From assembly GCA_024742285.1 (NCBI GenBank), contig JANSYR010000001.1:744001-808000 (forward strand): a DNA stretch of 64,000 nucleotides, read 5' to 3'. Positions 1 through 64,000 of the stretch are shown here, piece after piece. Every line of letters begins with the position of its first letter. The first letter of the stretch is position 1. Below the pieces are notes generated by a model. That model searched no databases. It saw nothing but the letters and a program-made list of their open reading frames with translations, and was not told where the DNA came from. The position numbers were made by a program, and so were the translations under genes. This DNA is from a bacterium (lineage in GTDB: Bacteria > Myxococcota_A > UBA9160 > UBA4427).

Positions 1-695
1 CGCGCCCGCTCGATCTCCTCGTCGTTCTGCCCGGTACAGATCATCACCTGGAGCGAGATGGCCAACGCATCGGCCTCCCGTCCGCCGAGGGCGAGACCGC
101 GGTCGAGCGCCGGCAGGGTGAGCTCGGCGAAGGAACGATGGCTACCGAAGGGATGGACGAAGAAGCCGTCCGCCACCTCGCCGCAGACCTCGGTCATGCG
201 CGGACCGACGCCCGCCAGGAAGATGGGCGGAAGCCCGTGCGGGGCGGGCCCCGGATCGAACATCGGCGTCATGAGCGTGTTCGAGTAGATCTCGCCTCGG
301 AAGTCGAGGCGTTCGTCGCTCTCCCAGGCGTTCCAGATCGACTTGATCGCGAGCACCATCTCGCGCATCCGCGTCGCCGGCTTCGACCAGGGCATGTCGA
401 AGCGCTTCTCGATGTGTGGCTTGATCTGCGTCCCCAACCCGAGCAGGAAACGCCCCTTCGAGATCGCCTGCAGGTCCCAGCCGATGTTCGCGAGGATCAT
501 CGGGTTCCGCGCGAAGCCGATCGCGACCGCCGTGTAGAGCTCGATCGTCTCGCTCGCCTTCGCGGCGAGGAGCAGCGGGAAGAAGGGATCGTGGGGCCCC
601 TCGTAGGTGAAGGCGCCGGCATAGCCCTTCGACTCGAGCCGTCGGACCTCGTCTTCGGGCGCGTCGAAGGAATAGAGCGGTGCATCGACCTTCAT
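1..695 (-). CDS. LLM-class F420-type oxidoreductase (partial)
   Basis: The gene runs off the left edge, so only the first 231 or so codons are seen. The product resembles luciferase-like monooxygenases: an early beta strand, a short segment YTAVAIGFARNPM typical of the family, a glycine-rich FLLGLGTQIKPH stretch, and LPPIFLAGVGPRMTEV later on. The pattern is closest to the F420-dependent TIGR03617-type enzymes, which act on unknown organic substrates. The ATG at 693-695 begins MKVDAPLYSF. Family assignment is good; cofactor (F420 rather than FMN) and substrate are inferred. Its 5' end lies 54 nt downstream of nothing shared with it: the next gene upstream, a metallo-hydrolase, is on the same strand and may be co-transcribed. 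Confidence 0.85.
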   Translation of the reverse strand, partial: MKVDAPLYSFDAPEDEVRRLESKGYAGAFTYEGPHDPFFPLLLAAKASETIELYTAVAIGFARNPMILANIGWDLQAISKGRFLLGLGTQIKPHIEKRFDMPWSKPATRMREMVLAIKSIWNAWESDERLDFRGEIYSNTLMTPMFDPGPAPHGLPPIFLAGVGPRMTEVCGEVADGFFVHPFGSHRSFAELTLPALDRGLALGGREADALAISLQVMICTGQNDEEIERA

Positions 696-717
696 CTCGA
701 GAATTCCTATCGCGCCG

Positions 718-1641
718 CTACGGAAGGACGAAGTCTTCGCGGATGGAGGGGTGGGCGTGGGTCCGGTCGTCGTGGGCGACGACGATGTGGACGCCTTCGT
801 CGCTGTCGTAGAGATCGCGCAGGGCGCGGAGCTGGTCGAGCCCCGATTCGCGATCCTCTCCGATGAGCCAGTCCGTGATGAAGCGCGGGCGATAGACGAG
901 CTCGGTGATCGCGTCGAGATTCCAGACCACGTCGCCCACGAAGAGGAGCTCCTTCCCGTCCGCCATCTGGACGAAGACGATCTGGTTGCCCGGTGTGTGC
1001 CCCGCCGCCTGCTTCACGACGATGCCCGGCGCGATCGCGACGGCGCCCCGGGCGTCGAAGGCCAGCGGCTCGACGCCTTCGGCGAGAGCGTCGGGAAACG
1101 ACACCAGGGCGAGCGCCTCCTCGTTCGCGAGCTGTTCCGGGCTCAAGCGAAGACGCGGAGCGAGGGCCTCGGGACGAGGATGGACCGCGGCGCCGCCGAT
1201 GTGATCCGCGTGCTCGTGGGTGATCACGATCTGCTCCGCGGTCTCGAGGGCCCGGACGACGTCGTTCCAGGCGTCTTCGTGATACGGGCCTACGCCGATC
1301 GGCAGCGACTCGTGGGCCGCGCGATCCTGCGCGCTGTCGATCACGACGAAGGATCCGTCGGCGCGCAGCACCTGGAAGACGACGTGACTCATCGGCACGC
1401 CCTCCCACGATCGCCCCGCCATCATGAACGCCCCGGGCATCTCCGCTTCACCGACCAGCGCGCGCCGGAGCTCGCTCGGCCGATCCCCCGGCAGACTCGA
1501 CGCGAGCGTGCGGAGATGGTCCAGGGCGAGATCGTAGTTGGAGGTGTCGGGCACCGGCTCGCTGCCGAGCGGCGAGCAGCCCGCGAGCGGAAGCACGATC
1601 AGCAGGAGCAGACGGACGAGGAGACTTCGGGTCGCTTGCAT
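718..1641 (-). CDS. MBL-fold metallo-hydrolase, probable lipoprotein
   Basis: A 307-residue protein with a lipoprotein signal peptide: hydrophobic residues 7-20 end in LPLAGC with the lipidated cysteine at 22. The zinc motif THEHADHIGG supplies H142, H144, D146 and H147, the HxHxDH signature of the metallo-beta-lactamase superfamily. Further down, GHTPGNQI, a GDVVWNLD segment and a late AHDDRTHA carry the remaining metal ligands. It is probably a membrane-anchored periplasmic hydrolase; lactonase, glyoxalase or other hydrolase roles cannot be separated. It ends 22 nt before the LLM oxidoreductase start, which suggests one transcript. Confidence 0.88.
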   Translation of the reverse strand: MQATRSLLVRLLLLIVLPLAGCSPLGSEPVPDTSNYDLALDHLRTLASSLPGDRPSELRRALVGEAEMPGAFMMAGRSWEGVPMSHVVFQVLRADGSFVVIDSAQDRAAHESLPIGVGPYHEDAWNDVVRALETAEQIVITHEHADHIGGAAVHPRPEALAPRLRLSPEQLANEEALALVSFPDALAEGVEPLAFDARGAVAIAPGIVVKQAAGHTPGNQIVFVQMADGKELLFVGDVVWNLDAITELVYRPRFITDWLIGEDRESGLDQLRALRDLYDSDEGVHIVVAHDDRTHAHPSIREDFVLP

Positions 1642-1694
1642 GGCGACACTCTAGCCATCCCGGCCCGCCCGTACCTGCGAGGCGCCGCTGGCGA

Positions 1695-3128
1695 CTAGAG
1701 CGGGGGATGCTTCGTGTGGAAATCCGTCGCGTCCTGATAGGCCGCGCCGAGCGCGAGGAGCTTCGATTCCTCGAGCTTCGCCCCCACGAGCTGAAACCCG
1801 ATCGGCGCGCCCTCGTCGTCGAATCCGCCGCACATCGTGAGCGACGGCGAGCCGGACATGTTGAAGGGGCCGGTGAAGCGCATCGCCGCTCCACCGTTGG
1901 GAAGCAGCTCGGGACTGCCGAGGTTCGCATCCGCCGGGAAGGGTCCCGGGATCACCGGCGCCAGAACCGCGTCGAGTCCCTCCGACGCGCCCGCGGGCGT
2001 CGTCGCCGACCCCGCCTCGAAGCACGCTTCGAATCGCCGCGTCCAGGCCGTGCGCTCGCGCCATGCCTTCGCCACGTCGAGGGCAGAGGACCCACGACCC
2101 AGCTCGATCACCTGAGAGAGCCCCTCCCCGTACTCGTCCTTCCGACTCGGATAGGTCTCCGCATGGGCGTTCGCGATCTCCGGCGCGCCGAGGAAGATCC
2201 AGAACCCGATCGCGGGGGTGTAGTCCGGGAGCGTGAACTCCACGATCTCGGCACCGAGGGAGCGATACACCTCGAGGGCCCGTCGCGCGGCCTCGGCCAC
2301 GAAGGGCGCGACGCCGTCTTCGGCGTATCGCGGATCGAAGCCGATCCGCAGGCCGCGGGCCGACGGCGACGCGGGAATCGGCGTGGGCTCTGGGTTGTAG
2401 GCGAGGCTCCACGGGTCGCCCGGATCGTGACCGCACAGGACGCCGAAGGCGAGCGCGGCGTCGCGGGCCGATCGGGCCATCGGTCCGATGTGATCGAGGG
2501 AGTCGGCGAGCGGCTGGACGCCTCGGATCGAGACGCGGCCGTGGGTCGGCTTGAGACCCGACAGACCGCAGGCCGCGCTCGGGTATCGGATCGAACCGCC
2601 GGTGTCGGTGCCGAGGGCGAGGGTGCAGAGTCCGGCCGCGACGGCGACGCCCGATCCGCTCGAGGAGATCCCCGTCCAGCGTTCGGCGTTCCAGGGATTC
2701 TTCGGGGGGACGACGCTCGGATGGTGCTCGACGAACGCGCCCTCGGTCATCTTGACCTTGCCGAGCACGACGGCACCCGCCGCCTCGAGTCGATCGACCA
2801 CCTCGGCGTTCGCCTTGGCGGGGGTCGCGCCGAGGGCGGTGGTGCCCGCCTTCGTCGGTTCGCCGGCGACGTCACAGAGATCCTTGAGTGCGACGGTCAC
2901 GCCATGGAGCGGTCCCATCGCCTCGCCCTTCGCGCGCGCCTCGTCGAGACGATCGGCCCGGGCCCGCGCGCGCTCGGGATACACGAAGGAGTAGGCCTGG
3001 AGACCCGGGTCGAGGCGCTCGATCCGGGCGAGGAACGCGTCGGTGATGTCGCGGGCGCCGAGCGTGCCCTTGGCGATCGCGCCCCGGAGCGCAGGGATGT
3101 CCTGCCAGACGATCTCTTCTTCGGTCAT
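1695..3128 (-). CDS. Amidase (amidase signature family)
   Basis: A 477-residue amidase-signature enzyme, hydrolysing a C-N amide bond in the cytoplasm. The Ser-cisSer-Lys triad is visible: K82 in TVALKDLCD, the cis-serine at about S155 in GISSSGSG, and the nucleophile S179 in DTGGSIR. Length matches single-domain amidases and GatA-like proteins. It is not likely to be GatA itself, because no gatB or gatC lies nearby. It sits 53 nt upstream of the metallo-hydrolase gene and about 50 nt downstream of the sensor kinase, all on minus. Substrate unknown. Confidence 0.92.
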   Translation of the reverse strand: MTEEEIVWQDIPALRGAIAKGTLGARDITDAFLARIERLDPGLQAYSFVYPERARARADRLDEARAKGEAMGPLHGVTVALKDLCDVAGEPTKAGTTALGATPAKANAEVVDRLEAAGAVVLGKVKMTEGAFVEHHPSVVPPKNPWNAERWTGISSSGSGVAVAAGLCTLALGTDTGGSIRYPSAACGLSGLKPTHGRVSIRGVQPLADSLDHIGPMARSARDAALAFGVLCGHDPGDPWSLAYNPEPTPIPASPSARGLRIGFDPRYAEDGVAPFVAEAARRALEVYRSLGAEIVEFTLPDYTPAIGFWIFLGAPEIANAHAETYPSRKDEYGEGLSQVIELGRGSSALDVAKAWRERTAWTRRFEACFEAGSATTPAGASEGLDAVLAPVIPGPFPADANLGSPELLPNGGAAMRFTGPFNMSGSPSLTMCGGFDDEGAPIGFQLVGAKLEESKLLALGAAYQDATDFHTKHPPL

Positions 3129-3179
3129 GGGTGGGAGCCTCCGTGGCCCTCGCCGGTGGGGCGAGAGAGGGGACTCCGA

Positions 3180-4874
3180 TCATGCCACAGGCGGGGCGGC
3201 GGATTCGTCCTCGGCGCCGGCCGACGGCGGCGACCACGGAAGCCAGAGGGAGAAGCAGGCCCCGCCGTCCTCGCGATTCGCTGCCGACAGATCCCCCCCG
3301 AGCTGTCGCGCGAGGTCGTAGCTGAGTGAGAGGCCGAGCCCCGTCCCCTTCGGCTTCGTCGTGAAGAAGGGATCGAAGATCCGGGGCAGCAGGGAGTCGG
3401 AGATGCCGGGCCCGCGGTCGGCGATGCGGACGAGCGCGCCCGATTCCCGAGCCTCCAGGAAGACCTCGACGTTCGGTGACTCCGGATCGGACTGGATCGC
3501 GTTCAGCAGGAGGTTCACGAGGATCTGGAACACCGCCGTCTCGATCGAGATGATCGCGAGCCGTGCGTCGCCGGCCAGCCGGATCGCCGTACTCGGCTGT
3601 CCGATCGAAGCGATGGCGGCGGCCTGCTTCACCGAACGGACGAGGTCGATCTCGATGGCGGTCGCGGAGAGATCCGGCGTCCGCGAGAAGGTCTTGAGCC
3701 GCTGGACGAGCTGCCGGATGCGCTCGACGCCCTCCTGGGTCTCCTCGATCACACACGACATGTCGTCGACGCCTTCGCGCAGCGCCTCGTCGAGATGGGG
3801 GCGCACCTCCGGAGCCGCGAGCATCTTCGCGGTCTCGTCGAGGGAGGAGAGGTTCGCCTGGATGAAGGCCAGCGGATTGTTGACTTCGTGGGCGATGCCC
3901 GCGGTGAGCGATCCGAGCGCTTCGAGGCGGCCGCCCAGCTCCAGCCGTCGGCGCGACGACTCGGCCTCGGTTCGGTCGGTCAGGATCAGAGCGTGGCCGG
4001 TCACGCCGAAGCGACCGGAGAGGGCGATGCCGCGCGTCTCGATCACGGCGTCGGGACGCTGCTGCGCGGCAGCGACGGCTTCCGGAAGGAGCAGACCCTG
4101 CAGCTGATCGAGCTCGGAGAGACGTGCCGCCGCGTGGTTCGCGCTCACGATTCGACCGTCCGGATCCGCCACGATCACGCCGACGTCGAGCTGGTCGATC
4201 ACGTCGGAGCGGTCCGCCGAGAGATTCGTGGCGAGACCGGCCTCGAGCGCGGCCAACCAGATCACCAGAGCCGAAGGGCCGAGGGCCACGGCGGTCCAAT
4301 CGGACTCGGTCACCCGGAAGTAGTAGAGCAGGTTCACCACCATCGGGACCGCGACACCCGAGGCGAGGGTCACCATCGCCGGCACGCTCGTCCGACCGAT
4401 CCGGAGCGCCGCCCGCAGGAAGTAGCCGGTCCCGGCCAGACAGAGCAGGTACTGGTGGTTCATGAAGAGCTCGAACCACGGCCCGTGCTGGGGGGGCTTC
4501 GCCTCCCACGCGACGAAGCGGACGGCTCGATCCCAGTAGAGACAGGAGTAGAAGAAGGCTGGCGTCGCGAAGGCGAGCACGACCCGTCGCGGATCGCGCC
4601 GATACCAGTCCGGCGCGGCCGCGCGGGCGCCGAGCCAGAACCACGCTGCGGGCAGACCGGCGGCGGCAAGAAAGAATCCCCGTCGCGCCCAGCGGATCTC
4701 GGCGGGCGAGGTGGCCAGCGAGATCATGATCTCGCCGGCGGCCCAGAGGGCGATCAGGACGCCGAAGAGCGCGAACGCGCGGCTGCCGAACCCCACGGAT
4801 GGGCGTTGGATCGAACCGATGGCGATCCAGCCCGCCACGAAGATCGTCAGCGTGAGTCCGAGGGTCGAGATCAT
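3180..4874 (-). CDS. Membrane sensor histidine kinase with 7TM N-terminus
   Basis: A 564-residue kinase. Residues 1-215 form about seven membrane helices like the HisKA_7TM sensor region; residues 225-305 are a PAS-like domain (VGVIVADPDG, then SANHAAARLSEL); the phospho-acceptor helix has H329 in LTAGIAHEVNNP; the C-terminus is an HATPase domain with DRGPGI and a GLGLSL ATP lid. The ATG at 4872-4874 was chosen because the reading frame upstream is Arg-rich and overlaps the divergent yheU promoter region. No response regulator gene is adjacent, so the partner is unknown; the NtrC-type regulator at 59.4-60.9 kb is only one possibility. Confidence 0.9.
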   Translation of the reverse strand: MISTLGLTLTIFVAGWIAIGSIQRPSVGFGSRAFALFGVLIALWAAGEIMISLATSPAEIRWARRGFFLAAAGLPAAWFWLGARAAAPDWYRRDPRRVVLAFATPAFFYSCLYWDRAVRFVAWEAKPPQHGPWFELFMNHQYLLCLAGTGYFLRAALRIGRTSVPAMVTLASGVAVPMVVNLLYYFRVTESDWTAVALGPSALVIWLAALEAGLATNLSADRSDVIDQLDVGVIVADPDGRIVSANHAAARLSELDQLQGLLLPEAVAAAQQRPDAVIETRGIALSGRFGVTGHALILTDRTEAESSRRRLELGGRLEALGSLTAGIAHEVNNPLAFIQANLSSLDETAKMLAAPEVRPHLDEALREGVDDMSCVIEETQEGVERIRQLVQRLKTFSRTPDLSATAIEIDLVRSVKQAAAIASIGQPSTAIRLAGDARLAIISIETAVFQILVNLLLNAIQSDPESPNVEVFLEARESGALVRIADRGPGISDSLLPRIFDPFFTTKPKGTGLGLSLSYDLARQLGGDLSAANREDGGACFSLWLPWSPPSAGAEDESAAPPVA

Positions 4875-4946
4875 CGCCTCTCGAATCGGCAACTCCGCCC
4901 GGTAACGCGAGCGGGAAGAGAGGACTTGCGGCTTCGCGGGTTCAAC

Positions 4947-4966
4947 TCGTGTGTAAATACACCCGA
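4947..4966. promoter_or_regulatory. Inverted repeat in divergent kinase/yheU promoter region
   Basis: The arms TCGTGTGT and ACACCCGA pair at 7 of 8 positions around AAAT. It lies between the divergent starts of the kinase (4874, minus) and yheU (5018, plus) and is AT-rich relative to its surroundings, as expected for an operator or promoter core. The overlapping 15-mer at 4957-4971 recurs with one mismatch at 11452-11466, upstream of the cytochrome oxidase operon. The binding protein is unknown. Confidence 0.35.
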
Positions 4967-5017
4967 ATGTGCCGAGTAGACGCCGGCTTGCGGCCGGGAT
5001 CGGGCTACGGTCTCGGC

Positions 5018-5326
5018 ATGGACGACGAACGCTCCGCTCCTGCGCCTCCTTCATCCGCCGAGGGCACGGGCGTCGAGCTCGATCCCGACCAGCTGTCACC
5101 CGGCGCCCTGCGCGGCCTCGTCGAGGAGTACGTGACCCGAGAGGGCACGGACTACGGCCACGGCGACTGGTCTCTCGAAGACAAGGTGGCCCAGGTCTTC
5201 CGCCAACTCGAGTGCGGCGACGCCCGGATCGTCTTCGATCTGGAGCAGGAGAGCGCGAGCATCGTCACCGCGCCGGAGCTCGCGCTCCACGCGCTCGAGC
5301 CGCCGCCCCGCGCGGCCAACGGCTGA
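5018..5326 (+). CDS. yheU: YheU family protein (UPF0270)
   Basis: A 102-residue protein whose core, LSPGALRGLVEEYVTREGTDYG followed by a region reading EDKVAQVFRQLECGDARIVFD, matches the YheU/UPF0270 family by eye. The E. coli protein of this family is about 72 residues; this one has about 25 extra N-terminal and some C-terminal residues, acidic and Pro/Ala-rich. The ATG at 5018 was preferred to a more upstream one at 4949, which would place the promoter region inside the gene. Function of the family is unknown. It is transcribed away from the sensor kinase. Confidence 0.82.
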   Translation: MDDERSAPAPPSSAEGTGVELDPDQLSPGALRGLVEEYVTREGTDYGHGDWSLEDKVAQVFRQLECGDARIVFDLEQESASIVTAPELALHALEPPPRAANG

Positions 5327-5353
5327 TCCCGGGACCGCCGCGCCGGCCGAGCG

Positions 5354-5373
5354 CGGGCGGGCGGGCGGGCGGG
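5354..5373 (+). repeat. Five CGGG units, possible G-quadruplex
   Basis: Five consecutive CGGG units lie between the convergent ends of yheU (5326) and the small membrane protein gene (5411). Runs of GGG separated by one base can fold as a G-quadruplex in DNA or in the yheU transcript; a terminator role is only a guess. Confidence 0.5.
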
Positions 5374-5410
5374 TCACCGACTTCGCACCGACCTGCTCAC
5401 GAGACGGCGT

Positions 5411-5692
5411 CTAGCGCGCCTCGTTTCGAACCGTCGCAGCCGTCGGAGCCGCCTCTTCGCGCTGGGCCTCGAGCTTCTGGATCCGTCGCCAGAGCACCCA
5501 GACGAGCGTCCCGATCGCCGCGAGCGGCATGATCGACATGAAGATCGTCGTCATCAGGAACGCGAACGCGTTCTCCTCGTCCTTCCCCGCCGTGCAAACC
5601 GCACAAGCCGAAGCCACCGAGGGCAGGTGCAACAGCACAGTGGCTACGACCGAAGCGATCGCGAGGGAGTGTCGTCGAAGAATCGTGTCCAT
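5411..5692 (-). CDS. Small CxxC membrane protein at end of cox operon
   Basis: A 93-residue protein not recognised from a named family. Residues 8-29 look like a signal peptide or first membrane helix; CAVC at 30-33 follows directly, then a second helix at about 43-69 (LMTTIFMSIMPLAAIGTLVW) and a charged C-terminal coiled tail. The pair of cysteines just outside the membrane, and position as last gene of the cytochrome oxidase operon, fit a copper-handling or redox role, but that is inference. The ATG at 5690-5692 was chosen because the frame upstream runs through the repeat pair at 5712-5828. Confidence 0.7.
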   Translation of the reverse strand: MDTILRRHSLAIASVVATVLLHLPSVASACAVCTAGKDEENAFAFLMTTIFMSIMPLAAIGTLVWVLWRRIQKLEAQREEAAPTAATVRNEAR

Positions 5693-5711
5693 CACATGAG
5701 CCCCGAGTGAG

Positions 5712-5767
5712 GAAACAGCCCTGAGCTGTCGATCGCGTCGCGATCGACAGCGCGCTCTGCGCGCGTC
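5712..5767 (-). repeat. Gene-end double-hairpin repeat, copy 1
   Basis: A 56-bp unit read on minus as two hairpins followed by CTCAGGGCTGTTTC: first an inverted repeat around GCGCGCAGAGCGCGC, then arms GTCGATCGC and GCGATCGAC. It is tandem with a second copy at 5773-5828, and related copies lie at 46426-46484 and 58648-58702. All follow a stop codon in the sense direction, which suggests transcription termination or mRNA 3'-end protection. Confidence 0.7.
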
Positions 5768-5772
5768 CAAAA

Positions 5773-5828
5773 GAAACAGCCCTGAGCGGTCAGTCGCCCC
5801 GCGACTGACAGCGCGCTCCGCGCGCGTC
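5773..5828 (-). repeat. Gene-end double-hairpin repeat, copy 2
   Basis: A second 56-bp copy adjoining the stop codon of the second CoxIII-like gene (stop at 5828-5830). Arms GTCAGTCGC and GCGACTGAC are compensated relative to copy 1 (GTCGATCGC/GCGATCGAC), so base pairing rather than sequence is kept. The tail CTCAGGGCTGTTTC is identical to copy 1. Confidence 0.7.
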
Positions 5829-6433
5829 TAGAGATAAACGCGCCAGTACACCACCGGCCACGCGCCCACGACGAAATACCAGAAGACCGCCGCCGTCGCG
5901 AGCTGGCTGGGCTGGAGCCATCCCGACATGTGTCGGCGAAGGACGCGGACCATCATGATCAGCGCCGCGATCGCGTGCAGCGCGTGCGTGCCGACGATCA
6001 GGTAGAAGAAGCTGCCGAGGGTCGACGACGTGAGCGTCAGTCCCTGGGCGAGCATCGTCGCCCACTCCCATCCCTGGAACAGGACGAAGAAGGCGCCGAG
6101 TGCGATCGACGCGATCAGCGGCGTCCGCGCCGCGGCACGATCGCTGTCGAAGCGACGCTGGGCCAGGTAGAGGCAGAGGCCCGAGGCGAAGAGCGCCGCC
6201 GTATTGAACGCGGTCTCTTCGATCGGCAGGCGCGGCTGATCCGGCGGCGGCCAGACGAGCGCGGAGGCGCGCACGATCGAGAACGCGCTGATCATGCCCG
6301 AAAAGAACATGATCTCCGTCAGGATGAACAGCGTCATCCCGAGGACACCGTTCGAGATGATCTTCTCTTCGCCGCGTTCGTCCGAGACGAGCCGGACGCT
6401 ACCGGGACGGTTGGGGGAATAGGTGTTGCTCAT
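5828..6433 (-). CDS. Second cytochrome c oxidase subunit III-like protein
   Basis: A 201-residue membrane protein of the heme-copper oxidase subunit III family with about five helices. The family glutamate is seen in LTEIMFFSG, the second motif in GWEWATM, and GTHALHAIAAL in the fourth helix. The last helix reads FWYFVVGAWPVVYW where the neighbouring CoxIII has the canonical YWHFVDVVW, so the conserved His and Asp are gone. It is the second subunit III gene of the operon; it may be an accessory subunit or serve another oxidase such as a quinol-oxidase or NO-reductase partner. Start ATG 6431-6433 follows a GGGAGGA ribosome site. Confidence 0.88.
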   Translation of the reverse strand: MSNTYSPNRPGSVRLVSDERGEEKIISNGVLGMTLFILTEIMFFSGMISAFSIVRASALVWPPPDQPRLPIEETAFNTAALFASGLCLYLAQRRFDSDRAAARTPLIASIALGAFFVLFQGWEWATMLAQGLTLTSSTLGSFFYLIVGTHALHAIAALIMMVRVLRRHMSGWLQPSQLATAAVFWYFVVGAWPVVYWRVYL

Positions 6434-6497
6434 GGGGTCCTCCCGGCTCCCCCCAAGAGCCAGAAATCGAAGCCAGGATTAGGGGGCCACCCGGACT

Positions 6498-6947
6498 CTA
6501 GTGTCCAGCGGCCTCGTGTCCGTCGGTCGCGTGTCCTTCGCCTTCCGCGTGGCCGTCACCGTGCCCTTCGGCGTGGTCTTCGCCGTGGGACGAGACACCG
6601 CTGACCTCCCCGGCGGCGTAGGCGCGCTCGGCCTCGATCCAGGCGGGCTTCTCCCAGTTGGTTCCTCTGTCCTTCATGACGTCCGGCGCGGCGCCGGCGA
6701 AGAAGAGCAGCATGAAGATCAGGCAGGTCACGACCGTGTAGATCACGTAGCGGGGCGTCAGATTGATGTGCATGAAGTGCACGGCAACCATGTACGCCTT
6801 CACGACCGCGATCCCGAAGGCGGTCACGAGCGTCAGCCACTGGATGCCCGCCTCCGGCCCGATGAACGAGACGACGAGGAGGGCCAGGAGCCAGAAGTAG
6901 ATCTTGATGTAGTGGCTGTCGCCGTGTTCTTCTGCGTGGTCACTCAT
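6498..6947 (-). CDS. Cytochrome c oxidase subunit IV, His-rich tail
   Basis: A 149-residue protein of the prokaryotic CoxIV (caa3-type) family: three membrane helices at about 15-33, 38-58 and 68-88, with AVHFMHINLTPRY between the second and third. The N-terminus (MSDHAEEHGDSH) and residues from about 119 onward are rich in His, Gly, Asp and Glu, with seven histidines in the last 30 residues. The tail could bind copper or zinc; this is inferred. It lies 100 nt downstream of coxIII and 64 nt upstream of the second subunit III gene. Confidence 0.88.
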   Translation of the reverse strand: MSDHAEEHGDSHYIKIYFWLLALLVVSFIGPEAGIQWLTLVTAFGIAVVKAYMVAVHFMHINLTPRYVIYTVVTCLIFMLLFFAGAAPDVMKDRGTNWEKPAWIEAERAYAAGEVSGVSSHGEDHAEGHGDGHAEGEGHATDGHEAAGH

Positions 6948-6978
6948 GATGGTGTTCCTTCGAATCCGAGTGCTCGGT

Positions 6979-7056
6979 CGTCTTACTTGGCCGTCTTACT
7001 TGGCCGTCTTACTTGGCCGTCTTACTTGGCCGTCTTACTTGGCCGTCTTACTTGGC
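6979..7056 (-). repeat. Six perfect 13-bp tandem repeats over the coxIII stop
   Basis: Six exact head-to-tail copies of CGTCTTACTTGGC (plus strand). The sixth copy (7044-7056) encodes the last residues and TAA of coxIII (GCC AAG TAA on minus); the other five extend downstream. Because 13 is not a multiple of 3, the TAA occurs in every reading frame. Perfect identity implies recent expansion by replication slippage. Confidence 0.95.
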
Positions 7057-7623
7057 GATGTAGAGGAGCGGGAAGAGGAAGATCCAGACGACATCGACGA
7101 AGTGCCAGTAGATGCCGATGATCTCGACCCGGTGCAGGTGCTCGTTCTTCTTGGCCCAGGAGGCGGTGAAGAGCATGAGCACCATGCCGGCGATGACGTG
7201 GAGCGCGTGGATGCCCGCCGCCGTGTAGTAGAACGACCAGAACGTGTTGGCCGTGATCGTCATGCCGTGGCTGATCTCGTAGCTCCACTCGTACGCCTTG
7301 ACGCAGAGGAAGACGAGGCCGCCGCCGCAGGTCGCGTAGAGCAGGTTCGCGGCCCGCTGGCCGTCACCGCGCTCCGCCGCCTGATGCGCGAGCACCGCTG
7401 CGAGGCTCGAGGTCAGCAGCACGAACGTGTTGAAGAGCCCGATCCAGGGGTTCGTGTTCGCCGCGTAGTCCGCCCAGATGCCGTGGGCGAGGCGGTGCAT
7501 GATGTACGACCCGAGGACGCCGCCGAAAATCACGATTTCCGAGGCGATGATCCACCAGACGGCGAGTCGGGCGGTGGGCATTCCCGCCGTGCTGCGCGTC
7601 GTTGCGATCGGTGTTGCGGACAT
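7048..7623 (-). CDS. ctaE: Cytochrome c oxidase subunit III
   Basis: A 191-residue subunit III of an aa3-type cytochrome c oxidase, with five membrane helices. The family glutamate is in IIASEIVIFGG, GIHALHVIAGM is in the fourth helix, and the C-terminus carries the canonical YWHFVDVVWIFLFPLLYI. It supports proton uptake and stability of CoxI. It lies between coxI and coxIV. The stop codon lies in the last unit of a six-fold 13-bp repeat. Start is ATG 7621-7623. Confidence 0.95.
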   Translation of the reverse strand: MSATPIATTRSTAGMPTARLAVWWIIASEIVIFGGVLGSYIMHRLAHGIWADYAANTNPWIGLFNTFVLLTSSLAAVLAHQAAERGDGQRAANLLYATCGGGLVFLCVKAYEWSYEISHGMTITANTFWSFYYTAAGIHALHVIAGMVLMLFTASWAKKNEHLHRVEIIGIYWHFVDVVWIFLFPLLYIAK

Positions 7624-7701
7624 TCAGTCGTCTCCGTCTTTCTCTCCGTGCCCGTCGGGGCACGTTCATCGATCGGCCCGGGAGCGGCACTCTGGGCGCC
7701 C

Positions 7702-7731
7702 CGAACAACCCTGACGGCCGCGAAGCGGCCA
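7702..7731 (-). terminator. Hairpin after coxI, reduced form of gene-end repeat
   Basis: On minus, eight bases past the coxI stop, GGCCG and CGGCC form a hairpin around CTTCG, followed by TCAGGGTTGTTC. The tail resembles the CTCAGGGCTGTTTC tail of the repeats at 5712-5828, so this may be a degenerate single-hairpin member of that family. It could attenuate transcription or protect the upstream mRNA. Confidence 0.45.
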
Positions 7732-7737
7732 TGCGGA

Positions 7738-9462
7738 TCAAGCCGGTTCGTTCTGCGGCCAGTAGTCCTCTTCGCGGTCCGGGTGGCTGTACTCGTAGGG
7801 GCCGCGGTAGCAGTTCGGCAGACCTTCGGGCCAGTTCCCGTGCGGCGGAGGAGAGTCCGCCGTCCACTCGAGGCTGTTCGCCTTCCAGGGATTCTTCGGC
7901 GCCTTCTCCCCCGACATCCAGCTTGTGATGACGTTGTAGAAGAAGAGCACCTGCGCGCCGAGCATGATCAGGAGCATGACCGTCGCGAACTGCCGCATGT
8001 CCTGCATCCAGGGCAGCGCCAGCTCGGGGAAGTTCTGGTAGTCGTAGATCCGACGATGCTGGCCGGCGGCGCCCAGGACGAAGAGCGGCAGGAAGATCCC
8101 GTTGAAGGGGATGATCGTCAGCCAGAAGTGCAGCTTGCCGAGCGTGTCGTTCATCATTCGACCGAACATCTTGGGGAACCAGTAGGTGAAGCCCGCGTAG
8201 GTCCCGATGATGGCGATCGGATAGAACGTGTAGTGGAAGTGGGCGAGCACGAAGTAGGTGTCGTGCATGTAGATGTCGTTGCCCGACGCGCCCAGGAAGA
8301 TGCCGGTGATGCCGCCGATCAGGAACTCGAAGATGAACGCGAGCGCCCAGAGCATGGGCGTGGTCAGCGTGATCGACCCGCCATAGAGGGTCGCGATGTA
8401 GACGAACATCATCTCGGCGATCGGGACCGAGATGAGCAGCGTCGTCACCGTGAAGACGTTCGCCATCCGCGGATCGATGCCGGCGATGAACTGATGATGC
8501 GCCCAGACGGTGAAGGAGAGGACGCCCGTGCCGATCGCGGTATAGAGGACCGTCTTGTAGCCGAAGAGCTTCTTCCGGCTGAAGGTCGTCATCACGTCCG
8601 CCACGATGCCCACGGCCGGCAGGAGCACGACGTAGACCTCCGGGTGGCCGAAGAACCAGAAGAGGTGCTGCCAGAGGATCGGGTCGCCGCCCTTGTCCGG
8701 GTCGAAGAAGGCGGTGCCGAGGTTCTGGTCGAAGAGCATCATGATGCCACCGGCGAGCAGCGGGCCGACCGACAGCATGAAGAGGATCGAGGCGATCACG
8801 ATCATCCAGACCACCATCGGGATGTCCCACATCTTCATGCCGGGAGCGCGGCTGTTCATGCAGGTCGTGATGAAGTTGATGCCGCCCAGGAGGAACGCGA
8901 CGAACTCGAGGAAGACCGCGGTGATCCACAACGTGGATCCCAATCCGGTCAGGGAGTACTCGGCCTTGGTCGAGAGCGGGGGATATGCGGTCCAGGCGCC
9001 GCCGAAGGCGCCGCCCTCAACGAAGAACGCCGAGAGGATCACGATCGCCGAGAGCAGGAACACCTGGTAGGAGAGGCGGTTGATCTTGGGGAAGACCATG
9101 TCGTCCGCGCCGATCATGAGGGGGATCAAATAGTTGCCGAAGGCTGCGATCAGGACCGGCATCGCGACCCAGAAGATCATGATCGTCCCGTGATTGGTCA
9201 CGAGTGAGTTGTAGTCCGCCGGTGAAACGACGCCCCAGCCCGGCACCTCGATCCCGGGAAACGCGAGCTGCATCCGAAACGCGTAGGCGAAGAAGCCGCC
9301 GATCAACGCCATGAACATGCCGGTGAACATGTATTGCATGGCGATCATCTTGTGGTCGAGCGGGAAGATGTACTTCTCCGAGAAGCTCATCTCGTGGTGA
9401 CCGTGATCTCTGTGGTCTCCCGCGTGGTGTCCGTTCTCTTCGACGGGAATCGACTCGGCCAT
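7738..9462 (-). CDS. ctaD: Cytochrome c oxidase subunit I
   Basis: The 574-residue catalytic subunit of a heme-copper oxidase, reducing O2 to water and pumping protons. It has about twelve membrane helices and the active-site segment FWFFGHPEVYVVLLP, whose His and Tyr form the CuB site with the cross-linked tyrosine. HDTYFVLAHFHYTF carries the heme ligands. The N-terminus has a soluble His-rich segment (GHHAGDHRDHGHHEM) not present in standard CoxI. It lies between coxII and coxIII in the operon. Start ATG 9460-9462. Confidence 0.96.
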   Translation of the reverse strand: MAESIPVEENGHHAGDHRDHGHHEMSFSEKYIFPLDHKMIAMQYMFTGMFMALIGGFFAYAFRMQLAFPGIEVPGWGVVSPADYNSLVTNHGTIMIFWVAMPVLIAAFGNYLIPLMIGADDMVFPKINRLSYQVFLLSAIVILSAFFVEGGAFGGAWTAYPPLSTKAEYSLTGLGSTLWITAVFLEFVAFLLGGINFITTCMNSRAPGMKMWDIPMVVWMIVIASILFMLSVGPLLAGGIMMLFDQNLGTAFFDPDKGGDPILWQHLFWFFGHPEVYVVLLPAVGIVADVMTTFSRKKLFGYKTVLYTAIGTGVLSFTVWAHHQFIAGIDPRMANVFTVTTLLISVPIAEMMFVYIATLYGGSITLTTPMLWALAFIFEFLIGGITGIFLGASGNDIYMHDTYFVLAHFHYTFYPIAIIGTYAGFTYWFPKMFGRMMNDTLGKLHFWLTIIPFNGIFLPLFVLGAAGQHRRIYDYQNFPELALPWMQDMRQFATVMLLIMLGAQVLFFYNVITSWMSGEKAPKNPWKANSLEWTADSPPPHGNWPEGLPNCYRGPYEYSHPDREEDYWPQNEPA

Positions 9463-9580
9463 GTCTCGTTCTCCTGCTTCCGCCCCGGCTCGGAACGCTG
9501 CTCGGGTCGGGAGTTGGGCGGCGGCGCCGCCTCTTCAAGATTCGTGCTGTCTGCTTTCGATCGCGTTTCGGTCTGACTCG

Positions 9581-9601
9581 TCGCCGTGCGCCCGCAGGCG
9601 A
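9581..9601. repeat. REP-like hairpin between coxII and coxI
   Basis: Arms TCGCC and GGCGA flank a core ending GCGCCCGCA. The same core recurs at 25000-25018, 25093-25114, 59326-59346 and 59355-59375, each time between genes, which marks a dispersed extragenic palindrome. It lies in the 220-bp gap upstream of coxI. Confidence 0.55.
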
Positions 9602-9682
9602 CACGCGGTGTTCATGCCCTTCGCCGAGAATCCGCAGGTGACCGGCTCGTCGTCCTGCGCGTCGCCGAAGTCCCTCCGGCGA

Positions 9683-10408
9683 CTAGTTGCCGGCGAGCTC
9701 GATCGATTTGGATTCGCCCATTGCGCGCGCCAGAGCCGCGGCGGATTCGCGTTCGACCCACGCGGAATAGGCCTCGGGACTCGAGATGTGGATCCGCGCC
9801 GGCATCAGCCCATGCCCGATGCCGCAGATCTCCGCGCACTGGATGTCGTACTCGCCGGTCACCGTCGGCTCGAACCAGCCGGTGATCACGCGACCGGGGA
9901 TCGCGTCCTGCTTCAGCCGGAAGACGGGCACCGAGAAGTTGTGCAGCACGTCGAGCGCTTCGAGCTTGTAGTGATAGAGGGTGCCGGTCGAGACGTGGAG
10001 CTCGTTCACCTTCGTGATGTCGTCGGCGGTGCCCATCGTGTTGTCCGCGCCGGGGTGGACGAAGGTCCAGGCCCACTGCTGGGCGATCACGCGAACCTCG
10101 GACTCCATCTCGGGTAGATCCTGCTTCACGTCGTACCAGACGTTGATCGCCATCACGACGATGATCAGGTCGAAGGTGAGAATCGGGAAGTGGGCCCGAT
10201 GGATCCACTTCATGTACCTGTGCTCGGTCCCGGTGATGTACAGCGCCTTGACCCCGTCCTTCGCCTTGAACTTCAGGATGAAGGAGAAGAAGAGGAAACA
10301 GGCGATGGTGAACGGAATCATGACCAGGACGGTGATGACGTCGAAGAGTCGATCGATGTCACCCGCGTAGGTCGAGGCCGCGGCCGGGAGCAGTGAGTCG
10401 AGAATCAT
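9683..10408 (-). CDS. ctaC: Cytochrome c oxidase subunit II
   Basis: A 241-residue subunit II that takes electrons from cytochrome c through the binuclear CuA centre. Two membrane helices lie at about 24-46 and 74-92. The CuA ligands are seen: H156 in DVLHNFSV, then C191, E193, C195, H199 and M202 in CAEICGIGHGLM. A short insert GADNTMGTADD at 120-130 is unusual and looks like a loop. There is no fused cytochrome c domain; a separate diheme cytochrome c gene lies upstream. Start ATG 10406-10408. Confidence 0.95.
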   Translation of the reverse strand: MILDSLLPAAASTYAGDIDRLFDVITVLVMIPFTIACFLFFSFILKFKAKDGVKALYITGTEHRYMKWIHRAHFPILTFDLIIVVMAINVWYDVKQDLPEMESEVRVIAQQWAWTFVHPGADNTMGTADDITKVNELHVSTGTLYHYKLEALDVLHNFSVPVFRLKQDAIPGRVITGWFEPTVTGEYDIQCAEICGIGHGLMPARIHISSPEAYSAWVERESAAALARAMGESKSIELAGN

Positions 10409-10462
10409 TGGGCTGCCTACCTGGTTGGTGCAGATTCCTCGGGGCGTCTCCTGCGAGACGTC

Positions 10463-10591
10463 CTAGAGGATGAAGATGAAGACGATCGCGATGAAGCCGA
10501 GCACGCCGGCGATTCCGAGAAGGAAGAGGCGATCGGCGAGGTCCGCCGCGTTGGGCGGCGTCGGCTCGATGTGGTTGTCGTCGTCGGACAT
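10463..10591 (-). CDS. 42-residue membrane peptide of cox operon
   Basis: A small gene between the cytochrome c and coxII genes, ATG 10589-10591 to TAG 10463-10465. The peptide begins MSDDDNHIEPTPPNAADLAD and continues with a single hydrophobic helix (LFLLGIAGVLGFIAIVFIFIL) to its end. Acidic N-terminus plus one helix is the layout of small oxidase subunits such as CcoQ or CoxIV-like peptides, but no sequence family was recognised. Same strand and tight spacing (54 nt from each neighbour) support translation as an oxidase subunit or assembly peptide. Confidence 0.7.
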   Translation of the reverse strand: MSDDDNHIEPTPPNAADLADRLFLLGIAGVLGFIAIVFIFIL

Positions 10592-10645
10592 GGTCTGGGC
10601 TCCGTTCGGAGGGGGATGATCTTCGCTTCGGCCTGACGCCGAGCG

Positions 10646-11305
10646 CTAGTTGCCGAGGGATTCGATGTGGGCGATCACGTCGATGATCGCGGTGTCGTCG
10701 GCCAGGGTCCCGACCATCGCCTGCATCGCGACACCGTAGGGATCTCCGGCGCCCGAACCGCGAACCTTGTCGCGGTACTTCTGGATCGAAGAGAGGAGGT
10801 ACCAGTCGGACTGGCCGGTCAGCGGCGGCGCGCCCATCCCCTGATTGCCCTCCGCCGCGGCGCCGTGGCAACCGCTGCAGACCGCGTAGTAGCCCGCGCC
10901 GAGCGCGGCGTTGCCCTCTTCCTCGAGCTGCTTTTCGAGCGGGGCCGGCGGCATGCTCGCGACGTACGCGGCGACCGCCTTCTGGTCCGCTTCCGACCGG
11001 AGCCACTGGGACATGGGGTACATGCGGAGACCGCCGGTGTCCTGGGCGTGGAGCCCACGGATTCCGTTGGCGAAGTTCTTCAGCTGCATCTCGACGTACC
11101 ACTCGGGCATGCCGGCGATCGCGGGGGCGAGCGCCTCGCGGCTGCCGCCGCCGTCGGCCATGTGGCACTGGGTGCAGAGCGCGTAGAGTTCCTCGCCGCG
11201 GGCGAGGTCACCGTCTTCCGCGATCGCGACGCCGGCAGAGGCAATCGCGATCATCGCGGTAGCGAACGCGCGAATCGTCTTGTGTGCGAAGAGTTTCCCG
11301 AACAA
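10646..11305 (-). CDS. Diheme c-type cytochrome, first gene of cox operon
   Basis: A 219-residue periplasmic cytochrome with two heme c sites, CTQCH (about residues 44-48) and CSGCH (about 143-147), each in its own domain, like the cytochrome c4 family. It is the probable electron donor to the CuA centre of the neighbouring oxidase. A signal peptide spans residues 1-29. A TTG start at 11303-11305 was chosen because GAGGAAAG lies at the right distance; an in-frame TTG at 11353 would add 16 residues with no ribosome site. It is followed by the small membrane peptide and coxII. Confidence 0.87.
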   Translation of the reverse strand: MFGKLFAHKTIRAFATAMIAIASAGVAIAEDGDLARGEELYALCTQCHMADGGGSREALAPAIAGMPEWYVEMQLKNFANGIRGLHAQDTGGLRMYPMSQWLRSEADQKAVAAYVASMPPAPLEKQLEEEGNAALGAGYYAVCSGCHGAAAEGNQGMGAPPLTGQSDWYLLSSIQKYRDKVRGSGAGDPYGVAMQAMVGTLADDTAIIDVIAHIESLGN

Positions 11306-11730
11306 GGTCTTTCCTCTTTCTCTAACTAGGCCCGGATCCGTCGGGGCCCGCAATCAACCTTCGGAGCCGTGCCGTCGCCCAACCTTCCACGATGGGCCAC
11401 GGCACATCTTGGCGCATGTCGTCGGATCGAAGGAGGACGATCCGGGGGGACATACACGCGAATGTGACGATCTCTCGGGAGGGGAGTGGCTCGGAGAGCA
11501 CTCGGCACGGGGCCTGATCTCCGAAATGAAACGGGTAGCGGGAGGTCTGTCGTCCGCGGGGTAGCCCATGGCTCGCTCCCCGGTCAAGGGAGATCGCGGG
11601 CCGGTGGGCGCTCCGGCGGTTCGCGAACAGCATAGCGTCACGCCGTCCCGACGGGATCGCGCCGGAAGTGAAAAGTCGTCCATCGGCGCGGCTTTCCGTT
11701 GCCCTCCGCAACGATCCGCTGCACCAATGA
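11306..11730 (-). promoter_or_regulatory. 425-bp intergenic region upstream of cox operon
   Basis: No convincing gene is seen here. The stretch separates the DUF420 gene (ends 11731) from the cytochrome c gene (starts 11305), both on minus, so it should hold the cox operon promoter. The 15-mer at 11452-11466 matches the one upstream of the sensor kinase (4957-4971) at 14 of 15 positions and is the best candidate for a shared control element. I cannot place -35/-10 boxes with confidence. Confidence 0.45.
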
Positions 11731-12171
11731 TCAGCCCCCCGGACTCGGGGGATTGAACGGATAGAGCAGCAGATAGATCAGCACTCCGGTAACGGACACA
11801 TACAGCCAGATCGGCCATGCGATCCGCGCGATCCGGCGATGTCGCTCGCGGTCGTCGCGCAGTCCCAGGCGGATCAACAAGAGGGCGAACACCGGCACGG
11901 ACATGGCCAGGGTCACGTGGGATCCGAGCAACACCAGGTACGCGGTCTTGCCCCAGCCTTCGACGTTGAAGGTCGTGTTCTCGAAATCCTTTGAGACCTT
12001 GTGTCCCACGTATAAGAGAAGGAAGAGCGTCGAGACGCCGAAGGCGGAGAGCATCACCCGGCGATGGCGCTCCACCTCGCCCCGCTTCACCAGCTGCCGC
12101 CCATAGACGAGGAGCGCCATCGAGGTCGCGTTGAGGGCCGCGTTGATCGGCGGAATCAGCGAAAAGTCCAT
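11731..12171 (-). CDS. DUF420 membrane protein (CtaM-like)
   Basis: A 146-residue protein with four predicted membrane helices, starting MDFSLIPPINAALNATSM and containing RRGEVERHRRVMLSAF-like polar loops (KRGEVERHRRVMLSAF) and a central GSHVTLAM. It matches the DUF420 family; a member in Bacillus (CtaM/YozB) is needed for cytochrome aa3 oxidase, so a maturation role for the oxidase encoded just downstream is likely. Start ATG 12169-12171 was chosen over an Arg-rich upstream extension. Its histidines may bind heme or copper, but this is not shown. Confidence 0.85.
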   Translation of the reverse strand: MDFSLIPPINAALNATSMALLVYGRQLVKRGEVERHRRVMLSAFGVSTLFLLLYVGHKVSKDFENTTFNVEGWGKTAYLVLLGSHVTLAMSVPVFALLLIRLGLRDDRERHRRIARIAWPIWLYVSVTGVLIYLLLYPFNPPSPGG

Positions 12172-12286
12172 AATTGTCGGCACCTTAGCAGCTCGTTGGC
12201 GCGCGACGACGCAACCCGGCGCTGCGCTGCGGCGCGCCGCACGCCCCACCTTCGAGGGTGGATGGGATGGGCCCCGCCCGATCCGC

Positions 12287-13336
12287 TCAGATGAATTCGA
12301 GCGCCCGCTCGAAGAGCGCGACGGTCGTCGCGTGCAGCAGATCGCCGATCGGCTTCGGCGCCCGCCCGGCACACGCGCGGGCGTGGCTTCCTTCGAGGAT
12401 GATGCCGAGCCGGTAGGCCGCGAGGACGACGTACCAGTCGATCTCCACCAGGTCCCGCGTGGAGTGTTCGCCGTAGCACTCGATCAAATCCTGCGTGCTC
12501 GGCAGACCGTCGAGGCTCCCGGAAGAGGCGCTCGCGCCGCCCAGCGGCGACCGCCCCTGCTCGTCGGGCCACCCGATGATGAGCGCGCCGAGGTCGAGGA
12601 GCGGATCGCCGATCGTGGCCAGCTCCCAGTCGACGATCGCCGCCAGCTCGGGGCCGTCGTGTCGGAACATCACGTTGCCGATGTGGTAGTCGCCGTGCAG
12701 GATGCCGGGCGGGCCGTCGGGGGGACGATTCGCCTCCAGCCATTCCGCGACGCGGTCGACCCCCGGAATCTCCGGGCCCGGATATCCGTCGAGCTCCGAG
12801 TAGCTCTCGAGCTGGTGCCGCCAGCGCGAGACCTGTCGCTCGAGGTAGCCCTCGGGTCGACCGAGCCCGTCGAGACCGACCGCCAGGTAGTCGACCATGC
12901 CGAGACGCGCGACGCTCCGCGCCATCGAGAAGCCCATCTCGCGCTTGATCGCCGGGTCGCCCGCGTGGAGCTCGGGCAGGCCGCTCCCGATTCCCCAGCC
13001 GTCGACCGGCTCCATCAGATAGAAGGCCGCGCCGATCAGCGCCTCGTCGGGACACGCGGCGATCAGTCCCGGATGCGGAACGTCGCTCCCCGCCAGCGCG
13101 CCGAGCACCCGCGCCTCGCGGCGCATCGTCTCGTCACTGTTCGCGCGCTTGTGGATCGGCGGCCGCCGCAGGACGAAGGCACGTCCTCCGCGTTCGAAGC
13201 GGACGAGGATGTTCTGGGTCCCGCCGGTGAGCGGCGTGATGTGCTCGATCGGGCCCTCGGTCAGGCCCTGCTCGTCCATCCACGCGTCCAGGATCGCGAG
13301 GTCGACGCCTTCGATCCGATCTTCGTCACCCGCCAC
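12287..13336 (-). CDS. Phosphotransferase family protein (APH-fold, ACAD10-like)
   Basis: A 349-residue kinase-like protein of the aminoglycoside phosphotransferase fold. The catalytic loop HGDYHIGN has H214, D216 and N221, and the metal-binding aspartate is D236 in VDWELATIGDP. This subgroup, similar to the N-terminal kinase of ACAD10/11, often works beside acyl-CoA dehydrogenases and is thought to phosphorylate hydroxylated acyl or sterol-type substrates rather than antibiotics. GTG 13334-13336 is the start; AGGAGG lies seven nt upstream. Divergent from the MFS gene at 13533. Confidence 0.9.
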   Translation of the reverse strand: MAGDEDRIEGVDLAILDAWMDEQGLTEGPIEHITPLTGGTQNILVRFERGGRAFVLRRPPIHKRANSDETMRREARVLGALAGSDVPHPGLIAACPDEALIGAAFYLMEPVDGWGIGSGLPELHAGDPAIKREMGFSMARSVARLGMVDYLAVGLDGLGRPEGYLERQVSRWRHQLESYSELDGYPGPEIPGVDRVAEWLEANRPPDGPPGILHGDYHIGNVMFRHDGPELAAIVDWELATIGDPLLDLGALIIGWPDEQGRSPLGGASASSGSLDGLPSTQDLIECYGEHSTRDLVEIDWYVVLAAYRLGIILEGSHARACAGRAPKPIGDLLHATTVALFERALEFI

Positions 13337-13426
13337 CGCGACCTCCTGCCCCGCCGTCTGCCTCGCGGCGGACGTTCGACGTTACCACCTCGTCCCGACC
13401 CGCGGACGTGCGGCACCCGACGCCCC

Positions 13427-13494
13427 GCCGCTCCCCTCCCGACGCGCGAAGTGCCCGATCGCCGCTCCCCTCCCGACGCGCGAAACGCCCGGTC
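13427..13494. repeat. 34-bp tandem duplication upstream of MFS gene
   Basis: Two head-to-tail copies (13427-13460 and 13461-13494) differing at about four positions, each containing CTCCCGACGCGCGAA. They lie in the divergent promoter region between the phosphotransferase (minus, 13336) and the MFS transporter (plus, 13533). Could be two binding sites for one regulator, or a neutral slippage product. Confidence 0.7.
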
Positions 13495-13532
13495 GCCGCC
13501 CGCACCGCGCGAACCGCTACCCTGCCGCCGCC

Positions 13533-14987
13533 ATGCCCCCCTCCCCTTCGCCGATCGACACCCCCGAACCCTGGCGTCAGCGCTTGATCGACCGGCTCGA
13601 GGAGAGCGGACGCTTCCGGACGGTCACGCTGATCACCGCCCTCGCCGGCATGTTCGCGACGACCTTCCCGGTCACGATCCTGACGATCTCCCTCGGGCCG
13701 ATCGCCGAGGAGTTCCAGGCGCAGGAGACGACGATCGCCTGGGTGATCTCGGCGCCGATGCTCCTGTCGGCGGTCTTCTTTCCGCTCCTCGGCAAGCTCG
13801 GTGATCTGCGCGGCCACCGGCAGATCTTCCTGATCGGGTTCGGCTTCGCGACCCTCGTCGCGGGCCTGACCGCCCTCGCCTGGGACGAGTGGAGCCTGAT
13901 CGGCCTGCGCACCCTCGCCGCGATCCTCGGCGGCGCGACGCAGCCGACGTCGATGGCGCTCATCTTCTCGGTCTACCCGCCTGAGCAGCGCGTCCGCGCG
14001 ATGGGCTGGTGGTCGATGACCGGAGCCGCCGCGCCCGCCCTCGGACTCGCCCTGGGCGGCCCCCTCGTCGAGCTCTTCGGCTGGCGGGTCGTGTTCGGAC
14101 TGCAGGCGGCGATCAGCCTCGTCGCCCTCGCGCTCGCCTACGCCGTCCTGCGCGAGACGCCGCGCAAGCGCGTGCGCTTCGACTTCGCGGGCTCCGTCGC
14201 CCTCGCGGTCGGGATCGGCGGCTTCATGTTCGCCCTCGGAAGCCTGCGCCTGCTCGGTGGGGATCCGACGATTCCCCTCGCCGCGGTCGGCGTCGGCATC
14301 TTCGGGCTCCTCGCTTTCGTCACGATCGAGACCCGCGTCGAGGAGCCGCTCCTCCCCCTCGCCTTCTTCCGATCACGGAACTTCTCGGCGACCCTGCTCA
14401 CGAACGCGACGACCAGCGCGGGCTACATGGGCTCCTTCGTGATCGCGCCCTTCTTCCTCTTCCATCTCGGCTTCTCCGCGACCGCCGCATCGTTCCTGAT
14501 CCTCATGCGAACCGGCGCGCTCACGATCGCCTCGCCGATGGGCGGGAACCTGGGCGAGCGATTCGGCGAGCGAGGCGCGTCGCTCTTCGGCTGCAGCGTG
14601 ATGACCGTCGGGCTGGGACTGGCGGGATGGGGCATCTCCCAGGAACACCTCGTCACCTTCATGATCGGACTGATCCTCCAGGGCCTCGGCCACGGCTGGA
14701 GTCAGCCTTCGATCACCGCGGCGATCTCGCGCTCCGTCGACGAATCCGACCTCGGAATCGCGGCCGCCTCGAATCGCCTCTTCGGACAGGGTGGCGCTGC
14801 CTTCGGCATCACGCTCCTGACCCTCGCCTACGGCGGCGAGCAGACCCCCGAAGCCTTCGCGACGGCCTTCCTCGTCGGAACGGGACTCTCCGCGATCTCC
14901 GTCGTGACCGCCGTGTGGATCGGCGCCTCGAAGCTCGATCTCCACCCGGACGAAGACGCGCACGTCGCGCCCGCGGTCGGACGTTAG
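13533..14987 (+). CDS. MFS transporter, DHA2-like
   Basis: A 484-residue inner-membrane transporter with about fourteen helices, using the proton gradient to export a small molecule. Family marks are GKLGDLRGHRQIF (motif A loop between helices 2 and 3), WWSMTGAAAPALGLALGGPLVE (motif C, split here by helix breaks) and the repeated Gly-rich helices. The ATG at 13533 lies after a GC-rich leader and gives an N-terminus with a 30-residue cytoplasmic arm. Substrate unknown; drug or metabolite export is typical. Confidence 0.9.
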   Translation: MPPSPSPIDTPEPWRQRLIDRLEESGRFRTVTLITALAGMFATTFPVTILTISLGPIAEEFQAQETTIAWVISAPMLLSAVFFPLLGKLGDLRGHRQIFLIGFGFATLVAGLTALAWDEWSLIGLRTLAAILGGATQPTSMALIFSVYPPEQRVRAMGWWSMTGAAAPALGLALGGPLVELFGWRVVFGLQAAISLVALALAYAVLRETPRKRVRFDFAGSVALAVGIGGFMFALGSLRLLGGDPTIPLAAVGVGIFGLLAFVTIETRVEEPLLPLAFFRSRNFSATLLTNATTSAGYMGSFVIAPFFLFHLGFSATAASFLILMRTGALTIASPMGGNLGERFGERGASLFGCSVMTVGLGLAGWGISQEHLVTFMIGLILQGLGHGWSQPSITAAISRSVDESDLGIAAASNRLFGQGGAAFGITLLTLAYGGEQTPEAFATAFLVGTGLSAISVVTAVWIGASKLDLHPDEDAHVAPAVGR

Positions 14988-15012
14988 TCGGCGATTCTCG
15001 AGCGCCCCGCGC

Positions 15013-16179
15013 TCAGACCTGGATGAGCGGGAGCGCTTCCATTCCCAGCACCCGACGATAGGTGTTGTGGTAGTGGTGGAGCGCCGGCTCGTTGCGTCCG
15101 AAGATCACGTAGTCCTGGAGACCGGCCTCCGCCGAGAGCTGCGACCCCTCGGCCACGGCGTAGTCCTCGTCGCGGATCACGTCTCCGAAGATGCGTGCGC
15201 GCTCGAGGGCGAGCCCCGGATCCGCTCCGATCGCAGCTTCGGTCGAGTAGAACGTGACGCGTGAGATCGATCGTCCCGGGTTCTCGCGGTCCGGATAGGT
15301 CCGCACGAGCGTCACGCCCGACGCGCCGACGTTCACCTGGACGTTCGGGAAGAGGTAGTAGACCGGGAAGCCGCCGTCGGTGATGTGCCAGTCGTCCTCG
15401 GGCTTGCCGCGCAGGTCGTCGAGGCCCTTGAGGCAGAGGATCATGCGGTGGTTCTTGTCGAAGACGTCGTAGCACTGCGCGTTGCCGTAGAACGCCTGCG
15501 CGAGGGTGTCCTTGTGCAGCGCATTGAAGTGGTAGGTCTCGCCGAAGGTGTCGATCGCGAGCTTCCAGTTGAGCCGCATGTCGTAGGTGTCGGTCCCGAC
15601 GTGGACCAGCTTCCCGAAATCCCAGGACGCGAACTCGTCCGAGAGCCCCCCGAGCACGTCGGTCTCCTCGATCGTCCCTTCCGGATCGGGGTGGACGAAG
15701 AGGAAGCCGTGCAGCTCCGCCGCCGGCAGCTCGATCAGCCCGTGACACGACTTGTCGATCGTTCCGAAGTGCTCGGGCTTCGGGATCGCGACGAGCTCGC
15801 CCGCGTTCGAGTAGGTCCAGGCGTGGAAGGGACAGACGAAGCGCTCCGCCTCGCCCCGCTCGCGATTCTCGAGCACGACCCCGCGGTGGCGGCAGGTATT
15901 CGCGAAGGCGCGGAAGCGGCCGGCGGCGTCGCGGGTCGCCAGCACGGGCCCCCCGAAGTCGCGGCTCGTGACGAAGCTCCCGGGCTTCGGCAGGTCGCCG
16001 GAGAGCCCGAGGAGCTGAGGGTGCCCCTGGAAGAAACGGGCCCACTCCTGCGCGGCGATCGCGGGCGAGCGATAGACGTCGGTGGGGTTCCGCCGGTGGC
16101 CACCCGCGTCGACGTTCGTGCCGTCGTCGCGGTGGCGCATCAGCTCCTTCAGGAGACGGATCTGTTCTTCCCGGTGCAT
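15013..16179 (-). CDS. Rieske oxygenase, large (alpha) subunit
   Basis: A 388-residue aromatic-ring-hydroxylating-type oxygenase. The Rieske [2Fe-2S] cluster is ligated by C96 and H98 (CRHRG) and by C116 and H119 (CPFHAW). The mononuclear iron site lies in ETYHFNALHKD, giving H217 and H222 with a later carboxylate. Ferredoxin and reductase partners are not in the window. It inserts oxygen into an unknown substrate (aromatic, sterol or lipid amine). The VOC-family gene 22 nt upstream on the same strand suggests a short catabolic operon. Confidence 0.93.
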   Translation of the reverse strand: MHREEQIRLLKELMRHRDDGTNVDAGGHRRNPTDVYRSPAIAAQEWARFFQGHPQLLGLSGDLPKPGSFVTSRDFGGPVLATRDAAGRFRAFANTCRHRGVVLENRERGEAERFVCPFHAWTYSNAGELVAIPKPEHFGTIDKSCHGLIELPAAELHGFLFVHPDPEGTIEETDVLGGLSDEFASWDFGKLVHVGTDTYDMRLNWKLAIDTFGETYHFNALHKDTLAQAFYGNAQCYDVFDKNHRMILCLKGLDDLRGKPEDDWHITDGGFPVYYLFPNVQVNVGASGVTLVRTYPDRENPGRSISRVTFYSTEAAIGADPGLALERARIFGDVIRDEDYAVAEGSQLSAEAGLQDYVIFGRNEPALHHYHNTYRRVLGMEALPLIQV

Positions 16180-16201
16180 CGTCGCTTCCCTCGAATCCGC
16201 C

Positions 16202-16597
16202 TCAAACCGGCGGCGCGTGGCAGACCGCCTCGACGTTGTTGCCGTCGGGGTCGAGCAGGAAGCCGCCGTAGTAGTCCGGGTGGTAGATCGGACGCGGGCC
16301 CGGCGCGCCGTGGTCGGTCGCGCCTAGAGCGATCCCCGCCGCGTGGAACGCATCGACCGAGCCGCGATCCGCGGCGGTGAACGCGAAGTGGCGCGGCGTG
16401 TACTCGACGCGCGTCTCGACGAGCCAGAACATCGGCCGGCCCGGCCCCCACGCTGCCATTCGCCGTTCCGGGAAATCCGGGTCCCAGCTCGCGGTCATCT
16501 CCGTCTGCAGCGACACGCCGAGCGGCGCGAGCACCGCATCGTAGAAGGCCTTGCTCCTCTCGAAGTCCGTCCCGTACGTACTCAGATGGTCGATCAC
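16202..16597 (-). CDS. VOC family (glyoxalase/dioxygenase fold) protein
   Basis: A 131-residue single-domain VOC protein: N-terminal DHLSTYGTDFERSKAFYDA, central RHFAFTAADRGSVDAFH, and C-terminal YYGGFLLDPDGNNVEAVCH, which holds the metal-binding glutamate. The family includes glyoxalase I, extradiol dioxygenases and resistance proteins; the role here is open. GTG 16595-16597 is the likely start, since it gives the usual VIDHLxxxV opening. Positioned between the Rieske oxygenase and the second phosphotransferase gene, all minus. Confidence 0.87.
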   Translation of the reverse strand: MIDHLSTYGTDFERSKAFYDAVLAPLGVSLQTEMTASWDPDFPERRMAAWGPGRPMFWLVETRVEYTPRHFAFTAADRGSVDAFHAAGIALGATDHGAPGPRPIYHPDYYGGFLLDPDGNNVEAVCHAPPV

Positions 16598-16623
16598 GGA
16601 TGACCCCCTGTTCCGCGGCGCCG

Positions 16624-18039
16624 CTAGAGGAGCTGCGTCTTCTTCCCCTTCAGCTCGCGCGCGGCGGGCGCAAAGAGCGCCTCGTGTCGCAGGCATCGCT
16701 TCTGGAAGAAACGCAGGAGCGCCTCTTCGTTCGCGCCTCCCTGCTCGAGCACGAACGCTTCGAGATCGGCTTCGCGATCCTGCGGCGACGTCGTCCGTCC
16801 GAGGAGCGCATCGATCTCGGCGTTCTCCTCCTTCTCCATCTCGGGCCACATCGATTCGACCCGCTCGAGGTAGACGGCGTTTCGCCAGGTCGTGTCGATC
16901 TCGTACTTCACGAAGTCGTCCGCCCCGCTCCGGATCTCCGCCAGCTTGTCGACCTGCCAGGCGTGGGCCGGCGCGAACGGACTCTTCGTCGGCTCCGGAA
17001 TCGCCGGCGTGTCGAGCGAGATGCCCATCGTGTCGGCCATGACCTCGACGCAGGCGCGCGACCAGACCCAATACCACGCGAGATATTGGATGTAGTCCGC
17101 CGTGGCGGGGGGCTCGATCACGAAGGGCGCACAGGTCGTCGGCGTCGCCAGGTTGAAGCGGACCGTGTGGAAATCGATGATCTCCTTCGGGATCCGCGCG
17201 CCGGTCTTCTCGAAGTAGTGGTCGAACGCGGGGGCGAGCGGACCGAGGGGCTCGGCCAGATCACGACCGCGCATGCCGGCGAGATCCGCCGCCGGATCAC
17301 CGAGGGTGGCGAGCTCGAGATCGATGAACGAAGTGACGCGTCCCTGGTCGAAGAGGAACTGCGCGGAGTCGACCTGCAGACAGGAGATTTCGTAGCGGTC
17401 CTTCGGGACGTTGCGCCGGAGCCAACCGTAGACGAACTCGATGATCGGTTCGGGACGGTTCTTGGCCGCGCGGAAAGTCGCTTCCCAGGTCGCCAGGTCG
17501 GCGAAGCCCGCCGCCTCCGCGTCCTTCGGCTTCTTGACGCCGAGGTCTTCGAAGCGCTTCGGGTCGATCGCATGGAGGTCCGCGAGGAGCTCCATGTAGT
17601 GATTGAGGACGGAGACGCGCTCCTCTTCGTTCTCGGCGGTGGAGAGGTCGATGCGTCCCGGGACCTTGTCCATCACGATCATCTTCGGGTCGGGGATGAT
17701 CCCGTGGATGTGCGGAACCGGGAGCCCTTCCTCTTCCATCATCTCGAAGACGTGGGCCTCGAACTCGAAGGGGTTTGCGCCGTGGTCGAGCTCCCCGCGC
17801 TCGCCGCGCAGATAGAGCGGCACGGTCTCGCCGTCGCGCGCGAGATCGACGAAGAACGCGGGGCGCCAACGCGGCTGCCGCTCGAAGGCGACGATTTCGC
17901 CGCCGAGCTCCTTCTCGACCCAGGCGAAGGCCCGCTGCCATTCGGAGTCCAGACTCTGGCGTGCCAGCTGGGCGTCGCTGGGATCGGAGTCCTCGCGGCG
18001 TGCGCCGCCTTCCTGCGTTTCGGTGGATTCGCTCGTCAT
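16624..18039 (-). CDS. Phosphotransferase-fold protein with altered catalytic loop
   Basis: A 471-residue member of the aminoglycoside-phosphotransferase-like family (ACAD10-type). The metal-binding aspartate is kept (D240 in FIDLELATLGDP), but the catalytic loop, normally HGDxxxxN, reads QVDSAQFLF: the His is Gln222, the loop is two residues shorter and the Asn is a Gln. D224 remains. It may be a weak kinase, use different chemistry, or be a pseudokinase. Residues 250-471 form a long helical region absent from minimal APH proteins. Start ATG 18037-18039. The gene is divergent from the MOSC gene. Confidence 0.85.
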   Translation of the reverse strand: MTSESTETQEGGARREDSDPSDAQLARQSLDSEWQRAFAWVEKELGGEIVAFERQPRWRPAFFVDLARDGETVPLYLRGERGELDHGANPFEFEAHVFEMMEEEGLPVPHIHGIIPDPKMIVMDKVPGRIDLSTAENEEERVSVLNHYMELLADLHAIDPKRFEDLGVKKPKDAEAAGFADLATWEATFRAAKNRPEPIIEFVYGWLRRNVPKDRYEISCLQVDSAQFLFDQGRVTSFIDLELATLGDPAADLAGMRGRDLAEPLGPLAPAFDHYFEKTGARIPKEIIDFHTVRFNLATPTTCAPFVIEPPATADYIQYLAWYWVWSRACVEVMADTMGISLDTPAIPEPTKSPFAPAHAWQVDKLAEIRSGADDFVKYEIDTTWRNAVYLERVESMWPEMEKEENAEIDALLGRTTSPQDREADLEAFVLEQGGANEEALLRFFQKRCLRHEALFAPAARELKGKKTQLL

Positions 18040-18109
18040 GCCCCGAGCGTAGACGAGTTCCGGCGGCCGTGTGGCATATTGCGCCCTCCCCCACCCGGAG
18101 GATCTTCGC

Positions 18110-18652
18110 ATGACCGGCCGCGTCGCGAGCCTGTCCCTCTCCCCCCGCTACACCTTCTCGAAGGACACGACGGAGCGGGTTCGGGTGCTCGAGGGCAAGG
18201 GCTTCGAGGGTGACGTCCACGCGGGGGAGACGGTGAAGCACCGCTCCCGCGTCGCCCAGGATCCCACCCAGCCGAACCTTCGCCAGGTCCACCTGATCCC
18301 GGCGGAGCTCCTCGACGAGCTCGCCGCCGAGGGGTACGACGTGTTCCCGGGGCGCCTCGGGGAGAACGTCCTGACCCGCGACCTCGATCTGCACGCGCTT
18401 CCGACCGGAACGCGTCTCGAGCTCGGGCCGGAAGTGGTCCTCGAGCTGACCGGCCTTCGGAACCCGTGCGGCCAGCTGAACGGTGTCGGCCCGGGGCTCA
18501 TGAAGCGTCTCGTCCATCGGGACGAGACGGGGGCGACGATCCGACGGGGTGGCGTGATGTCGATCGTCCTGGTCGGCGGCGAGGTCGCGCGAGACGACGA
18601 GATCCGGGTCGTCCTTCCGGAAGGGCCCCATCGACCGCTCGAGCGCGTCTGA
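18110..18652 (+). CDS. MOSC domain protein
   Basis: A 180-residue protein with the MOSC fold, related to the C-terminal domain of molybdenum cofactor sulfurases and the YiiM/YuaD proteins. Seen features: KGFEGDVHAGETVKHRSR near the start, LHLIPAELL-like HLIPAELLDEL, the LGENVLTRDLDL segment and the conserved NPCGQLN loop with the cysteine expected to carry sulfur. It probably binds Moco or handles sulfur transfer to metal clusters. GGAGGATC precedes the ATG at 18110. Only 70 nt separate it from the divergent phosphotransferase start. Confidence 0.9.
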   Translation: MTGRVASLSLSPRYTFSKDTTERVRVLEGKGFEGDVHAGETVKHRSRVAQDPTQPNLRQVHLIPAELLDELAAEGYDVFPGRLGENVLTRDLDLHALPTGTRLELGPEVVLELTGLRNPCGQLNGVGPGLMKRLVHRDETGATIRRGGVMSIVLVGGEVARDDEIRVVLPEGPHRPLERV

Positions 18653-18697
18653 CGCGCCGGGCCGGAGCGGCCCTCCGACGTCGAGGTGGGCGATGGG

Positions 18698-19324
18698 CTA
18701 GAGCCGCTCTCCACCGTCGCGCAGGATCTGCAGCTCGACCCGGCGGCGCTGGGCCGCGGTCGCGTCGGCGGTCGCGTCCTCACCGAAGCCCTTGCTCTCG
18801 AGCCGTCCGGCCGGAACGCCGTGGATCTCGACGAGCTCCCGGTAGACGGCGGCGGCGCGACGCTGGGACAGGTCCATGTTGTACTCGGCGCTCCCGGCCG
18901 CGTCCGTGTACCCGGCGACCCGGAAGCGGGTGTTCGGGAAGTGGTCGACGAGGACCGAGGCAGCGGCTTCGATGTCGGGGGTCGCCGCCTCGTGGAGCGC
19001 GTCCGAGTCGAAGTCGAAGTGGACCTCGAGCTCGACGCTCGGGCGGGCGACCCCGGCGACGAGCTGGTCCTGGAAGCGCTGGCGGAGCTCCATCGCCACG
19101 AGCGCCACGCTCGGATCCGCTGGCGCCGCTTCCGGCGCCGGCTCGCCTTCGGCGGCGGGACCGAGCACCTGGGCGAGGACGATCTCCGGGACCCGGATCT
19201 GCTGGGCCTCCGCCGAATTCGTCACGAGGAAGACCCAGGCGGCGATCGCCGCCAGGGCGACGGTCCAGCCGCGCAGGTGGAGGCGACGTTCGGCGGGGGT
19301 GGTGTCGTTTTCGGTGCGCGTCAT
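18698..19324 (-). CDS. OmpA-family envelope protein
   Basis: A 208-residue protein with one N-terminal membrane anchor or signal (residues 19-40), an Ala/Pro/Glu-rich linker at about 55-75, and a C-terminal OmpA/peptidoglycan-binding domain. Typical marks are VHFDFDSDALHEAA, VAGYTDAAGSAEYNMDLSQRRAAAV and the terminal GFGEDATADATAAQRRRVE. It should hold diaminopimelate-containing peptidoglycan noncovalently, tethering it to the inner or outer membrane. The stop codon is followed by the MOSC gene end, so the two genes converge. Confidence 0.9.
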   Translation of the reverse strand: MTRTENDTTPAERRLHLRGWTVALAAIAAWVFLVTNSAEAQQIRVPEIVLAQVLGPAAEGEPAPEAAPADPSVALVAMELRQRFQDQLVAGVARPSVELEVHFDFDSDALHEAATPDIEAAASVLVDHFPNTRFRVAGYTDAAGSAEYNMDLSQRRAAAVYRELVEIHGVPAGRLESKGFGEDATADATAAQRRRVELQILRDGGERL

Positions 19325-19577
19325 TTCGATTCTCCGATCGTCAGGGCCTCTGCGGGCGCGGGCCGTGTCCGACGTGGGGGGCTCGGCTTGCTCTCATCCT
19401 GGAAGGCGGGAAACTGGGGGTGGACCGGGCAGCTCTCGAACGAAAAAAGTCGGAAAAATCGGGAACCCGACGTGACGATCTGTGCCCGGCGCGCGTTGTG
19501 AGGGGAGCGGGGGTGCTCCCACACCGAGCCGAACTTCGGAAAACTCCAATTTTTCCGGATACTTGGGAGTCGATCAG
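19325..19577. promoter_or_regulatory. Divergent promoter region, A/T-rich, with inverted repeat
   Basis: The gap lies between the divergent OmpA gene (minus, starts 19324) and the HD-domain gene (plus, starts 19578). It is unusually AT-rich for this window around 19436-19460. At 19537-19557 CGGAAAA and TTTTCCG form perfect 7-bp arms around a 7-nt spacer, ending 20 nt before the GTG start; CGGAAAAA occurs again at 19451. Candidate operator. Confidence 0.4.
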
Positions 19578-20234
19578 GTGAGCACACAGGACGCCCGTGG
19601 CCCGGTCCCGGCGGCGAAGCTCTCGGACGAACCGCTCCGCCTGCTGCGGGCGACCGAGCTGGCCTGGGCCTGGCACGGCCACCAGACCCGCAAGGGGCGA
19701 GTGACCTCCTGCATGAGCCATCTGCTCCAGGTCCAGGGACTCGTGATCGGCGCCGGCGGTGGACCGGACGCGGCGGTTGCGGCGCTGCTCCACGATGCCC
19801 TCGAGGACGCGGAGAGCCCGGCGGAGCGCGCGGCGCGGGAACGCGCGATCGAGGGGGAGTTCGGGGCGAACGTGCTCCGGATCGTCCTCGACCTGACGGA
19901 CACGACCCCGGACGAAGCCGGGGCGAGCAAGGGCCCCTGGAGGGTGCGCAAGGAGCGATACCTGGAGCAGCTCCGCGGAGCGGGCCTGACGAGCCGCCTC
20001 GTCGCGGCCTGCGACAAGCGCCAGAACCTGGGGGATCTCGTGACGGACCTGCGTGTCGAAGGCCCGGCGACCCTCGAACGATTCAACGCCGGCGCCGCGG
20101 AGCAGGTCTGGTATTTCAGATCCATGGAGACGATATGTCGGCCCGCCATCCCCGCGGAGCTCGCGAGCGACATGGCGTCGCTCCTCGCCGAGCTCGAGCA
20201 GCTGGTCGCCCCGCAGCCGTCCGGGAACCGGTAG
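19578..20234 (+). CDS. HD-domain phosphohydrolase (RelA/SpoT-like)
   Basis: A 218-residue protein with an HD domain: H in AWHGHQTRKG, the paired motif ALLHDALED at about residues 75-83, and a later helix AACDKRQNLGDLVTDL typical of the RelA/SpoT hydrolase-type HD_4 family. There is no synthetase or regulatory domain, so it resembles small (p)ppGpp or nucleotide pyrophosphohydrolases. A metal-dependent hydrolase of a nucleotide is the likely role; ppGpp is a guess. GTG 19578-19580 is the chosen start; the reading frame upstream overlaps the promoter region. Confidence 0.82.
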   Translation: MSTQDARGPVPAAKLSDEPLRLLRATELAWAWHGHQTRKGRVTSCMSHLLQVQGLVIGAGGGPDAAVAALLHDALEDAESPAERAARERAIEGEFGANVLRIVLDLTDTTPDEAGASKGPWRVRKERYLEQLRGAGLTSRLVAACDKRQNLGDLVTDLRVEGPATLERFNAGAAEQVWYFRSMETICRPAIPAELASDMASLLAELEQLVAPQPSGNR

Positions 20235-20376
20235 ACGGAAAGCAAGTCCGCCGTCCGACCGAACCGGAGCGCAACCCATCGCGCGGCCGCCGGTTCGACC
20301 TCTCGAATCGGAACCCCTCGCGGAGAGCGGGGGTCCGACATCAACCGGGCCAGCAGGCCCCTGGAGTCCTTCGAAC

Positions 20377-20913
20377 ATGCGAGCCATCCGACGAACCCCC
20401 TTCCAGCGCGCCTTTCTCCCGATCGCGGGCCTGACCCTCGCGACCCTCACCGCCGGCGGCGCGCTGGCGGAGGGCGAAGCCGAAGAACGTCTCCGCGAGC
20501 GGGGCGACCGCGTCGAGGAACGACTCGACCGCAAGGGTGACCGCGTCGAGGAACGACTCGACCGCAAGGGTGACCGCGTCGAGAAGCGGCTCGACCGCAA
20601 GGGCGACCGGGCCGAGCGACGACTCGAAGAGAAGGGCGAGCGCATCGAGCGCAAGGGGGAGAGACGCGCCGAACGTCTGCGCGAGAAGGGGCGCGACGCC
20701 AAGGCCGATCGGGTCGAAGAGAAGGCCGAGCGCCGGGGCGAGCGCCTCGAGCGCAAGGGGGAACGGATCGACCGCAAGCTCGATCGCCGGGGCGAACGCC
20801 GCGACCAGAAGCTCGACCGCAGGGGAGATCGGAAGGAGCGCAAGCTCGACCGCAAGGCCGAGCGAAAGGCAGAGCGAAAGGGCGAACGCGAACGGCGCCG
20901 AGGCGAACGTTAG
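20377..20913 (+). CDS. Secreted charged protein with 11-residue repeats
   Basis: A 178-residue protein with a signal peptide (residues 1-31, ending AGGALA) and then almost only Arg, Lys, Glu, Asp, Gly and Leu. From G43 the chain consists of about twelve units of the form GDRVEERLDRK or close variants; the first three copies are nearly identical at the DNA level (33-bp period). The 11-residue period fits a hendecad coiled coil or a stable single alpha helix of ER/K type, held in the periplasm or outside the cell. No family was recognised and function is unknown. It stands alone between the HD gene and the thioesterase gene. Confidence 0.75.
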   Translation: MRAIRRTPFQRAFLPIAGLTLATLTAGGALAEGEAEERLRERGDRVEERLDRKGDRVEERLDRKGDRVEKRLDRKGDRAERRLEEKGERIERKGERRAERLREKGRDAKADRVEEKAERRGERLERKGERIDRKLDRRGERRDQKLDRRGDRKERKLDRKAERKAERKGERERRRGER

Positions 20914-20987
20914 GCGCTCGGTCCCACGACCCACGGCTTCGCGGCGGCGTGGCGGGAACGGTCGCAGACGATAGTCTCGCAGCCGCC

Positions 20988-21821
20988 ATGTCCGAACCCG
21001 CCGCCTTTCCCCCTGCCCGCCACCTCACCCGGGACCTCGCCGTCCGTATCCGACGCGACGCGAGCGGGTCCACGCTCACGCTCCCGATCGTGCCCGCGCT
21101 GCGGGACGGGAGTGGGCGCGTGCGAACGGGCGTCGTCGCGATGATCGCGGACATCATCAGCGGAGAGGCCGCGGTTCGCGAGGCGCTCCCGGGCTGGATC
21201 GCGACCCTCGGCCTGAGCCTGCAGGTCGGCGACCTCCCCGGCGAGGGGCACCTCGCCGCGCGCGCCCGCAAGATCCGGAAGGGGCGGACCACGCTCGTCT
21301 TCGAGGTCGACCTCGAGCACGTGGAGACCGGCTGCGCCGTCGGGCTCTCGACGCTCACGTTCTCGCTCCTGCCCGCGCGAACCGAGCTCCAGTCCCGCGC
21401 GACATGGGCCGAGGAGCCGGATCCCGAGACCGACTTCGCGAACGAGGACTCGGGCTTCGAAGCGCCCCTCCTCGACACGATCGGCCTCACCTTCGATCCG
21501 GACGATCCGGCGATCGCCCGCGCCCTGAAGACCGACTACGTCGGCAACACCCTCGGCGCCATGACCGGGGGCGTCGTCGCGATCCTGGCCGAAGCCGCCG
21601 CCGACCATTTCGCCGCGGCGGAGCTGGGCGGCGCGACCCGCGTGCACTCCCTCGAGATCCACTTCCTGCGACTCGCGAAGGTCGGTCCGATCCGCGCGGA
21701 GGCGCGCACGATCGGCCGAATGGGCTCGGCGATCGTCGTCCGCGTCGAGCTCCGGGACGAAGGGCAGAACGGAACGCTCACGACCCTGGCGAGCGTCGTC
21801 GTAGATCGTATGGACGATTAG
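20988..21821 (+). CDS. Double-hotdog acyl-CoA thioesterase-like protein
   Basis: A 277-residue protein with two hotdog domains. The first (about 20-140) has GVVAMIADIISGEAAVREALPG, the hotdog helix, and the second (about 175-275) has NTLGAMTGGVVAILAEAAADHF and the VHSLEIHFLRLAKVGP strand pair. Two fused domains are usual for bacterial thioesterases of the PaaI/4HBT-like superfamily, which hydrolyse acyl-CoA. Substrate chain or ring type is not known. Start ATG 20988-20990. The gene stands 74 nt after the charged repeat protein gene. Confidence 0.82.
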   Translation: MSEPAAFPPARHLTRDLAVRIRRDASGSTLTLPIVPALRDGSGRVRTGVVAMIADIISGEAAVREALPGWIATLGLSLQVGDLPGEGHLAARARKIRKGRTTLVFEVDLEHVETGCAVGLSTLTFSLLPARTELQSRATWAEEPDPETDFANEDSGFEAPLLDTIGLTFDPDDPAIARALKTDYVGNTLGAMTGGVVAILAEAAADHFAAAELGGATRVHSLEIHFLRLAKVGPIRAEARTIGRMGSAIVVRVELRDEGQNGTLTTLASVVVDRMDD

Positions 21822-21843
21822 GCGTCGGATCTCGCGATGGCCA

Positions 21844-21872
21844 TTGACGCGCGGCGCGCGCTTGCGTACCCC
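21844..21872 (+). promoter_or_regulatory. Possible promoter for leader/sRNA unit
   Basis: TTGACG at 21844-21849 is a near-consensus -35 box; 17 nt downstream TACCCC at 21867-21872 is a poor -10. If used, transcription would begin at about 21879, nearly at the ATG of the small reading frame at 21882, giving a leaderless RNA. Weak evidence alone; supported by the strong hairpin at 22041-22088. Confidence 0.3.
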
Positions 21873-21881
21873 TCCGACGTG

Positions 21882-22007
21882 ATGTCCGAGACCTCCTTCC
21901 ACCCGACGAGCTTCGTGCCGCACGTCGTCCCCATGCAGGGGATGGACGCGTTCGTCTGCACGCAGTCGAAGCGTGTCTGGTGGACGAGGCGGAGGCCGAC
22001 GGACTGA
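21882..22007 (+). CDS. Candidate 41-residue leader peptide with Trp-Trp
   Basis: ATG at 21882 to TGA at 22005-22007. The peptide starts MSETSFHPTSFVPHVVPMQG and ends SKRVWWTRRRPTD. Two adjacent TGG codons (21978-21983, residues 33-34) lie just before the end, followed by a strong hairpin at 22041-22088 and the MFS gene at 22158. That layout recalls tryptophan attenuators. GGCGGAGG at 21988-21995, overlapping the codons after the Trp pair, is complementary to CCTCCGCC at 22050-22057 in the hairpin. The region could instead be a small noncoding RNA. No peptide family recognised. Confidence 0.4.
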   Translation: MSETSFHPTSFVPHVVPMQGMDAFVCTQSKRVWWTRRRPTD

Positions 22008-22040
22008 AGCGAAACGCAGCCTGAATACGCTGCATCGACC

Positions 22041-22088
22041 CGAAGCCCCCCTCCGCCCCGCCGAACGGCCCCGCGGAGGGGGGCTTCG
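22041..22088 (+). terminator. Perfect 15-bp hairpin, likely terminator or attenuator
   Basis: Arms 22041-22055 and 22074-22088 pair at all fifteen positions (CGAAGCCCCCCTCCG with its reverse complement) around an 18-nt loop that itself contains a short GCC/GGC pair. It is the strongest simple hairpin noticed in the window. The sequence after it, TCGTCGTTTCGG, lacks a good U run, so efficient intrinsic termination is not certain. Lies between the leader candidate and the MFS gene. Confidence 0.7.
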
Positions 22089-22157
22089 TCGTTTCGGCGA
22101 GCCGCGCTCCACCTCGAGGGCGCGCGGGGCTGAACGCACTTCGAACGAGACACGACC

Positions 22158-23348
22158 ATGCCCGAACGGAAACTCTGGAATCGCCGATTCGTCTTCCTGC
22201 TGCTCACGCAGGCGGGCTTCGGCTTCGCTCATTCGGCGTTCATGATGTTGCCGAAGTGGATGGCGACGGAGCTCGACGCCGGTCCCGACGCGATCGGCCG
22301 CGTCGTCGCCGTTTCCGCGATGGGGATCGTCCTCTTCTTGATGCCGGCGGGCGCGATGGTCGACCGCTACGGGCGGAAGCGTTTTCTGGCCGCGGGCGCA
22401 GCGCTGATGTCCGTCACGAGTCTCTGCTATGTGAACGTCGAATCGATCGGCGTCACGCTCTACCTGCTCCGGATTCTCCAGTCGATCGCCTTTGCCTACG
22501 CCTTCGCGGGCGGCGCCGCGCTCTGCGTCGATGCCGCACCGCCCGAGCGGATCGGACAGGCGGTCGGCCTCTTCGGACTCTCGTACGTCGTAATGGGCGC
22601 CTTCGCGCCTGCAGCGGTCGAGGAGATCGTCGCGGCCTCGAGCTGGGACACGGCCTTCGCTCTCGCTGCCGGCGCCGCGGCCTGGTGTGCGCTCGGCGGG
22701 CTGCTCGTGCACGAGGAGCCACTCGCGGCAGAAGCCAGCGAGCCGGTCGCCCTCGGCGAGATTCTCGTGCGTCGCGAGATGCTGTGGGGGATCTCGATCG
22801 TCGCGCTGCTCGGGATGGCCTTCGGCTGCGCGATGAATTTCCACCAGCCCTACGCCCTCGACCTCGGTCTGACCCGGCTGCGCGACTTCTTCATCGCCAA
22901 CTCGGTCGCCGCCACCGCGTGTCGCCTGCTGCTCGGCCCGTTCATGGATCGGATCGGGCTCCGCCGCGTCGCCGTCGCGAGCCTGACCGCCTACTCCGCC
23001 GTCATGCTCTCCCTCGTGTGGCTCGATCGGATCGGGCTCGCACCGATCGGATTCGGAATGGGCCTCGCCCATGGCCTCTTCTATCCGGCCTACACGGGCT
23101 CGCTCCTCGCCGGCTGTCCCGCCAACGAGCGCGGCCGCCGCATGTCGATCATCCAGGCTGGCCTGAACGGAGGGATGGGGGCCGGCGGGATCGCGCTCGG
23201 GTGGCTCGCCGCGCGGGCCGGCTATCCGATCATCTTCGTGATCTCGGCCGGGGCGGTCCTCTTCGGCGCCTTCCTGATCACCCGAACGCTACCCGCGAGC
23301 GTCGCGATCGAGGCGAAACCGCTGTCACCGGAGACCGAAGCCGCCTAG
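22158..23348 (+). CDS. MFS transporter
   Basis: A 396-residue major facilitator protein with twelve predicted helices. The loop between helices 2 and 3 reads GAMVDRYGRKRF (motif A), and its counterpart in the second half is GPFMDRIGLRR. FLMPAG and GGMGAGGIALGWLAARAGYP are typical helix breaks. Substrate is unknown. The gene starts 70 nt after the 22041-22088 hairpin, so it may be controlled by that structure. Start ATG 22158-22160. Confidence 0.9.
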   Translation: MPERKLWNRRFVFLLLTQAGFGFAHSAFMMLPKWMATELDAGPDAIGRVVAVSAMGIVLFLMPAGAMVDRYGRKRFLAAGAALMSVTSLCYVNVESIGVTLYLLRILQSIAFAYAFAGGAALCVDAAPPERIGQAVGLFGLSYVVMGAFAPAAVEEIVAASSWDTAFALAAGAAAWCALGGLLVHEEPLAAEASEPVALGEILVRREMLWGISIVALLGMAFGCAMNFHQPYALDLGLTRLRDFFIANSVAATACRLLLGPFMDRIGLRRVAVASLTAYSAVMLSLVWLDRIGLAPIGFGMGLAHGLFYPAYTGSLLAGCPANERGRRMSIIQAGLNGGMGAGGIALGWLAARAGYPIIFVISAGAVLFGAFLITRTLPASVAIEAKPLSPETEAA

Positions 23349-23359
23349 GGGATGGGTCT

Positions 23360-24889
23360 TCAGTCGACCCGGACCACACGATGGGTCCCGGCCGCGGCTT
23401 CGAAGACCGCGCCCCCGACGGACTCGGCGGACCACCGGTCGACGGGCGCGCTGAACACGTACTCGACCCGGACGGCCGCCGGCGTGAGCTCGACGACCAG
23501 GTAGCCATTGTGGACGAGATCGACGAACGCGAGGTGGTCGGTCCGTTCGACGAACTCGCGGGCCTGGTCGCCGATCGGCGTCGACTTACCGAAAGGCGGC
23601 GAGCTGATCGCCGGGCACACGAACTCGAGCGCGCAGTGCGGCGTGCCGTCGTCGTGGGGCACCTCGAAGACCCAGCTGCTGTGGACGTCGCCGGTCAGGA
23701 AGACGACGTCCCGGATCGATTCGGCGACCAGATGATCGAAGACCTCCCGGCGATTCGCACGGTAGCCGTCCCAGGCATCGGGATTGAAACCGTACTCCCC
23801 GAGCAGGATCGGCGAGACGACGACCTGTTGTCCGACGACCCGCCAGCGGACGCCATCCTGCGCCGAACGAGACAGCGCATCGAGGAGCCAACCCGTCTGG
23901 TCGTCGCCGAGGAGCGTGCGGCTCGGATCGTTCGCCGTCGCCTCGTCTCCGCGCTCGGGCTGCTCGTCGCGCTGGAGACGCGTGTCGAGCATCACGAGGT
24001 CGACGAGATCCCCGAAGCGGAACGTGCGGAAGAGACCCGTCGGTAGCTCTCGGATCGGCATCCATTCGTAGTAGGCGCGGATCCCGGCGAGCATCCGCTC
24101 CTGCCAGTCGCCTTCCGTCTCGGACGTATGGTTCTCGGCGCCCGTCGCGTGACTGTTGTTCGCCGTCTCGTGATCGTCCCAGACGGTGATCCAGGGATGA
24201 CGCGCGTGGGCCGCCTGCAGGTCAGAGTCGGCCTTGTAGCTCGCGTGTCGCCAGCGGTAGTCGGCGAGGGAGACCGTCTCGCCGAGGGGCGCGGGGATTC
24301 GACCCAACGCCGTCCCGTCCCCGTATTCGGCGTGGCCGTACTCGTAGAGGTAGTCCCCCAGATGGAGCACGGCATCGAGATCGTCGCGACGCGCGAGGTG
24401 GGCGTAGCCGTTGAAGAAGCCCTGCGGATAGTTGGCGCAGGACGCGAAGGCCAGGCGTACGCGCGAGATGCCTTCGGCGGGCAGCGTCTTCGTCCGACCG
24501 ATCGGCGAGCGCTCGCCTTCCGCCTCGAAGCCGTAGTGGTAGTCGCCCCCGGCCTCGAGACCCGCGGCGTCGACCTTGACCGTGTAGTCCCGCGACGGAT
24601 CCGCGACGGCCACCCCCTCGTCGATCGCCCCGCTCCCGTCGGCGTTCGGCCCGATCCACCAGCGCGTCTCGACCGGATCGCCTCGTTCGCCGGCGCTCGG
24701 CGTGATCCGGGTCCACAGGATCACCCGATCCACGAGTGGATCCCCGCTCGCCACGCCGTGCGCGAAGCGCGTCCGGCTCTCGTTCATCGTGAACGCACCC
24801 GGCGCGCAGCCGGTCGTCGATCCAGCGACGGCAAGCCCGGCAACACCGACGGCCCCGTTCCTCAGGAATCCACGACGATCGATCGGCAT
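23360..24889 (-). CDS. PhoD-type alkaline phosphatase, Tat-exported
   Basis: A 509-residue metallophosphoesterase of the PhoD family. The N-terminus MPIDRRGFLRN has the twin-arginine motif, so the folded, metal-loaded enzyme is exported by Tat; the signal ends at a GCAPG cysteine that could also be lipidated. Metal-binding motifs include FASCANYPQG, HLGDYLYEYGH and WDDHETANN, with GDVHSSW near residue 400. It releases phosphate or acts as a phosphodiesterase in the periplasm, usually with Fe and Ca. Convergent with the MFS gene (11-nt gap). Confidence 0.93.
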   Translation of the reverse strand: MPIDRRGFLRNGAVGVAGLAVAGSTTGCAPGAFTMNESRTRFAHGVASGDPLVDRVILWTRITPSAGERGDPVETRWWIGPNADGSGAIDEGVAVADPSRDYTVKVDAAGLEAGGDYHYGFEAEGERSPIGRTKTLPAEGISRVRLAFASCANYPQGFFNGYAHLARRDDLDAVLHLGDYLYEYGHAEYGDGTALGRIPAPLGETVSLADYRWRHASYKADSDLQAAHARHPWITVWDDHETANNSHATGAENHTSETEGDWQERMLAGIRAYYEWMPIRELPTGLFRTFRFGDLVDLVMLDTRLQRDEQPERGDEATANDPSRTLLGDDQTGWLLDALSRSAQDGVRWRVVGQQVVVSPILLGEYGFNPDAWDGYRANRREVFDHLVAESIRDVVFLTGDVHSSWVFEVPHDDGTPHCALEFVCPAISSPPFGKSTPIGDQAREFVERTDHLAFVDLVHNGYLVVELTPAAVRVEYVFSAPVDRWSAESVGGAVFEAAAGTHRVVRVD

Positions 24890-24992
24890 GTCCCGGCGCT
24901 CCTCTCCCTCCGCTCACGAGCAGGGCGAAAGACGCGGCCGAGTCTAGACCACGCCGTCCCGATCGGGAGCGAGCCCGCCCACGAGCGACGAA

Positions 24993-25116
24993 GACCGCAA
25001 GACGCCCGCAGCCGGCGGTCCTGCCAAGGCCGCCAACCCGGCGAGACCCACCACCGGTCGCCCAGCCAAGGCCGCCGACCCCGCAACCAACCCGGCGAGC
25101 GCCCGCAGCCGGCGGA
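24993..25116 (-). repeat. Repeat-rich 3' region after P450 gene
   Basis: Read on minus after the P450 stop, short words recur: CCGCCGGCTGCGGGCG at both ends, CTCGCCGGGTTGG twice and GGCGGCCTTGGC twice, in an order that is roughly palindromic. The two outer words (25000-25018, 25093-25114) share the GCGCCCGCAG core of the REP-like hairpins at 9581 and 59326-59375. No gene is seen in 24890-25116. Confidence 0.55.
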
Positions 25117-26391
25117 CTAGTTGCTCGGGTGGAGCTTGTAGCGGATCGGCAGGCGCTTCACGCCGCCCACCAGGCTCGAGTGAAGCCGGTCGACCGGGCC
25201 GGTCAGCTCGATCTCGGCGATGCGCGGTATGAGGTGCTTGTAGGCGACCTCCATCTCCCAGCGTGCCAGATGGGCGCCGAGACAGAAATGCTCGCCGATC
25301 CCGAAGCCGATGTGGCGGTTCGGCTTGCGATCGATCCGGAACGTCCACGGATCCTCGAAGACGTCTTCGTCGCGGTTCGCCGAGGGGTAGTAGAGGGCGA
25401 CCGACTCGCCTTCCTTGATCGTCTTGTCGCGGAGCTGGTAGTTCCGAGTCGCCGTCCGACCGAAGTGGATGATCGGCGAGGTCCAGCGGACGATCTCCTC
25501 GACCGCGTCCTTGAGCAATCCCATGTCTTCCTGCAGCCGGCGCATCTCGTGCTGGTGCTGGATGAGAGCGAGCATGCCGCCGGTCGTGCCGTTCCGGGTC
25601 GTCTCGTTGCCGGCGATCACGATGATGAAGCACCACGAGAGGACTTCCATGTCGTTGAGCGGCCGGCCCTCGTACTCCGCTTGCACGAACGTGGTGATCA
25701 GATCGTCCTGCGGGTTCTTTCGGCGATCGTTCATCAGGCCGGTGAAATACTGGAAGAGCTCGATCTGCGCGGCTTGCGAGGTCTCTCGCGCATCCTTGCC
25801 CTCTTCCTGGTATTCCGGATCGCCCGCTCCGAGCGTTCGATTCGTCCAGTCGTAGAGGAGCGGCCAGTCCTCTTCGGGCGCACCGAGCAGCCAGCCGATC
25901 ACCGCGATCGGGAGCGGCGCGGAGATCTCGTCTACGAAGTCGCACTCGCCCTCGTCACCGCGGGCATAGAGCTTGTCGACCAGGTCCTTGCCGATCTTCT
26001 CGATCGGTTCCGTGATCTTCTTCAGCGCGCGCGGCGTGAACTGCTTCGACACCATCGCGCGAAAATCGCGATGCATCGGGTTGTCCATCTGGATCAGGGT
26101 CGGCGGGAGGTCACGCACCTCCTCCTCGAGATGCTGGATCACGAGGCGGGGGCCGGAAACGAAGATGTCGGGCTGCTTACCGATCTCCATGATGTCCGCG
26201 TGCTTCGTGATCGCCCAGTAGTCGATCGCGTTGCCGGGCTGGACCTGCCAGGAGACGGGCTCCTCTTTGCGGAGGCGCTCCCAGATCTTGTGCGGATATC
26301 CGTGGGCCGCGTAGTCCTCGGGATGCGTGATCCGGAAGTCTTCCGGGACGGGGCGGGGGAAGGTCAGCGGTTCTTCGGGGCTGGCAGCCAT
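25117..26391 (-). CDS. Cytochrome P450
   Basis: A 424-residue soluble bacterial P450. The heme-binding loop FGIGEHFCLGAHLAR places the cysteine ligand at C370; the I-helix oxygen motif is AGNETT (260-265); the ExxR pair is E299 and R302. The sequence is in the style of CYP125/142-like or other actinobacterial-type P450s that hydroxylate lipids or sterols, but subfamily cannot be given by eye. Start ATG 26389-26391. A perfect 16-bp palindrome at 26540-26555 upstream suggests control by a TetR-family repressor. Confidence 0.95.
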   Translation of the reverse strand: MAASPEEPLTFPRPVPEDFRITHPEDYAAHGYPHKIWERLRKEEPVSWQVQPGNAIDYWAITKHADIMEIGKQPDIFVSGPRLVIQHLEEEVRDLPPTLIQMDNPMHRDFRAMVSKQFTPRALKKITEPIEKIGKDLVDKLYARGDEGECDFVDEISAPLPIAVIGWLLGAPEEDWPLLYDWTNRTLGAGDPEYQEEGKDARETSQAAQIELFQYFTGLMNDRRKNPQDDLITTFVQAEYEGRPLNDMEVLSWCFIIVIAGNETTRNGTTGGMLALIQHQHEMRRLQEDMGLLKDAVEEIVRWTSPIIHFGRTATRNYQLRDKTIKEGESVALYYPSANRDEDVFEDPWTFRIDRKPNRHIGFGIGEHFCLGAHLARWEMEVAYKHLIPRIAEIELTGPVDRLHSSLVGGVKRLPIRYKLHPSN

Positions 26392-26539
26392 CTCGAGGTC
26401 CTCTCGTTTCCCGGGCCACCGCAGGTGCACGGCAGGTGCCGGTCGATTCAGAGCGCTTCGGAGCGAGCCTCTCCGGGGAGGCGGCGCACACGCGAACCGG
26501 AGCCCGCGCGCACGGGGGGTCGCCACGAAGCATGACTGA

Positions 26540-26555
26540 ACGAACGATCGTTCGT
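26540..26555. promoter_or_regulatory. 16-bp palindrome, TetR-type operator upstream of P450
   Basis: ACGAACGATCGTTCGT is a perfect palindrome lying 149 nt upstream of the P450 start, inside the 236-bp gap to the GlsB-like gene. Palindromes with ACGAACG arms around a short centre are common TetR-family operators. No TetR gene is present in the window, so the repressor must be elsewhere. The rest of the gap (26392-26627) shows no gene. Confidence 0.6.
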
Positions 26556-26627
26556 CAAGCCCTGAATCGATCCGGTGCCTCGAAACCTGAGCCGAGGCCG
26601 CTGGGCCGAGCGCGGGAATCCGCCCGG

Positions 26628-26879
26628 TCAGGCCGATTTCATCTTCCGGTAGATGAAGAGGAGGAGGAACGCGCCCGCCGTCGCCACCGCGATCGTGCCG
26701 AGGCTGAACCCGCCCGTCGTGCCGAGCCCGATCAGCGAGGCGAGGAAGCCGCCGACGAAGGATCCGGCGATTCCGAGACCGATCGTGATGAAGAGGCCGC
26801 CGGGATCGTCCCCGGGCATGAGCCACTTGGCGAGGACGCCCGCGATGAGGCCGAGAAGCAGCCAGCTGAGAATGCCCAT
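26628..26879 (-). CDS. GlsB/YeaQ/YmgE family stress membrane protein
   Basis: An 83-residue protein with three membrane helices and the family signature: MGILSWLLLGLIAGVLAKWL, then MPGDDPGG with the invariant acidic loop, then GIAGSFVGGFLASLIG. The family is induced by envelope or osmotic stress in many bacteria; its biochemical role is not known. AAGGAGA lies before the ATG at 26877-26879, which was chosen over an upstream start seven codons earlier. Confidence 0.93.
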   Translation of the reverse strand: MGILSWLLLGLIAGVLAKWLMPGDDPGGLFITIGLGIAGSFVGGFLASLIGLGTTGGFSLGTIAVATAGAFLLLFIYRKMKSA

Positions 26880-26985
26880 GTCGTGTCTCCTTTCGGTCAC
26901 CGCGCGGCGCGCGGCGTCTTCTGATCGTCCGTAAGAGGAACGCGAACAGAGTATCGATCGTCACAGGTGATCGAGGAGACGCCCC

Positions 26986-27408
26986 ATGCGAAGAGCCAAA
27001 CGTCGTTCGCCCGAGGAGCCCCTCCTGTCCGGCGGTGTCGGAAGCGATCTGGCTTGGATCCTCGTGCTCGCCTTCTTCGTCGCGGTACCGAGCGAGGGGA
27101 TCCACGCGATCCCGCTCGTCGAGCCGATTCACTCCCCCGGATCCCTCCGCCGGGGCGGCTGCGACGCACCGCAGATCATCGTCCAGCTGCTCTCCGGCGA
27201 CCGCGTGTCGATTCGGGGTCGACTCTTCTCCGTCGACGAGGCGGTCGACGCCGTCGAGACGCGAGCCGCAGGCGCTCCGCGGCTCCAACTGATCCTCGCC
27301 CCGAGTGCCCGTTCCGAGAACGGACTGCTCGTCCGAATGATCGACGAGGTCCGACGTAGCCCCTCGCTTGGCGAGATCGAGATCTCGATCGCGCAAACCG
27401 TCGACTAG
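26986..27408 (+). CDS. ExbD/TolR-like membrane-anchored protein
   Basis: A 140-residue protein: a basic N-terminus, one membrane helix at about 20-38, a short linker, and a periplasmic domain at about 63-140 (IIVQLLSGDRVSIRGRLFS, LQLILAPSARS, EIEISIAQTVD) with the strand order of ExbD/TolR. No ExbB/TolQ gene is next to it, so it may pair with proteins encoded elsewhere, or be a diverged stand-alone member. GAGGAG precedes ATG 26986. Its stop overlaps the stop of the convergent DMT gene in CTAG. An inverted repeat TCGATC/GATCGA at 26954-26974 lies just upstream. Confidence 0.6.
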   Translation: MRRAKRRSPEEPLLSGGVGSDLAWILVLAFFVAVPSEGIHAIPLVEPIHSPGSLRRGGCDAPQIIVQLLSGDRVSIRGRLFSVDEAVDAVETRAAGAPRLQLILAPSARSENGLLVRMIDEVRRSPSLGEIEISIAQTVD

Positions 27409-28316
27409 CGCGCCTCCGCTGGCCGCCACTGCGCGAGCAGCACACCCGCCATCAGGACCGCGATCGCGCCGATCTGCGGCGGCGTCAGCCACTCGCCCAG
27501 GATCGGGATCGCCCAGAGGGCCGTCCAGACGAGGCCGGAATTCGCGACGACGCTCGCCTCGAAGGACCGCAGGGTGCGCATGATCCCGTTGAAGATGGTC
27601 TGCGAGAGCGCGAGACCGAGGATCCCGTTGGCGACGATGATCGCCGCGTTGCGCACGCCGCCGACCGCCTCGAAGCCTCCCTGGAGACGAGCGCCGTCGA
27701 TCGCGAGACCGACCAGCACGATCGGAAGCCCGCCCACCAGCAGGCCGATCGTCGAGTAGAGCGCGGGCGAGAGATCCGTCGACCCGTGGCCGAGCACGAA
27801 GCGCGTCACGTTGTTGCTCGCGCCGAGTCCGAGCACGACGAGCGCCGCGTAGACGACGCCGATGCGCTGGTCGGGGGCGGGCAGCTCGGGGAAGTAGAGC
27901 CAGACCCCGAGAACGGCCAACAGGATCCCGCCCACCTGGACCGGCCCCGGACGCTCACGAAGAAAGAGGATCGAGAGCGCGAGGGTCACGAGCGGAATGA
28001 AGCTCAACACGAACACGAACGTGTTCATCGGGAGCCGCTCGATCCCCATCATCATCCACACACGACACAGACCGAAGTTCACCGCGCCGACGAAGAGGAT
28101 CGCGAGCCAGGTCCGCCGGTCGAGCCCCGAAGGCCATCGCTCCCGCCGCCACAGGAAAGTGTAGGCGAGCAGATAGACGAGCGCGGCGCCGAGCTGGAGC
28201 CAGACGAAGGTGAACGCCTCGACCTCGAAGAGGGCGAGCTTGGCGAGCACACCCATCAGCTGGGAGAGGACGATGACCGCGAGCCCCTGCCCGACCGCGA
28301 GGACGCGCGGACTCAT
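27405..28316 (-). CDS. DMT/EamA family transporter
   Basis: A 303-residue protein with ten predicted helices in two repeats of five, the EamA layout. Typical segments are the loop after helix 4, LSILFLRERPGPVQVGGILLAVLGVWL, and its second copy near WAIPILGEWLTPPQIGAIAVLMAGVLL. Members export amino acids, nucleotides or drugs; the substrate here is unknown. Start ATG 28314-28316. It converges on the ExbD-like gene with stop codons sharing CTAG, and is followed upstream by the diheme peroxidase gene on the same strand. Confidence 0.9.
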   Translation of the reverse strand: MSPRVLAVGQGLAVIVLSQLMGVLAKLALFEVEAFTFVWLQLGAALVYLLAYTFLWRRERWPSGLDRRTWLAILFVGAVNFGLCRVWMMMGIERLPMNTFVFVLSFIPLVTLALSILFLRERPGPVQVGGILLAVLGVWLYFPELPAPDQRIGVVYAALVVLGLGASNNVTRFVLGHGSTDLSPALYSTIGLLVGGLPIVLVGLAIDGARLQGGFEAVGGVRNAAIIVANGILGLALSQTIFNGIMRTLRSFEASVVANSGLVWTALWAIPILGEWLTPPQIGAIAVLMAGVLLAQWRPAEAR

Positions 28317-28328
28317 GCCGTGGGCCGA

Positions 28329-29462
28329 CTAGCTCGGGTCGGGCGCGGGCGTGTCGGGTCCGCTCTCGGGCAGCTCGGGCTTCGCCACGTACGCGGTATC
28401 GACGTTGCCCGTGAGCGCTTCGAGGAAGACGACGATGTCGGCGACCTGCTCGTCCGAGAGGTCGATCCCGATCTGGTGCTTGCCCATGATCCGGACCATC
28501 TCGGGCAGGCTCGCGATCGAGCCGTCGTGGAGATAGGGACCGGTCTCCGCCACGTTGCGAAGCGACGGGACCTTGAACACGTGCCGATCGATTTCGTTAC
28601 CCGTCACGTTCTCGCGACCGACGTCCTCGGTCTCGTAGGGGAAGATGAAGCCGAGCTTGCGATAGAGCGTGCCGCCGACCGCCGGGCCGTTGTGGCAGGA
28701 GTTGCAGCCGACCGAAAGGAAGGTGTCGAGACCCTTCCGCTCCTGCTCGGTCAGCGCGTTCAGGTCGCCGCCCAGGAACGCGTCGAAGCGTCCCGGCGTG
28801 AGGAGAGCGCGCTCGAAGACGCCGATCGCGAGGGTCATGTTCTGGTAGGTGATCGCCGTGTCGTCGCCGGGGTAGGCCGCCGCGAAGGCCTCGACGTAGC
28901 CCGGGATCGATCCGAGCAGCGTCAATACGGCCTCCTCGCTCGGCATCGCCATCTCGATCGGGTTGAGCACCGGGCCGCCGGCCTGCGCCTCGACGTCCGG
29001 GGCGCGTCCGTCCCAGAACTGCGCGATGTGGAGCGCTGCGTTGTAGACGGTCGGGGAGTTGCGGTCACCGCGCTGCCCCTTGTGCCCGGGCGAGGTCGGC
29101 TCGCCGTCGACCCCGAACGCGTCGAGCATGTGGCAGGAGTTGCAGGACACGTCCTGATTCTTCGAGAGGCGGGCGTCGAAGTAGAGCATCCGTCCGAGAT
29201 CGACCTTGGCGTCCGTGCGCGCGTTCGCCTCGTTCGGGACGAAGCCCGGAAGGACGCCGAGCGTGGTCCGGGCGCGCCGGGCGAGCTCCGCCGCGCCCTC
29301 CGGCACCTCGGGTGCGGTCTCGGCCACGGGCTCCGGTGCGGCTTCCGGCGCCGACGCCGGGGCGCCCGACTCCTGCTCACCGCAGCCGACGAGCACGAGG
29401 CTCCCCAACAGAATGATCGTCATCCACCTGGTCGTGCTCGTCGTCGTGATCGCCGGGTTCAT
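28329..29462 (-). CDS. Diheme cytochrome c peroxidase / MauG-family lipoprotein
   Basis: A 377-residue protein with a lipobox (LVLVGC) after a hydrophobic segment, so probably an outer- or inner-membrane lipoprotein in the periplasm. Two heme c motifs are present, CNSCH in the N-terminal half and CNSCH again in the C-terminal half. LNPIEMAMP and the KVPSLRNVAETGPYLHDG segment are characteristic of cytochrome c peroxidases and MauG-like enzymes. It reduces H2O2 or oxidises a protein partner. ATG 29460-29462 was chosen for the GAGGA upstream; a GTG at 29501 is also possible. Linker at about 30-60 is Ala/Pro/Glu-rich. Confidence 0.88.
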   Translation of the reverse strand: MNPAITTTSTTRWMTIILLGSLVLVGCGEQESGAPASAPEAAPEPVAETAPEVPEGAAELARRARTTLGVLPGFVPNEANARTDAKVDLGRMLYFDARLSKNQDVSCNSCHMLDAFGVDGEPTSPGHKGQRGDRNSPTVYNAALHIAQFWDGRAPDVEAQAGGPVLNPIEMAMPSEEAVLTLLGSIPGYVEAFAAAYPGDDTAITYQNMTLAIGVFERALLTPGRFDAFLGGDLNALTEQERKGLDTFLSVGCNSCHNGPAVGGTLYRKLGFIFPYETEDVGRENVTGNEIDRHVFKVPSLRNVAETGPYLHDGSIASLPEMVRIMGKHQIGIDLSDEQVADIVVFLEALTGNVDTAYVAKPELPESGPDTPAPDPS

Positions 29463-29586
29463 CGGAGTCGTCGTCCTCGCGCCATGGGAGTTGCCTTGCA
29501 CGCGGAGACTTTAGGCGGCGGATGGGGCCGCGCCCACAATCGCGCGATTTGGCGGCGAATCGGGGCGTGTGCTTCCCTACGGCCCC

Positions 29587-30867
29587 ATGCTGGATCCCCG
29601 GAGTCTCCAGGAACGCCGCGACGAGATCGTCGAGAGCTGCGAGGCGCGTCACATCCGCGCCGACGTCGATGCGGCGATTGCCCTGCACGAGCGGACGAAC
29701 GTCCTTCGCACGGAGCTCAACGAGGCGAACCGCCTCCGCAACGAGCACCAGAAGGCGGGGAAGCAGAAGCTCGACGATGCGGCGCGAGAAGCGCACACCG
29801 CCGAGGGACGCCGGCTCAAGGAAGCGGTCGGCGAACGGGAAGAGGCGGTTCGCGCGGCCGAGGCCGAGCTCGAGACCGCGCTCCGGACCCTTCCGAACTT
29901 CCTCCATCCGGAATCGCCCCGAGGAAACGAAGAGGACTTCAAGACCCTCGAGACCGTGGGAGAGCCCCGGAACTTCGACTTCGAGGCCCGTGACCATCTC
30001 GCGCTCGCCCAGGACCTCGACCTCGTCGACTTCGAGCGGGCGGCGAAGGTGTCTGGCCAGAAGTTCTACTACCTGAAGCGGGAAGCCGCGATGCTCGAGG
30101 TGGGGCTCCAGCGCTTCGCCCTCGACCAGCTCCTGCCCGAGGGCTTCATCCCGGTCGTCACCCCCGACCTCGCCCGTCCCTCCGTCATCGAGGGGCTCGG
30201 GTTCAGCCCCCGCGGCGAGGAGACCCAGATCTACTCCGTCGCGGACCACGATCTCTGCCTGATCGGAACCTCCGAGATCACCCTCGGCGGGATGTACGCC
30301 GACTCGATCCTCTCCGAGGACGAGCTGCCGCTCAAGCTCGCCGGCGTCTCCCACTGCTTCCGGACCGAAGCGGGCGCCGCCGGCCGGGAGAGCAAGGGCC
30401 TCTACCGCGTGCATCAGTTCACGAAGGTCGAGATGTTCGTCTTCTGCCGCCCCGAGGAGTCCGAGGCCCAGCACCAGGAGCTCCTCCGGATCGAGCGGAA
30501 GATCTTCGATGCCCTCGAGATTCCGTACCGCGTGATCGACATCGCGAGCGCGGACCTCGGCGCCCCCGCCTACCGCAAGTTCGACCTGGAGGCGTGGATG
30601 CCCGGTCGTGGCGAGAGCGGCGAATACGGCGAGATCACCTCGACCTCCAATTGCACCGACTTCCAGAGCCGCCGCCTCAAGATCCGCTTCAAGCGCTCCG
30701 GCGAGAAGAAGAAGAACGAGCTGGTTCACACGCTGAACGGCACGGCGATCTCGAACGCCCGCGCGATCGTCGCGCTGCTCGAGAACCACCAGCAGGCCGA
30801 CGGCACGATCACGATCCCCGAAGCCCTCGTTCCCTACGTCGGCACGGACCGGATCGGCCCGCGTTAG
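29587..30867 (+). CDS. serS: Seryl-tRNA synthetase
   Basis: A 426-residue class II synthetase that charges tRNA(Ser), and tRNA(Sec) as the first step of selenocysteine synthesis. An N-terminal coiled-coil arm (about 25-105) is rich in Glu, Arg and Ala; the catalytic domain has TSEITLGGMY, motif 2 in FRTEAGAAGRESKGLYR and motif 3 in LNGTAISNARAIVALLENHQ, where the usual GTGLAVGR-type middle is NGTAISNAR. Start ATG 29587-29589; an upstream in-frame codon at 29569 would add six residues. It ends 10 nt before selB, so the two are probably one operon. Confidence 0.96.
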   Translation: MLDPRSLQERRDEIVESCEARHIRADVDAAIALHERTNVLRTELNEANRLRNEHQKAGKQKLDDAAREAHTAEGRRLKEAVGEREEAVRAAEAELETALRTLPNFLHPESPRGNEEDFKTLETVGEPRNFDFEARDHLALAQDLDLVDFERAAKVSGQKFYYLKREAAMLEVGLQRFALDQLLPEGFIPVVTPDLARPSVIEGLGFSPRGEETQIYSVADHDLCLIGTSEITLGGMYADSILSEDELPLKLAGVSHCFRTEAGAAGRESKGLYRVHQFTKVEMFVFCRPEESEAQHQELLRIERKIFDALEIPYRVIDIASADLGAPAYRKFDLEAWMPGRGESGEYGEITSTSNCTDFQSRRLKIRFKRSGEKKKNELVHTLNGTAISNARAIVALLENHQQADGTITIPEALVPYVGTDRIGPR

Positions 30868-30877
30868 GCCGCGCGCG

Positions 30878-32845
30878 TTGGCCGCCGAAAACGAATCCCC
30901 GTCCGCAGGAGCCGTCCAGAGCGTCGTCCTCGGCACCGCCGGCCACATCGATCACGGAAAGACCGCCCTCGTCCGCACGCTGACCGGCCGCGACCTCGAC
31001 CGGCTGCCGGAAGAGAAGGCGCGCGGGATCACGATCGAGCTCGGCTTCGCGCCCCTGGCCCTCGCCGACGACCTGAAGGTCGCGATCGTCGACGTGCCCG
31101 GACACGAAAAGTTCGTACGCACGATGGTCGCGGGGGCCTCGGGCCTCGACCTCGTGATGCTGGTGGTCGCCGCCGACGAAGGCGTCATGCCACAGACCCG
31201 GGAGCACCTGGCCATCTGCGAGCTGCTCGGCATCGACCGCGGCTTCGTCGTCCTCACGAAGAAGGATCTGGTCGACGAAGAGATGCTCGAGCTCGCCTAC
31301 GAGGACGTACGCGAAGCCCTCCTCGAGGGCCCCCTGGCGGACGCGCCCATCCTGGCCGCCAGCGCGGAGACCGGCGAAGGGATCGACGAAGTCCGCGCGA
31401 CCCTCGAGCGCCTGATCCGCGAGACCCCCGACCGGAGCGACGACGATCGGCCGTCGCGTCTCTTCATCGACCGCACCTTCACCAAGCACGGCTTCGGCGC
31501 CGTCGTGACGGGCACCTGGTCCGGTCGCCCCCGGCGCGTCGGAGACACGATCGCCCTCGAGCCCGGCGAGCGGAAGGCCAAGATCCGCGGCCTCGAACGC
31601 CACGGGGACGGCGTCGACGCGACCGAGTCCGGCGCGCGCATCGCCGTCAACCTGCAAGGCGTGTCCACGGAGGAGATCGACCGGGGCGACCTGATCACCG
31701 AGCCCGGCGCCGTCGCAGCGACGACGACCTTCGACGCGAGGCTCCGTTGGATGGCCAGCAAGGCCAGCCTCGAAGACGCCGCCTCGGTCGAGCTCCTCAC
31801 GGGAACCGCCGAGCGCCGTGCCCGGGTCGCGCTCGTCGGCTCCGCGCCGATCGCGCCGGGCGAACGCGGCTTCTGCCGGGTGCACGTCGACGGCGACGGC
31901 CTCCCTCTTCTCCCCGGCGATCGATTCGTGCTGCGCGGCTTCTCCCGGGACGCCGGCGTCGGCTCCACGCTCGGCGGAGGAATCGTCCTCGACGTCGCCC
32001 CGCCCCACCGTCGACGTCGCGACCCCGCGCTCGAGGCCGAGCTCGAACGCCTCGACGCGGGCGAGCTCGACGCGGGCCTCGCCGTTCGGATCGAACGCGC
32101 CGGCCTCGAAGGCTTGCGCGAGTCCCGCCTCGCGCTCGAGACCGGCGAGCGCGAAGCCGCGCTCGGCCCGGTCCTCGAAGGGCTCGCTGCCGACGGCACG
32201 ATCGTCCGACTCGAAGGCGGACTCTGCCTCGGGCGTGCCGCCGCCGACCGGTTGATGGAGACCCTGAACGAAGCACTCGAGGCGTTCCACGCCCGCGACC
32301 CGCTCCAGCCCGGCATGCCCCGCGCCGCCCTGATCGGCGCGCTGCCCGAGAACGTCCCCACGGAATCCGGCGCCGCCCTGCTCGCCCGCCTCGCCGAGCG
32401 CGGCGACGTCGAGATCCGCAGCGACGTCGTGACCCGGACCGGATTCGAGTCGACCCTCGACGCGGATCAGGAAGCGCTCGCCGAGAAGCTCCGGCTTCGC
32501 TTCGCCGAGGCGGGCCTCGAACCGCCGGCCATGCGAACCGTCGCCGAAGAGAGCGGAGAGGACGAGCGGTCGCTGCGCGCCGTCGCCCACTTCCTCGAAC
32601 GCGAAGGCGCCCTCGTCGCGGCGCCGGACGATCTCTTCTTCGACCGAGCGAGCGTCGTCCGCCTGATCGAAGACGTCGTCGCCCACTTCGCTTCGAGCGA
32701 CGAGCTCGATACGCAGACGCTCAAGGCGATGATCGGCGCGAGTCGTCGGACGGCGATGCCGCTGATGGCGCTCCTCGACGAGCTCCAGATCACCCGCCGC
32801 GACGGCAGCCTCCGCCGACTGATCGGCTCGGATCCGAAGTGGTGA
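30878..32845 (+). CDS. selB: Selenocysteine-specific elongation factor SelB
   Basis: A 655-residue GTPase that carries Sec-tRNA(Sec) to UGA codons marked by a SECIS hairpin. The GTPase motifs are AGHIDHGKT (G1), GITIELGF (G2), DVPGHEKF (G3) and a TKKDL (G4); then EF-Tu-like domains 2 and 3, and a C-terminal region of winged-helix repeats that bind SECIS RNA. Length fits SelB (about 610-650), not EF-Tu. Start TTG 30878-30880 is the only good choice. selA, selD and tRNA(Sec) are not in the window. A UGA-containing redoxin gene lies at 33421-34146. Confidence 0.96.
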
Positions 32846-32902
32846 CGAAACCGGAGATCGGCTGACGCCCATCTGATGGGATGCGCGTACACGATCCGGC
32901 GA

Positions 32903-33139
32903 ATGCCGACGATCGCGCGAATCGGTCCATACCGATTCTTCTTCTTCAGCAACGAGGGGCGTGAACCGCCGCACGTTCACGTCGAGCGAGACGCCGCAAC
33001 GGCCAAATTCTGGCTCGATCCCGTGGTGCTATCTTCGGCGGACGGAATGAGCAGTCGTGATCTCCGCCGTCTGCATTCGATCGTGGCGGAGCGACACGAG
33101 GAGTTCAGGAGCGCCTGGGATGAGTTCTTCCGCGCCTGA
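32903..33139 (+). CDS. DUF4160 family protein
   Basis: A 78-residue protein with the DUF4160 pattern: MPTIARIGPYRFFFFSNEG near the start, EPPHVHVERD and FWLDP. The family is often found next to a DUF2442 gene, as here, and the pair is suspected to be a toxin-antitoxin-like module; this is not shown. ATG 32903 fits the family's usual MPTI start; an ATG at 32876 would add nine residues. It overlaps the next gene by 20 nt. Confidence 0.85.
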   Translation: MPTIARIGPYRFFFFSNEGREPPHVHVERDAATAKFWLDPVVLSSADGMSSRDLRRLHSIVAERHEEFRSAWDEFFRA

Positions 33140-33392
33140 AAAGACGCCGCGCGCGACCTCCGTCGAGATCTCCGGCGACGAGCTGATCGTCACGCTTCGG
33201 GACGGGCGACGGATCGCCAGCCCGCTTGCGTGGTATCCGCGCCTCCAGGAAGCAACGCCCGAGGCGCGCGGGAACTGGACGCTCCTCGGCGACGGAGTCG
33301 GGATCCACTGGCCCGAGATCGACGAAGACCTCAGCATCGAGGGCCTGCTCGAAGGGCGGCCCGCGATCGGACTCGCACGCGAGGCGCGCTAG
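33120..33392 (+). CDS. DUF2442 family protein
   Basis: A 90-residue protein with the DUF2442 pattern: VTLRDGRRIASPLAWYPRL, then RGNWTLLGDGVGIHWPEIDED, ending with a helix that contains EGLLEGRP. These proteins usually accompany DUF4160 genes. ATG 33120-33122 lies inside the end of the DUF4160 gene, so translation is likely coupled. The pair sits between selB and the redoxin selenoprotein gene, which is on the opposite strand and ends 28 nt away. Confidence 0.87.
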   Translation: MSSSAPEKTPRATSVEISGDELIVTLRDGRRIASPLAWYPRLQEATPEARGNWTLLGDGVGIHWPEIDEDLSIEGLLEGRPAIGLAREAR

Positions 33393-33420
33393 CTCGCGGC
33401 CGCCGACCAACGTCCGTGCG

Positions 33421-34146
33421 CTACGCCAGCGTCTCGTTGATCGCCCCGAGCACCCGGCCCGGCGCGCTCCGCAGCATGTAGTCGTCGGTCTGGTCGATCC
33501 AGGCGACCTTTCCGTCCGCGTCGACCAGGAAGGTCGTCGGGATCGGCAGACCCCCGAGGCCGCGCGGGCTCACGTTGAGCGGATTGCGCAGATTCAGCTG
33601 ATCCGTCACGGAGAGGTCCGGGTCCGACAGGAGCGTGCCCTTCATGTGGTGCTTGGGCCGACCCTCGCGGAGCTGCTCCGGCGTGTCGGTGCAGATCGCC
33701 ACGAGCGCGATCTCCTTCTCGTCCAGCATCGGCCGGAGCTCTTCCCATCGCCGCAACTCGGCGACACAGTAGGGTCACCAGTGGCCGCGAAAGAACTTGA
33801 GCAGGTAGGGCTTGCCCGTCAGGCTCGCGAGGTCGAAGTCGTTCCCGTTCTCGTCGGGCGCCACGAAGGGGATCATCGGATCACCGACGGCGACCGCCGG
33901 CCGATTCGGCTGCTGCTTGCTCTGGAGCCGGAGCGCCGGAAAGACGAAACCCACGAACGCGGCCGGCACGCCGAACAGGACGTTGAAGAATCCGCCCTGT
34001 CCGATCGCGACGAGACCGAGCGCGCCGGCGGAGAGGAACGCGGCGAACCAGCCTCGCCGGTCGCGGGGGATCGCGACGCGGCCGATCAGCTGGAACCAGT
34101 TGTAGAAGGTCGCCGCGACGACGATCAGTGCGAGCAGTCCGAGCAT
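33421..34146 (-). CDS. Membrane redoxin (Prx-like) with in-frame UGA as selenocysteine
   Basis: Read through one UGA (33775-33777), this is a 241-residue protein. Residues 1-75 form about three membrane helices (MLGLLALIVVAATFYNW, then helices near 33-52 and 53-72); residues 85-241 are a peroxiredoxin/thioredoxin-like domain. The UGA, codon 124, falls in the CxxC active site: FFRGHW-U-PYC, where relatives have CPYC, and the frame on both sides is clearly one domain (TFLVDADGKVAWIDQ downstream). The peroxidatic Sec would attack peroxide and Cys127 would resolve it. AAGGAG precedes the ATG at 34144-34146. A SECIS-like hairpin follows the UGA and selB is 576 bp away. Confidence 0.88.
33744..33774 (-). 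promoter_or_regulatory. Candidate bacterial SECIS element
   Basis: Directly after the UGA the minus-strand RNA can form TCGCC/GGCGA (33760-33764 with 33748-33752) around the loop GAGTTGC, with CCC (33772-33774) pairing GGG (33744-33746) below an internal bulge. The loop begins with G and lies about 15 nt past the UGA, close to the spacing and the loop-G feature described for bacterial SECIS elements. Folding was done by eye, not computed. Confidence 0.65.
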
Positions 34147-34239
34147 GGGGTTGCTCCTTCCGGGTCGGAAAAGCCCGGGCGGGCCGCCGACCGTCCCCCG
34201 AAGCGTACCGCAACGCGGCGAAGTCGCGGAAGCCGCGCG

Positions 34240-35718
34240 CTAGAGCCGCAGGGTCGCGACCGCCCGGTCGATCCAGATCGCGAGCTGGCCCGCCATGTTC
34301 GTCTCGCCGAGGATCGGACTCACCCCCAGCCAGATCGTGATCGCGCCGCAGACGAGCAGGACGAGCTGCTCGTTCGACAGAGCGCGGCTTCCCGTCTCGT
34401 TCCCGTCCGCGTTCCGCATCATCGCGAGCAGCGGACGACCGACGGCGGAGAGCGCGAGGACCGTCGCGGCGAGGCCCACGACCATGGCCCAGCGATGACC
34501 GCCGTGCTCGAGACCCTGAAGGATCCGGAATCGCGCGACGAAGCCGAGGGTCCCGGGAACGCCGCCGAGCGACAACAGAAACGTGCCGAGCAGGGCCGCA
34601 CGAAGCGGGCTCGTCTGCATCATGCCGGCGAGGTCGCCGATGTGTTCGCAGGCGCGTTCGTGATGGCTGAGCGAGCTGAGCGTCGCCATCACGCCGGTGA
34701 TCGCCGCGCCCGACGCGATCAGCCCCCAGAGCAGCGCCTGCGCGCCGTCGCCCTGCGCCTCGACGAGGGCGAGCGTCAAGAACCCGACCTGTCCGACGGC
34801 GATCCAGCCGACCAGGCGGCGAAGCCCGACCTGCACGAGCGCCATCGCGTGTCCCCAGACGAGAGCGAGCCCGCCGAGACCCGTGAGCAGCGTCGGCAGT
34901 CGTGTCCCGAACGAGTCCGGCTCGGCGAGCAGCGCGCCGGGCGCCGCGTGGAGCACGCGCAGCAGGACGAGGAAGATCGTCGCCTGCGCGACCGTCGCGA
35001 CGTGGGTCGTCACGAAGCTCGGTGCGCCTTCGTGAACGTCCGGCGACCAGGGGTGGAAGGGCGCGATCGCGGCCCGGGCGACGAGCCCGAGGACGACCAG
35101 CGAGAGCCCGACGTCGAAGGCGAAGCCGTGCTCGACGCCGGCGCCCGAAAGGCCCGCGAGATCGAGTCGGCCGGTCGCGCCGAAGACGAAAGCGAGACCG
35201 TGGGCGAAGACCAGGCTCGCGAAGACGTGAGCGAAGAAGGCCTTGAGACTCGACTCGCTCGAAGAAAGACGCCGCGAGTCGATCGCCACCAACGCGATCA
35301 TCGGTAGCCAGGCGAGCTCGATCGCCACGAGGAGCACCACCAGGTGGTCCGTCACGACCGCGGCCATCGCGCCCGCCCAGGAAAAGAGCAGCAACGCGAT
35401 CGGCTCCGCGGGGCGACTGCGCGCCATGCCGAAATGGGTGAGCGAGAGCGCGAGGACGAGGGCGCCGGAAACCACGATGAAGCCGATCCCGAAGAGGCCG
35501 AACCCGTCGATGTCGAGGACTCCGCCGACCGGCTCGCGGCTGCCCCAGGCGAGGGTGAAGGCGACGCCCATCAGACTCACGACCGCGACGGCGCCGAGAC
35601 GGATGCCGGCCAGGGCGGTCTGGCGATGACCGCTCCGGTCGCCGCGACCGAGAAGATCGAGGGCGAGGATCGCGAGGGCGCCGAGCGCCGGCATGAGCAC
35701 CGGATTCAACAGGCTCAT
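34240..35718 (-). CDS. nuoN: Complex I membrane subunit N-like protein
   Basis: A 492-residue antiporter-like subunit with about fourteen helices. The fifth-helix glutamate is kept (E134 in VAIELAWLP), but by-eye alignment with E. coli NuoN places R215 (VARAAIAPFHPW) at the pump lysine of helix 7 and Q245 (TVAQATIF) at the central lysine of helix 8. The protein keeps PFHPWSPDVHEGAPS. Start ATG 35716-35718 overlaps the nuoM stop by 4 nt. It is the last gene of the seven-gene cluster and ends about 90 nt from the redoxin selenoprotein start. Confidence 0.85.
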   Translation of the reverse strand: MSLLNPVLMPALGALAILALDLLGRGDRSGHRQTALAGIRLGAVAVVSLMGVAFTLAWGSREPVGGVLDIDGFGLFGIGFIVVSGALVLALSLTHFGMARSRPAEPIALLLFSWAGAMAAVVTDHLVVLLVAIELAWLPMIALVAIDSRRLSSSESSLKAFFAHVFASLVFAHGLAFVFGATGRLDLAGLSGAGVEHGFAFDVGLSLVVLGLVARAAIAPFHPWSPDVHEGAPSFVTTHVATVAQATIFLVLLRVLHAAPGALLAEPDSFGTRLPTLLTGLGGLALVWGHAMALVQVGLRRLVGWIAVGQVGFLTLALVEAQGDGAQALLWGLIASGAAITGVMATLSSLSHHERACEHIGDLAGMMQTSPLRAALLGTFLLSLGGVPGTLGFVARFRILQGLEHGGHRWAMVVGLAATVLALSAVGRPLLAMMRNADGNETGSRALSNEQLVLLVCGAITIWLGVSPILGETNMAGQLAIWIDRAVATLRL

Positions 35719-37394
35719 CGCAGCGGCTCCCCGGAACCGCCGCGTTCGAAGAACACGCGGCCGACACGCACGAAGGTTTCGCCTTCGGACGGCAACGCAT
35801 CCTCGGGCCCCTCCGCATCGGGAGCCACCGAGCGCCGGTCCATCTGATAGAGCAGCTCGAGCACGGCCGGCTCGACGCGCCGAAGGACCGGATTCGGATG
35901 GATGCCGATCGCGACGATCGGAATCGTGAGCGCGAGCAGGATCGCCCGCTCGACCCGGTCGAGATCGATCAGGCCACGATTCGCGGGCTCGTCGACGGGA
36001 CCGAGGAAGAGTCGCCGCTGGACCCAGAGCAGGTACGACGCCGCGACGACCATGGCGATCAACGCGAAGACCGACAGGGTCCGCCGGGTCTCGAGGCTGC
36101 CGAGCAGAACGAAGAGATCGCCCACGAAGCCGCCCAGCAGCGGCAACCCCATGAGCGACAGGACCATCACGCCGAAGAAGAACGCACAGACCGGCATCGG
36201 CTTCGCGAGGCCACCGAAGGCGCCCACCTCGGTCGTGCCCCGTCGCACGGCGAGGAAGCCGATCAGGACGAAGAGCCCGGCGGTCGCGAGCCCGTGGGTC
36301 AGCAGCTGGATGACCGCGCCGGTCAGCCCCTGCACGTTGAGCGTCGACATCCCGAAGAGCGCGAAGCCCGCGTACCCGACGGAGGCGTACGCGACGAGTC
36401 GCTTCAGCTCCTTCTGCACGAGGGCGAGGAGCGAGGCGTAGGCCAGGGCGACGATCCCGAGCAGGGAGAGCGCCGGGCCGCTCGCGTGCGCCGCGTCCGG
36501 GAAGAGCGGCAGCGCGAAGCGGAGCCAGCCGATCGCCGCGGTCTGGACGAAGCCCGTCGCGATCAGGACCGAAAGCCCCGTCGGCGCCGCCGCATGGGCG
36601 GCCGGCAGCCAGAAGTGGAGCGGCGCGATCGGGAGTCGCGTCGCGAGCGAGAAGGAGAATGCGAGGAAGAGCAGCCACTGCTCGTCGACCTCGAGCCGGA
36701 CGTCGAGCAGCGAACGCACCATCCCTTCGCCCCCGTCCCGCGGCAGGAGATCCAGACTCGCCACGCCGAACTGAGAAAGGGTCGCCTCGTGCAGGACGAA
36801 GGCGACGAAGAGGAGACCCGCGAGTCCGATCGCTTCGGTCGTCCAGAGCCGCGACGCAGCGCGGGCGCGACCGAGGCCGCCCCAGCGTCCCATCCAGAGC
36901 ATGAGCGGAACGAGCCCGGCGGCCCAGAAGCCGATGAAGATGAGCAGGTTGGAGGAAGCGATCGCCCCGAGGAGCGCGCTCTCGAGGGAGAGGATCACGA
37001 AGACCCAGGACGGTTCGGCATCCCGCACGGATTCGCGGGACGCGATCAGCGCGAGCGGGGAGACCGCCGCCGTCGAGAGGAGGAAGCAGAGACTGATTCC
37101 GTCGATCGCGAACGCGACGTTGGCGCCCAGGGAAGGGACCCAGGGCACGGCCTCGAGTCCCTGCAGTCCGAGGGTCTCCGGGTCGAAGCCGATCGCGGCC
37201 CAGAGCGTCGCCGCGAAGGTCGCGAGGGTGGCGACGAGCGCGGTGCCCAGCCAGACCCGGGAGGGCAGCTCCCCGAGGCCGACCGCGCCGAGCGTCCAAG
37301 CGAGGCCGCCGAGCACGAAGGCTACGGTCACGGGCAGCGCCACGACGATCGCGAGCAGATGATCGGCCGCGAAGAGGACCAGCGTATTCAGCAT
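35715..37394 (-). CDS. nuoM: Complex I membrane subunit M-like protein
   Basis: A 559-residue antiporter-like subunit with about fourteen helices. Compared by eye with E. coli NuoM, the helix-5 motif FWEMMLVP is GFWAAGLVP, so the pump glutamate is A158; the helix-7 lysine is R253 (LATRLPIAPLHFWLP); and the helix-8 lysine is Q284 (FVQTAAIGWLRF). The HFWLPAAHAAAPTGLS signature is kept. It lies 13 nt downstream of nuoL and overlaps nuoN by 4 nt. The fold is that of a proton-pumping subunit, but the pumping residues are largely changed. Confidence 0.87.
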   Translation of the reverse strand: MLNTLVLFAADHLLAIVVALPVTVAFVLGGLAWTLGAVGLGELPSRVWLGTALVATLATFAATLWAAIGFDPETLGLQGLEAVPWVPSLGANVAFAIDGISLCFLLSTAAVSPLALIASRESVRDAEPSWVFVILSLESALLGAIASSNLLIFIGFWAAGLVPLMLWMGRWGGLGRARAASRLWTTEAIGLAGLLFVAFVLHEATLSQFGVASLDLLPRDGGEGMVRSLLDVRLEVDEQWLLFLAFSFSLATRLPIAPLHFWLPAAHAAAPTGLSVLIATGFVQTAAIGWLRFALPLFPDAAHASGPALSLLGIVALAYASLLALVQKELKRLVAYASVGYAGFALFGMSTLNVQGLTGAVIQLLTHGLATAGLFVLIGFLAVRRGTTEVGAFGGLAKPMPVCAFFFGVMVLSLMGLPLLGGFVGDLFVLLGSLETRRTLSVFALIAMVVAASYLLWVQRRLFLGPVDEPANRGLIDLDRVERAILLALTIPIVAIGIHPNPVLRRVEPAVLELLYQMDRRSVAPDAEGPEDALPSEGETFVRVGRVFFERGGSGEPLR

Positions 37395-37407
37395 CTCGAC
37401 CCGCCTC

Positions 37408-39465
37408 TCATACGACCATCCAGGTCACGACGACGACCACCGTCAGCAGGCCGAGCAGGATGTAGCTCTGCATCCGGCCGTTCTGGATCCGCCGGAGCAC
37501 GCCCCAGACCGCTCCGCGGAGAACGCCCGAGCCACCGGATACGACCAGGCGATCGATCAGCTGGTTCTCGATCCCCCGCGCCAGGGCGAGCTCGGAGAGT
37601 CGCCGGACCGGCCGGACGAGCAGGACCTGATAGGCGCGCTCGAAGAAGAACATCTCGCGCATCCAGAGCGCCGCGATCCCCATCGCCCGGTGCTTCGATT
37701 CGCCGCGGTAGCCGCGCCGCGCATAGCGGGCGGTTGCGATCGCGGCCCCGAGCACGACGACCAGTGCGACGAGCGCCGCCAGCCAACCGCGCTCGCTGCC
37801 GATCAGCTCGGGATCGGGCGCCCCCGGAACCACGCGCGTCAGGAAGTAGCCGACGGTGTCCATCTGCTCGATCGGCACCGGCATGAACTGCTGCCAGAAC
37901 TGTGCCGGGCTGAGGAAGCCGCCGCTGAAGGCGAGGACGGCGAGAATGGTCAGGCTGTTCTGCTGCCAGCCGGTGGGATCCTTGAGGGGCGACTCGACGA
38001 GGCCGCCGGGTCGGACGTTGCCCCAGAAGACCAGGAAGAACGCGCGCCCCATCGCGAAGGCGAGGACGCCCACGCTCGCAACGACGACCGCGAGGAGCAG
38101 GTCGCTCTCCGGGCGCGCCGAGATCCAGAGGAAGGCGACGAGCTCCTCGATCGGAAAGAAGCTCGCGAACGGGATGGCGCCGACCAGGCCGAGGCTCGCG
38201 ATCAGGAAGAGCCAGTGCGTACCGGGCATGCGACGGCCGAGCCCGCCCATGCGCCGCAGATCCGTCTCGCCCTGCTGCGCCTCGATCACGACGCCGGCCA
38301 CGAGCAGCAGCAACGCCTTCGACACCGAGTGGGTGAGCATCAGGAATGCCGCCGTCGAGTACGCCCCGATCCCGACCCCCAGGACCGCGAGCCCGAGGAC
38401 CGCCGACGTGGTGAACGCGATCAGCCGCGGCAGGTGGAGCTGGTTCGCCGCGGCGAGACTCGCGAGGAGCGCCGTCGCGGCGCCCGCGAGGATCAGACTG
38501 CGGAGCGCCCCAGGCGCACTCTCCAACAAGAACGCGAAGCGCAGCAGGACGTAGACCCCCGCGACGACCGTCGTCACCGATTGCAGGAGCGCCTGCGCCG
38601 ACGCCGGCCCCTTCGTCGATTGCGGGAGCCAGAAGTGGAGCGGCAGCTGCGCGCACTTGGTCAGCGCCGCCAGCACGAGACCGAAGCCCACGATCTCGAG
38701 CAGGAGCGGCGCCTGCGCCAGGCCGTAGGAGAGCCAGAGCACCCCCTGCCCTTCGAGCAGTCGGAACGCGGCCTCGATGCCGCGGAAGGTGAGCGCCGGC
38801 GCCCCGGCGCGGGAGAGCCCGTCGAAGAGCAGGAGCATCGCCGCCAGGAGTCCCAGGTCGCCGACCCGACCGATCACGAAGGTCGTCGCCCCGGCACGCG
38901 AGGCCTCACGATCCTCGAAGTCGAACGCGGCGAAGAGCTGCGAAGCGATCCCGACGCCGGCCCACCCGAGGAAGAAGAGCAGGAGGTTGTCCGCCAGGAC
39001 CAGGACCAGGGTGGAGCCCACGAGCAGGTCGAGCATCGCGAAGGTGCGATGGGCCGCTTCGCGATTCCTCTTCCCGCTCGCGAACCCGCCGATCGCGTGC
39101 ACGTACACCACGAGGGCGGTCCCGGTCACCACCAGGCAGAAGACCGCCGAGAGCGGATCGAGCTGGAACGCGAGCTCGGCGCTGAAGCTTCGCGGGCCGA
39201 CACCGCCTCCGATCCAGGGGCCGACGCTGTCGAGCAGTCGCTCCGCCGCGCCCACGCCGACGAGATCGTAGAGGCCGATCATCGAGAAGCTGAGCGCGAC
39301 CACGACCGCCGAGATCGAGACGCCGAAGACGAGCCGATCCGAGATCCGCGCCCGGACGAGGCCGATCAGGACGCCATGGACGAACGCCGCGACGAGGGGA
39401 AGCAGCGCGATCCAGCGGATCATCGATCCGCCGAAGAGCGCCCCGGTCGTCGTCAGGTCGTCCAT
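37408..39465 (-). CDS. nuoL: Complex I membrane subunit L-like protein
   Basis: A 684-residue subunit, longer than E. coli NuoL (613). The helix-5 motif, W-E-G in E. coli, is FLGWAGVGIASQL, so the glutamate is A169; the helix-7 lysine is kept (K270 in ALTKCAQLPLHFWLP). TTVVAGVYVLLRF and the loop following SAELAFQLDPLSAVF match the family. The C-terminus has the extra helices expected for the long lateral arm of NuoL. It lies 4 nt from nuoK and 13 nt before nuoM. Confidence 0.88.
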   Translation of the reverse strand: MDDLTTTGALFGGSMIRWIALLPLVAAFVHGVLIGLVRARISDRLVFGVSISAVVVALSFSMIGLYDLVGVGAAERLLDSVGPWIGGGVGPRSFSAELAFQLDPLSAVFCLVVTGTALVVYVHAIGGFASGKRNREAAHRTFAMLDLLVGSTLVLVLADNLLLFFLGWAGVGIASQLFAAFDFEDREASRAGATTFVIGRVGDLGLLAAMLLLFDGLSRAGAPALTFRGIEAAFRLLEGQGVLWLSYGLAQAPLLLEIVGFGLVLAALTKCAQLPLHFWLPQSTKGPASAQALLQSVTTVVAGVYVLLRFAFLLESAPGALRSLILAGAATALLASLAAANQLHLPRLIAFTTSAVLGLAVLGVGIGAYSTAAFLMLTHSVSKALLLLVAGVVIEAQQGETDLRRMGGLGRRMPGTHWLFLIASLGLVGAIPFASFFPIEELVAFLWISARPESDLLLAVVVASVGVLAFAMGRAFFLVFWGNVRPGGLVESPLKDPTGWQQNSLTILAVLAFSGGFLSPAQFWQQFMPVPIEQMDTVGYFLTRVVPGAPDPELIGSERGWLAALVALVVVLGAAIATARYARRGYRGESKHRAMGIAALWMREMFFFERAYQVLLVRPVRRLSELALARGIENQLIDRLVVSGGSGVLRGAVWGVLRRIQNGRMQSYILLGLLTVVVVVTWMVV

Positions 39466-39469
39466 CCGC

Positions 39470-39787
39470 CTAACCCTCGAGCAGCCCGGCGTCCTGCACG
39501 TCGAGCGTGCCGCGACGCACGACCCGAGCGACGACGATCGCGAGACCGAGGGCGACCTGGAGCAGGCCGACGAGCGCCAGGGCGACGAGCAGGACCGCGC
39601 CCTCCCCGGGGCTCGCCTCCGTCGACCGCGCCGAGAGCCAGCCCACGCCGACCACGACGACCGAGAGCCAACCGAAGAGCACGCCGACCAGCATGCCGAT
39701 CAGGCTGCGTCGCCAGAGCAGCCCGAGCATCGCGACCCAGAAGAGTGCGAGACCGCCCATCACGAGCGCGAACGCCCCGTCGATCAC
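39470..39787 (-). CDS. nuoK: Complex I membrane subunit K-like protein
   Basis: A 105-residue protein with three membrane helices. GTG 39785-39787 is preceded by GGAGG at the right spacing and gives the usual NuoK length; the upstream frame is Arg-rich. By eye, the segment RRSLIGMLVGVLFGWLS aligns with the E. coli helix that holds E36, which is L37 here, and GLLQVALGLAIVV aligns with the helix holding E72, which is Q77 here. Both are central to the proton path in normal complex I. It stands 40 nt from nuoJ. Confidence 0.8.
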   Translation of the reverse strand: MIDGAFALVMGGLALFWVAMLGLLWRRSLIGMLVGVLFGWLSVVVVGVGWLSARSTEASPGEGAVLLVALALVGLLQVALGLAIVVARVVRRGTLDVQDAGLLEG

Positions 39788-39827
39788 GACGAACGTCCTC
39801 CGGCCGAATCGTGCGGGATCGCCACGA

Positions 39828-40343
39828 CTAGCGGTTCCTCCCTTCGCCGCGCAGCAGCATGAGCGAGGCGAGAAGCGTCGCCGCCAACAGCAGCCCGACG
39901 AGCGAAACGCCTTCCTGGAGCGAACCGAAGAACCGGTCGCCGACGATGCTCTCCTCCGTGGGAAGACCGACCGAGACGAGACGCGAAGCCGCAGCGCCGT
40001 CGCCGGCCTGCGCGAGGACGAGACCGAGAACGACGATCCCACCGGCGAGGACCCCGAATGCGAGGCCGCGGGCCAGGGCGGTCAGGCCGTCGGTCGGCGG
40101 GAGATGATCGCGATCGACGTCGACGAGCATCCATCCGAAGAGCTGCACGACGGCGAGCGCGAGGGCCGCCCCCGCGAGCGCGAACCAGGCGGGGTAGCCG
40201 CCGCCGGCCTGCACGAGCGCGAGGCCGAGGGCCGAGAGGGACGCGCCGGCGGCGAAGACCGAACGCGTGAGATTGCGGCCGAGGACGACGGACGCGAAGG
40301 CCGAAAGACAGGCGAGCACGAGTGCCACGACGAGGACCGACAT
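39828..40343 (-). CDS. nuoJ: Complex I membrane subunit J-like protein
   Basis: A 171-residue membrane protein with about five helices, in the position and of the length expected for NuoJ. Sequence similarity is weak: SLLVVALVLACLSAFASVVLG-like first helix and GWMLVDVDRDHLPP loop are visible, and the last helix ends in LLRGEGRNR. Assignment depends on cluster order (H-J-K-L-M-N). Start ATG 40341-40343 overlaps the nuoH stop by one base (TGATG). Confidence 0.72.
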   Translation of the reverse strand: MSVLVVALVLACLSAFASVVLGRNLTRSVFAAGASLSALGLALVQAGGGYPAWFALAGAALALAVVQLFGWMLVDVDRDHLPPTDGLTALARGLAFGVLAGGIVVLGLVLAQAGDGAAASRLVSVGLPTEESIVGDRFFGSLQEGVSLVGLLLAATLLASLMLLRGEGRNR

Positions 40344-41515
40344 CAGCCACCGACTCCCGGGAGGCTCTCGAGCCAGAGCGCGATCGCCGCCACCAGCAGC
40401 AGGTTGGCCCACGCGACCGGAAGCAGCCGTCGTGTGGTGAGTCGCAGCGACCGGTCGTCGCGGCTGCTCGCCGACATGCGCGCGACCCGCGATGCGACGA
40501 AGATCACCCCGACGAGCTTTCCCGCGAACACGCCGACGTGGAGCAACGTCACGAGCGCTTCCGGCAAGCCGCGCCCCACGAAGGGCGCCGCACGATCGAC
40601 CAGACCGGCCGGATCGAGCAGGGGCAGCCCGCCCGCGCCGAGGAAGAGCGTCACGAAGAGCCCGGCGGCGAAGACCTCTGCGAGCCGCGCTTCGACACGG
40701 ATCCAGTAGAGCTCGGTGGCGTCGCCGTCGAGACCGAGCCCGGCGATGCCGACGCCGCCGCTGCCGGGAAGATCCGCTCGCGGCGAGCTGACCCAGAGCG
40801 AGATCGCAGCCGCGAAGAGGATCGCGGTGAGTGGCTGCGTGAAGACGTTCCAGGCCGGAATCGGCCAGGCCTCGAGGCCCGCGACGACTTCGGGTCCGAA
40901 GAGCCGCGCGAGACCGGCGACGGGCCAGAGCATGCGCTGCTGGTCGAGGACGAGATCGTGGAGTCGAAGGGAGGCCGCATCGATCGCGAGCGGCGTCGTC
41001 GCGAGCACCAGGAGCGCCGTCCCCGCGATGGCCCGACTCGTCTGTCGCGCGGCCCCGATCCGCGACCAGGCGCTCCGCTCCGAGAGGCCGGTCGCGCTTC
41101 GCGCGAACGCCAGGGCGAGCAACACGAGCACGATCGCGACGAGACCGCCCTCGAGATCGAGGAGCAGGAGCGGCGGCCCGGCGGTCCCGCCCCAGGTCCC
41201 CACGATCGGCAGCATCGCGAGCCCGAGCACGAGCGCGCCGCATCCGAGCGCGCGCGAGAGTCGCCGCAGGCCGCCCCGATGATCGACGACCCGCGTACGG
41301 CGACGCACGAGCCGGGCGAACCCGGCCAGCGCCCGCGCCGTGACGGAGCGCGAGGGCGGATGGAGCGGACCTCCGCCCCAGACCGCGCGCGGCGGAGCGA
41401 GCTCCGGCCGATCCGGACGGGGGCGGCTGCGACTGCTGCGCTCGAAGACCGCGACGCTCCCGAGCCCGACCATCGCGACCCCGAGCCAGACCATGACCAG
41501 CAGGATCGTCGTCAT
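40343..41515 (-). CDS. nuoH: Complex I membrane subunit H-like protein
   Basis: A 390-residue membrane protein with about eight to nine helices. The N-terminus (MTTILLVMVWLGVAMVG) and a late segment TELYWIRVEARLAEVFAAGLF followed by VTLFLGAGG match the EYSGMRFALFFLAEY and TLFLGGW region of NuoH, with the AE pair kept. The quinone-loop signature of standard NuoH (ERKxxGxxQxRxGPN) is not recognisable, so binding of quinone is doubtful. It overlaps nuoA by 4 nt and nuoJ by one base. Confidence 0.75.
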   Translation of the reverse strand: MTTILLVMVWLGVAMVGLGSVAVFERSSRSRPRPDRPELAPPRAVWGGGPLHPPSRSVTARALAGFARLVRRRTRVVDHRGGLRRLSRALGCGALVLGLAMLPIVGTWGGTAGPPLLLLDLEGGLVAIVLVLLALAFARSATGLSERSAWSRIGAARQTSRAIAGTALLVLATTPLAIDAASLRLHDLVLDQQRMLWPVAGLARLFGPEVVAGLEAWPIPAWNVFTQPLTAILFAAAISLWVSSPRADLPGSGGVGIAGLGLDGDATELYWIRVEARLAEVFAAGLFVTLFLGAGGLPLLDPAGLVDRAAPFVGRGLPEALVTLLHVGVFAGKLVGVIFVASRVARMSASSRDDRSLRLTTRRLLPVAWANLLLVAAIALWLESLPGVGG

Positions 41516-41859
41516 TCGACGCGCCCTCCCCGACCGGCGTGAACGACCACGAGCAGGGTCGGCAGCACGAGCCAGAGCCCCGTCTGCACGCCGCCGACGC
41601 CGAGTCCGCGCAGCGAGACCGCTGCCGGCACGAGGACCAACGCGACGAGCGCAATGAAGAACGCGCCTAACAAGCCGCGGTGGAGGAGCACGGCGTGGCG
41701 CGGAGAACGACGCGCCTTCTGCGACACCCCGAACTCGATCGCCTCGACCGGAGCGGTCGCGGCCCGACGGGCGGGCAGCGCGCGACGCAGCCCGGCGGCG
41801 GCGAGGGGCACGGCCGCGAGCATCGCGAGCGCGATCAGCAGGAACAGCGACGCGGGCAT
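41512..41859 (-). CDS. nuoA: Complex I membrane subunit A-like protein
   Basis: A 115-residue protein with three membrane helices, the first gene of the cluster. APVEAIEFGVSQ aligns with the FESGxxxxG loop of NuoA; the following helix LGAFFIALVALVLVPAAVSL lacks the acidic residue of the FDxE motif. Start ATG 41857-41859. The gene is divergent from gpsA (starts 42145); the 285-bp gap should hold the cluster promoter but no clear boxes were seen. Confidence 0.7.
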   Translation of the reverse strand: MPASLFLLIALAMLAAVPLAAAGLRRALPARRAATAPVEAIEFGVSQKARRSPRHAVLLHRGLLGAFFIALVALVLVPAAVSLRGLGVGGVQTGLWLVLPTLLVVVHAGRGGRVE

Positions 41860-42144
41860 GCGCCCCCGGCGGCCCGATCCTCCTTCGCAGCGCGACCCGG
41901 GCGGACACGGGGCCGACGACTCGTGTCGGACCCGCTTCGGGGCGGCCACGTCGGACGCGATCGGACGGGCAATGGGGGGCGACCCACGGGCGGCGGGAAC
42001 CGCGCCGTCAGGAGTCGCAAAAGTAGCCGTAGACCCCCGAAAGGTCAACGAAAATGCGGGGATCCGACCCCTCTCGAGCGCGCGCCGACGGCGGGCGCGA
42101 CGGGCCGTGACATGCAGGGCTCGGTGGTTGGTAAGGTTCCCCCC
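41860..42144. promoter_or_regulatory. Divergent gap between nuo-like cluster and gpsA
   Basis: A 285-bp intergenic stretch with no supported gene. It should contain promoters in both directions. Toward gpsA there is an in-frame ATG at 42112 and a GTG at 42145; no operator or palindrome was recognised. Confidence 0.4.
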
Positions 42145-43206
42145 GTGAGTACTCCGACCGCCGTGCTCGGTGCGGGCAGCTTCGGCACTTGCCTGGCGAG
42201 CCTGGGCGCCCGCGAACACGATGTGAAGATCTGGGCCCGCCGCGAGGAAGTGGTGGAGTCGATCAATCGTGACCACCGCAACCCACAGCACCTGACCGAG
42301 TTCGACCTGCCCGAGAGCCTCGAGGCGACGACGGACCTGCGCGACGCCCTCTCCGGCCGCGAGCTCGTGATCGTGGCCGTCCCGAGCACGGCCCTCCGCG
42401 AGGTGATGGAGACCGCCGCGCCCTGGATCGAGCCCGGCGCGATCGTCGTCTCCGCGGTCAAGGGGATCGAGTTCGAGACCGGGCTCACGATGCACGGCAT
42501 CCTCGAGGACGTCCTGCCCGAGGAGCATCATCCTCGGCTCGTCGCCCTGTCCGGGCCGTCCTTTGCGGCCGAGATCGCTCAGCAGCGACCGACCGTCGTG
42601 ACCCTCGCCTGCCGCGAGGAGGCCTACGCGATCTCGGTCCAGGCCACCCTCTCGAGCCCCTGGTTCCGCTGCTACACGAACACCGACGTGATCGGCGTCG
42701 AGATCGCCGGCGCCCTCAAGAACGTGATCGCGATCGCGATCGGCATGTGCGACGCCCAGGAGGGCGGCCACAACGCCCGCGCCGCCCTGATGACCCGCGG
42801 ACTCGCCGAGATCACCCGGATCGGCGTGGCGATGGGAGCGACCCCCGAGACCTTCCTCGGCCTGTCCGGGATGGGCGACCTCCTGCTGACCTGTACGGGC
42901 GACCTCTCCCGCAACCGGCGGGTGGGGCTCGGGCTCGGCGCTGGACGGGGGCTGGAAGAGATCGTCGAGGAGCTCGGTGAGGTCGCAGAGGGCGTCCACA
43001 CGACCCGGGCGGCGGTCCGGCTGGCCGCGCGGCTCGGCGTCGACGCCCCGATCGCGAATCAGGTCCGCGCCGTGCTCGACGGCGAGAAGACGCCGCAGGA
43101 GGCAGGGCTCGCGCTCATGACCCGCCAGCTGAAGAGCGAGCGCGACGCGACCTTCGCGCGCCGCGGAGGAACGGGATTCCGGGTAGGCGAACGCGATCGC
43201 AAATGA
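42145..43206 (+). CDS. gpsA: Glycerol-3-phosphate dehydrogenase [NAD(P)+]
   Basis: A 353-residue enzyme that reduces dihydroxyacetone phosphate to sn-glycerol-3-phosphate for phospholipid synthesis. The Rossmann motif AVLGAGSFGTCLA starts at about residue 6. Other signatures are SAVKGIE, LSGPSFAAEIA, and GVEIAGALKNVIAIAIGM with the catalytic lysine, then TRGLAEITRIG and GLSGMGDLLLTCTG. GTG 42145-42147 gives the usual start just before the Rossmann strand; an ATG at 42112 would add eleven residues. It is transcribed away from the nuo-like cluster. Confidence 0.96.
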   Translation: MSTPTAVLGAGSFGTCLASLGAREHDVKIWARREEVVESINRDHRNPQHLTEFDLPESLEATTDLRDALSGRELVIVAVPSTALREVMETAAPWIEPGAIVVSAVKGIEFETGLTMHGILEDVLPEEHHPRLVALSGPSFAAEIAQQRPTVVTLACREEAYAISVQATLSSPWFRCYTNTDVIGVEIAGALKNVIAIAIGMCDAQEGGHNARAALMTRGLAEITRIGVAMGATPETFLGLSGMGDLLLTCTGDLSRNRRVGLGLGAGRGLEEIVEELGEVAEGVHTTRAAVRLAARLGVDAPIANQVRAVLDGEKTPQEAGLALMTRQLKSERDATFARRGGTGFRVGERDRK

Positions 43207-43270
43207 AATCCGTCCCTCAGGCTGCTCGAGGACGAGCGAAACCCCCCGAAATCGCTAGCGTTCGCGATTC

Positions 43271-43285
43271 TGAAAACGGTTTTCG
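43271..43285 (+). promoter_or_regulatory. Fur-like 7-1-7 inverted repeat upstream of feoAB
   Basis: TGAAAACGGTTTTCG is an inverted repeat with arms TGAAAAC and GTTTTCG around one base (6 of 7 pairs), the spacing of a Fur or iron-regulator box. It lies 45 nt before the feoA start, flanked by GATTC on both sides. Repression under iron-rich conditions is the expected role; this is inference from position and shape. Confidence 0.5.
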
Positions 43286-43329
43286 ATTCGCCGTCTCCGC
43301 GCGCCCGTCTCGTCCCTGATCCCCACGCC

Positions 43330-43581
43330 ATGCCCCCTACCACCACGCTCGACCGCGTCCCGCGCGGAGCCTCGGTCCGCGTCGTCACCGTCGATGGCGG
43401 CGATGCGATCGCGCGCCGACTCGACGATCTCGGGCTGCGCGAAGGGGTCGCCGTCGAGGTCCTGCGCCGTGCGCCGCTCGGCGACCCGACCGTCTTCGAG
43501 CTCCACGGCTATCAGCTCTGCCTGCGCAAGAGCGAGTCCGGGCGGGTTCGGGTCGAACCGGTCGACGGAGCCCCCGCGTGA
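43330..43581 (+). CDS. feoA: Ferrous iron transport accessory protein FeoA
   Basis: An 83-residue SH3-like cytoplasmic protein. Seen features: the N-terminal LDRVPRGASVRVVTVDGGDAIARRLDDLGLREG block typical of the family (split into shorter runs), GVAVEVLRRAPLGDP and the ending strand LCLRKSESGRVRVEP. FeoA is thought to interact with FeoB and regulate Fe2+ uptake. Start ATG 43330. Its stop TGA overlaps the GTG of feoB in GTGA, so the two are translationally coupled. Confidence 0.92.
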   Translation: MPPTTTLDRVPRGASVRVVTVDGGDAIARRLDDLGLREGVAVEVLRRAPLGDPTVFELHGYQLCLRKSESGRVRVEPVDGAPA

Positions 43582-45482
43582 GCGCGACCGCACTCGATCC
43601 CGTCGGCCCCGTCTTCGGCCTGGTCGGCAGCCCGAACGCCGGGAAGACGACGCTCTTCAACGCGCTGACCGGCCTGCGCGCGCGGGTCGGCAACTACCCG
43701 GGCGTGACCGTCGAGCGGCGCGAGGCCCGCCTCGAGCTCGGGGGCCACGACGCGACCCTGATCGACCTCCCCGGGACCTACGGCCTCGAGCCGATCAGCG
43801 CGGACGAAGCCGTCGTCGGCGACGTGCTCGAGGGTCGGATCGAGGGCGCGCCGCAACCGCAGGCGCTGATCGTGGTGGCGGATGCCTGCTCGCTCGCGCG
43901 CACGCTGCCCTTCATCGGCGAGTCGATCCTGCTCGGTCGACCGGTCTGCGTCGTGCTCACGATGCTCGACGAGCTGGCGGCACGCGGCGGCTCGGTCGAC
44001 CTGGAGCGACTCGGGGACGCGCTCGGCGTGCCGGTCGTCGGGGTCGTGGGCCACCGCGGCCGCGGCCTCGGCGCGCTGCGCGCGCTGCTCGAGGCCCCCT
44101 CGGCCTGGAGCGCCCCGGCCGTCCCGCCGCCGGGGGATCGCCGGGAACGCACGGGCTGGGCCGACTCGATCGCCGAGACCGTGATCGTGCAGGCCCCCAC
44201 CCGCCACGCGCTCACCGAACGGATCGACCGACTCGTGCTCCATCCGCTCTGGGGCTCGCTGCTCTTCGCGATCGTCATGATCACGTTCTTCCAGCTGATC
44301 TTCAGCGCCGCCGGGCCCGCGATGGACTGGATCGACGGGGCGATCGTGAGCCTCGGCGAGATCGCACGCGCCTCGCTGCCGGCGGGCTGGCTGGCCGACC
44401 TCGTCGCCGACGGCCTGATCGCCGGCGTCGGCTCGGTGGTGATCTTCCTGCCGCAGATCGTGATCCTCTTCTCGCTCCTCTATCTGCTCGAAGACGTCGG
44501 CTACATGGCCCGGGCCGCCTTCGTGATCGACCGTGTGATGGGCCGGATCGGCCTCGAAGGGCGCTCCTTCGTCGCCCTCCTCTCCTCGTACGCCTGCGCC
44601 GTTCCCGGGATCATGGCGACGCGCACGATCCCCTCGCCCCGCGACCGCCTCGTCACGATCCTGGTCGCGCCGCTCATGACCTGCTCCGCGCGGCTCCCGG
44701 TCTACGCCCTCCTGATCAGCGCCTTCGTGCCCCGACGCGAGGTCTTCGGCCCGATCGGCCTGCAGGGCCTCGTCCTCCTCGGGCTCTACGTGGGTGGCGC
44801 CGCCGCTGCCCTGATCATGGCGGCGTTCCTCAAGCGGACGCTCGTCCCGGGCGACGGGCTCCCCTTCGCCATGGAGCTCCCGACCTATCGCTGGCCGACC
44901 CTGCGCGTCTGGGGCACGCAGGTCTACGAGAGCGCCTGGGCGTTCCTGCGCCGCGCGGGCACCATCATCCTGATCGCCTCGCTCGTGCTCTGGGTCCTGC
45001 TCACCTTCCCCCGCGTCGAAGCGCCCGCCGGCATGGACGAGCAGGCGGCCGCTTCCTACGCCCTCGAACAGAGCGTCGCCGGACGCCTCGGCCACGCGAT
45101 CGAGCCCGCCATCGCCCCCCTCGGCTTCGACTGGAAGATCGGCGTCGGTCTCGTCGCGAGTCTCGCCGCGCGAGAGATCCTCGTCGCGACCCTCGCCCAG
45201 ATCTACGCCGCCGAGCAGACCGACGAGGACGACGGCGGCTCCTCGCTTCGAGAAGCGCTCCGCTCCGATCGCCGACCGGATGGGCGCCTGGTCTTCGACC
45301 CACCGACCGTCGGCGCACTGCTCGTCTTCTTCGTCTTCGCGCTCCAGTGCACGTCGACGATCGCGATCATCAAGCGAGAGACGAATTCCTGGCGCTGGCC
45401 CGCGTTCGCGTTCACGTATCTGTTCGTGCTGGCGTACGTTGCGAGCTTCGCGACCCACCGGCTCGTCGGCGCCCTCGTCTGA
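43578..45482 (+). CDS. feoB: Ferrous iron transporter FeoB
   Basis: A 634-residue inner-membrane Fe2+ permease with an N-terminal G domain. The G1 loop is GSPNAGKTT at 17-25 (usual GNPNSGKTT), G3 is DLPGTYGL and GDVLEGRI follows. The membrane part has two Gate-type repeats, including RAAFVIDRVMGRIGLEGRSFV, SYACAVPGIMATRTI with the conserved cysteine, and KRETNSWRWPAFAF near the end. It is shorter than the E. coli protein (773). No FeoC gene follows. GTG start 43578 overlaps the feoA stop. Confidence 0.95.
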   Translation: MSATALDPVGPVFGLVGSPNAGKTTLFNALTGLRARVGNYPGVTVERREARLELGGHDATLIDLPGTYGLEPISADEAVVGDVLEGRIEGAPQPQALIVVADACSLARTLPFIGESILLGRPVCVVLTMLDELAARGGSVDLERLGDALGVPVVGVVGHRGRGLGALRALLEAPSAWSAPAVPPPGDRRERTGWADSIAETVIVQAPTRHALTERIDRLVLHPLWGSLLFAIVMITFFQLIFSAAGPAMDWIDGAIVSLGEIARASLPAGWLADLVADGLIAGVGSVVIFLPQIVILFSLLYLLEDVGYMARAAFVIDRVMGRIGLEGRSFVALLSSYACAVPGIMATRTIPSPRDRLVTILVAPLMTCSARLPVYALLISAFVPRREVFGPIGLQGLVLLGLYVGGAAAALIMAAFLKRTLVPGDGLPFAMELPTYRWPTLRVWGTQVYESAWAFLRRAGTIILIASLVLWVLLTFPRVEAPAGMDEQAAASYALEQSVAGRLGHAIEPAIAPLGFDWKIGVGLVASLAAREILVATLAQIYAAEQTDEDDGGSSLREALRSDRRPDGRLVFDPPTVGALLVFFVFALQCTSTIAIIKRETNSWRWPAFAFTYLFVLAYVASFATHRLVGALV

Positions 45483-45530
45483 CGCGACGCCCCGATCCTT
45501 CGCGATCGCCGAATCGGCTATCCTCGCGCC

Positions 45531-46409
45531 ATGGCCACCCAGCCCCTCCTTCGCCGGTTCCGCACCGTCTCGGCCGTCGCTCTCGCCGTCGCTCTCTGTG
45601 GGGTCGCGACCGGCTGCGCGACGCGCAACGTCCGCCACAACGTCCAGGACGACTACCTGACGATCGTCGACCTCGTGCGCGAAGTGCGCGGGTTCACGAC
45701 CCAGGAGCAGGGCTTCGAGCACCCGGCCATCATCTCGCCGACCCGCCTCTCGAACATCCTGCGCGCCCTCGAGGTCGAGATGCAGACCGACGAGGGCACG
45801 ATCCGCCAGCCGGCGATCCACCCGGCGATCGTGAATCGCGTCTCCGAGTCGCTCTCCGCCGCCCTCGAGAAGGCGTCGCCGGACGAAGAGGTCGCGGTCC
45901 GGGCGATCCGCAAGCAGCGCCGACTCGGCGTGCTCGACACCAAGTACCTGACGAGCTTCCTCGCGCACGTGAAGGACGAGCAGCTCTATCTGGCGATCCG
46001 CCGAGTCGACTGGCCGCTTCCTCCCGGCGCCGAGACGACGAAGACCAAGAACGTGCTCCCGGATCCGATCCGGGAGCGGCGATCGATGAACTTCCGGGTC
46101 GTGACCGGCGAGCCGATCTACTTCGCCGGCCCGCAGGATCTCGAAATCGACTGGCGCAACGAGGCCTTCGAGACCGCTTTCCACCTCCCCGGAACGACCA
46201 AGGGCCGCAAGCGCAAGCGCGAGGTCCTCGAGAGCTCCCGCATTCCGAGACAGGAGTTCGCGCCGCCGGCCGGACAGGCCGTCGGGCTGGAGGAGCTGAC
46301 GCCGGAACAGCTCCGCGCGCTCGCCGATCTCGAAGAGGATCGTCGGGAGGGTCGGATCACGGAGACCGCGTACCAGCGGGAGCGCCGCCAGCTGCTTCGC
46401 AAGCGCTAG
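45531..46409 (+). CDS. Hypothetical lipoprotein with SHOCT-like C-terminus
   Basis: A 292-residue protein with a lipoprotein signal (hydrophobic 12-28 ending in GCATR, cysteine near 29). The middle contains EMQTDEGTIRQPAIHPAIV and AIRKQRRLGVLDTKYLTSFL; the last 35 residues (ALADLEEDRREGRITETAYQ and on) look like a SHOCT domain, a short alpha-hairpin found at the end of many membrane proteins. No function was recognised. Positioned after feoB with no clear operon link. A gene-end hairpin repeat follows its stop. Confidence 0.72.
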   Translation: MATQPLLRRFRTVSAVALAVALCGVATGCATRNVRHNVQDDYLTIVDLVREVRGFTTQEQGFEHPAIISPTRLSNILRALEVEMQTDEGTIRQPAIHPAIVNRVSESLSAALEKASPDEEVAVRAIRKQRRLGVLDTKYLTSFLAHVKDEQLYLAIRRVDWPLPPGAETTKTKNVLPDPIRERRSMNFRVVTGEPIYFAGPQDLEIDWRNEAFETAFHLPGTTKGRKRKREVLESSRIPRQEFAPPAGQAVGLEELTPEQLRALADLEEDRREGRITETAYQRERRQLLRKR

Positions 46410-46425
46410 CGCGTCCTTTTCCTGG

Positions 46426-46484
46426 GCGCGCGCGGGGCGCGCTGTCAGCGAGCGGAGCTCGCTGACCGCTGAGGGCTCCTTCTC
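46426..46484 (+). repeat. Gene-end double-hairpin repeat, copy 3
   Basis: Seventeen nt past the stop of the lipoprotein gene: an inverted repeat around GCGCGCGCGGGGCGCGC, then GTCAGCGAGC and GCTCGCTGAC, ten perfect pairs around GGA (46444-46466), then CCGCTGAGGGCTCCTTCTC. Related to the copies at 5712-5828 and 58648-58702, all in sense orientation. The rest of 46410-46702 shows no gene. Confidence 0.7.
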
Positions 46485-46702
46485 GGGGTGAACTCGGGCC
46501 CTCGCTCGACCGATACGACTTCGACCGTCCGGGTCCCGGCTCGGGATGCGGCAGGTCGGGTGCGGGTGGGGCGCAGCGTGGCGGTTTGGGAGCGGTCCCC
46601 GCGTGGATTTTGACCGCTACCTTCGGCCGCTTTCGTAGCACTCACCCCTGATCGTGGGGTCTCTCTCGAGGGGACCTGACCGACACAGGAGTTCGCCTTC
46701 AG

Positions 46703-49700
46703 ATGACCATCTTCCTCCAGATCCTGGGCATCGGCATCCTCGCCGTCATCGGCTTCCGGATGCCCAAGGGCAGCACCGCGCGCACGCGGATCTTCACTGC
46801 CCTCAAGGCGTGGATCACGGTCTTCGCGTTCTGGATGCTCTTCAGCCACGAGATCGACGGCAAGAGCGTGCTCGAGCTGATCATCGAGAAGGTCGAGCAG
46901 ATCGACCCGGTCACCTTCTGGACCTTCACGCTGATCGCGACGGGCATCAAGGTGATCGGCATGCTGTCGTCGATGTTCCGCTGGATCCTGATGCTGCGCG
47001 GTCAGGGGATCGAGCTGCCCTTCCGACACATCTTCGGCTCCTTCCTGATCGGCCGCTTCATCGGCACCTTCCTCCCCTCCACCGCCGGCCTCGACGGCTA
47101 CACCCTCTTCGATGCCGCGCGCTTCTCGGGCAAGACCGTCGAGGTCACCGCCGCGAAATTCGTGGAGAAGGTCTGCGGCTTCTCCGGCGTCTTCCTCACC
47201 TTCCTGGTCACGCTCCCCTTCGGCATCGCCATCTTCGGCGACAACGCCACGCTCTTCGCGTCGATCTCGATTCCGATCGCGGCCGGTGTGATCTCCGCCC
47301 TGATCGTCGTCCTCCTCTTTCCCGGCTTCGTGCAGTGGATCCTCGAGACCGTCCCGCTCCCCGCGAAGGCACGGATCGCCGGCCTCGTCAGCCGGATCTC
47401 GACGTCCGCCGCGGCCTATCGCGGTCGCCCGGGTCTCGTCTTCCAGATCCTCTTCTTCTCGTTCCTCGTCCACTTCACGACCGCCGCGATGTACTACTTC
47501 ACGGCGCTGGCGATCAGTGCGGAAGGCGCCGAGTTCTGGACCGTGACCTTCGGCTCGTCGATCCAGATCTTCGCGACGGTGATCAGCCCCTTCACGATCG
47601 CCGGTGAGGGCATCCGTGAGGCGGCGCAGCTCGTCCTGCTCGGCGAGCAGATCGGCGAAGCCGAGGCCGTCGTCTCCGCCGCGCTCGGCTTCTGGGCGGC
47701 GGAAGCACCCACCCTCTTCGGCTTCTTCTTCTGGTGGGCCCGCGGCGACGACTACCGCCCGGCCTACGCCAAGGTCGACGGCGTCCAGGTCGACTACGAA
47801 GCGGCGGCGGCCGCCGCGGCGTCCCTCGAAGAGGACGTCGACGTGACGGCGGGTGAGGAAGCCGCGACGCCCCTCGGCGAGCGCCTGTGGCGCGCGCCGG
47901 CCGCCGGTGCCTTCGCGGGCATCCTCGCCGGGATCGTGCTCGGCCTCGGCGAGGCGATCACCATCTACCAGGGCGGCCTCGGAACCGAGAGCCAGGTCTT
48001 CTGGTTCGGCCCTTTCCTCTGGGCTTCGGTCCTCGGTGGACTCTCGATCCTGGGCGGCCTGTTCCTGGCGACCCTCCCGATGGACAAGAAGGAGCTCGGT
48101 CACTGGGTCTTCCGCCTGGGCTTCGGCGCCTGTCTGATCCCCTTCGGCCTCTTCGTCGTACTCTTCCGACTGCGCCGCGACGTCTACCTCGAGCAGATGC
48201 CCCCGATCGGGGTGATCGCCCTCGTCCTGATCGCCGCCACGCTCCTGCTGGCGTTGATCCTGGGTCCGATGCGTCGCGTGGTCGAGCCGATCGCCGAGCG
48301 GATCACGAGCCCGATCGCCCCGATCGCCCTCTTCCTGGTCGGCGTGTTCGGCCTCGGCGGAGCGCTCTCGCTGGCCTTCGCGCCGGCATCCACCGAGCGG
48401 GCCGAGAAGAACGGGATCACGGCGGGGCTCGAGTCGAGACCGAACGTGATCCTGGTGATGGTCGATACGCTTCGCGCGGATCATCTCTCCTGCTACGGGA
48501 GCGACGTGTCCACGCCGAACCTCTGTCGCCTCGCCGAGGACGGCACGATCTACCAGGGCTTCTCCCACGCCTCGTGGACGAAGCCCGCGACCGCGTCGCT
48601 CATCACGTCGACCCTTCCTTCGACGCACAACGCCATGTCCAAGCCGTCGTCGCTGTCCGGGGACCTCGTGCTGATCCCGGAGGCGCTCCAGGAAGCGGGG
48701 TACACGACCGGCGGAATCGTCTCGAACGTCAATCTGGCCGAGAGCTTCGGCTTCGCCCAGGGCTACGACGACTACTACTACCTGGGGCCCGACTATCTCT
48801 TCGGGGCCGAGGAGTCGAGCTCGAAGCTGATCTCCTACCAGCTCGGCCGACAGATCGCGCTCGGCGTGTTCGGCGGCGACGAGGTCTACTTCAACGACTT
48901 CTATCAGGACTCCGAGGTCGTGAACGGCGTCGCCGAAGGCTGGCTCGACGCGCACGCGGACGAGCGTTTCTTCCTCTTCGTCCACTACATGGATCCCCAC
49001 GATCCCTACTTCGAGCACCCCTACAACGGCTACGGCGTGGCGCGCGTCTCGATGCCCGAGCCCGAGCCGGAGATGGCGGCGGAGCTGAAGGACCTCTATC
49101 GCGGCGAGATCGAGTACCTCGACGCGAACTTCGGAAAGCTCCTCGCGAAGCTCGAATCCGAAGGCGTCTACGACGACACGGTGATCGTGCTGACCGCCGA
49201 CCACGGCGAGGAGTTCCACGAGCACGGCGGCTTCTGGCACGGCCTGACGCTCTACGACGAGCAGATCCACGTGCCGCTCGTGATCAAGTGGGCGAACGGC
49301 GTCGAAGGCCCCTCGAACGGCGCCGACTCGGGGATCGCGCGACTGATCGACGTCGGCCCGACGCTGCTCGGGACCGCGGGCGTCCCCGTTCCGGGCACGA
49401 TGCAGGGCATCGACCTCCGGACCCCCTTCGCCTCGCGCCTCGAGAAGGACCAGCAGGTCTTCGCCGAAGAGGATCACGAGGGCAACGTCCTCTGGGCGCT
49501 GCGGACCGAGGACGAGAAGCTGATCGTCGCGAACGCGGGGAACCCGCGGAAGCTGCCGGAGCGGGCGTACTTCGACATCTCGAGCGATCCGCTCGAGCTG
49601 GATCCCTACGAAGATCCCGAGGCCGAGGCCCACCTCGAGGAGCTCGCCGAGTTCCAGCGCCAGGCCGCCCTCGGCCAGGCGGTCCAGGGCGAGGACGTCG

Positions 49701-49771
49701 AGATGGACCTCCAGACCTGCCAGCGCCTCAAGGCGATCGGCTACGTCGAAGACTGCTCGCACCTGCAGTAG
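46703..49771 (+). CDS. Flippase-like membrane domain fused to alkaline-phosphatase/sulfatase domain
   Basis: A 1022-residue fusion. Residues 1-350 are a polytopic LPG_synthase_TM/UPF0104-type domain (RHIFGSFLIGRFIGTFLPST, GEGIREAAQLVLLGE); residues 390-575 add more helices; residues 580-1022 are a periplasmic alkaline-phosphatase-superfamily domain starting RPNVILVMVDTLRADHLSCYG. The metal sites LTADHGEEFHEHGGFWHG are clear. The nucleophile position, C/S-x-P-S-R in sulfatases, reads T626-K-P-A-T, so no formylglycine can form; a Thr nucleophile is the style of phospho- or phosphoethanolamine transferases. It may move and modify a lipid or envelope glycan. ATG 46703-46705. Confidence 0.85.
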   Translation: MTIFLQILGIGILAVIGFRMPKGSTARTRIFTALKAWITVFAFWMLFSHEIDGKSVLELIIEKVEQIDPVTFWTFTLIATGIKVIGMLSSMFRWILMLRGQGIELPFRHIFGSFLIGRFIGTFLPSTAGLDGYTLFDAARFSGKTVEVTAAKFVEKVCGFSGVFLTFLVTLPFGIAIFGDNATLFASISIPIAAGVISALIVVLLFPGFVQWILETVPLPAKARIAGLVSRISTSAAAYRGRPGLVFQILFFSFLVHFTTAAMYYFTALAISAEGAEFWTVTFGSSIQIFATVISPFTIAGEGIREAAQLVLLGEQIGEAEAVVSAALGFWAAEAPTLFGFFFWWARGDDYRPAYAKVDGVQVDYEAAAAAAASLEEDVDVTAGEEAATPLGERLWRAPAAGAFAGILAGIVLGLGEAITIYQGGLGTESQVFWFGPFLWASVLGGLSILGGLFLATLPMDKKELGHWVFRLGFGACLIPFGLFVVLFRLRRDVYLEQMPPIGVIALVLIAATLLLALILGPMRRVVEPIAERITSPIAPIALFLVGVFGLGGALSLAFAPASTERAEKNGITAGLESRPNVILVMVDTLRADHLSCYGSDVSTPNLCRLAEDGTIYQGFSHASWTKPATASLITSTLPSTHNAMSKPSSLSGDLVLIPEALQEAGYTTGGIVSNVNLAESFGFAQGYDDYYYLGPDYLFGAEESSSKLISYQLGRQIALGVFGGDEVYFNDFYQDSEVVNGVAEGWLDAHADERFFLFVHYMDPHDPYFEHPYNGYGVARVSMPEPEPEMAAELKDLYRGEIEYLDANFGKLLAKLESEGVYDDTVIVLTADHGEEFHEHGGFWHGLTLYDEQIHVPLVIKWANGVEGPSNGADSGIARLIDVGPTLLGTAGVPVPGTMQGIDLRTPFASRLEKDQQVFAEEDHEGNVLWALRTEDEKLIVANAGNPRKLPERAYFDISSDPLELDPYEDPEAEAHLEELAEFQRQAALGQAVQGEDVEMDLQTCQRLKAIGYVEDCSHLQ

Positions 49772-49789
49772 GCGAGCGCGCCGGGACGC

Positions 49790-50449
49790 CTAGCGAAGCC
49801 CCAACCAGCCCGGAAGCGCCGCCATCGAGTCGAGCCGCGCGATCGCCCGTGAGAAGTCCGCACCCGCGGTCAGCTCGTTCGGGATCGCGATGCACGCCAT
49901 GCCCGCGTCGGTCGCCGACACGAGCCCCCGCTCCGTATCCTCGATCACGAGACAGCGCGACGGCTCGACGCCAATCCGTTTCGCCGCCACGAGGTACGGG
50001 TCCGGATGCGGCTTGTGCCGCGCGTAGTCGCCATCCGCGAGCACGAACTCGAAGTTCGGCACGAGCCCCGTCTGCACGTGGATCTCGTCGAAGTGGTCCC
50101 GGCTCGAACTCGTGACGATCGCCTTGGGGCATACGCCCCGAAGCGCCTCCATCGTGTCGTGCACCCCGTCGAGGACACGCACGCCCTCACGGATCAATGC
50201 GTTGTAGCGCCCGCCCCGAACGCGTCGCATCTCGAGGATCTCCTCGTCGGAGATCCCCTTCTCGCTCACGAGCTCGAAGACCGTCCGCCCCTGGCGCATC
50301 GTCCAGTCGTGATAGAGCTCGACCTGGAGGTCGATCCCGACCGTGGCGAGGATCTCCTGCGTCGCCTGGAAGAAGAGCGGCTCCGTGTCGACGAGGATCC
50401 CGTCGTTGTCGAAGAAGATCGCCTCGTAGCGATCGAGCCTACTCGTCAT
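49790..50449 (-). CDS. HAD-superfamily hydrolase (beta-PGM-like)
   Basis: A 219-residue HAD phosphatase. Motif I is [12 protein letters not shown] with the nucleophile and acid Asp; the cap domain is a small helical C1 type; motif II is SSSRDH, motif III contains the Lys in [10 protein letters not shown], and motif IV is VIEDTERGL. The layout matches beta-phosphoglucomutase and phosphoglycolate-phosphatase-like enzymes; substrate is not known. The start ATG 50447-50449 overlaps the end of msrB by 11 nt, so the two genes are translationally coupled. Confidence 0.9.
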
Positions 50450-50846
50450 CCTTCTTCAGGTTGAGCGACGCCGAGTTCATGCAGTACCGCAGACCGGTCG
50501 GCTGCGGGCCGTCCGGGAAGACGTGCCCGAGATGCGCGTCGCACTTCGCGCAGACCGATTCGGTGCGAACCATGCCGTGGGAGCTGTCGACGATCTCGCC
50601 GACGGCGTCCTCGGCGACGGGCTGGTAGAAGCTCGGCCAGCCGGTGCCCGAGTCGTATTTCGTCTCCGAGCGGAAGAGCGGCGCATCGCAGCAGATGCAG
50701 TGGTAGGTCCCACTCGCCTTCTCGTCCCAGTAGCGGCCGGTGAACGCGCGCTCGGTCGCCGAGCAGCGAGCGACCTGGAACTCCTCTTCGGAGAGCTGCT
50801 CGCGCCATTCCTCGTCGGTCCGCGTCACCTTGTCGTCGTTCGCCAT
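50439..50846 (-). CDS. msrB: Peptide-methionine (R)-S-oxide reductase MsrB
   Basis: A 135-residue enzyme that reduces methionine-R-sulfoxide in proteins. The zinc site is C50, C53, C99 and C102 (CICC and CAKC); the catalytic cysteine is C122 in [20 protein letters not shown] is the family substrate loop. This is the cysteine form, not selenocysteine. Cytosolic, reduced by thioredoxin. Start ATG 50844-50846. Its gene overlaps the HAD hydrolase gene downstream. Confidence 0.97.
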
Positions 50847-50936
50847 CGTCGTTCTCCTCGATCCTTCGATCCCTTGATTCGTCCACGCGGACGATCCGGT
50901 TACACGGGACTCTATCCGCGCCTGGACGACGCGGGC

Positions 50937-51353
50937 CTACCCCTCGTCGAGCGAGACGCGGATCGCGCTGCCCGTCGCCTCGAGCCGGACCACGCGTGGA
51001 TTCTCGCCCTCCTCACGGAAGCGCATCTTCACGATCATCAGCTTCCCGAGCCCGGAGGCGCCGACGCCTTCCTCCACGCCGCCCGGCCAGGCCGCCGTGA
51101 TCGGCTGGCCCAGCAGGCGCCACCAGGGCTCCTCTTCGTCGAGGGACCCGAGTCCATCCGGGAGTCCCTCCCGATCCCCGATCCCGGCGATCTCGAGCCC
51201 ATCGTCCGACGGCGCAACCACGACCCTTCCGACGTCGAAGGTCAGCGCGAGCACGCCCACCGACGAACCCGCCCGGTCGCCCTCGGCCCGGAGGATCTTG
51301 CCCCGCGCCTCGGCGACGCGCTCGAGGATCTGGAGTCCTTCCTGCATCGACAT
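50937..51353 (-). CDS. Hypothetical protein, possible DUF6334-like
   Basis: A 138-residue protein of mixed beta strands. Recognisable pieces: ALTFDVGRVVVAPSDDGLEIAG, EEEPWWRLLGQPITAAWPGG, and KMRFREEGENPRVVRLEATG near the C-terminus. The layout resembles DUF6334-like proteins, but I am not sure of the family and give no function. ATG 51351-51353 (or 51345-51347) is the likely start; no strong ribosome site. The next gene is divergent (XRE-like, 51398). Confidence 0.55.
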   Translation of the reverse strand: MSMQEGLQILERVAEARGKILRAEGDRAGSSVGVLALTFDVGRVVVAPSDDGLEIAGIGDREGLPDGLGSLDEEEPWWRLLGQPITAAWPGGVEEGVGASGLGKLMIVKMRFREEGENPRVVRLEATGSAIRVSLDEG

Positions 51354-51397
51354 GCCGGGGAGTCTACACTGGCTCGCCCCGCCCGACCGGAGCCCCC

Positions 51398-51697
51398 TTG
51401 CCCCCCGACGCCGACCTCGCCCGCCGCGTCCGCCTCGATGGCCTCGCCGTTCGTCGCTACCGCCACGACCGCGGCTGGTCGCCACGCGACCTCGTCGTCG
51501 CGATCGAAGAGGCCTGCTTCACGTCGAGCGGCCTCCGCCGCACGCTCACCCCGAACCAGATCCAGGCGATCGAGGAGCGCGAAGAGCTCATCTCCTACGA
51601 CGAGCTGCTGCTGCTCGCCGACGGACTCGCCTGTGACCCGAGCGACCTGATCGCCGAAGGCGAGCTCTCGAGCCGCCGTCGCGGCCGCCCGAACTGA
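51398..51697 (+). CDS. Small XRE-like HTH protein
   Basis: A 99-residue protein with a helix-turn-helix in the XRE style: RRYRHDRGWSPRDLVVAIEE, then TLTPNQIQAIEEREELISYDELLLLADGLACDP, split here into two runs, with a basic C-terminal tail RRRGRPN. Probably a DNA-binding regulator of nearby genes. The start is TTG 51398-51400, with GGAG five nt upstream; no ATG or GTG fits. It lies 40 nt upstream of the GST-like gene on the same strand. Confidence 0.7.
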   Translation: MPPDADLARRVRLDGLAVRRYRHDRGWSPRDLVVAIEEACFTSSGLRRTLTPNQIQAIEEREELISYDELLLLADGLACDPSDLIAEGELSSRRRGRPN

Positions 51698-51737
51698 ACC
51701 TTTCCAACCAAGCCAGCCGAACCAGGGAATCGAGACC

Positions 51738-52517
51738 ATGGAATACGTCGAACCCAGAGAAGCCCGCGACATGCCGGGCCTGCGCCTCGCGCTCACGACC
51801 GGTGTCCCCGGACCCTGGGGCGAAGCCGCCAAGGCGATCTTCGCCGTCAAGAAGCTCGACTACGTCCCGGTCCGGCAGACGGCGAGCGAAGACAACGCGG
51901 ACCTCGTCGCCTGGACCGGCTTCCGGAACGCACCCCAGGCGATCTACGAAGACGCGCCCGCGCGGATCGGCTGGGAGGAGATCCTCGCCCTCGCGGAGCG
52001 GCTCGCTCCCGAGCCCGCCCTGGTTCCCGCCGACGAGGGGGAACGCGCACTCGTGATGGGCATGTCGCACGCGCTCTGCAGCGAGGATGGACTCGGCTGG
52101 AACCGAAGGCTCCAGCTCCTCGACCCCATGCTCTCGGCTCCGGACGCGACCGAGAACCCGGCGCTGGCCGGCACCCGCGTACTCGGGCGCGACTACGGTT
52201 GGAGTCCGCAAGCGACGGAGCGCGCGAACGCGCGGATCGTCTCGATCGTCGCCTTCTTCTCGGGTCAGCTCGCGAAGCAGCACGCCGCCGGGCGCGAGTA
52301 TCTGGTGGGCGAGGCGCTCTCCGCGGTCGATCTCTACTGGGCCGCGTTCTGCGCGATGCTCCGGCCGCTGCCCGAGGAGCACTGCCCGATGCCCGAGTTC
52401 CTGCGGATGGCCTACGGGACGACGTCGCCGGAGACCGACGCGGTCCTCGATGAGAAGCTCGTGGCCCACCGCGACCTCGTCTACGAGCGTCACGTGGGCC
52501 TGCCCCTCGACTTCTAG
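51738..52517 (+). CDS. Glutathione S-transferase-like protein
   Basis: A 259-residue protein with a thioredoxin-fold N-terminal domain (LTTGVPGPWGEAAKAIFAVKK, RNAPQAIYEDAP, the latter with the cis-proline) and a helical C-terminal domain that includes YLVGEALSAVDLYWAAF, the N-capping box of GSTs. It is somewhat longer than typical GSTs (about 210). No catalytic Ser, Tyr or Cys can be named by eye. Start ATG 51738-51740. Confidence 0.82.
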   Translation: MEYVEPREARDMPGLRLALTTGVPGPWGEAAKAIFAVKKLDYVPVRQTASEDNADLVAWTGFRNAPQAIYEDAPARIGWEEILALAERLAPEPALVPADEGERALVMGMSHALCSEDGLGWNRRLQLLDPMLSAPDATENPALAGTRVLGRDYGWSPQATERANARIVSIVAFFSGQLAKQHAAGREYLVGEALSAVDLYWAAFCAMLRPLPEEHCPMPEFLRMAYGTTSPETDAVLDEKLVAHRDLVYERHVGLPLDF

Positions 52518-52521
52518 GGGG

Positions 52522-53259
52522 TCAGTCGGTCACCGCGTCGTCGAAGCGCCAGGCACCCCGTCGGGTCTCGGTGGCGAGCGCGGCTTCCAGCCGATCGAGG
52601 AACGCCTCCCGCGTCCATTCGACGGCACCGAAGCGCGCCAGGTGTTCCGTCGCCATCTGGCAGTCGACGAACGCGAAGCCCCAGCGTTCGAGCTGGGACA
52701 CGAAGGTCGCGAACGCGATCTTCGACGCGTCGTCCGCGTGCGCGAACATCGACTCGCCGAAGAAGGCTCGCCCGAGCGAAACCCCGTAGAGCCCCCCGAC
52801 CAGCCGCTCCCCCCCGCCCTCTTCCTGCCAGGCCTCCACGCTGTGCGCGAAGCCGAGCGCGTGCAGACGGCAATAGGCGTCGACCATGTCGGGGGTGATC
52901 CAGGTGCCGTCCTGATCGGGACGCGGCGTCTCGCGGCACGCGCGAATCACGTCGGGGAACGCTTCGTCCATCGAGATCCGATACGGCACCGCGCGCAGCC
53001 GCTTCGCGAGGGAACGACCGACGTAGAGCTCGCCCGGGACGAGCACCATCCGCGGATCCGGCGAGAACCAGAGGATCGGGTCCTCGTCGTACCAGGGAAA
53101 GACGCCCTGGGCGTACGCTGCGATCAGCCGCTCGGGCGAGAGATCCCCGCCATAGGCGAGCAGCCCGCGCTCGTCGACGTCCCGCGGATCCGGAAAGGGC
53201 AACGCCCGCACGAGCTCATCGATCAGACCGCGCGTCGTGCGAGGTCCCGACTCACTCAT
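52522..53259 (-). CDS. aat: Leucyl/phenylalanyl-tRNA-protein transferase
   Basis: A 245-residue enzyme of the N-end rule pathway, which adds Leu or Phe to proteins with N-terminal Arg or Lys and so sends them to ClpS/ClpAP. Signatures: GLLAYGGDLSPERLIAAYAQGVFPW (split: first part LLAYGGDLSPERL), WFSPDPRMVL, GTWITPDMVDAYCRLHALG, SVEAW and LVGGLYGVSLGRAFFGESMF with the active-site region. Start ATG 53257-53259 overlaps a TGA through ATGA, the last of three such junctions in the 32-bp repeat upstream. Confidence 0.96.
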   Translation of the reverse strand: MSESGPRTTRGLIDELVRALPFPDPRDVDERGLLAYGGDLSPERLIAAYAQGVFPWYDEDPILWFSPDPRMVLVPGELYVGRSLAKRLRAVPYRISMDEAFPDVIRACRETPRPDQDGTWITPDMVDAYCRLHALGFAHSVEAWQEEGGGERLVGGLYGVSLGRAFFGESMFAHADDASKIAFATFVSQLERWGFAFVDCQMATEHLARFGAVEWTREAFLDRLEAALATETRRGAWRFDDAVTD

Positions 53260-53323
53260 CGTGTCGCGCCCAATCGCCGGCCCTGCCTCATCGTGTCGCG
53301 CCCAATCGCCTGCGCTGCCTCAT
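53256..53323 (-). repeat. 32-bp tandem repeat forming a chain of coupled mini-ORFs
   Basis: Between LOG (stop 53320-53322) and aat (start 53259) a 32-bp unit is repeated, and each boundary contains GCGACACGATGAG. On minus, LOG's TGA overlaps an ATG that opens MRQRRRLGATR (53288-53323); its TGA overlaps an ATG that opens MRQGRRLGATR (53256-53291); its TGA overlaps the aat ATG. The likely ancestor was a single ATGA overlap between LOG and aat that expanded by tandem duplication, keeping coupling. Verified base by base. Confidence 0.9.
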
Positions 53324-53919
53324 CGTGTCGCGAACTCCACCGCGTTGTCCGGCCACGGCTCCGTCGACTCGATCGCCGGCAGGATCTGCTCGACGCGATC
53401 GACGGACTGCCAGATGTCGAGGTGCTGATCGTTCATGAATCGTTCGGCGACGCTGCTCTCGAGCAGTTGGAAGAGCGGGTCGTAGAAGCCGTTCTGGTTC
53501 AGGATCACGATCGGGTGGGAGAAGATCCCGAGTCGCTTCGACGTGATCGCGTCGAAGAGCTCCTCGAAGGTGCCGCTGCCGCCCGGGAGCGTGACGATCG
53601 CGTCGGCGGTCTCCAGCATCAGGCGCTTGCGCGTCTGCATGTCCTCGACCAGCTCGAGCTCGTGGATCCCGTGATGGGCCCACTCCAGCTCGCGCATGAA
53701 GCGCGGGATGATCCCGACGACGCGGCCGCCCTCCTCGAGGGCCGCATCGGCCATCGCCCCCATCGAGCCGACGGCACCCCCGCCATACACCAGCGTGTGA
53801 CCCGCCCGCGCGATCTCACGGCCGAGGGTCGCCGCGGCGTCGTGGAAATGCGGCGCGCAGGCGGTGCTCGAAGCACAGAAGACGAGAATGCGGCGCGCCC
53901 GGGCGCTCTCTGCGGTCAT
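53320..53919 (-). CDS. LOG family phosphoribohydrolase-like protein
   Basis: A 199-residue Rossmann-like protein of the LOG (lonely guy) family, TIGR00730-type. The signature PGGSGTFEE lies at 112-120, with the GGGAVGSMGAMADAAL helix near 46-61 and a DMQTRKRLM helix before it. Bacterial members release a base from nucleoside monophosphates, usually AMP or cytokinin-type nucleotides; the role here is not established. ATG 53917-53919 is the chosen start, with GAGG upstream; a TTG at 53949 is also possible. Translationally coupled to aat through the mini-ORFs. Confidence 0.92.
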   Translation of the reverse strand: MTAESARARRILVFCASSTACAPHFHDAAATLGREIARAGHTLVYGGGAVGSMGAMADAALEEGGRVVGIIPRFMRELEWAHHGIHELELVEDMQTRKRLMLETADAIVTLPGGSGTFEELFDAITSKRLGIFSHPIVILNQNGFYDPLFQLLESSVAERFMNDQHLDIWQSVDRVEQILPAIESTEPWPDNAVEFATR

Positions 53920-54361
53920 CGCGGCCTCACGCCCCCGCTGGGCGCCCAAGTTGACGGGGTTCCGGATCGCCCGTAGGTTTGCGGCTTCAGGTCTGAATTC
54001 AAGGGGTTGATTTCAGGCACTTGCAGACCCTTTCCTAGGCCGGACCCCGCGCCTTTTCCTGGGCCGGACCCCGCCGTTTCAGGCGGATGCCTGTAGCACG
54101 ATTCGGGATGCCCCCGTGGCTGCCGAGTCGTTCGCCGGAAAGCACTCGTGAAACGCGGGTGGTTGTTGCTAAGTGCCCCTTCTTGATCGAGAAGTGTCGA
54201 CGTCTCGTCCGTCCGCGTTCGCGCGTGCGGTCGCGTGACGAAGCGAGCGGAGCTTCGAATCCGCCCGCCGAGGAACGCGACGTACGTGCGGGCTTCGTTT
54301 CCCTCCGACCCGGGAAGCGAGGGCGCCGTGCCCCGACGACCTCGATCGAAAGCGAGAACAC
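53920..54361 (+). other. 442-bp gap and leader of trans-sulfuration gene
   Basis: No supported gene. A direct repeat of 23 nt (54028-54050 and 54052-54074, 21 of 23 positions identical, containing GGCCGGACCCCGC) lies at the left. From about 54170 the sequence can form hairpins such as GAAGC/GCTTC near 54240-54265 and GCCCGC/GCGGGC near 54265-54295, so the mRNA leader of the gene at 54362 may be structured. I compared it with known SAM riboswitch cores and found no match. Confidence 0.4.
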
Positions 54362-55567
54362 ATGTCCGATCGAAACGATTTTCCGGAAGAGCCCAGCGAT
54401 CGCGGGAACGCGACGAGCTCCGTCCACGCCGGCGAGCTGCGACAGCAGGAAGCCAACGCGATCACGACGCCGATCTACCAGACGTCGACCTTCTGGTTCC
54501 GCAACTCGAAGGAGGTGACGGACTACCAGGAGGGCAAGAGCGACCGCGAGGAATACGGTCGCTACGGCAACCCGACCTGGGCCGCCGTCGAGCGAAAGAT
54601 CAGCGCTCTCGAAGGCGGCGAAGAGACGGTCCTCTTCGCGTCGGGCATGTGCGCCGCCACGACGACCTTCATGGCGCTGCTCGACGAGGGCGACCACCTG
54701 ATCGTGACGAGCGACTGCTACCGCCGGACGCGTCAGTTCATCGAGCAGTTCCTCTCGCGCATGGGCGTCGAGACGACCGTGATCGAACCGTCGAATCTGG
54801 AAGCCTTCCGCGAGGCGATCCGGCCGAACACGAAGCTCTTCTTCACCGAGTCGCCGACCAACCCGTACCTGCGCGTGGTCGACGTCCCCGCGTTCGCCTC
54901 CGTCGCGCACGCCAAAGGCGTGAAGATCATCATCGACTCGACCTTCGCGACGCCGGTGAATCACAAGGCGCTCTCCGACGGCGCGGACCTCGTGCTGCAC
55001 AGCGCGACCAAGTACCTGGGCGGCCACAACGATCTGCTCGCCGGCACGCTGACCGGACCGAACGAGCTCGTCGATCCGGTCCGCAAGGCGCTCGGCGTCC
55101 TCGGCGGGATCATCGACAGCCACGCGGCCTGGCTCCTGCTGCGCGGGATCAAGACCCTCGACATCCGCATGGAGCGCCACAACGCCAACGGCCTCGCCCT
55201 CGCGCAGTACCTCGAGAAGCACCCGAAGGTCAGCAAGGTCTTCTACCCGGGCCTCCCGTCCCATCCCGACCACGAAGTCGCCGAGCGCATCATGAACGGC
55301 GCCGGCGGCGTCGTCACGTTCGAGATCGATACGGACCTCGAGGGCGCGATGCGCTTCATCGACGCGACGACGATTCCCTACCAGGCGCCGAGCCTGGGCG
55401 GGGTGGAGAGCCTGATCGAGCTCCCCGTCACGATGTCCTTCTGGGACAAGCCGAAGGAAGAGCGCCTGCGCCTCGGGATCACCGACACGCTCGTTCGATA
55501 CGCCTGCGGCATCGAGAACGCCGACGACATCATCGCGGACATCGAGCAGGCCCTCGGCAAGGTGTGA
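54362..55567 (+). CDS. PLP-dependent trans-sulfuration enzyme (cystathionine synthase/lyase family)
   Basis: A 401-residue aminotransferase-fold enzyme of the Cys/Met metabolism family. The PLP lysine is K217 in SATKYLGGHND; YGRYGNPT (65-72) contacts the phosphate of the neighbouring subunit; FASGMCA and DSTFATP complete the site. Cystathionine gamma-synthase, beta-lyase, gamma-lyase and O-acetylhomoserine sulfhydrylase cannot be separated by eye. ATG 54362-54364. A long, possibly structured leader precedes it. Confidence 0.9.
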   Translation: MSDRNDFPEEPSDRGNATSSVHAGELRQQEANAITTPIYQTSTFWFRNSKEVTDYQEGKSDREEYGRYGNPTWAAVERKISALEGGEETVLFASGMCAATTTFMALLDEGDHLIVTSDCYRRTRQFIEQFLSRMGVETTVIEPSNLEAFREAIRPNTKLFFTESPTNPYLRVVDVPAFASVAHAKGVKIIIDSTFATPVNHKALSDGADLVLHSATKYLGGHNDLLAGTLTGPNELVDPVRKALGVLGGIIDSHAAWLLLRGIKTLDIRMERHNANGLALAQYLEKHPKVSKVFYPGLPSHPDHEVAERIMNGAGGVVTFEIDTDLEGAMRFIDATTIPYQAPSLGGVESLIELPVTMSFWDKPKEERLRLGITDTLVRYACGIENADDIIADIEQALGKV

Positions 55568-55777
55568 CGTGCGCCGCTGAATCGTCTTCATTCCTCGACG
55601 ATTCGACGCCTTCCTGCGCTTTTCTTACATGGGAAACAGGACGCCTGTTAGGGTGGTCCGACCTGGGAAGAGTCGCGAGGCGTGCGCCTTCGCGACGCTG
55701 AGCGCTATGTCGTCGCATTTCGAGCAGAGATCGACCCCGGCGTAGCGCTCTGAAGCACATCAGAGGGAATCGGTTTC

Positions 55778-56554
55778 ATGAAGCTCTTCAAGCTCGCGCT
55801 CCGCAAGTCCGCTCGTCGCTCGACCACGCCGTTTCTCATGGCGATCGTCGGCCTCCTCGCCTTCGGCACACAGGCTTCGGCCGCGCCGATCTTCGACTAC
55901 TTCGGCCCCCTCGACGAAGCGACCTTCGGCGGGACGGGGATCCCGAACGACGAGGTCGCCGTCGCTTCGCAGTTCGTCGACGGGGACAACCTGATCACCG
56001 TCGCCCTGAGCGCGACCCAGCGCTTCTCGAACCCGGCGCTCACGAACGACGGGGCCGGCACCTACCTCGCCACGCCGGGCAGCAACTTCGGCGGCGCGGG
56101 CGAGAGCACGAACGAGGGCGCACTCTGGAACTGGAACTACTTCATCCGCGTCGAGAACATGTCGGGCGGCTCTCCGCAGCTGACCGACTACCAGATCGAT
56201 CTCTACTACGACTTCGATCCGGCCTTCGACAACGCGCTGCCCTCGCTGGGGCGGATCGACGTGACCGCGTCGCTGCTCGCGACGGCGCCGCCCGGAACGA
56301 CCCTGGTCGAAGACTCCCAGAACCTCCTCTTCGGCTTCCTCGCGGTCGACGCGCCGCCCTTCGTCGACGCGCCCGGCGGCAGCTTCGACCAGAACGCCCT
56401 CGGTGAGTACAACTTCGCGATCCAGGTGAGCAGCCTGGGCTTCGGCGTGGAGACGGTCGCGATGGACGTGCAGGTCGTCCCGGAGCCGGGCACGGCGCTG
56501 CTCGTCGGCCTCGGCCTCGGCCTGCTGGCGTCGCGCCGCCGCGCGGGAGCCTGA
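55778..56554 (+). CDS. PEP-CTERM sorted exoprotein
   Basis: A 258-residue exported protein. A signal peptide spans about 1-38 (ending AQASAAPIF-like), and the C-terminus VPEPGTALLVGLGLGLLASRRR is a PEP-CTERM sorting signal: VPEP, a membrane helix, then basic residues. The sorting enzyme is an exosortase, not in the window, that handles proteins tied to exopolysaccharide and biofilm. The mature domain is beta-rich and not recognised. A hairpin GTCGCG/CGCGAC near 55672-55696 and an inverted repeat AACAGG/CCTGTT at 55635-55649 lie upstream. Confidence 0.87.
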   Translation: MKLFKLALRKSARRSTTPFLMAIVGLLAFGTQASAAPIFDYFGPLDEATFGGTGIPNDEVAVASQFVDGDNLITVALSATQRFSNPALTNDGAGTYLATPGSNFGGAGESTNEGALWNWNYFIRVENMSGGSPQLTDYQIDLYYDFDPAFDNALPSLGRIDVTASLLATAPPGTTLVEDSQNLLFGFLAVDAPPFVDAPGGSFDQNALGEYNFAIQVSSLGFGVETVAMDVQVVPEPGTALLVGLGLGLLASRRRAGA

Positions 56555-56563
56555 TCGACGCCC

Positions 56564-56725
56564 GGAAACGCGCGCGACCCCGAGGCGGGACGGACGCTCT
56601 TCACGTTCCAGGCGAACGAGGGCGCGCGAAGGTTCTACGAACGCGAGGGCCTCGAGGCCATCGAGTTCGGCGTGGCTCCTCCGCCCGAGAACGAGCCCGA
56701 CGTACGCTACGCGTGGCGGCCTTGA
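56564..56725 (+). pseudogene. C-terminal fragment of a GNAT acetyltransferase
   Basis: In frame from 56564 to TGA 56723-56725 the translation contains LFTFQANEGARRFYEREGLE and then DVRYAWRP, the last helix and strand typical of GNAT N-acetyltransferases, where GARRFYER ends the acetyl-CoA region. The rest of the gene is absent; the preceding bases belong to the PEP-CTERM gene. No start or ribosome site is seen. It is a decayed remnant, possibly left by a deletion. Confidence 0.75.
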
Positions 56726-56744
56726 TCGGCCCGACCGGCTCCGC

Positions 56745-58532
56745 TCAGGCCTCGAGCAGCGGAAGGTCGATCTCGACGCGCACGCCCTTCCCGTCGCTCG
56801 ACTCGATCTCGATCTCCCCGCCGAGGTCCTTCACGAGTCCGTGGACGACGGAGAGGCCGAGTCCGGTTCCGCCGCGATCGAGCCGCGTCGTGAAGAAGGG
56901 ATCGAAGGCGTGCTCGAGGACGGCGTGGTCCATGCCCGGTCCGTCGTCCGCCACCGAGATGATCGCGGAGCGACCGCGCCGCTCCGTCTCGATCCGGATC
57001 TCGATCGGTTCGTCCGACGAGAGCGCGGCGTTCTCGACGAGATTGGTCAGGATCTGATCGACCGCGACCGGGTTCATCGCGACGAGCAGCTTCTCTTCGC
57101 AGAGCGCCGTCTGGATCGACGCGTCCCGCCGGCTGACCTGGGGCCGCATCAGCCGGACCGACCGACGGACCGCTTCGTTCACGTCACCCTGCCACCGCGA
57201 CATGGGTTCGTTGCGCGAGAACTGCAGGATGCTCTTCACGATGTCGCCGCAGCGCGCGGCCTCCTCGACGATCCGGTCGAGCGCTTCGGCCAGATAGCGC
57301 TCGCTCGCGGTTCCGTCGTCGATCTCGGCGAGACTCGTCTCGGCGATCATTCTGATCCCGCCGATCGGGTTGTTGATCTGGTGGGCGATGCCCGCCGCGA
57401 GGGTCCCCACCGAAGCGAGCTGTTCCTGCTGTCCGATGCGCTCGCGCGAGGCCTCCAGCTCGAGGCCCTGCTGCTCCAGACGCTCACGCATGTCGCGCAG
57501 CGACCGCTCGTGAACGCGCTTGCGATCACGGATGTCGACCGCGTGGACGAGCCAGTGCCGGCGCCCGTCGACCGACAAGGTCTCGATCGAGGCCAGGAGA
57601 TCGATCGCCTGCCCCTCGCGATCGAGGAGTCGGGACTCGATCGCTTCCGCGCCTCCCGTCTCGATCACGTGTTCGCCGAGCCGGCGCATGTCATCCTCGT
57701 TGAACCACGCACCGAGCTCCGAGAGCGAGCGCCCGACGGCTTCGTCGCGATCCCAACCCATGAGGCTCGTGAAGCGTTCGTTCACCTCGACGACCTTGCC
57801 GTTCTGCAGGTCGACCAGGAAGAGCATCGCCGGCGTTCGCGCGAAGACGGTCGCGAGCAACGCCTCGCGCTCCGCGAGCGACGTCTCCGTACGAGAGCGG
57901 CTCTCCGCTTCCTCGCGGGCCTTCGCCAGCGCAAGCTCGGCGCCGATCTCCGCGCGCGAGCGCTGACGGTCGATGAAGCCGCCGACTCCACCGATCAGGA
58001 CGACGATGATCACGCAGTTCCAGACGAGCGTCCGCTCGGCAACATCGAGGGACCCGGTCAACGCGAGGGCGGTGAGCGTGACCCCGGCGAGCGGCGTCCA
58101 GATCATCCCACCCCGATATCCGAGCGCGAGGATCGCGCTGAACGGGATCGACACGAGTCCGATCGGAACCCGGATGGCCTCGGGCGAGAAGAGGGGACTC
58201 GCGATCATCCCGATCGCGGTGAAGCCGAGAATCGCATGCGCCACGGGCTCGGGTCGGCACCGTCCCAGGCGAAGCCCGAAGAGACACCCGAGGATCAGGA
58301 AACCGTACGTCGCGGTGAAGAGCGCGCGGGGCAGATCGCCGGCCGTCGCGTGAACGATCCCCGACGACAGCCCCGCCGAACAGGAGAGGAACGCCAGAAT
58401 GATCGTGACCGACCGCCGCCGTCGAAGCTCCGCAGCCGCGAAACGAGGCGCTTCCCCCCGTTCATCCGCGACGTCGATTGCAGACCCACTCGATTTCGAC
58501 TCACCCCAGGATTCGAGATGCGGATCTCGCAT
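56745..58532 (-). CDS. Membrane sensor histidine kinase with PAS domain
   Basis: A 595-residue kinase. Residues 40-190 hold about six membrane helices; 195-225 a coiled linker; 230-340 a PAS domain (AMLFLVDLQNGKVVEVNERF); H384 in LAAGIAHQINNP is the phosphorylated His; the C-terminal HATPase domain has VENAA, DDGPGM and GTGLGLSV. It differs from the first kinase (3180-4874) by lacking a 7TM-type N-terminus, but both share the AGIAHxxNNP box. A nearby response regulator is at 59386-60906, separated by ogt. Start ATG 58530-58532. Confidence 0.92.
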   Translation of the reverse strand: MRDPHLESWGESKSSGSAIDVADERGEAPRFAAAELRRRRSVTIILAFLSCSAGLSSGIVHATAGDLPRALFTATYGFLILGCLFGLRLGRCRPEPVAHAILGFTAIGMIASPLFSPEAIRVPIGLVSIPFSAILALGYRGGMIWTPLAGVTLTALALTGSLDVAERTLVWNCVIIVVLIGGVGGFIDRQRSRAEIGAELALAKAREEAESRSRTETSLAEREALLATVFARTPAMLFLVDLQNGKVVEVNERFTSLMGWDRDEAVGRSLSELGAWFNEDDMRRLGEHVIETGGAEAIESRLLDREGQAIDLLASIETLSVDGRRHWLVHAVDIRDRKRVHERSLRDMRERLEQQGLELEASRERIGQQEQLASVGTLAAGIAHQINNPIGGIRMIAETSLAEIDDGTASERYLAEALDRIVEEAARCGDIVKSILQFSRNEPMSRWQGDVNEAVRRSVRLMRPQVSRRDASIQTALCEEKLLVAMNPVAVDQILTNLVENAALSSDEPIEIRIETERRGRSAIISVADDGPGMDHAVLEHAFDPFFTTRLDRGGTGLGLSVVHGLVKDLGGEIEIESSDGKGVRVEIDLPLLEA

Positions 58533-58647
58533 GGCGGAAGCGTACCGCCTTCGCCCCTGTTCGCTCGACTCCCCCGACGAGCGAAACCGGCCATGTTCCG
58601 GCGTCCGGCGGACCACCCGCGCCCACCCCGAATCGGGCGCGTGGGGC

Positions 58648-58702
58648 GAAAAAGAGTCGTCAGCGGTCAGCGGCTCGCGCTGACGGCGCGCTCTGCGCGT
58701 GT
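58648..58702 (-). repeat. Gene-end double-hairpin repeat, copy 4
   Basis: Right after the stop of the ogt-like gene (58704-58706), read on minus: an inverted repeat around GCGCAGAGCGC, then GTCAGCG and CGCTGAC around a five-base loop, then CGCTGACGACTCTTTTTCGC with a T run. It is the copy with the best T tract and resembles a terminator most closely. Related to the copies at 5712-5828 and 46426-46484. Confidence 0.7.
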
Positions 58703-58703
58703 A

Positions 58704-59240
58704 TCAGAAAAGCCGCGCCTGCTCTTCCACCTGCGTCGGCAATGCCTGCTCCATCGCGAGCAGCCGGGCCTTCAGGTCCAGCCCGCCCGCATAACCCTGG
58801 AGCGCCCCGCCGCGCGCGATCACGCGGTGGCACGGGATCACGAGCGGGATCGGGTTCGCGCCATTGGCGGCGCCGACCGCGCGGACCGACTTGGGGTTGC
58901 CGATGTCTTCGGCGATGTCGGAGTAGCTGAGCGTCTCGCCGTAGCCGATCTTCGCCACGTGCTTGTAGACGGAGCGCTGGAACTTCGTCGCGCGGAGGTC
59001 GAGGTCGATCTCGAAGGTCCGGCGCGTGCCCTCCGCGTACTCCATCAGCTGGTCGATGATCGGATCGTTCGGCGTCCGCCGGTCGACGACCTTCGCGTCG
59101 GGGGCGTGGGTCTTGAGCCAACCCCCGAAGCCCCTTCCGCTCTCGTTCGGCAGCTCGACGTAGGCGAGACCCTTGTCCGAGCTGGCGATCCGAAGCGGAC
59201 CGAGGGGAGTGGAGAACCGGGCGGTGTAGAGGGTTTCCAT
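58704..59240 (-). CDS. ogt: Methylated-DNA-[protein]-cysteine S-methyltransferase
   Basis: A 178-residue DNA repair protein that removes O6-alkyl groups from guanine onto its own cysteine. The active-site motif is IPCHRVIARGG, with the helix GANPIPLVIP before it and the arginine-finger segment in SVRAVGAANG. The N-terminal domain is Ogt-like, without an AraC domain. Start ATG 59238-59240. It lies between the second sensor kinase and the response regulator on the same strand; the stop is followed by a hairpin repeat. Confidence 0.95.
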   Translation of the reverse strand: METLYTARFSTPLGPLRIASSDKGLAYVELPNESGRGFGGWLKTHAPDAKVVDRRTPNDPIIDQLMEYAEGTRRTFEIDLDLRATKFQRSVYKHVAKIGYGETLSYSDIAEDIGNPKSVRAVGAANGANPIPLVIPCHRVIARGGALQGYAGGLDLKARLLAMEQALPTQVEEQARLF

Positions 59241-59325
59241 GTCGACGAGTCTACCGGAGACGACACCACTTCGTGACGAAAAACCCGGCGAATTGTCGCC
59301 GTTTTCGGACGCGGCCTCACCGCGG

Positions 59326-59375
59326 TCGCCGAGCGCCCGCAGGCGAAGGCAAACTCGCCGAGCGCCCGCAGGCGA
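59326..59375 (-). repeat. Two tandem REP-like hairpins after regulator gene
   Basis: Copies at 59326-59346 and 59355-59375, each with TCGCC and GGCGA arms and the core GCGCCCGCA. They follow the stop of the sigma-54 regulator gene (59386-59388) and share the core with elements at 9581-9601 and 25000-25114. Likely REP-like; origin and role unknown. Confidence 0.55.
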
Positions 59376-59385
59376 AGGAGAAGGA

Positions 59386-60906
59386 CTAGTCCGCCGCGAG
59401 CTCTTCGTCGGTGATCTCGAGGCGCTTCACCATCTTCTGGAGCGATTGCCGGGGGATGCCCAGGCGCTCCGCCGCGCCGCTCTTGCTCCCGACCTCGCGA
59501 ATCGCGCGGATCAGCATGTTCCGCTTCAGGCGATCCACCGAGCGGTTGAGGTCCCAATCCTCGATCTCCACCGCCATCCCGCTCGCGAGCGCGAGCGCGT
59601 CGTCTCCCCCGATCGCCGAACCGCCCACGCCGCCACCACGCACGTGCTCCGAGAGATCGTCGAGCCCGATCGTCTCGTCGGGCCCCGCGAGCGCCGCCGT
59701 CCGTTCGATCTCGTTCGCGAGCTCCCGGATGTTGCCCGGCCACGCGTAGCCGACGAGCCGGTCCATCGCGGCGTTCGAGAAGCCCACGAACGCCCGGCCC
59801 ATCCGCTTCGAGGCCTCGTCGAGGAAGTGGTGGGCGAGCGCGGGGATGTCCGAGCTCCGATCACGCAGCGGCGGGAGCGTGATCTCGACGACGCGCAGCC
59901 GGTAGTAGAGATCCTCCCGGAAGCGGCCCTCCTCGACCATCTTCTTCAGGTCCCGGTTCGTCGCCGCCACGACCCGCACGTCGACGGTCCGGGTATCCGA
60001 GGACCCCAGCGGCCGGATCTCGCCGTCCTGGAGCACGCGCAGCAGCCGGACCTGCATGCCCGGCTCGGTCTCCCCGATCTCGTCGAGGAAGATCGTGCCG
60101 CCGTCGGCGACCTCGAAGAGCCCCTTCTTGTCGGCGTGGGCGCCGGTGAACGAGCCGCGCTTGTGACCGAAGAGCTCGCTCTCGAGGAGCGTGTCCGGAA
60201 GCGCGCCACAATTCTGGGCGACGAATTTGCGATCCTTGCGCGGTCCTGCGTAGTGGATCGCCCGGGCCAGCAGATCCTTGCCGGTCCCGGTCTCCCCGGT
60301 CAGGAGGACCGTCGCGTCGGTCTGCGAGACCTTCTGGGTCACGTCGAAGATCTTCCGCATCGCCGGGGCGTCGCCGATGATCCCGTCGAAGGAATACCGC
60401 GCCTCGACCTCGCCGCGGAGATAGACGTTCTCCGCCCGCAGCCGCTCGTTCGCCTCGGCAAGGGCATCCGCGAGCTGGGCGTTCTCGTTCGAGAGCTCGT
60501 AGACCTCGAGGCCCCGCTTCACCGCAATCCGGAGATCGTCCGGCTCCCAGGGCTTCGGGATGTAGCGCCAGATGCGCCCTTCGTTGATCGCGGCGATCAG
60601 GGAAGGCATGTCCGCGTAGCCGGTCAGCATCATCCGGACGGCGCGCGGGTTCCGCTCGATGACCTTCTCGAGGAACTCGACACCGCTCATGCCGGGCATC
60701 ACCTGGTCGGAGATGACCAGCGCGATGTCCTCGCCGCGGTCGAGGATCTCGAGGCCGGCCTCGGCGCTCGTGGCGGTGAAGACCCGGTACTCGAGGCCGA
60801 GGGTGAGCTCCAGGCTCTCGAGGATCGCCTCCTCGTCATCGACGATCAGGATCCCGAAGGCCTTCTCCTCGTCTGCGTTCGGTCGTGCGCCCTCGATCCC
60901 GGCCAT
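59386..60906 (-). CDS. Sigma-54-dependent response regulator (NtrC family)
   Basis: A 506-residue regulator. Receiver domain: residues 15-135 with D67 (VISDQVMPG) the phosphorylated Asp. A linker coiled coil at about 140-165. AAA+ domain: Walker A GETGTGKD at 204-211; the sigma-54 loop reads GSFTGA (251-256), a Ser replacing the usual Ala. C-terminal Fis-type HTH is near 470-495 ([19 protein letters not shown]). It activates promoters recognised by sigma-54 in response to a kinase; the partner may be the sensor at 56745-58532. Start ATG 60904-60906. Confidence 0.94.
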
Positions 60907-60975
60907 GCGGGGACGTTACCGCAACCGGCTACGCCCGGATCCGAGCCCCGATGCGCGCCGGGATCCTCGGCCGGG

Positions 60976-61950
60976 CTAACGGGCTGCGACGAGAGCCTCG
61001 ACGCGATCGATGAAGACGGCTTCGAGCTTCGTTGCGTCGAGGGCGTTGATCTCCTGGACGCCGGTCGGACTCGTGACGTTGATCTCGGTCAGCTTGTCGC
61101 CGATCACGTCGATCCCGACGAAGAAGAGGCCCTGATGCTTCAGGAAGGGGCCGACCCTCGCGACGATCGCGCGGTCCGCGTCGGAGAGCGGGGCCTTCGC
61201 CGCCGATCCGCCGACGTGGAAATTCGCCCGGCTCTCGGCGGCGGTCGGGACGCGCAGGACCGCTCCGATCGGCTCGCCCTCGAGGAGCAGGATCCGCTTG
61301 TCGCCCTGCCGGATCTCGGGGACGTACTCCTGGGCCATGATCGCGCGGCTGCCGAACTCGGTGCTCTGCTCGAGGATCGAGTTCAGGTTCCGGTCGTCCT
61401 CGGTCAGGTGGAAGATCCCTTCGCCGCCCTTGCCGTCGAGGGGCTTGACGATCATCTGCCCGCCGAGCTCCTTCATGAACGCCTTCAGCTCGCCGATCCG
61501 GCGCGTGACCCGGGTCGCGGGCATGAGATCGGCGAACTGGGTCGCGAGGAGCTTCTCGTTGTAGGCGATGACCGAGGCGGGGCGATTCAGGACGAGGGTG
61601 CGCTGGCACACATCGAGGATCTGGGTCGCGACGATGAAGTCCCGGTCGACGGGCGGGTCCTTGCGCTGGAAGGCGACGTCGACCTCCTCGTCGAAATCGA
61701 CCACCCGGGCCTCGCCGCGGGTGACCGGGGCGTCCCTCGAGAGGTCGAGTGTGATGGGCGTACAGCGTGCGCGGACGCGGCCCCGGTCGATCTCGAGATC
61801 CGCCGGATCCACGTAGAGGACGGTGTGCCCCCGCTCCTGGGCCTCCCGCATCATCACGATCGTGGTCGATCCCGCCATGGGCTCGGCCTCGACGGGGTCC
61901 ATGACGAAGGCGAGGACCAGGGTCGGTGACGCGGGGGAAGCGGGGGGCAT
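60976..61950 (-). CDS. gshB: Glutathione synthase
   Basis: A 324-residue ATP-grasp enzyme that joins gamma-glutamylcysteine and glycine. Signatures: AFVMDPVEAE near the start, RKDPPVDRDF and PLDGKGGEGIF in the ATP-grasp loop, GDKRILLLEGEPIG and EINVTSPTGVQEIN near the end. Length matches E. coli GshB (316). ATG 61948-61950 is preceded by GGAG; a GTG at 62046 would add 32 residues of low-quality sequence. It is divergent from the PBP gene. gshA is not in the window. Confidence 0.95.
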   Translation of the reverse strand: MPPASPASPTLVLAFVMDPVEAEPMAGSTTIVMMREAQERGHTVLYVDPADLEIDRGRVRARCTPITLDLSRDAPVTRGEARVVDFDEEVDVAFQRKDPPVDRDFIVATQILDVCQRTLVLNRPASVIAYNEKLLATQFADLMPATRVTRRIGELKAFMKELGGQMIVKPLDGKGGEGIFHLTEDDRNLNSILEQSTEFGSRAIMAQEYVPEIRQGDKRILLLEGEPIGAVLRVPTAAESRANFHVGGSAAKAPLSDADRAIVARVGPFLKHQGLFFVGIDVIGDKLTEINVTSPTGVQEINALDATKLEAVFIDRVEALVAAR

Positions 61951-62088
61951 TCTGAACTCCAGTCGGGCGGCGGGCGTCCGATCCAGGCCTTCAGAGGCCT
62001 CCGGACGGGGCCGGTCGCGGTCGCCGGCGCCGAATCGGTAGCGCACGGGCCGAGGCGTCGGCTAGTTTCTGCAAACACTGGAGTTCAC

Positions 62089-64000
62089 ATGGCTTTTTTC
62101 CGGTCCGGGGGGATCCGGATCGCCCTCGTGATGCTCGCGGTCGTGACCGTCGGCGCCGCGGTCGGCGCGCTGGCGCTCTACGTCTGGCTGATGCGGGACC
62201 TGCCCGATTTCCACAGCCTGGACGACTACGACCCGCCCGTCGTTTCCGAGGTCTACGATCGCGAGGGCCGTCTGATCGGTGAGTTCTACACCGAGAAGCG
62301 ACGGCTCGTCCCGATCGACGAGATCCCCCGCCACGTACAGCTCGCGTTCGTCGCTGCCGAGGACGGTGCCTTCTTCGAACACGAAGGCATCGATCTCGTC
62401 GCGATCGCCCGTGCCGCGATCAACAACCTGCTCGCCCAGCGGATCACCGGCGGGGCGTCCACGATCACCCAGCAGATGGTGAAGAGTCTGCTGCTCACGC
62501 CCGAGCGGACCTACACGCGGAAGATGAAGGAGATCATCCTCTCGCGGCAGATCGAGCAGAACTTCACCAAGGACGAGATCCTCTACCTCTACCTGAACCA
62601 GATCTACTTCGGCGGTGGCGCCTGGGGCGTCGGCCAGGCCTCGCGGACCTACTTCGGGAAGGACGCCCAGAGTCTGACCGTCTCGGAAGCCGCGATGCTC
62701 GCAGGTCTGGTCCAGCGCCCCTCCGCCTACGACCCGCGCCGCAACTTCGACGCCGCGGACGCTCGGCGCCGCTACGTGCTCGGCCGGATGCTCGGCGACG
62801 GGCACATCACCCAGGAGATCTACGACCGCGAGATCGACGTCCCGCCCGTCATCGAGCGCCACCCCGACCTCGAGAATTTCGGCGTCGCCGGCCACTTCAC
62901 CGAGGAGGTCCGCCGCCTCCTCTTCGAGCAGCTCGAAGGCGACCAGGTCCTGAACGACGGCCTGCGGATCGAGACGACCCTCGACGTCGACCTCCAGCGC
63001 GCGGCGAGCAAGGCCGTCCGCGACGGCCTGATCGCCCACGATCGCCGGCGTGGCTACCGCGGCCCGATCCGCCGGGTCGACCTCTCGGCCGAGGGCGCCC
63101 TCGCCGCAGAGCTCGACAAGCTCGCCGAGGAGAACGACGCCGACTATACGCAGATCGAGCTGCCGCCCGCCGTCTCCGCCGACTCCGCGGACGCGCCGGC
63201 GATGGCCGAAGCCGCGGGCCCGCTCGAGGCGCCGGCGGAAGAGCCGGCCGTGGCGGAAGCCGAAACGGAGCCCGAGCCCCGGATCGCGTACTCGATGGAA
63301 GAGGGCGCGAAGCTCCTCGGCGTGGTCGTCGAGGTCGACCCCGACGCGCAGATGGCGCGGATCGACCTCGGACGCGGGCTCGTCGGCGTCGCGAGCCTCG
63401 ACGACGTCGACTGGGCCAAGGAGCCCAACCCCAAGCGGCGGCCGCGCGCAGTCAAGAAGATCCAATCGGTCTTCGCCGAAGGCGACGTCGCGCGCTTCGT
63501 GCGGATCCCCGGCGACGCGGCGGAGATGCCGTCGCTCGTGGCGGAAGCGGAAGCAGCCGAAAAGGCCGCGAAGCCCGCTACGACGGATCGTCCGGTCGAC
63601 GACGCGATGCAGGACACCCCGCCGGACATCGCTCGCCTCGACCTCTGGCAGGAACCGGAAGCCGAGGGCGCGCTCCTCTCGATCGACAACGAGTCCGGCG
63701 ACGTGCTCGCCATGGTCGGCGGCTACGACTTCGAACGAAGCGAGTTCAACCGCGCGGTCCAGGCCCAGCGCCAGCCCGGCTCCGCCTTCAAGCCCTTCAT
63801 CTACGGCGCGGCCCTGACCCGCGGCTTCACGCCGGTCTCGACCCTGATCGACCGGCCGGTCGTCTATACGGACCCGGTCTCCGGCTTCGTGTGGGCGCCG
63901 CGCAACTACGGCCGGAAATTCTATGGGCCGATGACGATGCGCGACGCGCTCAAGAGGTCGGTCAACAACGCGACGGTCCACCTCTTCCGGGACCTCGGCG
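62089..64000 (+). CDS. mrcA: Class A penicillin-binding protein (partial)
   Basis: The gene runs off the right edge; 637 codons are seen. A membrane anchor spans about 9-34. The glycosyltransferase glutamate is E91 in AEDGAFFEHEG; the second motif is STITQQMVKSLLL. Residues 360-400 form an Ala/Glu/Pro-rich insert, followed by an OB-type domain (VGVASLDDVDWAKEP). The transpeptidase nucleophile is S565 in PGSAFKPF; S624 and N626 in RSVNNA form the second motif. It polymerises and cross-links peptidoglycan. ATG 62089-62091, with GGAG upstream. Confidence 0.94.
   Translation, partial: MAFFRSGGIRIALVMLAVVTVGAAVGALALYVWLMRDLPDFHSLDDYDPPVVSEVYDREGRLIGEFYTEKRRLVPIDEIPRHVQLAFVAAEDGAFFEHEGIDLVAIARAAINNLLAQRITGGASTITQQMVKSLLLTPERTYTRKMKEIILSRQIEQNFTKDEILYLYLNQIYFGGGAWGVGQASRTYFGKDAQSLTVSEAAMLAGLVQRPSAYDPRRNFDAADARRRYVLGRMLGDGHITQEIYDREIDVPPVIERHPDLENFGVAGHFTEEVRRLLFEQLEGDQVLNDGLRIETTLDVDLQRAASKAVRDGLIAHDRRRGYRGPIRRVDLSAEGALAAELDKLAEENDADYTQIELPPAVSADSADAPAMAEAAGPLEAPAEEPAVAEAETEPEPRIAYSMEEGAKLLGVVVEVDPDAQMARIDLGRGLVGVASLDDVDWAKEPNPKRRPRAVKKIQSVFAEGDVARFVRIPGDAAEMPSLVAEAEAAEKAAKPATTDRPVDDAMQDTPPDIARLDLWQEPEAEGALLSIDNESGDVLAMVGGYDFERSEFNRAVQAQRQPGSAFKPFIYGAALTRGFTPVSTLIDRPVVYTDPVSGFVWAPRNYGRKFYGPMTMRDALKRSVNNATVHLFRDLG

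Follow-up and report, generated by a model that had tools for sequence, protein, structure and literature searches.

On the minus strand of the 64,000-nt stretch of DNA analysed here (referred to as the window), a reading frame runs from an ATG at 34146 to a TAG stop at 33423–33421 and is open except for a single TGA at 33775–33777, exactly as an earlier reading of the sequence alone (the sequence-only reading) had described. Translated with TGA as selenocysteine (Sec, U), this gene (33421–34146) comprises 241 codons followed by the stop, and is preceded by a Shine-Dalgarno-like AAGGAG (34154–34159, minus strand) located 7 nt before the ATG. The TGA is codon 124 and opens a UPYC active site (RGHWUPYC with its preceding residues), in the column that is occupied by cysteine in Cys homologues and was earlier recognised as that of the first active-site cysteine. 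Its partner in this UxxC motif, Cys127, is encoded at 33766–33768 on the same strand. Among all in-frame TGAs of the 64 kb, a mechanical scan found a redox active-site motif at the UGA of this gene only. Moreover, a single AhpC-TSA match (PF00578; 83.9 bits against a cut-off of 26, E 1.1e-23) spans the UGA from residue 87 to residue 216 (33499–33888, minus strand), so that both halves of the frame indeed belong to one redoxin domain; PF08534 was matched as well.

The convergent neighbour of the gene is selB (30878–32845, plus strand), encoding the selenocysteine-specific elongation factor (TIGR00475, 297.7 bits, cut-off 242.25), and the upstream gene on its own strand encodes a nuoN-like complex I subunit (34240–35718, minus strand; PF00361), itself following nuoM-like and nuoL-like genes. 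Between selB and the gene lie two adjacent genes, DUF4160 and DUF2442 (32876–33392), and since selB is found within ~70 bases of the gene in the close relatives examined, this pair may be an insertion. The gene is adjoined by selB in six genomes of the genus (its own and five others), and nuoL/M-like genes lie upstream of it in its own genome and in the four other same-genus genomes for which longer flanks were examined. Outside the genus, neither selB nor nuo genes were found beside it, and no shared gene was seen when the neighbours there were compared by eye. As this arrangement is conserved in the genus only, the context gives no substrate. In one relative (L038, reverse complement, 3–1331), the gene is preceded by what appears by eye to be a DsbD-type thiol:disulfide interchange-like gene, whose product is a possible redox partner.

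Of 61 related genomes searched with the read-through protein, 37 contained close homologues, 46 in total, and all of these homologues continue through the UGA rather than ending before it, each with exactly one in-frame TGA. A phylum-wide scan with a 35-sequence profile gave 85 matches in 64 of 379 genomes, 83 with one TGA and two with none. In the phylum of an Acidobacteriota-labelled metagenome-assembled genome (MAG; L049), 20 matches were found in 19 of 297 genomes, with a TGA in 16, and in the order to which a Zongyanglinia genome (Alphaproteobacteria) belongs, two matches were found in 293 genomes, neither with a stop. One Acidobacteriota-side relative (L137; G734:C1:5378349-5379077) was reported with two in-frame TGAs. 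In a codon-by-codon alignment, the residue-124 codon is TGA in 28/28 Sec sequences and TGC in the Cys homologues. The latter, which the sequence-only reading had proposed to look for, occur in Zongyanglinia, Parasedimentitalea and one Polyangia MAG (with RGGWCPYC or RGAWCPFC), and the Sec124 column is Cys in L046, L047, L048 and L050. A tree of 62 rows required three Sec/Cys changes; because two of the Cys rows and one of the Sec rows sit on long branches, we make no claim on the direction of these changes.

This distribution bears directly on what the TGA is. The genome assembly consists of multiple contigs and might thus harbour a misread or misassembled TGC or TGT at this site, but the TGA is present in all 46 homologues and recurs across dozens of independent assemblies, with frozen SECIS codons adjoining it, so that the base error at 33775–33777 against which the sequence-only reading had cautioned is the least credible explanation of all. 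Standard translation of the locus produces ORFs of 123 and 111 residues, the very split that had been foreseen for gene callers, and this is also what would be observed if the UGA really terminated translation or had arisen as a frame-breaking mutation, leaving a 123-residue membrane protein followed by a pseudogene or a separate short gene. However, the dN/dS (NG86) after the UGA was 0.08–0.15 in seven pairs, the downstream half being under purifying selection equal to or tighter than that on the upstream half. The same TGA is moreover shared by dozens of genomes and the UGA falls inside one fold, which makes termination at this codon highly improbable.

The machinery for selenocysteine insertion is present in the genome. 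Its tRNA-Sec scored 67.8 bits, above the cut-off, with anticodon UCA (ARAGORN), SelA gave a match of 522.9 bits, and SelD (259.4 bits) was found as a 760-residue fusion of the Ndh-SelD type. The possibility that tRNA(Sec), SelA and SelD might be missing from the genome, raised at the outset, thus did not materialise, and SelB adds to the set. The SelD fusion is encoded at L089:256-2538 and has SelD behind an NADH-dehydrogenase-like flavoprotein domain; this fusion type is described in PMC2398784. Across the 61 relatives, SelB scored above its cut-off in 34 of the 37 with the gene versus 16 of the 24 without it. One relative carrying the gene (G041) had no SelB above the cut-off, and its assembly may be incomplete. 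A frame that is open under another code does not by itself prove Sec, and UGA could instead be reassigned genome-wide (e.g. to Trp) or undergo readthrough that does not involve selenium. However, TGA terminates selB and many members of the family, position 124 is held by Cys and not by Trp in homologues, and the full Sec machinery is accompanied by a covarying SECIS, so that we attach very little probability to this reading as well.

The bSECIS element is a hairpin at 33747–33765 (minus strand), with a 7-bp stem whose outermost pair is G-U, a loop AGUUG and a 16-nt spacing after the UGA. With the U of the UGA taken as nt 1, nt 13–19 and 25–31 (33765–33759 and 33753–33747 in the window) form the stem and nt 20–24 (33758–33754) the loop. 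The bSECIS rule given in PMC13188914 calls for a loop of 3–9 nt, a stem of 4–16 bp, a G among the first two loop bases and a spacing of 16–37 nt, and the loop AGUUG, 6–7 bp stem and 16-nt spacing found here lie within it. The sequence-only reading was therefore right about a SECIS-like hairpin, but not about a G-leading loop, the G being the second loop base, which the rule allows.

Several lines of evidence single out this hairpin. In 27 distinct sequences, 95.8% of the cells were paired, and 20 cells had changed on both sides compared to 6.1 +/- 1.8 after shuffling (none of 500 shuffles reached this number), while shifting the partner by 1–3 columns left at most 63% paired. RNAalifold alone recovered six pairs of this stem, all but the outermost, and that outermost pair (13–31) was unpaired in 6 of the 27 sequences. 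In distant relatives both sides of the stem have changed (e.g. UCGCUG/CAGCGA and AACUCCG/CGGAGUU), with a loop AGUUR in most of them. The codons of the hairpin are also synonymously frozen: GTC GCC GAG TTR CGG CGA is invariant in the 28 Sec sequences, with zero synonymous variation at codons 128–130 and 132–133 and only TTG or TTA for Leu131, even though TTG and CGA make up just 2.8% of Leu and 8.8% of Arg codons, respectively, in the genes of the window. The mean synonymous entropy was correspondingly 0.165 bits at the hairpin codons versus 1.27 at 45 other conserved codons, and the Cys homologues have other codons at this site, without the hairpin. Random synonymous samples drawn from the codon usage of the genome had a 6-bp stem with a G[G/U] loop in 0.076% of cases, so that the element exceeds what chance would give. 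Raw folding energy did not separate the hairpin from its synonymous variants (14% of which fold equally well), so that the separation comes from the loop rule, the codon freezing and the covariation. Three sequences with the UGA (L120, L133 and L137) have a loop AACUG that goes against the G rule, and in L133 and L137 the stem is poorly kept too; their SECIS may be of a different form. Rfam placed no RNA family over the gene, nowhere in the window did a family exceed its gathering score, and no model matched the SECIS.

The AlphaFold2 model of the read-through protein (pLDDT 94.2) shows three N-terminal helices followed by a redoxin fold, in line with the membrane-anchored protein of about three helices and a redoxin domain that had been proposed. 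The three predicted transmembrane helices (residues 2–22, 31–50 and 53–74; 33925–34143, minus strand) are backed by hydropathy and by K/R in the loops, and Pfam has no match there. These helices have a hydrophobic character, and in most members Arg/Lys residues abound in the first loop, a charge pattern that suggests an N-out/C-in topology with a cytoplasmic redoxin domain. Foldseek assigned a thioredoxin-like fold (E 4.5e-11), with Bcp-type peroxiredoxins and ResA as top matches. Among 35 sequences, both Cys127 and Pro203, the conserved proline of the IPT motif in the redoxin domain, are invariant.

Two kinds of chemistry have to be weighed for this active site. In the alignment, the Sec124 column holds the first Cys of ResA-type CxxC motifs and a Ser of Aeropyrum Bcp, and the Cys127 column holds the second CxxC cysteine and the next Cys of Aeropyrum Bcp, which is the peroxidatic one in that family. 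Together with the Bcp/PrxQ-type peroxiredoxins heading the fold matches and the PRK09437 thiol peroxidase model weakly matching 35/35 members, this alignment would fit a selenoprotein that acts mainly as a peroxiredoxin destroying membrane hydroperoxides, with a peroxidatic Cys127 that Sec124 only assists. However, ResA-type CxxC oxidoreductases match about as well, and the classical peroxiredoxin signature PxxxT/SxxC is absent, with an Arg (R120) replacing the Pro seven residues before the Cys and U124 standing at the T/S position. Judged by this motif, the protein should be a thioredoxin-like Sec/Cys oxidoreductase at the membrane and not a classical peroxiredoxin, the peroxidase role being its main rival and one to which we give a real though clearly minor chance.

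The comparative evidence shows a selenoprotein gene, in which SelB, guided by the hairpin after UGA-124, delivers Sec-tRNA(UCA) to the ribosome, and decoding of this UGA as selenocysteine yields the 241-residue protein. The three predicted N-terminal helices would anchor this protein in the inner membrane, with the redoxin domain probably facing the cytoplasm. Sec124 would hold the attacking position of the thioredoxin-type UxxC and Cys127 would act as the resolving residue, which makes cycling between the selenol/thiol and selenenylsulfide states the most likely course of catalysis. Disulfides or hydroperoxides would thereby be reduced at the membrane and the enzyme re-reduced by cellular thiols. 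Based on sequence and modelling, we are highly confident that 33421–34146 is a selenoprotein gene of this kind, combining hairpin-guided decoding of UGA-124 with a three-helix membrane redoxin and thioredoxin-type Sec124/Cys127 chemistry. A more far-reaching idea, which we put forward as a long shot, is that the members form a hitherto unrecognised three-helix membrane selenoenzyme family in which electrons pass between the redoxin domain and the membrane itself, through either lipid hydroperoxides or respiratory-chain thiols/quinones; in five genomes of the genus, nuoL/M-type complex I genes lie just upstream of the gene.

The genome is rich in comparable frames, as 8 of its 15 AhpC-TSA matches, including the gene at 33421–34146, have one TGA. 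Outside the window, six AhpC/TSA frames with one in-frame TGA (L141, L142, L143, L146, L011 and L013) carry the motifs TPGUT (three frames, PrxQ-like), VWUPPC, DWUPFT (a UxxT) and RGHWUPFC, and these six add up with the gene at 33421–34146 and C11:242058 to eight candidate redoxin selenoproteins. The RGHWUPFC frame lacks a membrane anchor.

UxxC Prx-like and redoxin selenoproteins have already been catalogued (PMC13188914, PMC9312934 and PMC2398784). The Prx-like thiol:disulfide oxidoreductases among them (PF00578 with UxxC/UxxU, Table 1 of PMC13188914; Prx-like 1 of PMC2398784) share with the window protein a PF00578 redoxin domain, a UxxC site and a predicted SECIS-driven Sec, and the window protein has the PF00578 domain plus UxxC by which this class is defined. 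Compared by description, it differs in its anchor, of which the texts consulted make no mention. A second catalogued group, the "Redoxin family protein, UxxC" (PF08534; HEU0032618.1 and MBA3499694.1), is given without an architecture in PMC13188914 and PMC9312934; by description it likewise has the redoxin domain, UxxC and PF08534 match in common with the window protein, and it could be the same group as the anchored subfamily.

Among better-known proteins, the ResA/TlpA thiol-disulfide oxidoreductases also combine a membrane-anchored redoxin domain with a CxxC-type motif and a cis-Pro region. ResA is anchored by a single helix and its domain is extracytoplasmic, whereas the window protein has three helices, a Sec and probably a cytoplasmic domain, and it scored 40.2 bits with the ResA model (NF002854), below the cut-off of 170. 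The closest solved folds are those of PrxQ/Bcp peroxiredoxins, a group that includes the Sec-containing PrxU. Unlike in these proteins, the Sec of the window protein is located at the T position of TxxC and not at the peroxidatic position, the three frames elsewhere in the genome being the true TPGU PrxQ-type ones. The PrxU model had no match to the window protein up to E = 1 and weak matches to 21 other members (best E 2.2e-7). The NCBIfam selenoprotein models WAxxUGC (24.1 bits, cut-off 300) and SelL-related (18.4 bits, cut-off 120) stayed below their cut-offs for the window protein. Pfam contains no model for the three-helix anchor, no NCBIfam model scored above its cut-off for the anchored form, and searches of PHROGs and NCBIfam returned no informative family. 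In the open literature searched, we found no paper on a membrane-anchored bacterial redoxin selenoprotein. Since UxxC selenoproteins are already catalogued, the earlier suggestion of a new architecture holds in a narrower form, in that only the large, nearly all-Sec, three-helix membrane-anchored subfamily may be new, as far as could be checked.

The family is widespread and occurs in Myxococcota- and Acidobacteriota-labelled genomes, in which automatic annotation would present each member as two short hypothetical proteins. Whereas Cys forms are common in most known selenoprotein families, selenium is kept almost without exception in this one (83 of 85 matches in the phylum scan), which offers a clear-cut opportunity to ask how a redox enzyme of the membrane benefits from selenium. 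The AGUUR hairpin, which is short, covaries and persists across phyla, in turn provides a well-defined bSECIS pattern with which further overlooked selenoproteins of this group could be found.

Follow-up and report, generated by a model that had tools for sequence, protein, structure and literature searches.

The gene for a LOG-family protein and aat, which encodes leucyl/phenylalanyl-tRNA-protein transferase, are joined on the minus strand of the window (the whole 64,000-nucleotide stretch of DNA analysed here) by two very short reading frames lying within a tandem repeat. The question is how such a junction arose and whether a ribosome may be passed along it. LOG and aat are linked through two 32-bp repeat units having one ATGA each, which make an unbroken stop/start chain from LOG through MRQRRRLGATR and MRQGRRLGATR to aat. 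The upstream gene, LOG, occupies 53320-53919 and was identified by TIGR00730 (180 bits against a cut-off of 96) and also by Pfam PF03641; its start at 53919 is the one chosen by us, the listing of open reading frames placing a TTG start at 53949. The protein ends in ...EFATR. The 3' end of the gene reads ...GAG TTC GCG ACA CGA TGA, with the stop TGA at 53320-53322, and its last bases form the first ATGA overlap (53320-53323), where mini-ORF 1 starts. Mini-ORF 1 (MRQRRRLGATR and its stop, 36 nt, 53288-53323) shares the second ATGA (53288-53291) with mini-ORF 2 (MRQGRRLGATR and its stop, 36 nt, 53256-53291), which in turn shares the third (53256-53259) with the start of aat. The downstream gene extends over 52522-53259 and was identified by TIGR00667 (200 bits, cut-off 144). 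The chain of three ATGA overlaps within a 32-bp repeat, described earlier in a sequence-only reading of this DNA, is confirmed, and the span given for it, 53256-53323, is exact. With two units present in that span, LOG and aat share a reading frame that is split by the LOG TGA alone; readthrough of this stop would yield a LOG-Aat fusion.

The array was reported by TRF at 53255-53332 with a period of 32, 2.4 copies and 95% matches, and comprises two full units that are 30/32 identical and a partial third unit within the LOG end. Searched with up to three mismatches, a core of 23 bases from the unit is found at two sites in the window, both of them here, against 0.01 expected from shuffles. The pattern ATGA-N28-ATGA-N28-ATGA has a single occurrence in the 6.5 Mb genome, at LOG-aat, and none in the reversed control. 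Upon comparing the 201-base junction with the genome, the locus itself being excluded, the best match was just 22 bases long. A mobile or dispersed repeat was rejected for the LOG-aat unit, a second copy being absent from the genome, and there is no LOG and no aat on the 11 named contigs that share a 20-base part of the unit. An assembly artefact is unlikely because the closest relative, G003, bears its own array at the same junction. Elsewhere in the window, a 13-bp unit, CGTCTTACTTGGC, is present in six perfect copies (6979-7056), and two 33-bp tandem arrays are situated at 20502-20854, the first of which contains a GTGA pair at a lag of 33.

The fold of the junction is no more stable than its composition predicts (z +1.72 in the window and -0.44 in G003), and RNA structure was rejected as the function, excess folding being absent from both. 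A scan of 52400-54400 for sigma-70-like promoters found none, where 0.1 would be expected in shuffles; being confined to one promoter type, it is a weak test in a GC-rich host.

Repeat number was compared in close relatives, as the sequence-only reading had proposed, using a sample of nine genomes of the genus that includes the window's own (G000). LOG lies directly before aat in 8/9 of them, and no aat was found in the ninth, G007. The number of units in the eight genomes having the pair is 0, 2 or 3. Six members have zero units: LOG and aat overlap directly by ATGA in G004 and G008 and by GTGA in G005, G001 and G002, and in G006 the LOG stop and the aat start are one base apart. G003 has three 32-bp units that are unlike the window's in sequence, with ATGA in all of them and four ATGA overlaps; its mini-ORFs, MRRGLRGGATR, MRRGLRRGATR and MRRGLLASATR, are each opened and closed by ATGA. 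A repeat lacking ATGA in some of its copies, named beforehand as a case against the chain, was not found in these relatives, and the direct overlaps of the zero-unit genomes agree with the earlier proposal that an original LOG-aat overlap was duplicated.

The identity between units, 30/32 within the window, is 26-31 of 32 within G003 and 19-23 between the two species. The conserved columns gather at the ATGA. On superimposing the circular units of G000 and G003, 19 successive columns of 32 have at most one difference (P 0.016), whereas the flanking four-fold sites of the two species are about 58-70% identical. A tree of eight neighbouring proteins groups G000 with G003 (support 80.5/79). One origin of the array or two would both fit, because the alternative groupings, G000 with G004 (AU 0.37) and G003 with G004 (AU 0.06), are not rejected. 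A position of the array fixed throughout the family was rejected: of the 21 family loci checked outside the genus, 5 have a LOG match before aat and none has units, and the examined stretch of the others contains no LOG match.

The best reading of these observations, and one that is probably correct, is that a translationally coupled junction was duplicated in tandem, which is tolerated where the length of the unit keeps a route for termination and reinitiation. The ancestral genes would have overlapped by ATGA, or by GTGA as in some of the relatives, and the segment containing the overlap would have been duplicated and amplified in the lineage of the window's species and G003. Duplicating x-ATGA-y would give upstream-x-ATGA-y-x-ATGA-y-downstream, in which both genes would survive at any length. 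At a repeat length of 2 mod 3, translation from the first ATG would take y in the downstream frame and then x in the upstream frame up to the TGA, so that a restarting ribosome would translate a short chimeric ORF that stops within the following ATGA overlap and continue onward to aat. At 0 mod 3, the downstream protein would acquire an N-terminal extension, and at 1 mod 3, the restarted ribosome would enter aat out of frame. The chain is preserved by a repeat length of 2 mod 3 and broken by one of 1 mod 3; a length of 0 mod 3, with its longer downstream protein, is tolerated as well. Ribosomes finishing LOG would reinitiate at successive ATGAs until aat is reached, and lengths that break the chain would have been purged by selection.

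ATGA arrays that are unrelated in sequence recur at gene junctions across the order, of which 79 genomes were searched for three ATGA at fixed spacing with periods of 31, 32, 33, 34 and 35. The search yielded 3 rows at period 31, 28 at 32, over 100 at 33, 8 at 34 and 28 at 35. Every row at periods 31, 32, 34 and 35 was turned into a locus. The period-33 rows are mostly coding matches, many of them from one homologous gene; 30 loci and 4 further places were measured, and the remaining rows were judged by eye to be non-repetitive coding matches or low-complexity repeats. Arrays were accepted at a unit identity of at least 60%, low-complexity sequences being excluded. In each of them we measured the ORF whose stop falls precisely on the first ATGA and the ORF opened by the last one.

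With both ORFs at least 100 aa long, there are ten arrays of period 32, six of 35, none of 31 and one of 34, and two of period 33 among the measured places; the control periods were picked with period 32 already in view, and the cut-off of 100 aa was set after an initial look at the arrays. Requiring the downstream ORF alone gives 10 arrays at period 32, 11 at 35, none at 31, 2 at 34 and 3 at 33. The length is 2 mod 3 rather than 1 mod 3 in 16/17 two-sided arrays (binomial P 1.4e-4) and in 21/23 by the downstream-only criterion (P 3.3e-5). These P values are somewhat optimistic, because the 16 arrays represent 7 genomes and 14 distinct junctions, LOG-aat and purF-glutamine synthetase each being counted twice; taking 14/15 instead of 16/17 gives, by hand arithmetic, a P of about 5e-4. 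The lone two-sided array of period 34 follows fumarase, and a recognisable downstream gene is absent.

Pfam matches are present on both sides of 9/14 arrays other than LOG-aat. Judged by our reading of these matches, the junctions join a glutamine amidotransferase/phosphoribosyltransferase (purF type) to glutamine synthetase, a trmB-type methyltransferase to rlmN, psd to a CDP-alcohol phosphatidyltransferase (pssA type), Ala_racemase_N (yggS type) to proC, rnfC to rnfD, ybeY to lnt, a sigma factor to a bactofilin-domain protein, a response regulator to PilZ, and one ArsA ATPase to another. The purF-glutamine synthetase junction has two 32-bp units in G073 (L100) and two in G074 (L115) that differ in sequence, and to judge from this it repeats the LOG-aat picture.

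The lengths found at these junctions bear on the strongest competing explanation, that the arrays are neutral minisatellites. Replication slippage would duplicate short segments in a GC-rich lineage, and the mini-ORFs would be rarely translated by-products without importance. Any copy of the unit necessarily brings its ATGA along, neither gene is disrupted at any length, and tandem arrays occur away from junctions too. In a test of breadth across the phylum (377 genomes, the sample being those rows among the matches listed that were judged tandem by eye), periods 31 and 32 are similarly common outside the order, 32 not being in excess and no bias being seen, and none of these sampled arrays has long ORFs on both sides. 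However, neutrality does not predict the 16 to 1 excess of 2 mod 3 over 1 mod 3 at the junctions of the order, and the 19/32 well-conserved columns around the ATGA, set against the divergence of the four-fold sites, also speak against it. This explanation is considered unlikely.

A scan of 1.28 Mb for single duplications containing ATGA, GTGA or TTGA gave, among non-targeted junctions with two ORFs of at least 100 aa, six with a length of 0 mod 3, two with 2 mod 3 and one with 1 mod 3; the scan was partly targeted (about half of its G037 part), and the counts are our reading of the list. With six junctions against two, extending the downstream protein in frame at its N-terminus is an outcome no less common than the relay. 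In viral contigs, with both ORFs at least 60 aa long, at least 3 junction arrays have periods of 29, 32 or 35 and none of the matches listed has a period of 28, 31 or 34, numbers too small to decide. A phage contig from IMG/VR (L326, 1707-1806) has three coupled mini-ORFs in perfect 32-bp copies, flanked by a 326-aa ORF and a tail assembly chaperone, and L573 has three 29-bp units. Several 31- or 32-bp ATGA arrays with CCTGGCACCCG-type motifs (L224-L228, in G089) are situated away from coupled junctions and look like a dispersed repeat family.

All 37 mini-ORFs of the 16 two-sided arrays are open from the ATG to the next TGA, because the duplication itself makes them so. Comparison of the first mini-ORFs with their own flanking proteins found 76/128 C-terminal residues in common with the upstream protein and 23/64 N-terminal residues in common with the downstream protein, and 0/20,000 re-pairings reached the 76/128 or the 23/64 sum. 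For example, VFGPREGTT yields MTVFGPMEGTT, VRKARAG yields MTPQTVRKARAG, and MKPPVPS together with AAESTS yields MKPPILAAESTP. Most mini-ORFs resemble the downstream protein at their N-terminus and the upstream protein at their C-terminus, as a duplicated junction predicts, and the origin of the LOG-aat array by duplication is well supported. The LOG-aat units share only 3/8 C-terminal and 0/4 N-terminal residues with the flanking proteins, the ATR ending alone remaining, and are therefore likely to be old or diverged. A link between the Arg-rich peptides and the substrates of Aat, mentioned in the sequence-only reading as probably due to chance, finds no support and was rejected: the peptides encoded by chains elsewhere are unrelated, and the ATR ending is a copy of the FATR of LOG.

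The pairing of the internal and final starts of the 16 arrays with the anti-SD sequence has a mean of -6.95 kcal/mol, compared with -5.11 kcal/mol when shuffled. The successive values are -6.7, -4.3 and -3.5 in the window and -3.8, -8.4, -7.2 and -4.3 in G003. Unlike the mean of all arrays, the SD-like match before aat in the window (53263-53280) is weak; such a motif is often present before a start used for reinitiation but is not a requirement. Many units have strong runs before the ATGA, down to -10.8 kcal/mol at an internal or final start, as might be expected if it were the initiation site that was duplicated, the extra SD-like sequence and start recruiting new ribosomes, with the mini-ORF acting as a leader cistron and the chain being of minor importance. 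The arrays at L151, L164 and L177, which lie before genes but have no long ORF running up to their first ATGA, fit this explanation as well. It is nevertheless quite improbable, as the match before aat in the window is weaker than that at the LOG end (-3.5 against -6.7) and recruitment by itself leaves the avoidance of 1 mod 3 unexplained. The sequence-only reading had also proposed that the aat to LOG ratio is adjusted by repeat number. Such a rheostat, in which units would be gained and lost to this end and only a fraction of the ribosomes would continue at every reinitiation, is in keeping with the variation in unit number within the genus but is very improbable as a reading of the sequences, since adaptive tuning cannot be shown from two species with units.

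Returning to the duplication of a coupled junction, the rarity of 1 mod 3 at junctions suggests that restarts do happen there and that it matters where they lead, whether through a need for coupling or through interference from ribosomes in the wrong frame. The passage of a ribosome through every step, as the sequence-only reading had it, is supported indirectly by the strong preference of junction arrays for lengths that keep the chain, and it is likely that the ribosome would be passed along in this manner. The same preference lends indirect support to a possible dependence of the downstream gene on translation of the upstream one.

A broader proposition is put forward only tentatively and is rather doubtful. 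Serial ribosome relays, that is arrays of coupled 11-12-codon cistrons, might be a recurrent class of operon element in the order, born by duplication and held in phase by selection; they might act as evolvable attenuators, with the stoichiometry of the flanking genes governed by the copy number, and the length bias might show that post-termination ribosomes restart only where a start is immediately at hand, without scanning. Natural duplications of junctions put 20-100 nt between coupled genes, and the lengths that survive read out the rule of reinitiation for many genes with no need of reporters. Should the bias prove to be widespread, it would provide an evolutionary assay for operon junctions that depend on coupling and show a route to new, very short cistrons.

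In the full-text literature searched, mostly without subscription papers, no title or abstract describes tandem-duplicated chains of stop/start-coupled cistrons; the words tandem, duplication, insertion and repeat are absent from a 2023 paper on coupling, and duplication and repeat are absent from a 2025 review. The closest known systems are the ATGA (NTGA) termination-reinitiation pairs (PMC6728339, PMC10666635; reviewed in PMC12548453), which have the same -4 nt stop/start overlap as each LOG-aat step. Removal of the SD sequence strongly lowered reinitiation in 4/5 E. coli pairs (PMC6728339), 15 nt from the end of the upstream gene are enough for coupling, and coupling drops steeply with the distance between stop and start, about 20 nt of extra distance having nearly abolished it in six pairs (PMC10666635). 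The review mentions other studies in which coupling occurred across larger gaps, and a dispute as to whether the terminating ribosome travels tens of bases or needs an immediate start (PMC12548453). Since about 20 nt nearly abolished coupling, LOG and aat would be expected to lose their coupling across a 64-nt gap that lacks mini-ORFs; the chain would offer the ribosome a path across this gap. The known pairs and LOG-aat may also be alike in lacking a promoter between the genes, none being seen here by the sigma-70-like scan, and in having an SD-like sequence inside the upstream ORF. However, the known pairs consist of one overlap between two full genes, whereas LOG-aat has three or four overlaps in a row, middle cistrons of 11 codons and a unit that is a tandem repeat of variable copy number.

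Classical bicistronic designs combine an internal SD sequence with a stop/start overlap. In the leader-cistron designs of synthetic biology (PMC5995908, PMC6302717), a short leader cistron is likewise put ahead of a gene and coupled to its translation (PMC5995908). The LOG-aat chain differs in being natural, in having several leader cistrons in series and in being derived from the junction rather than from an external cassette. Bacterial minisatellites, or VNTRs, are head-to-tail repeats with units of some tens of bases, and related genomes differ in the number of copies. As in minisatellites, the LOG-aat copies are more alike within a species than between species; unlike minisatellites, the arrays described here sit on coupled junctions, with their lengths limited to the phases that keep a path for translation.
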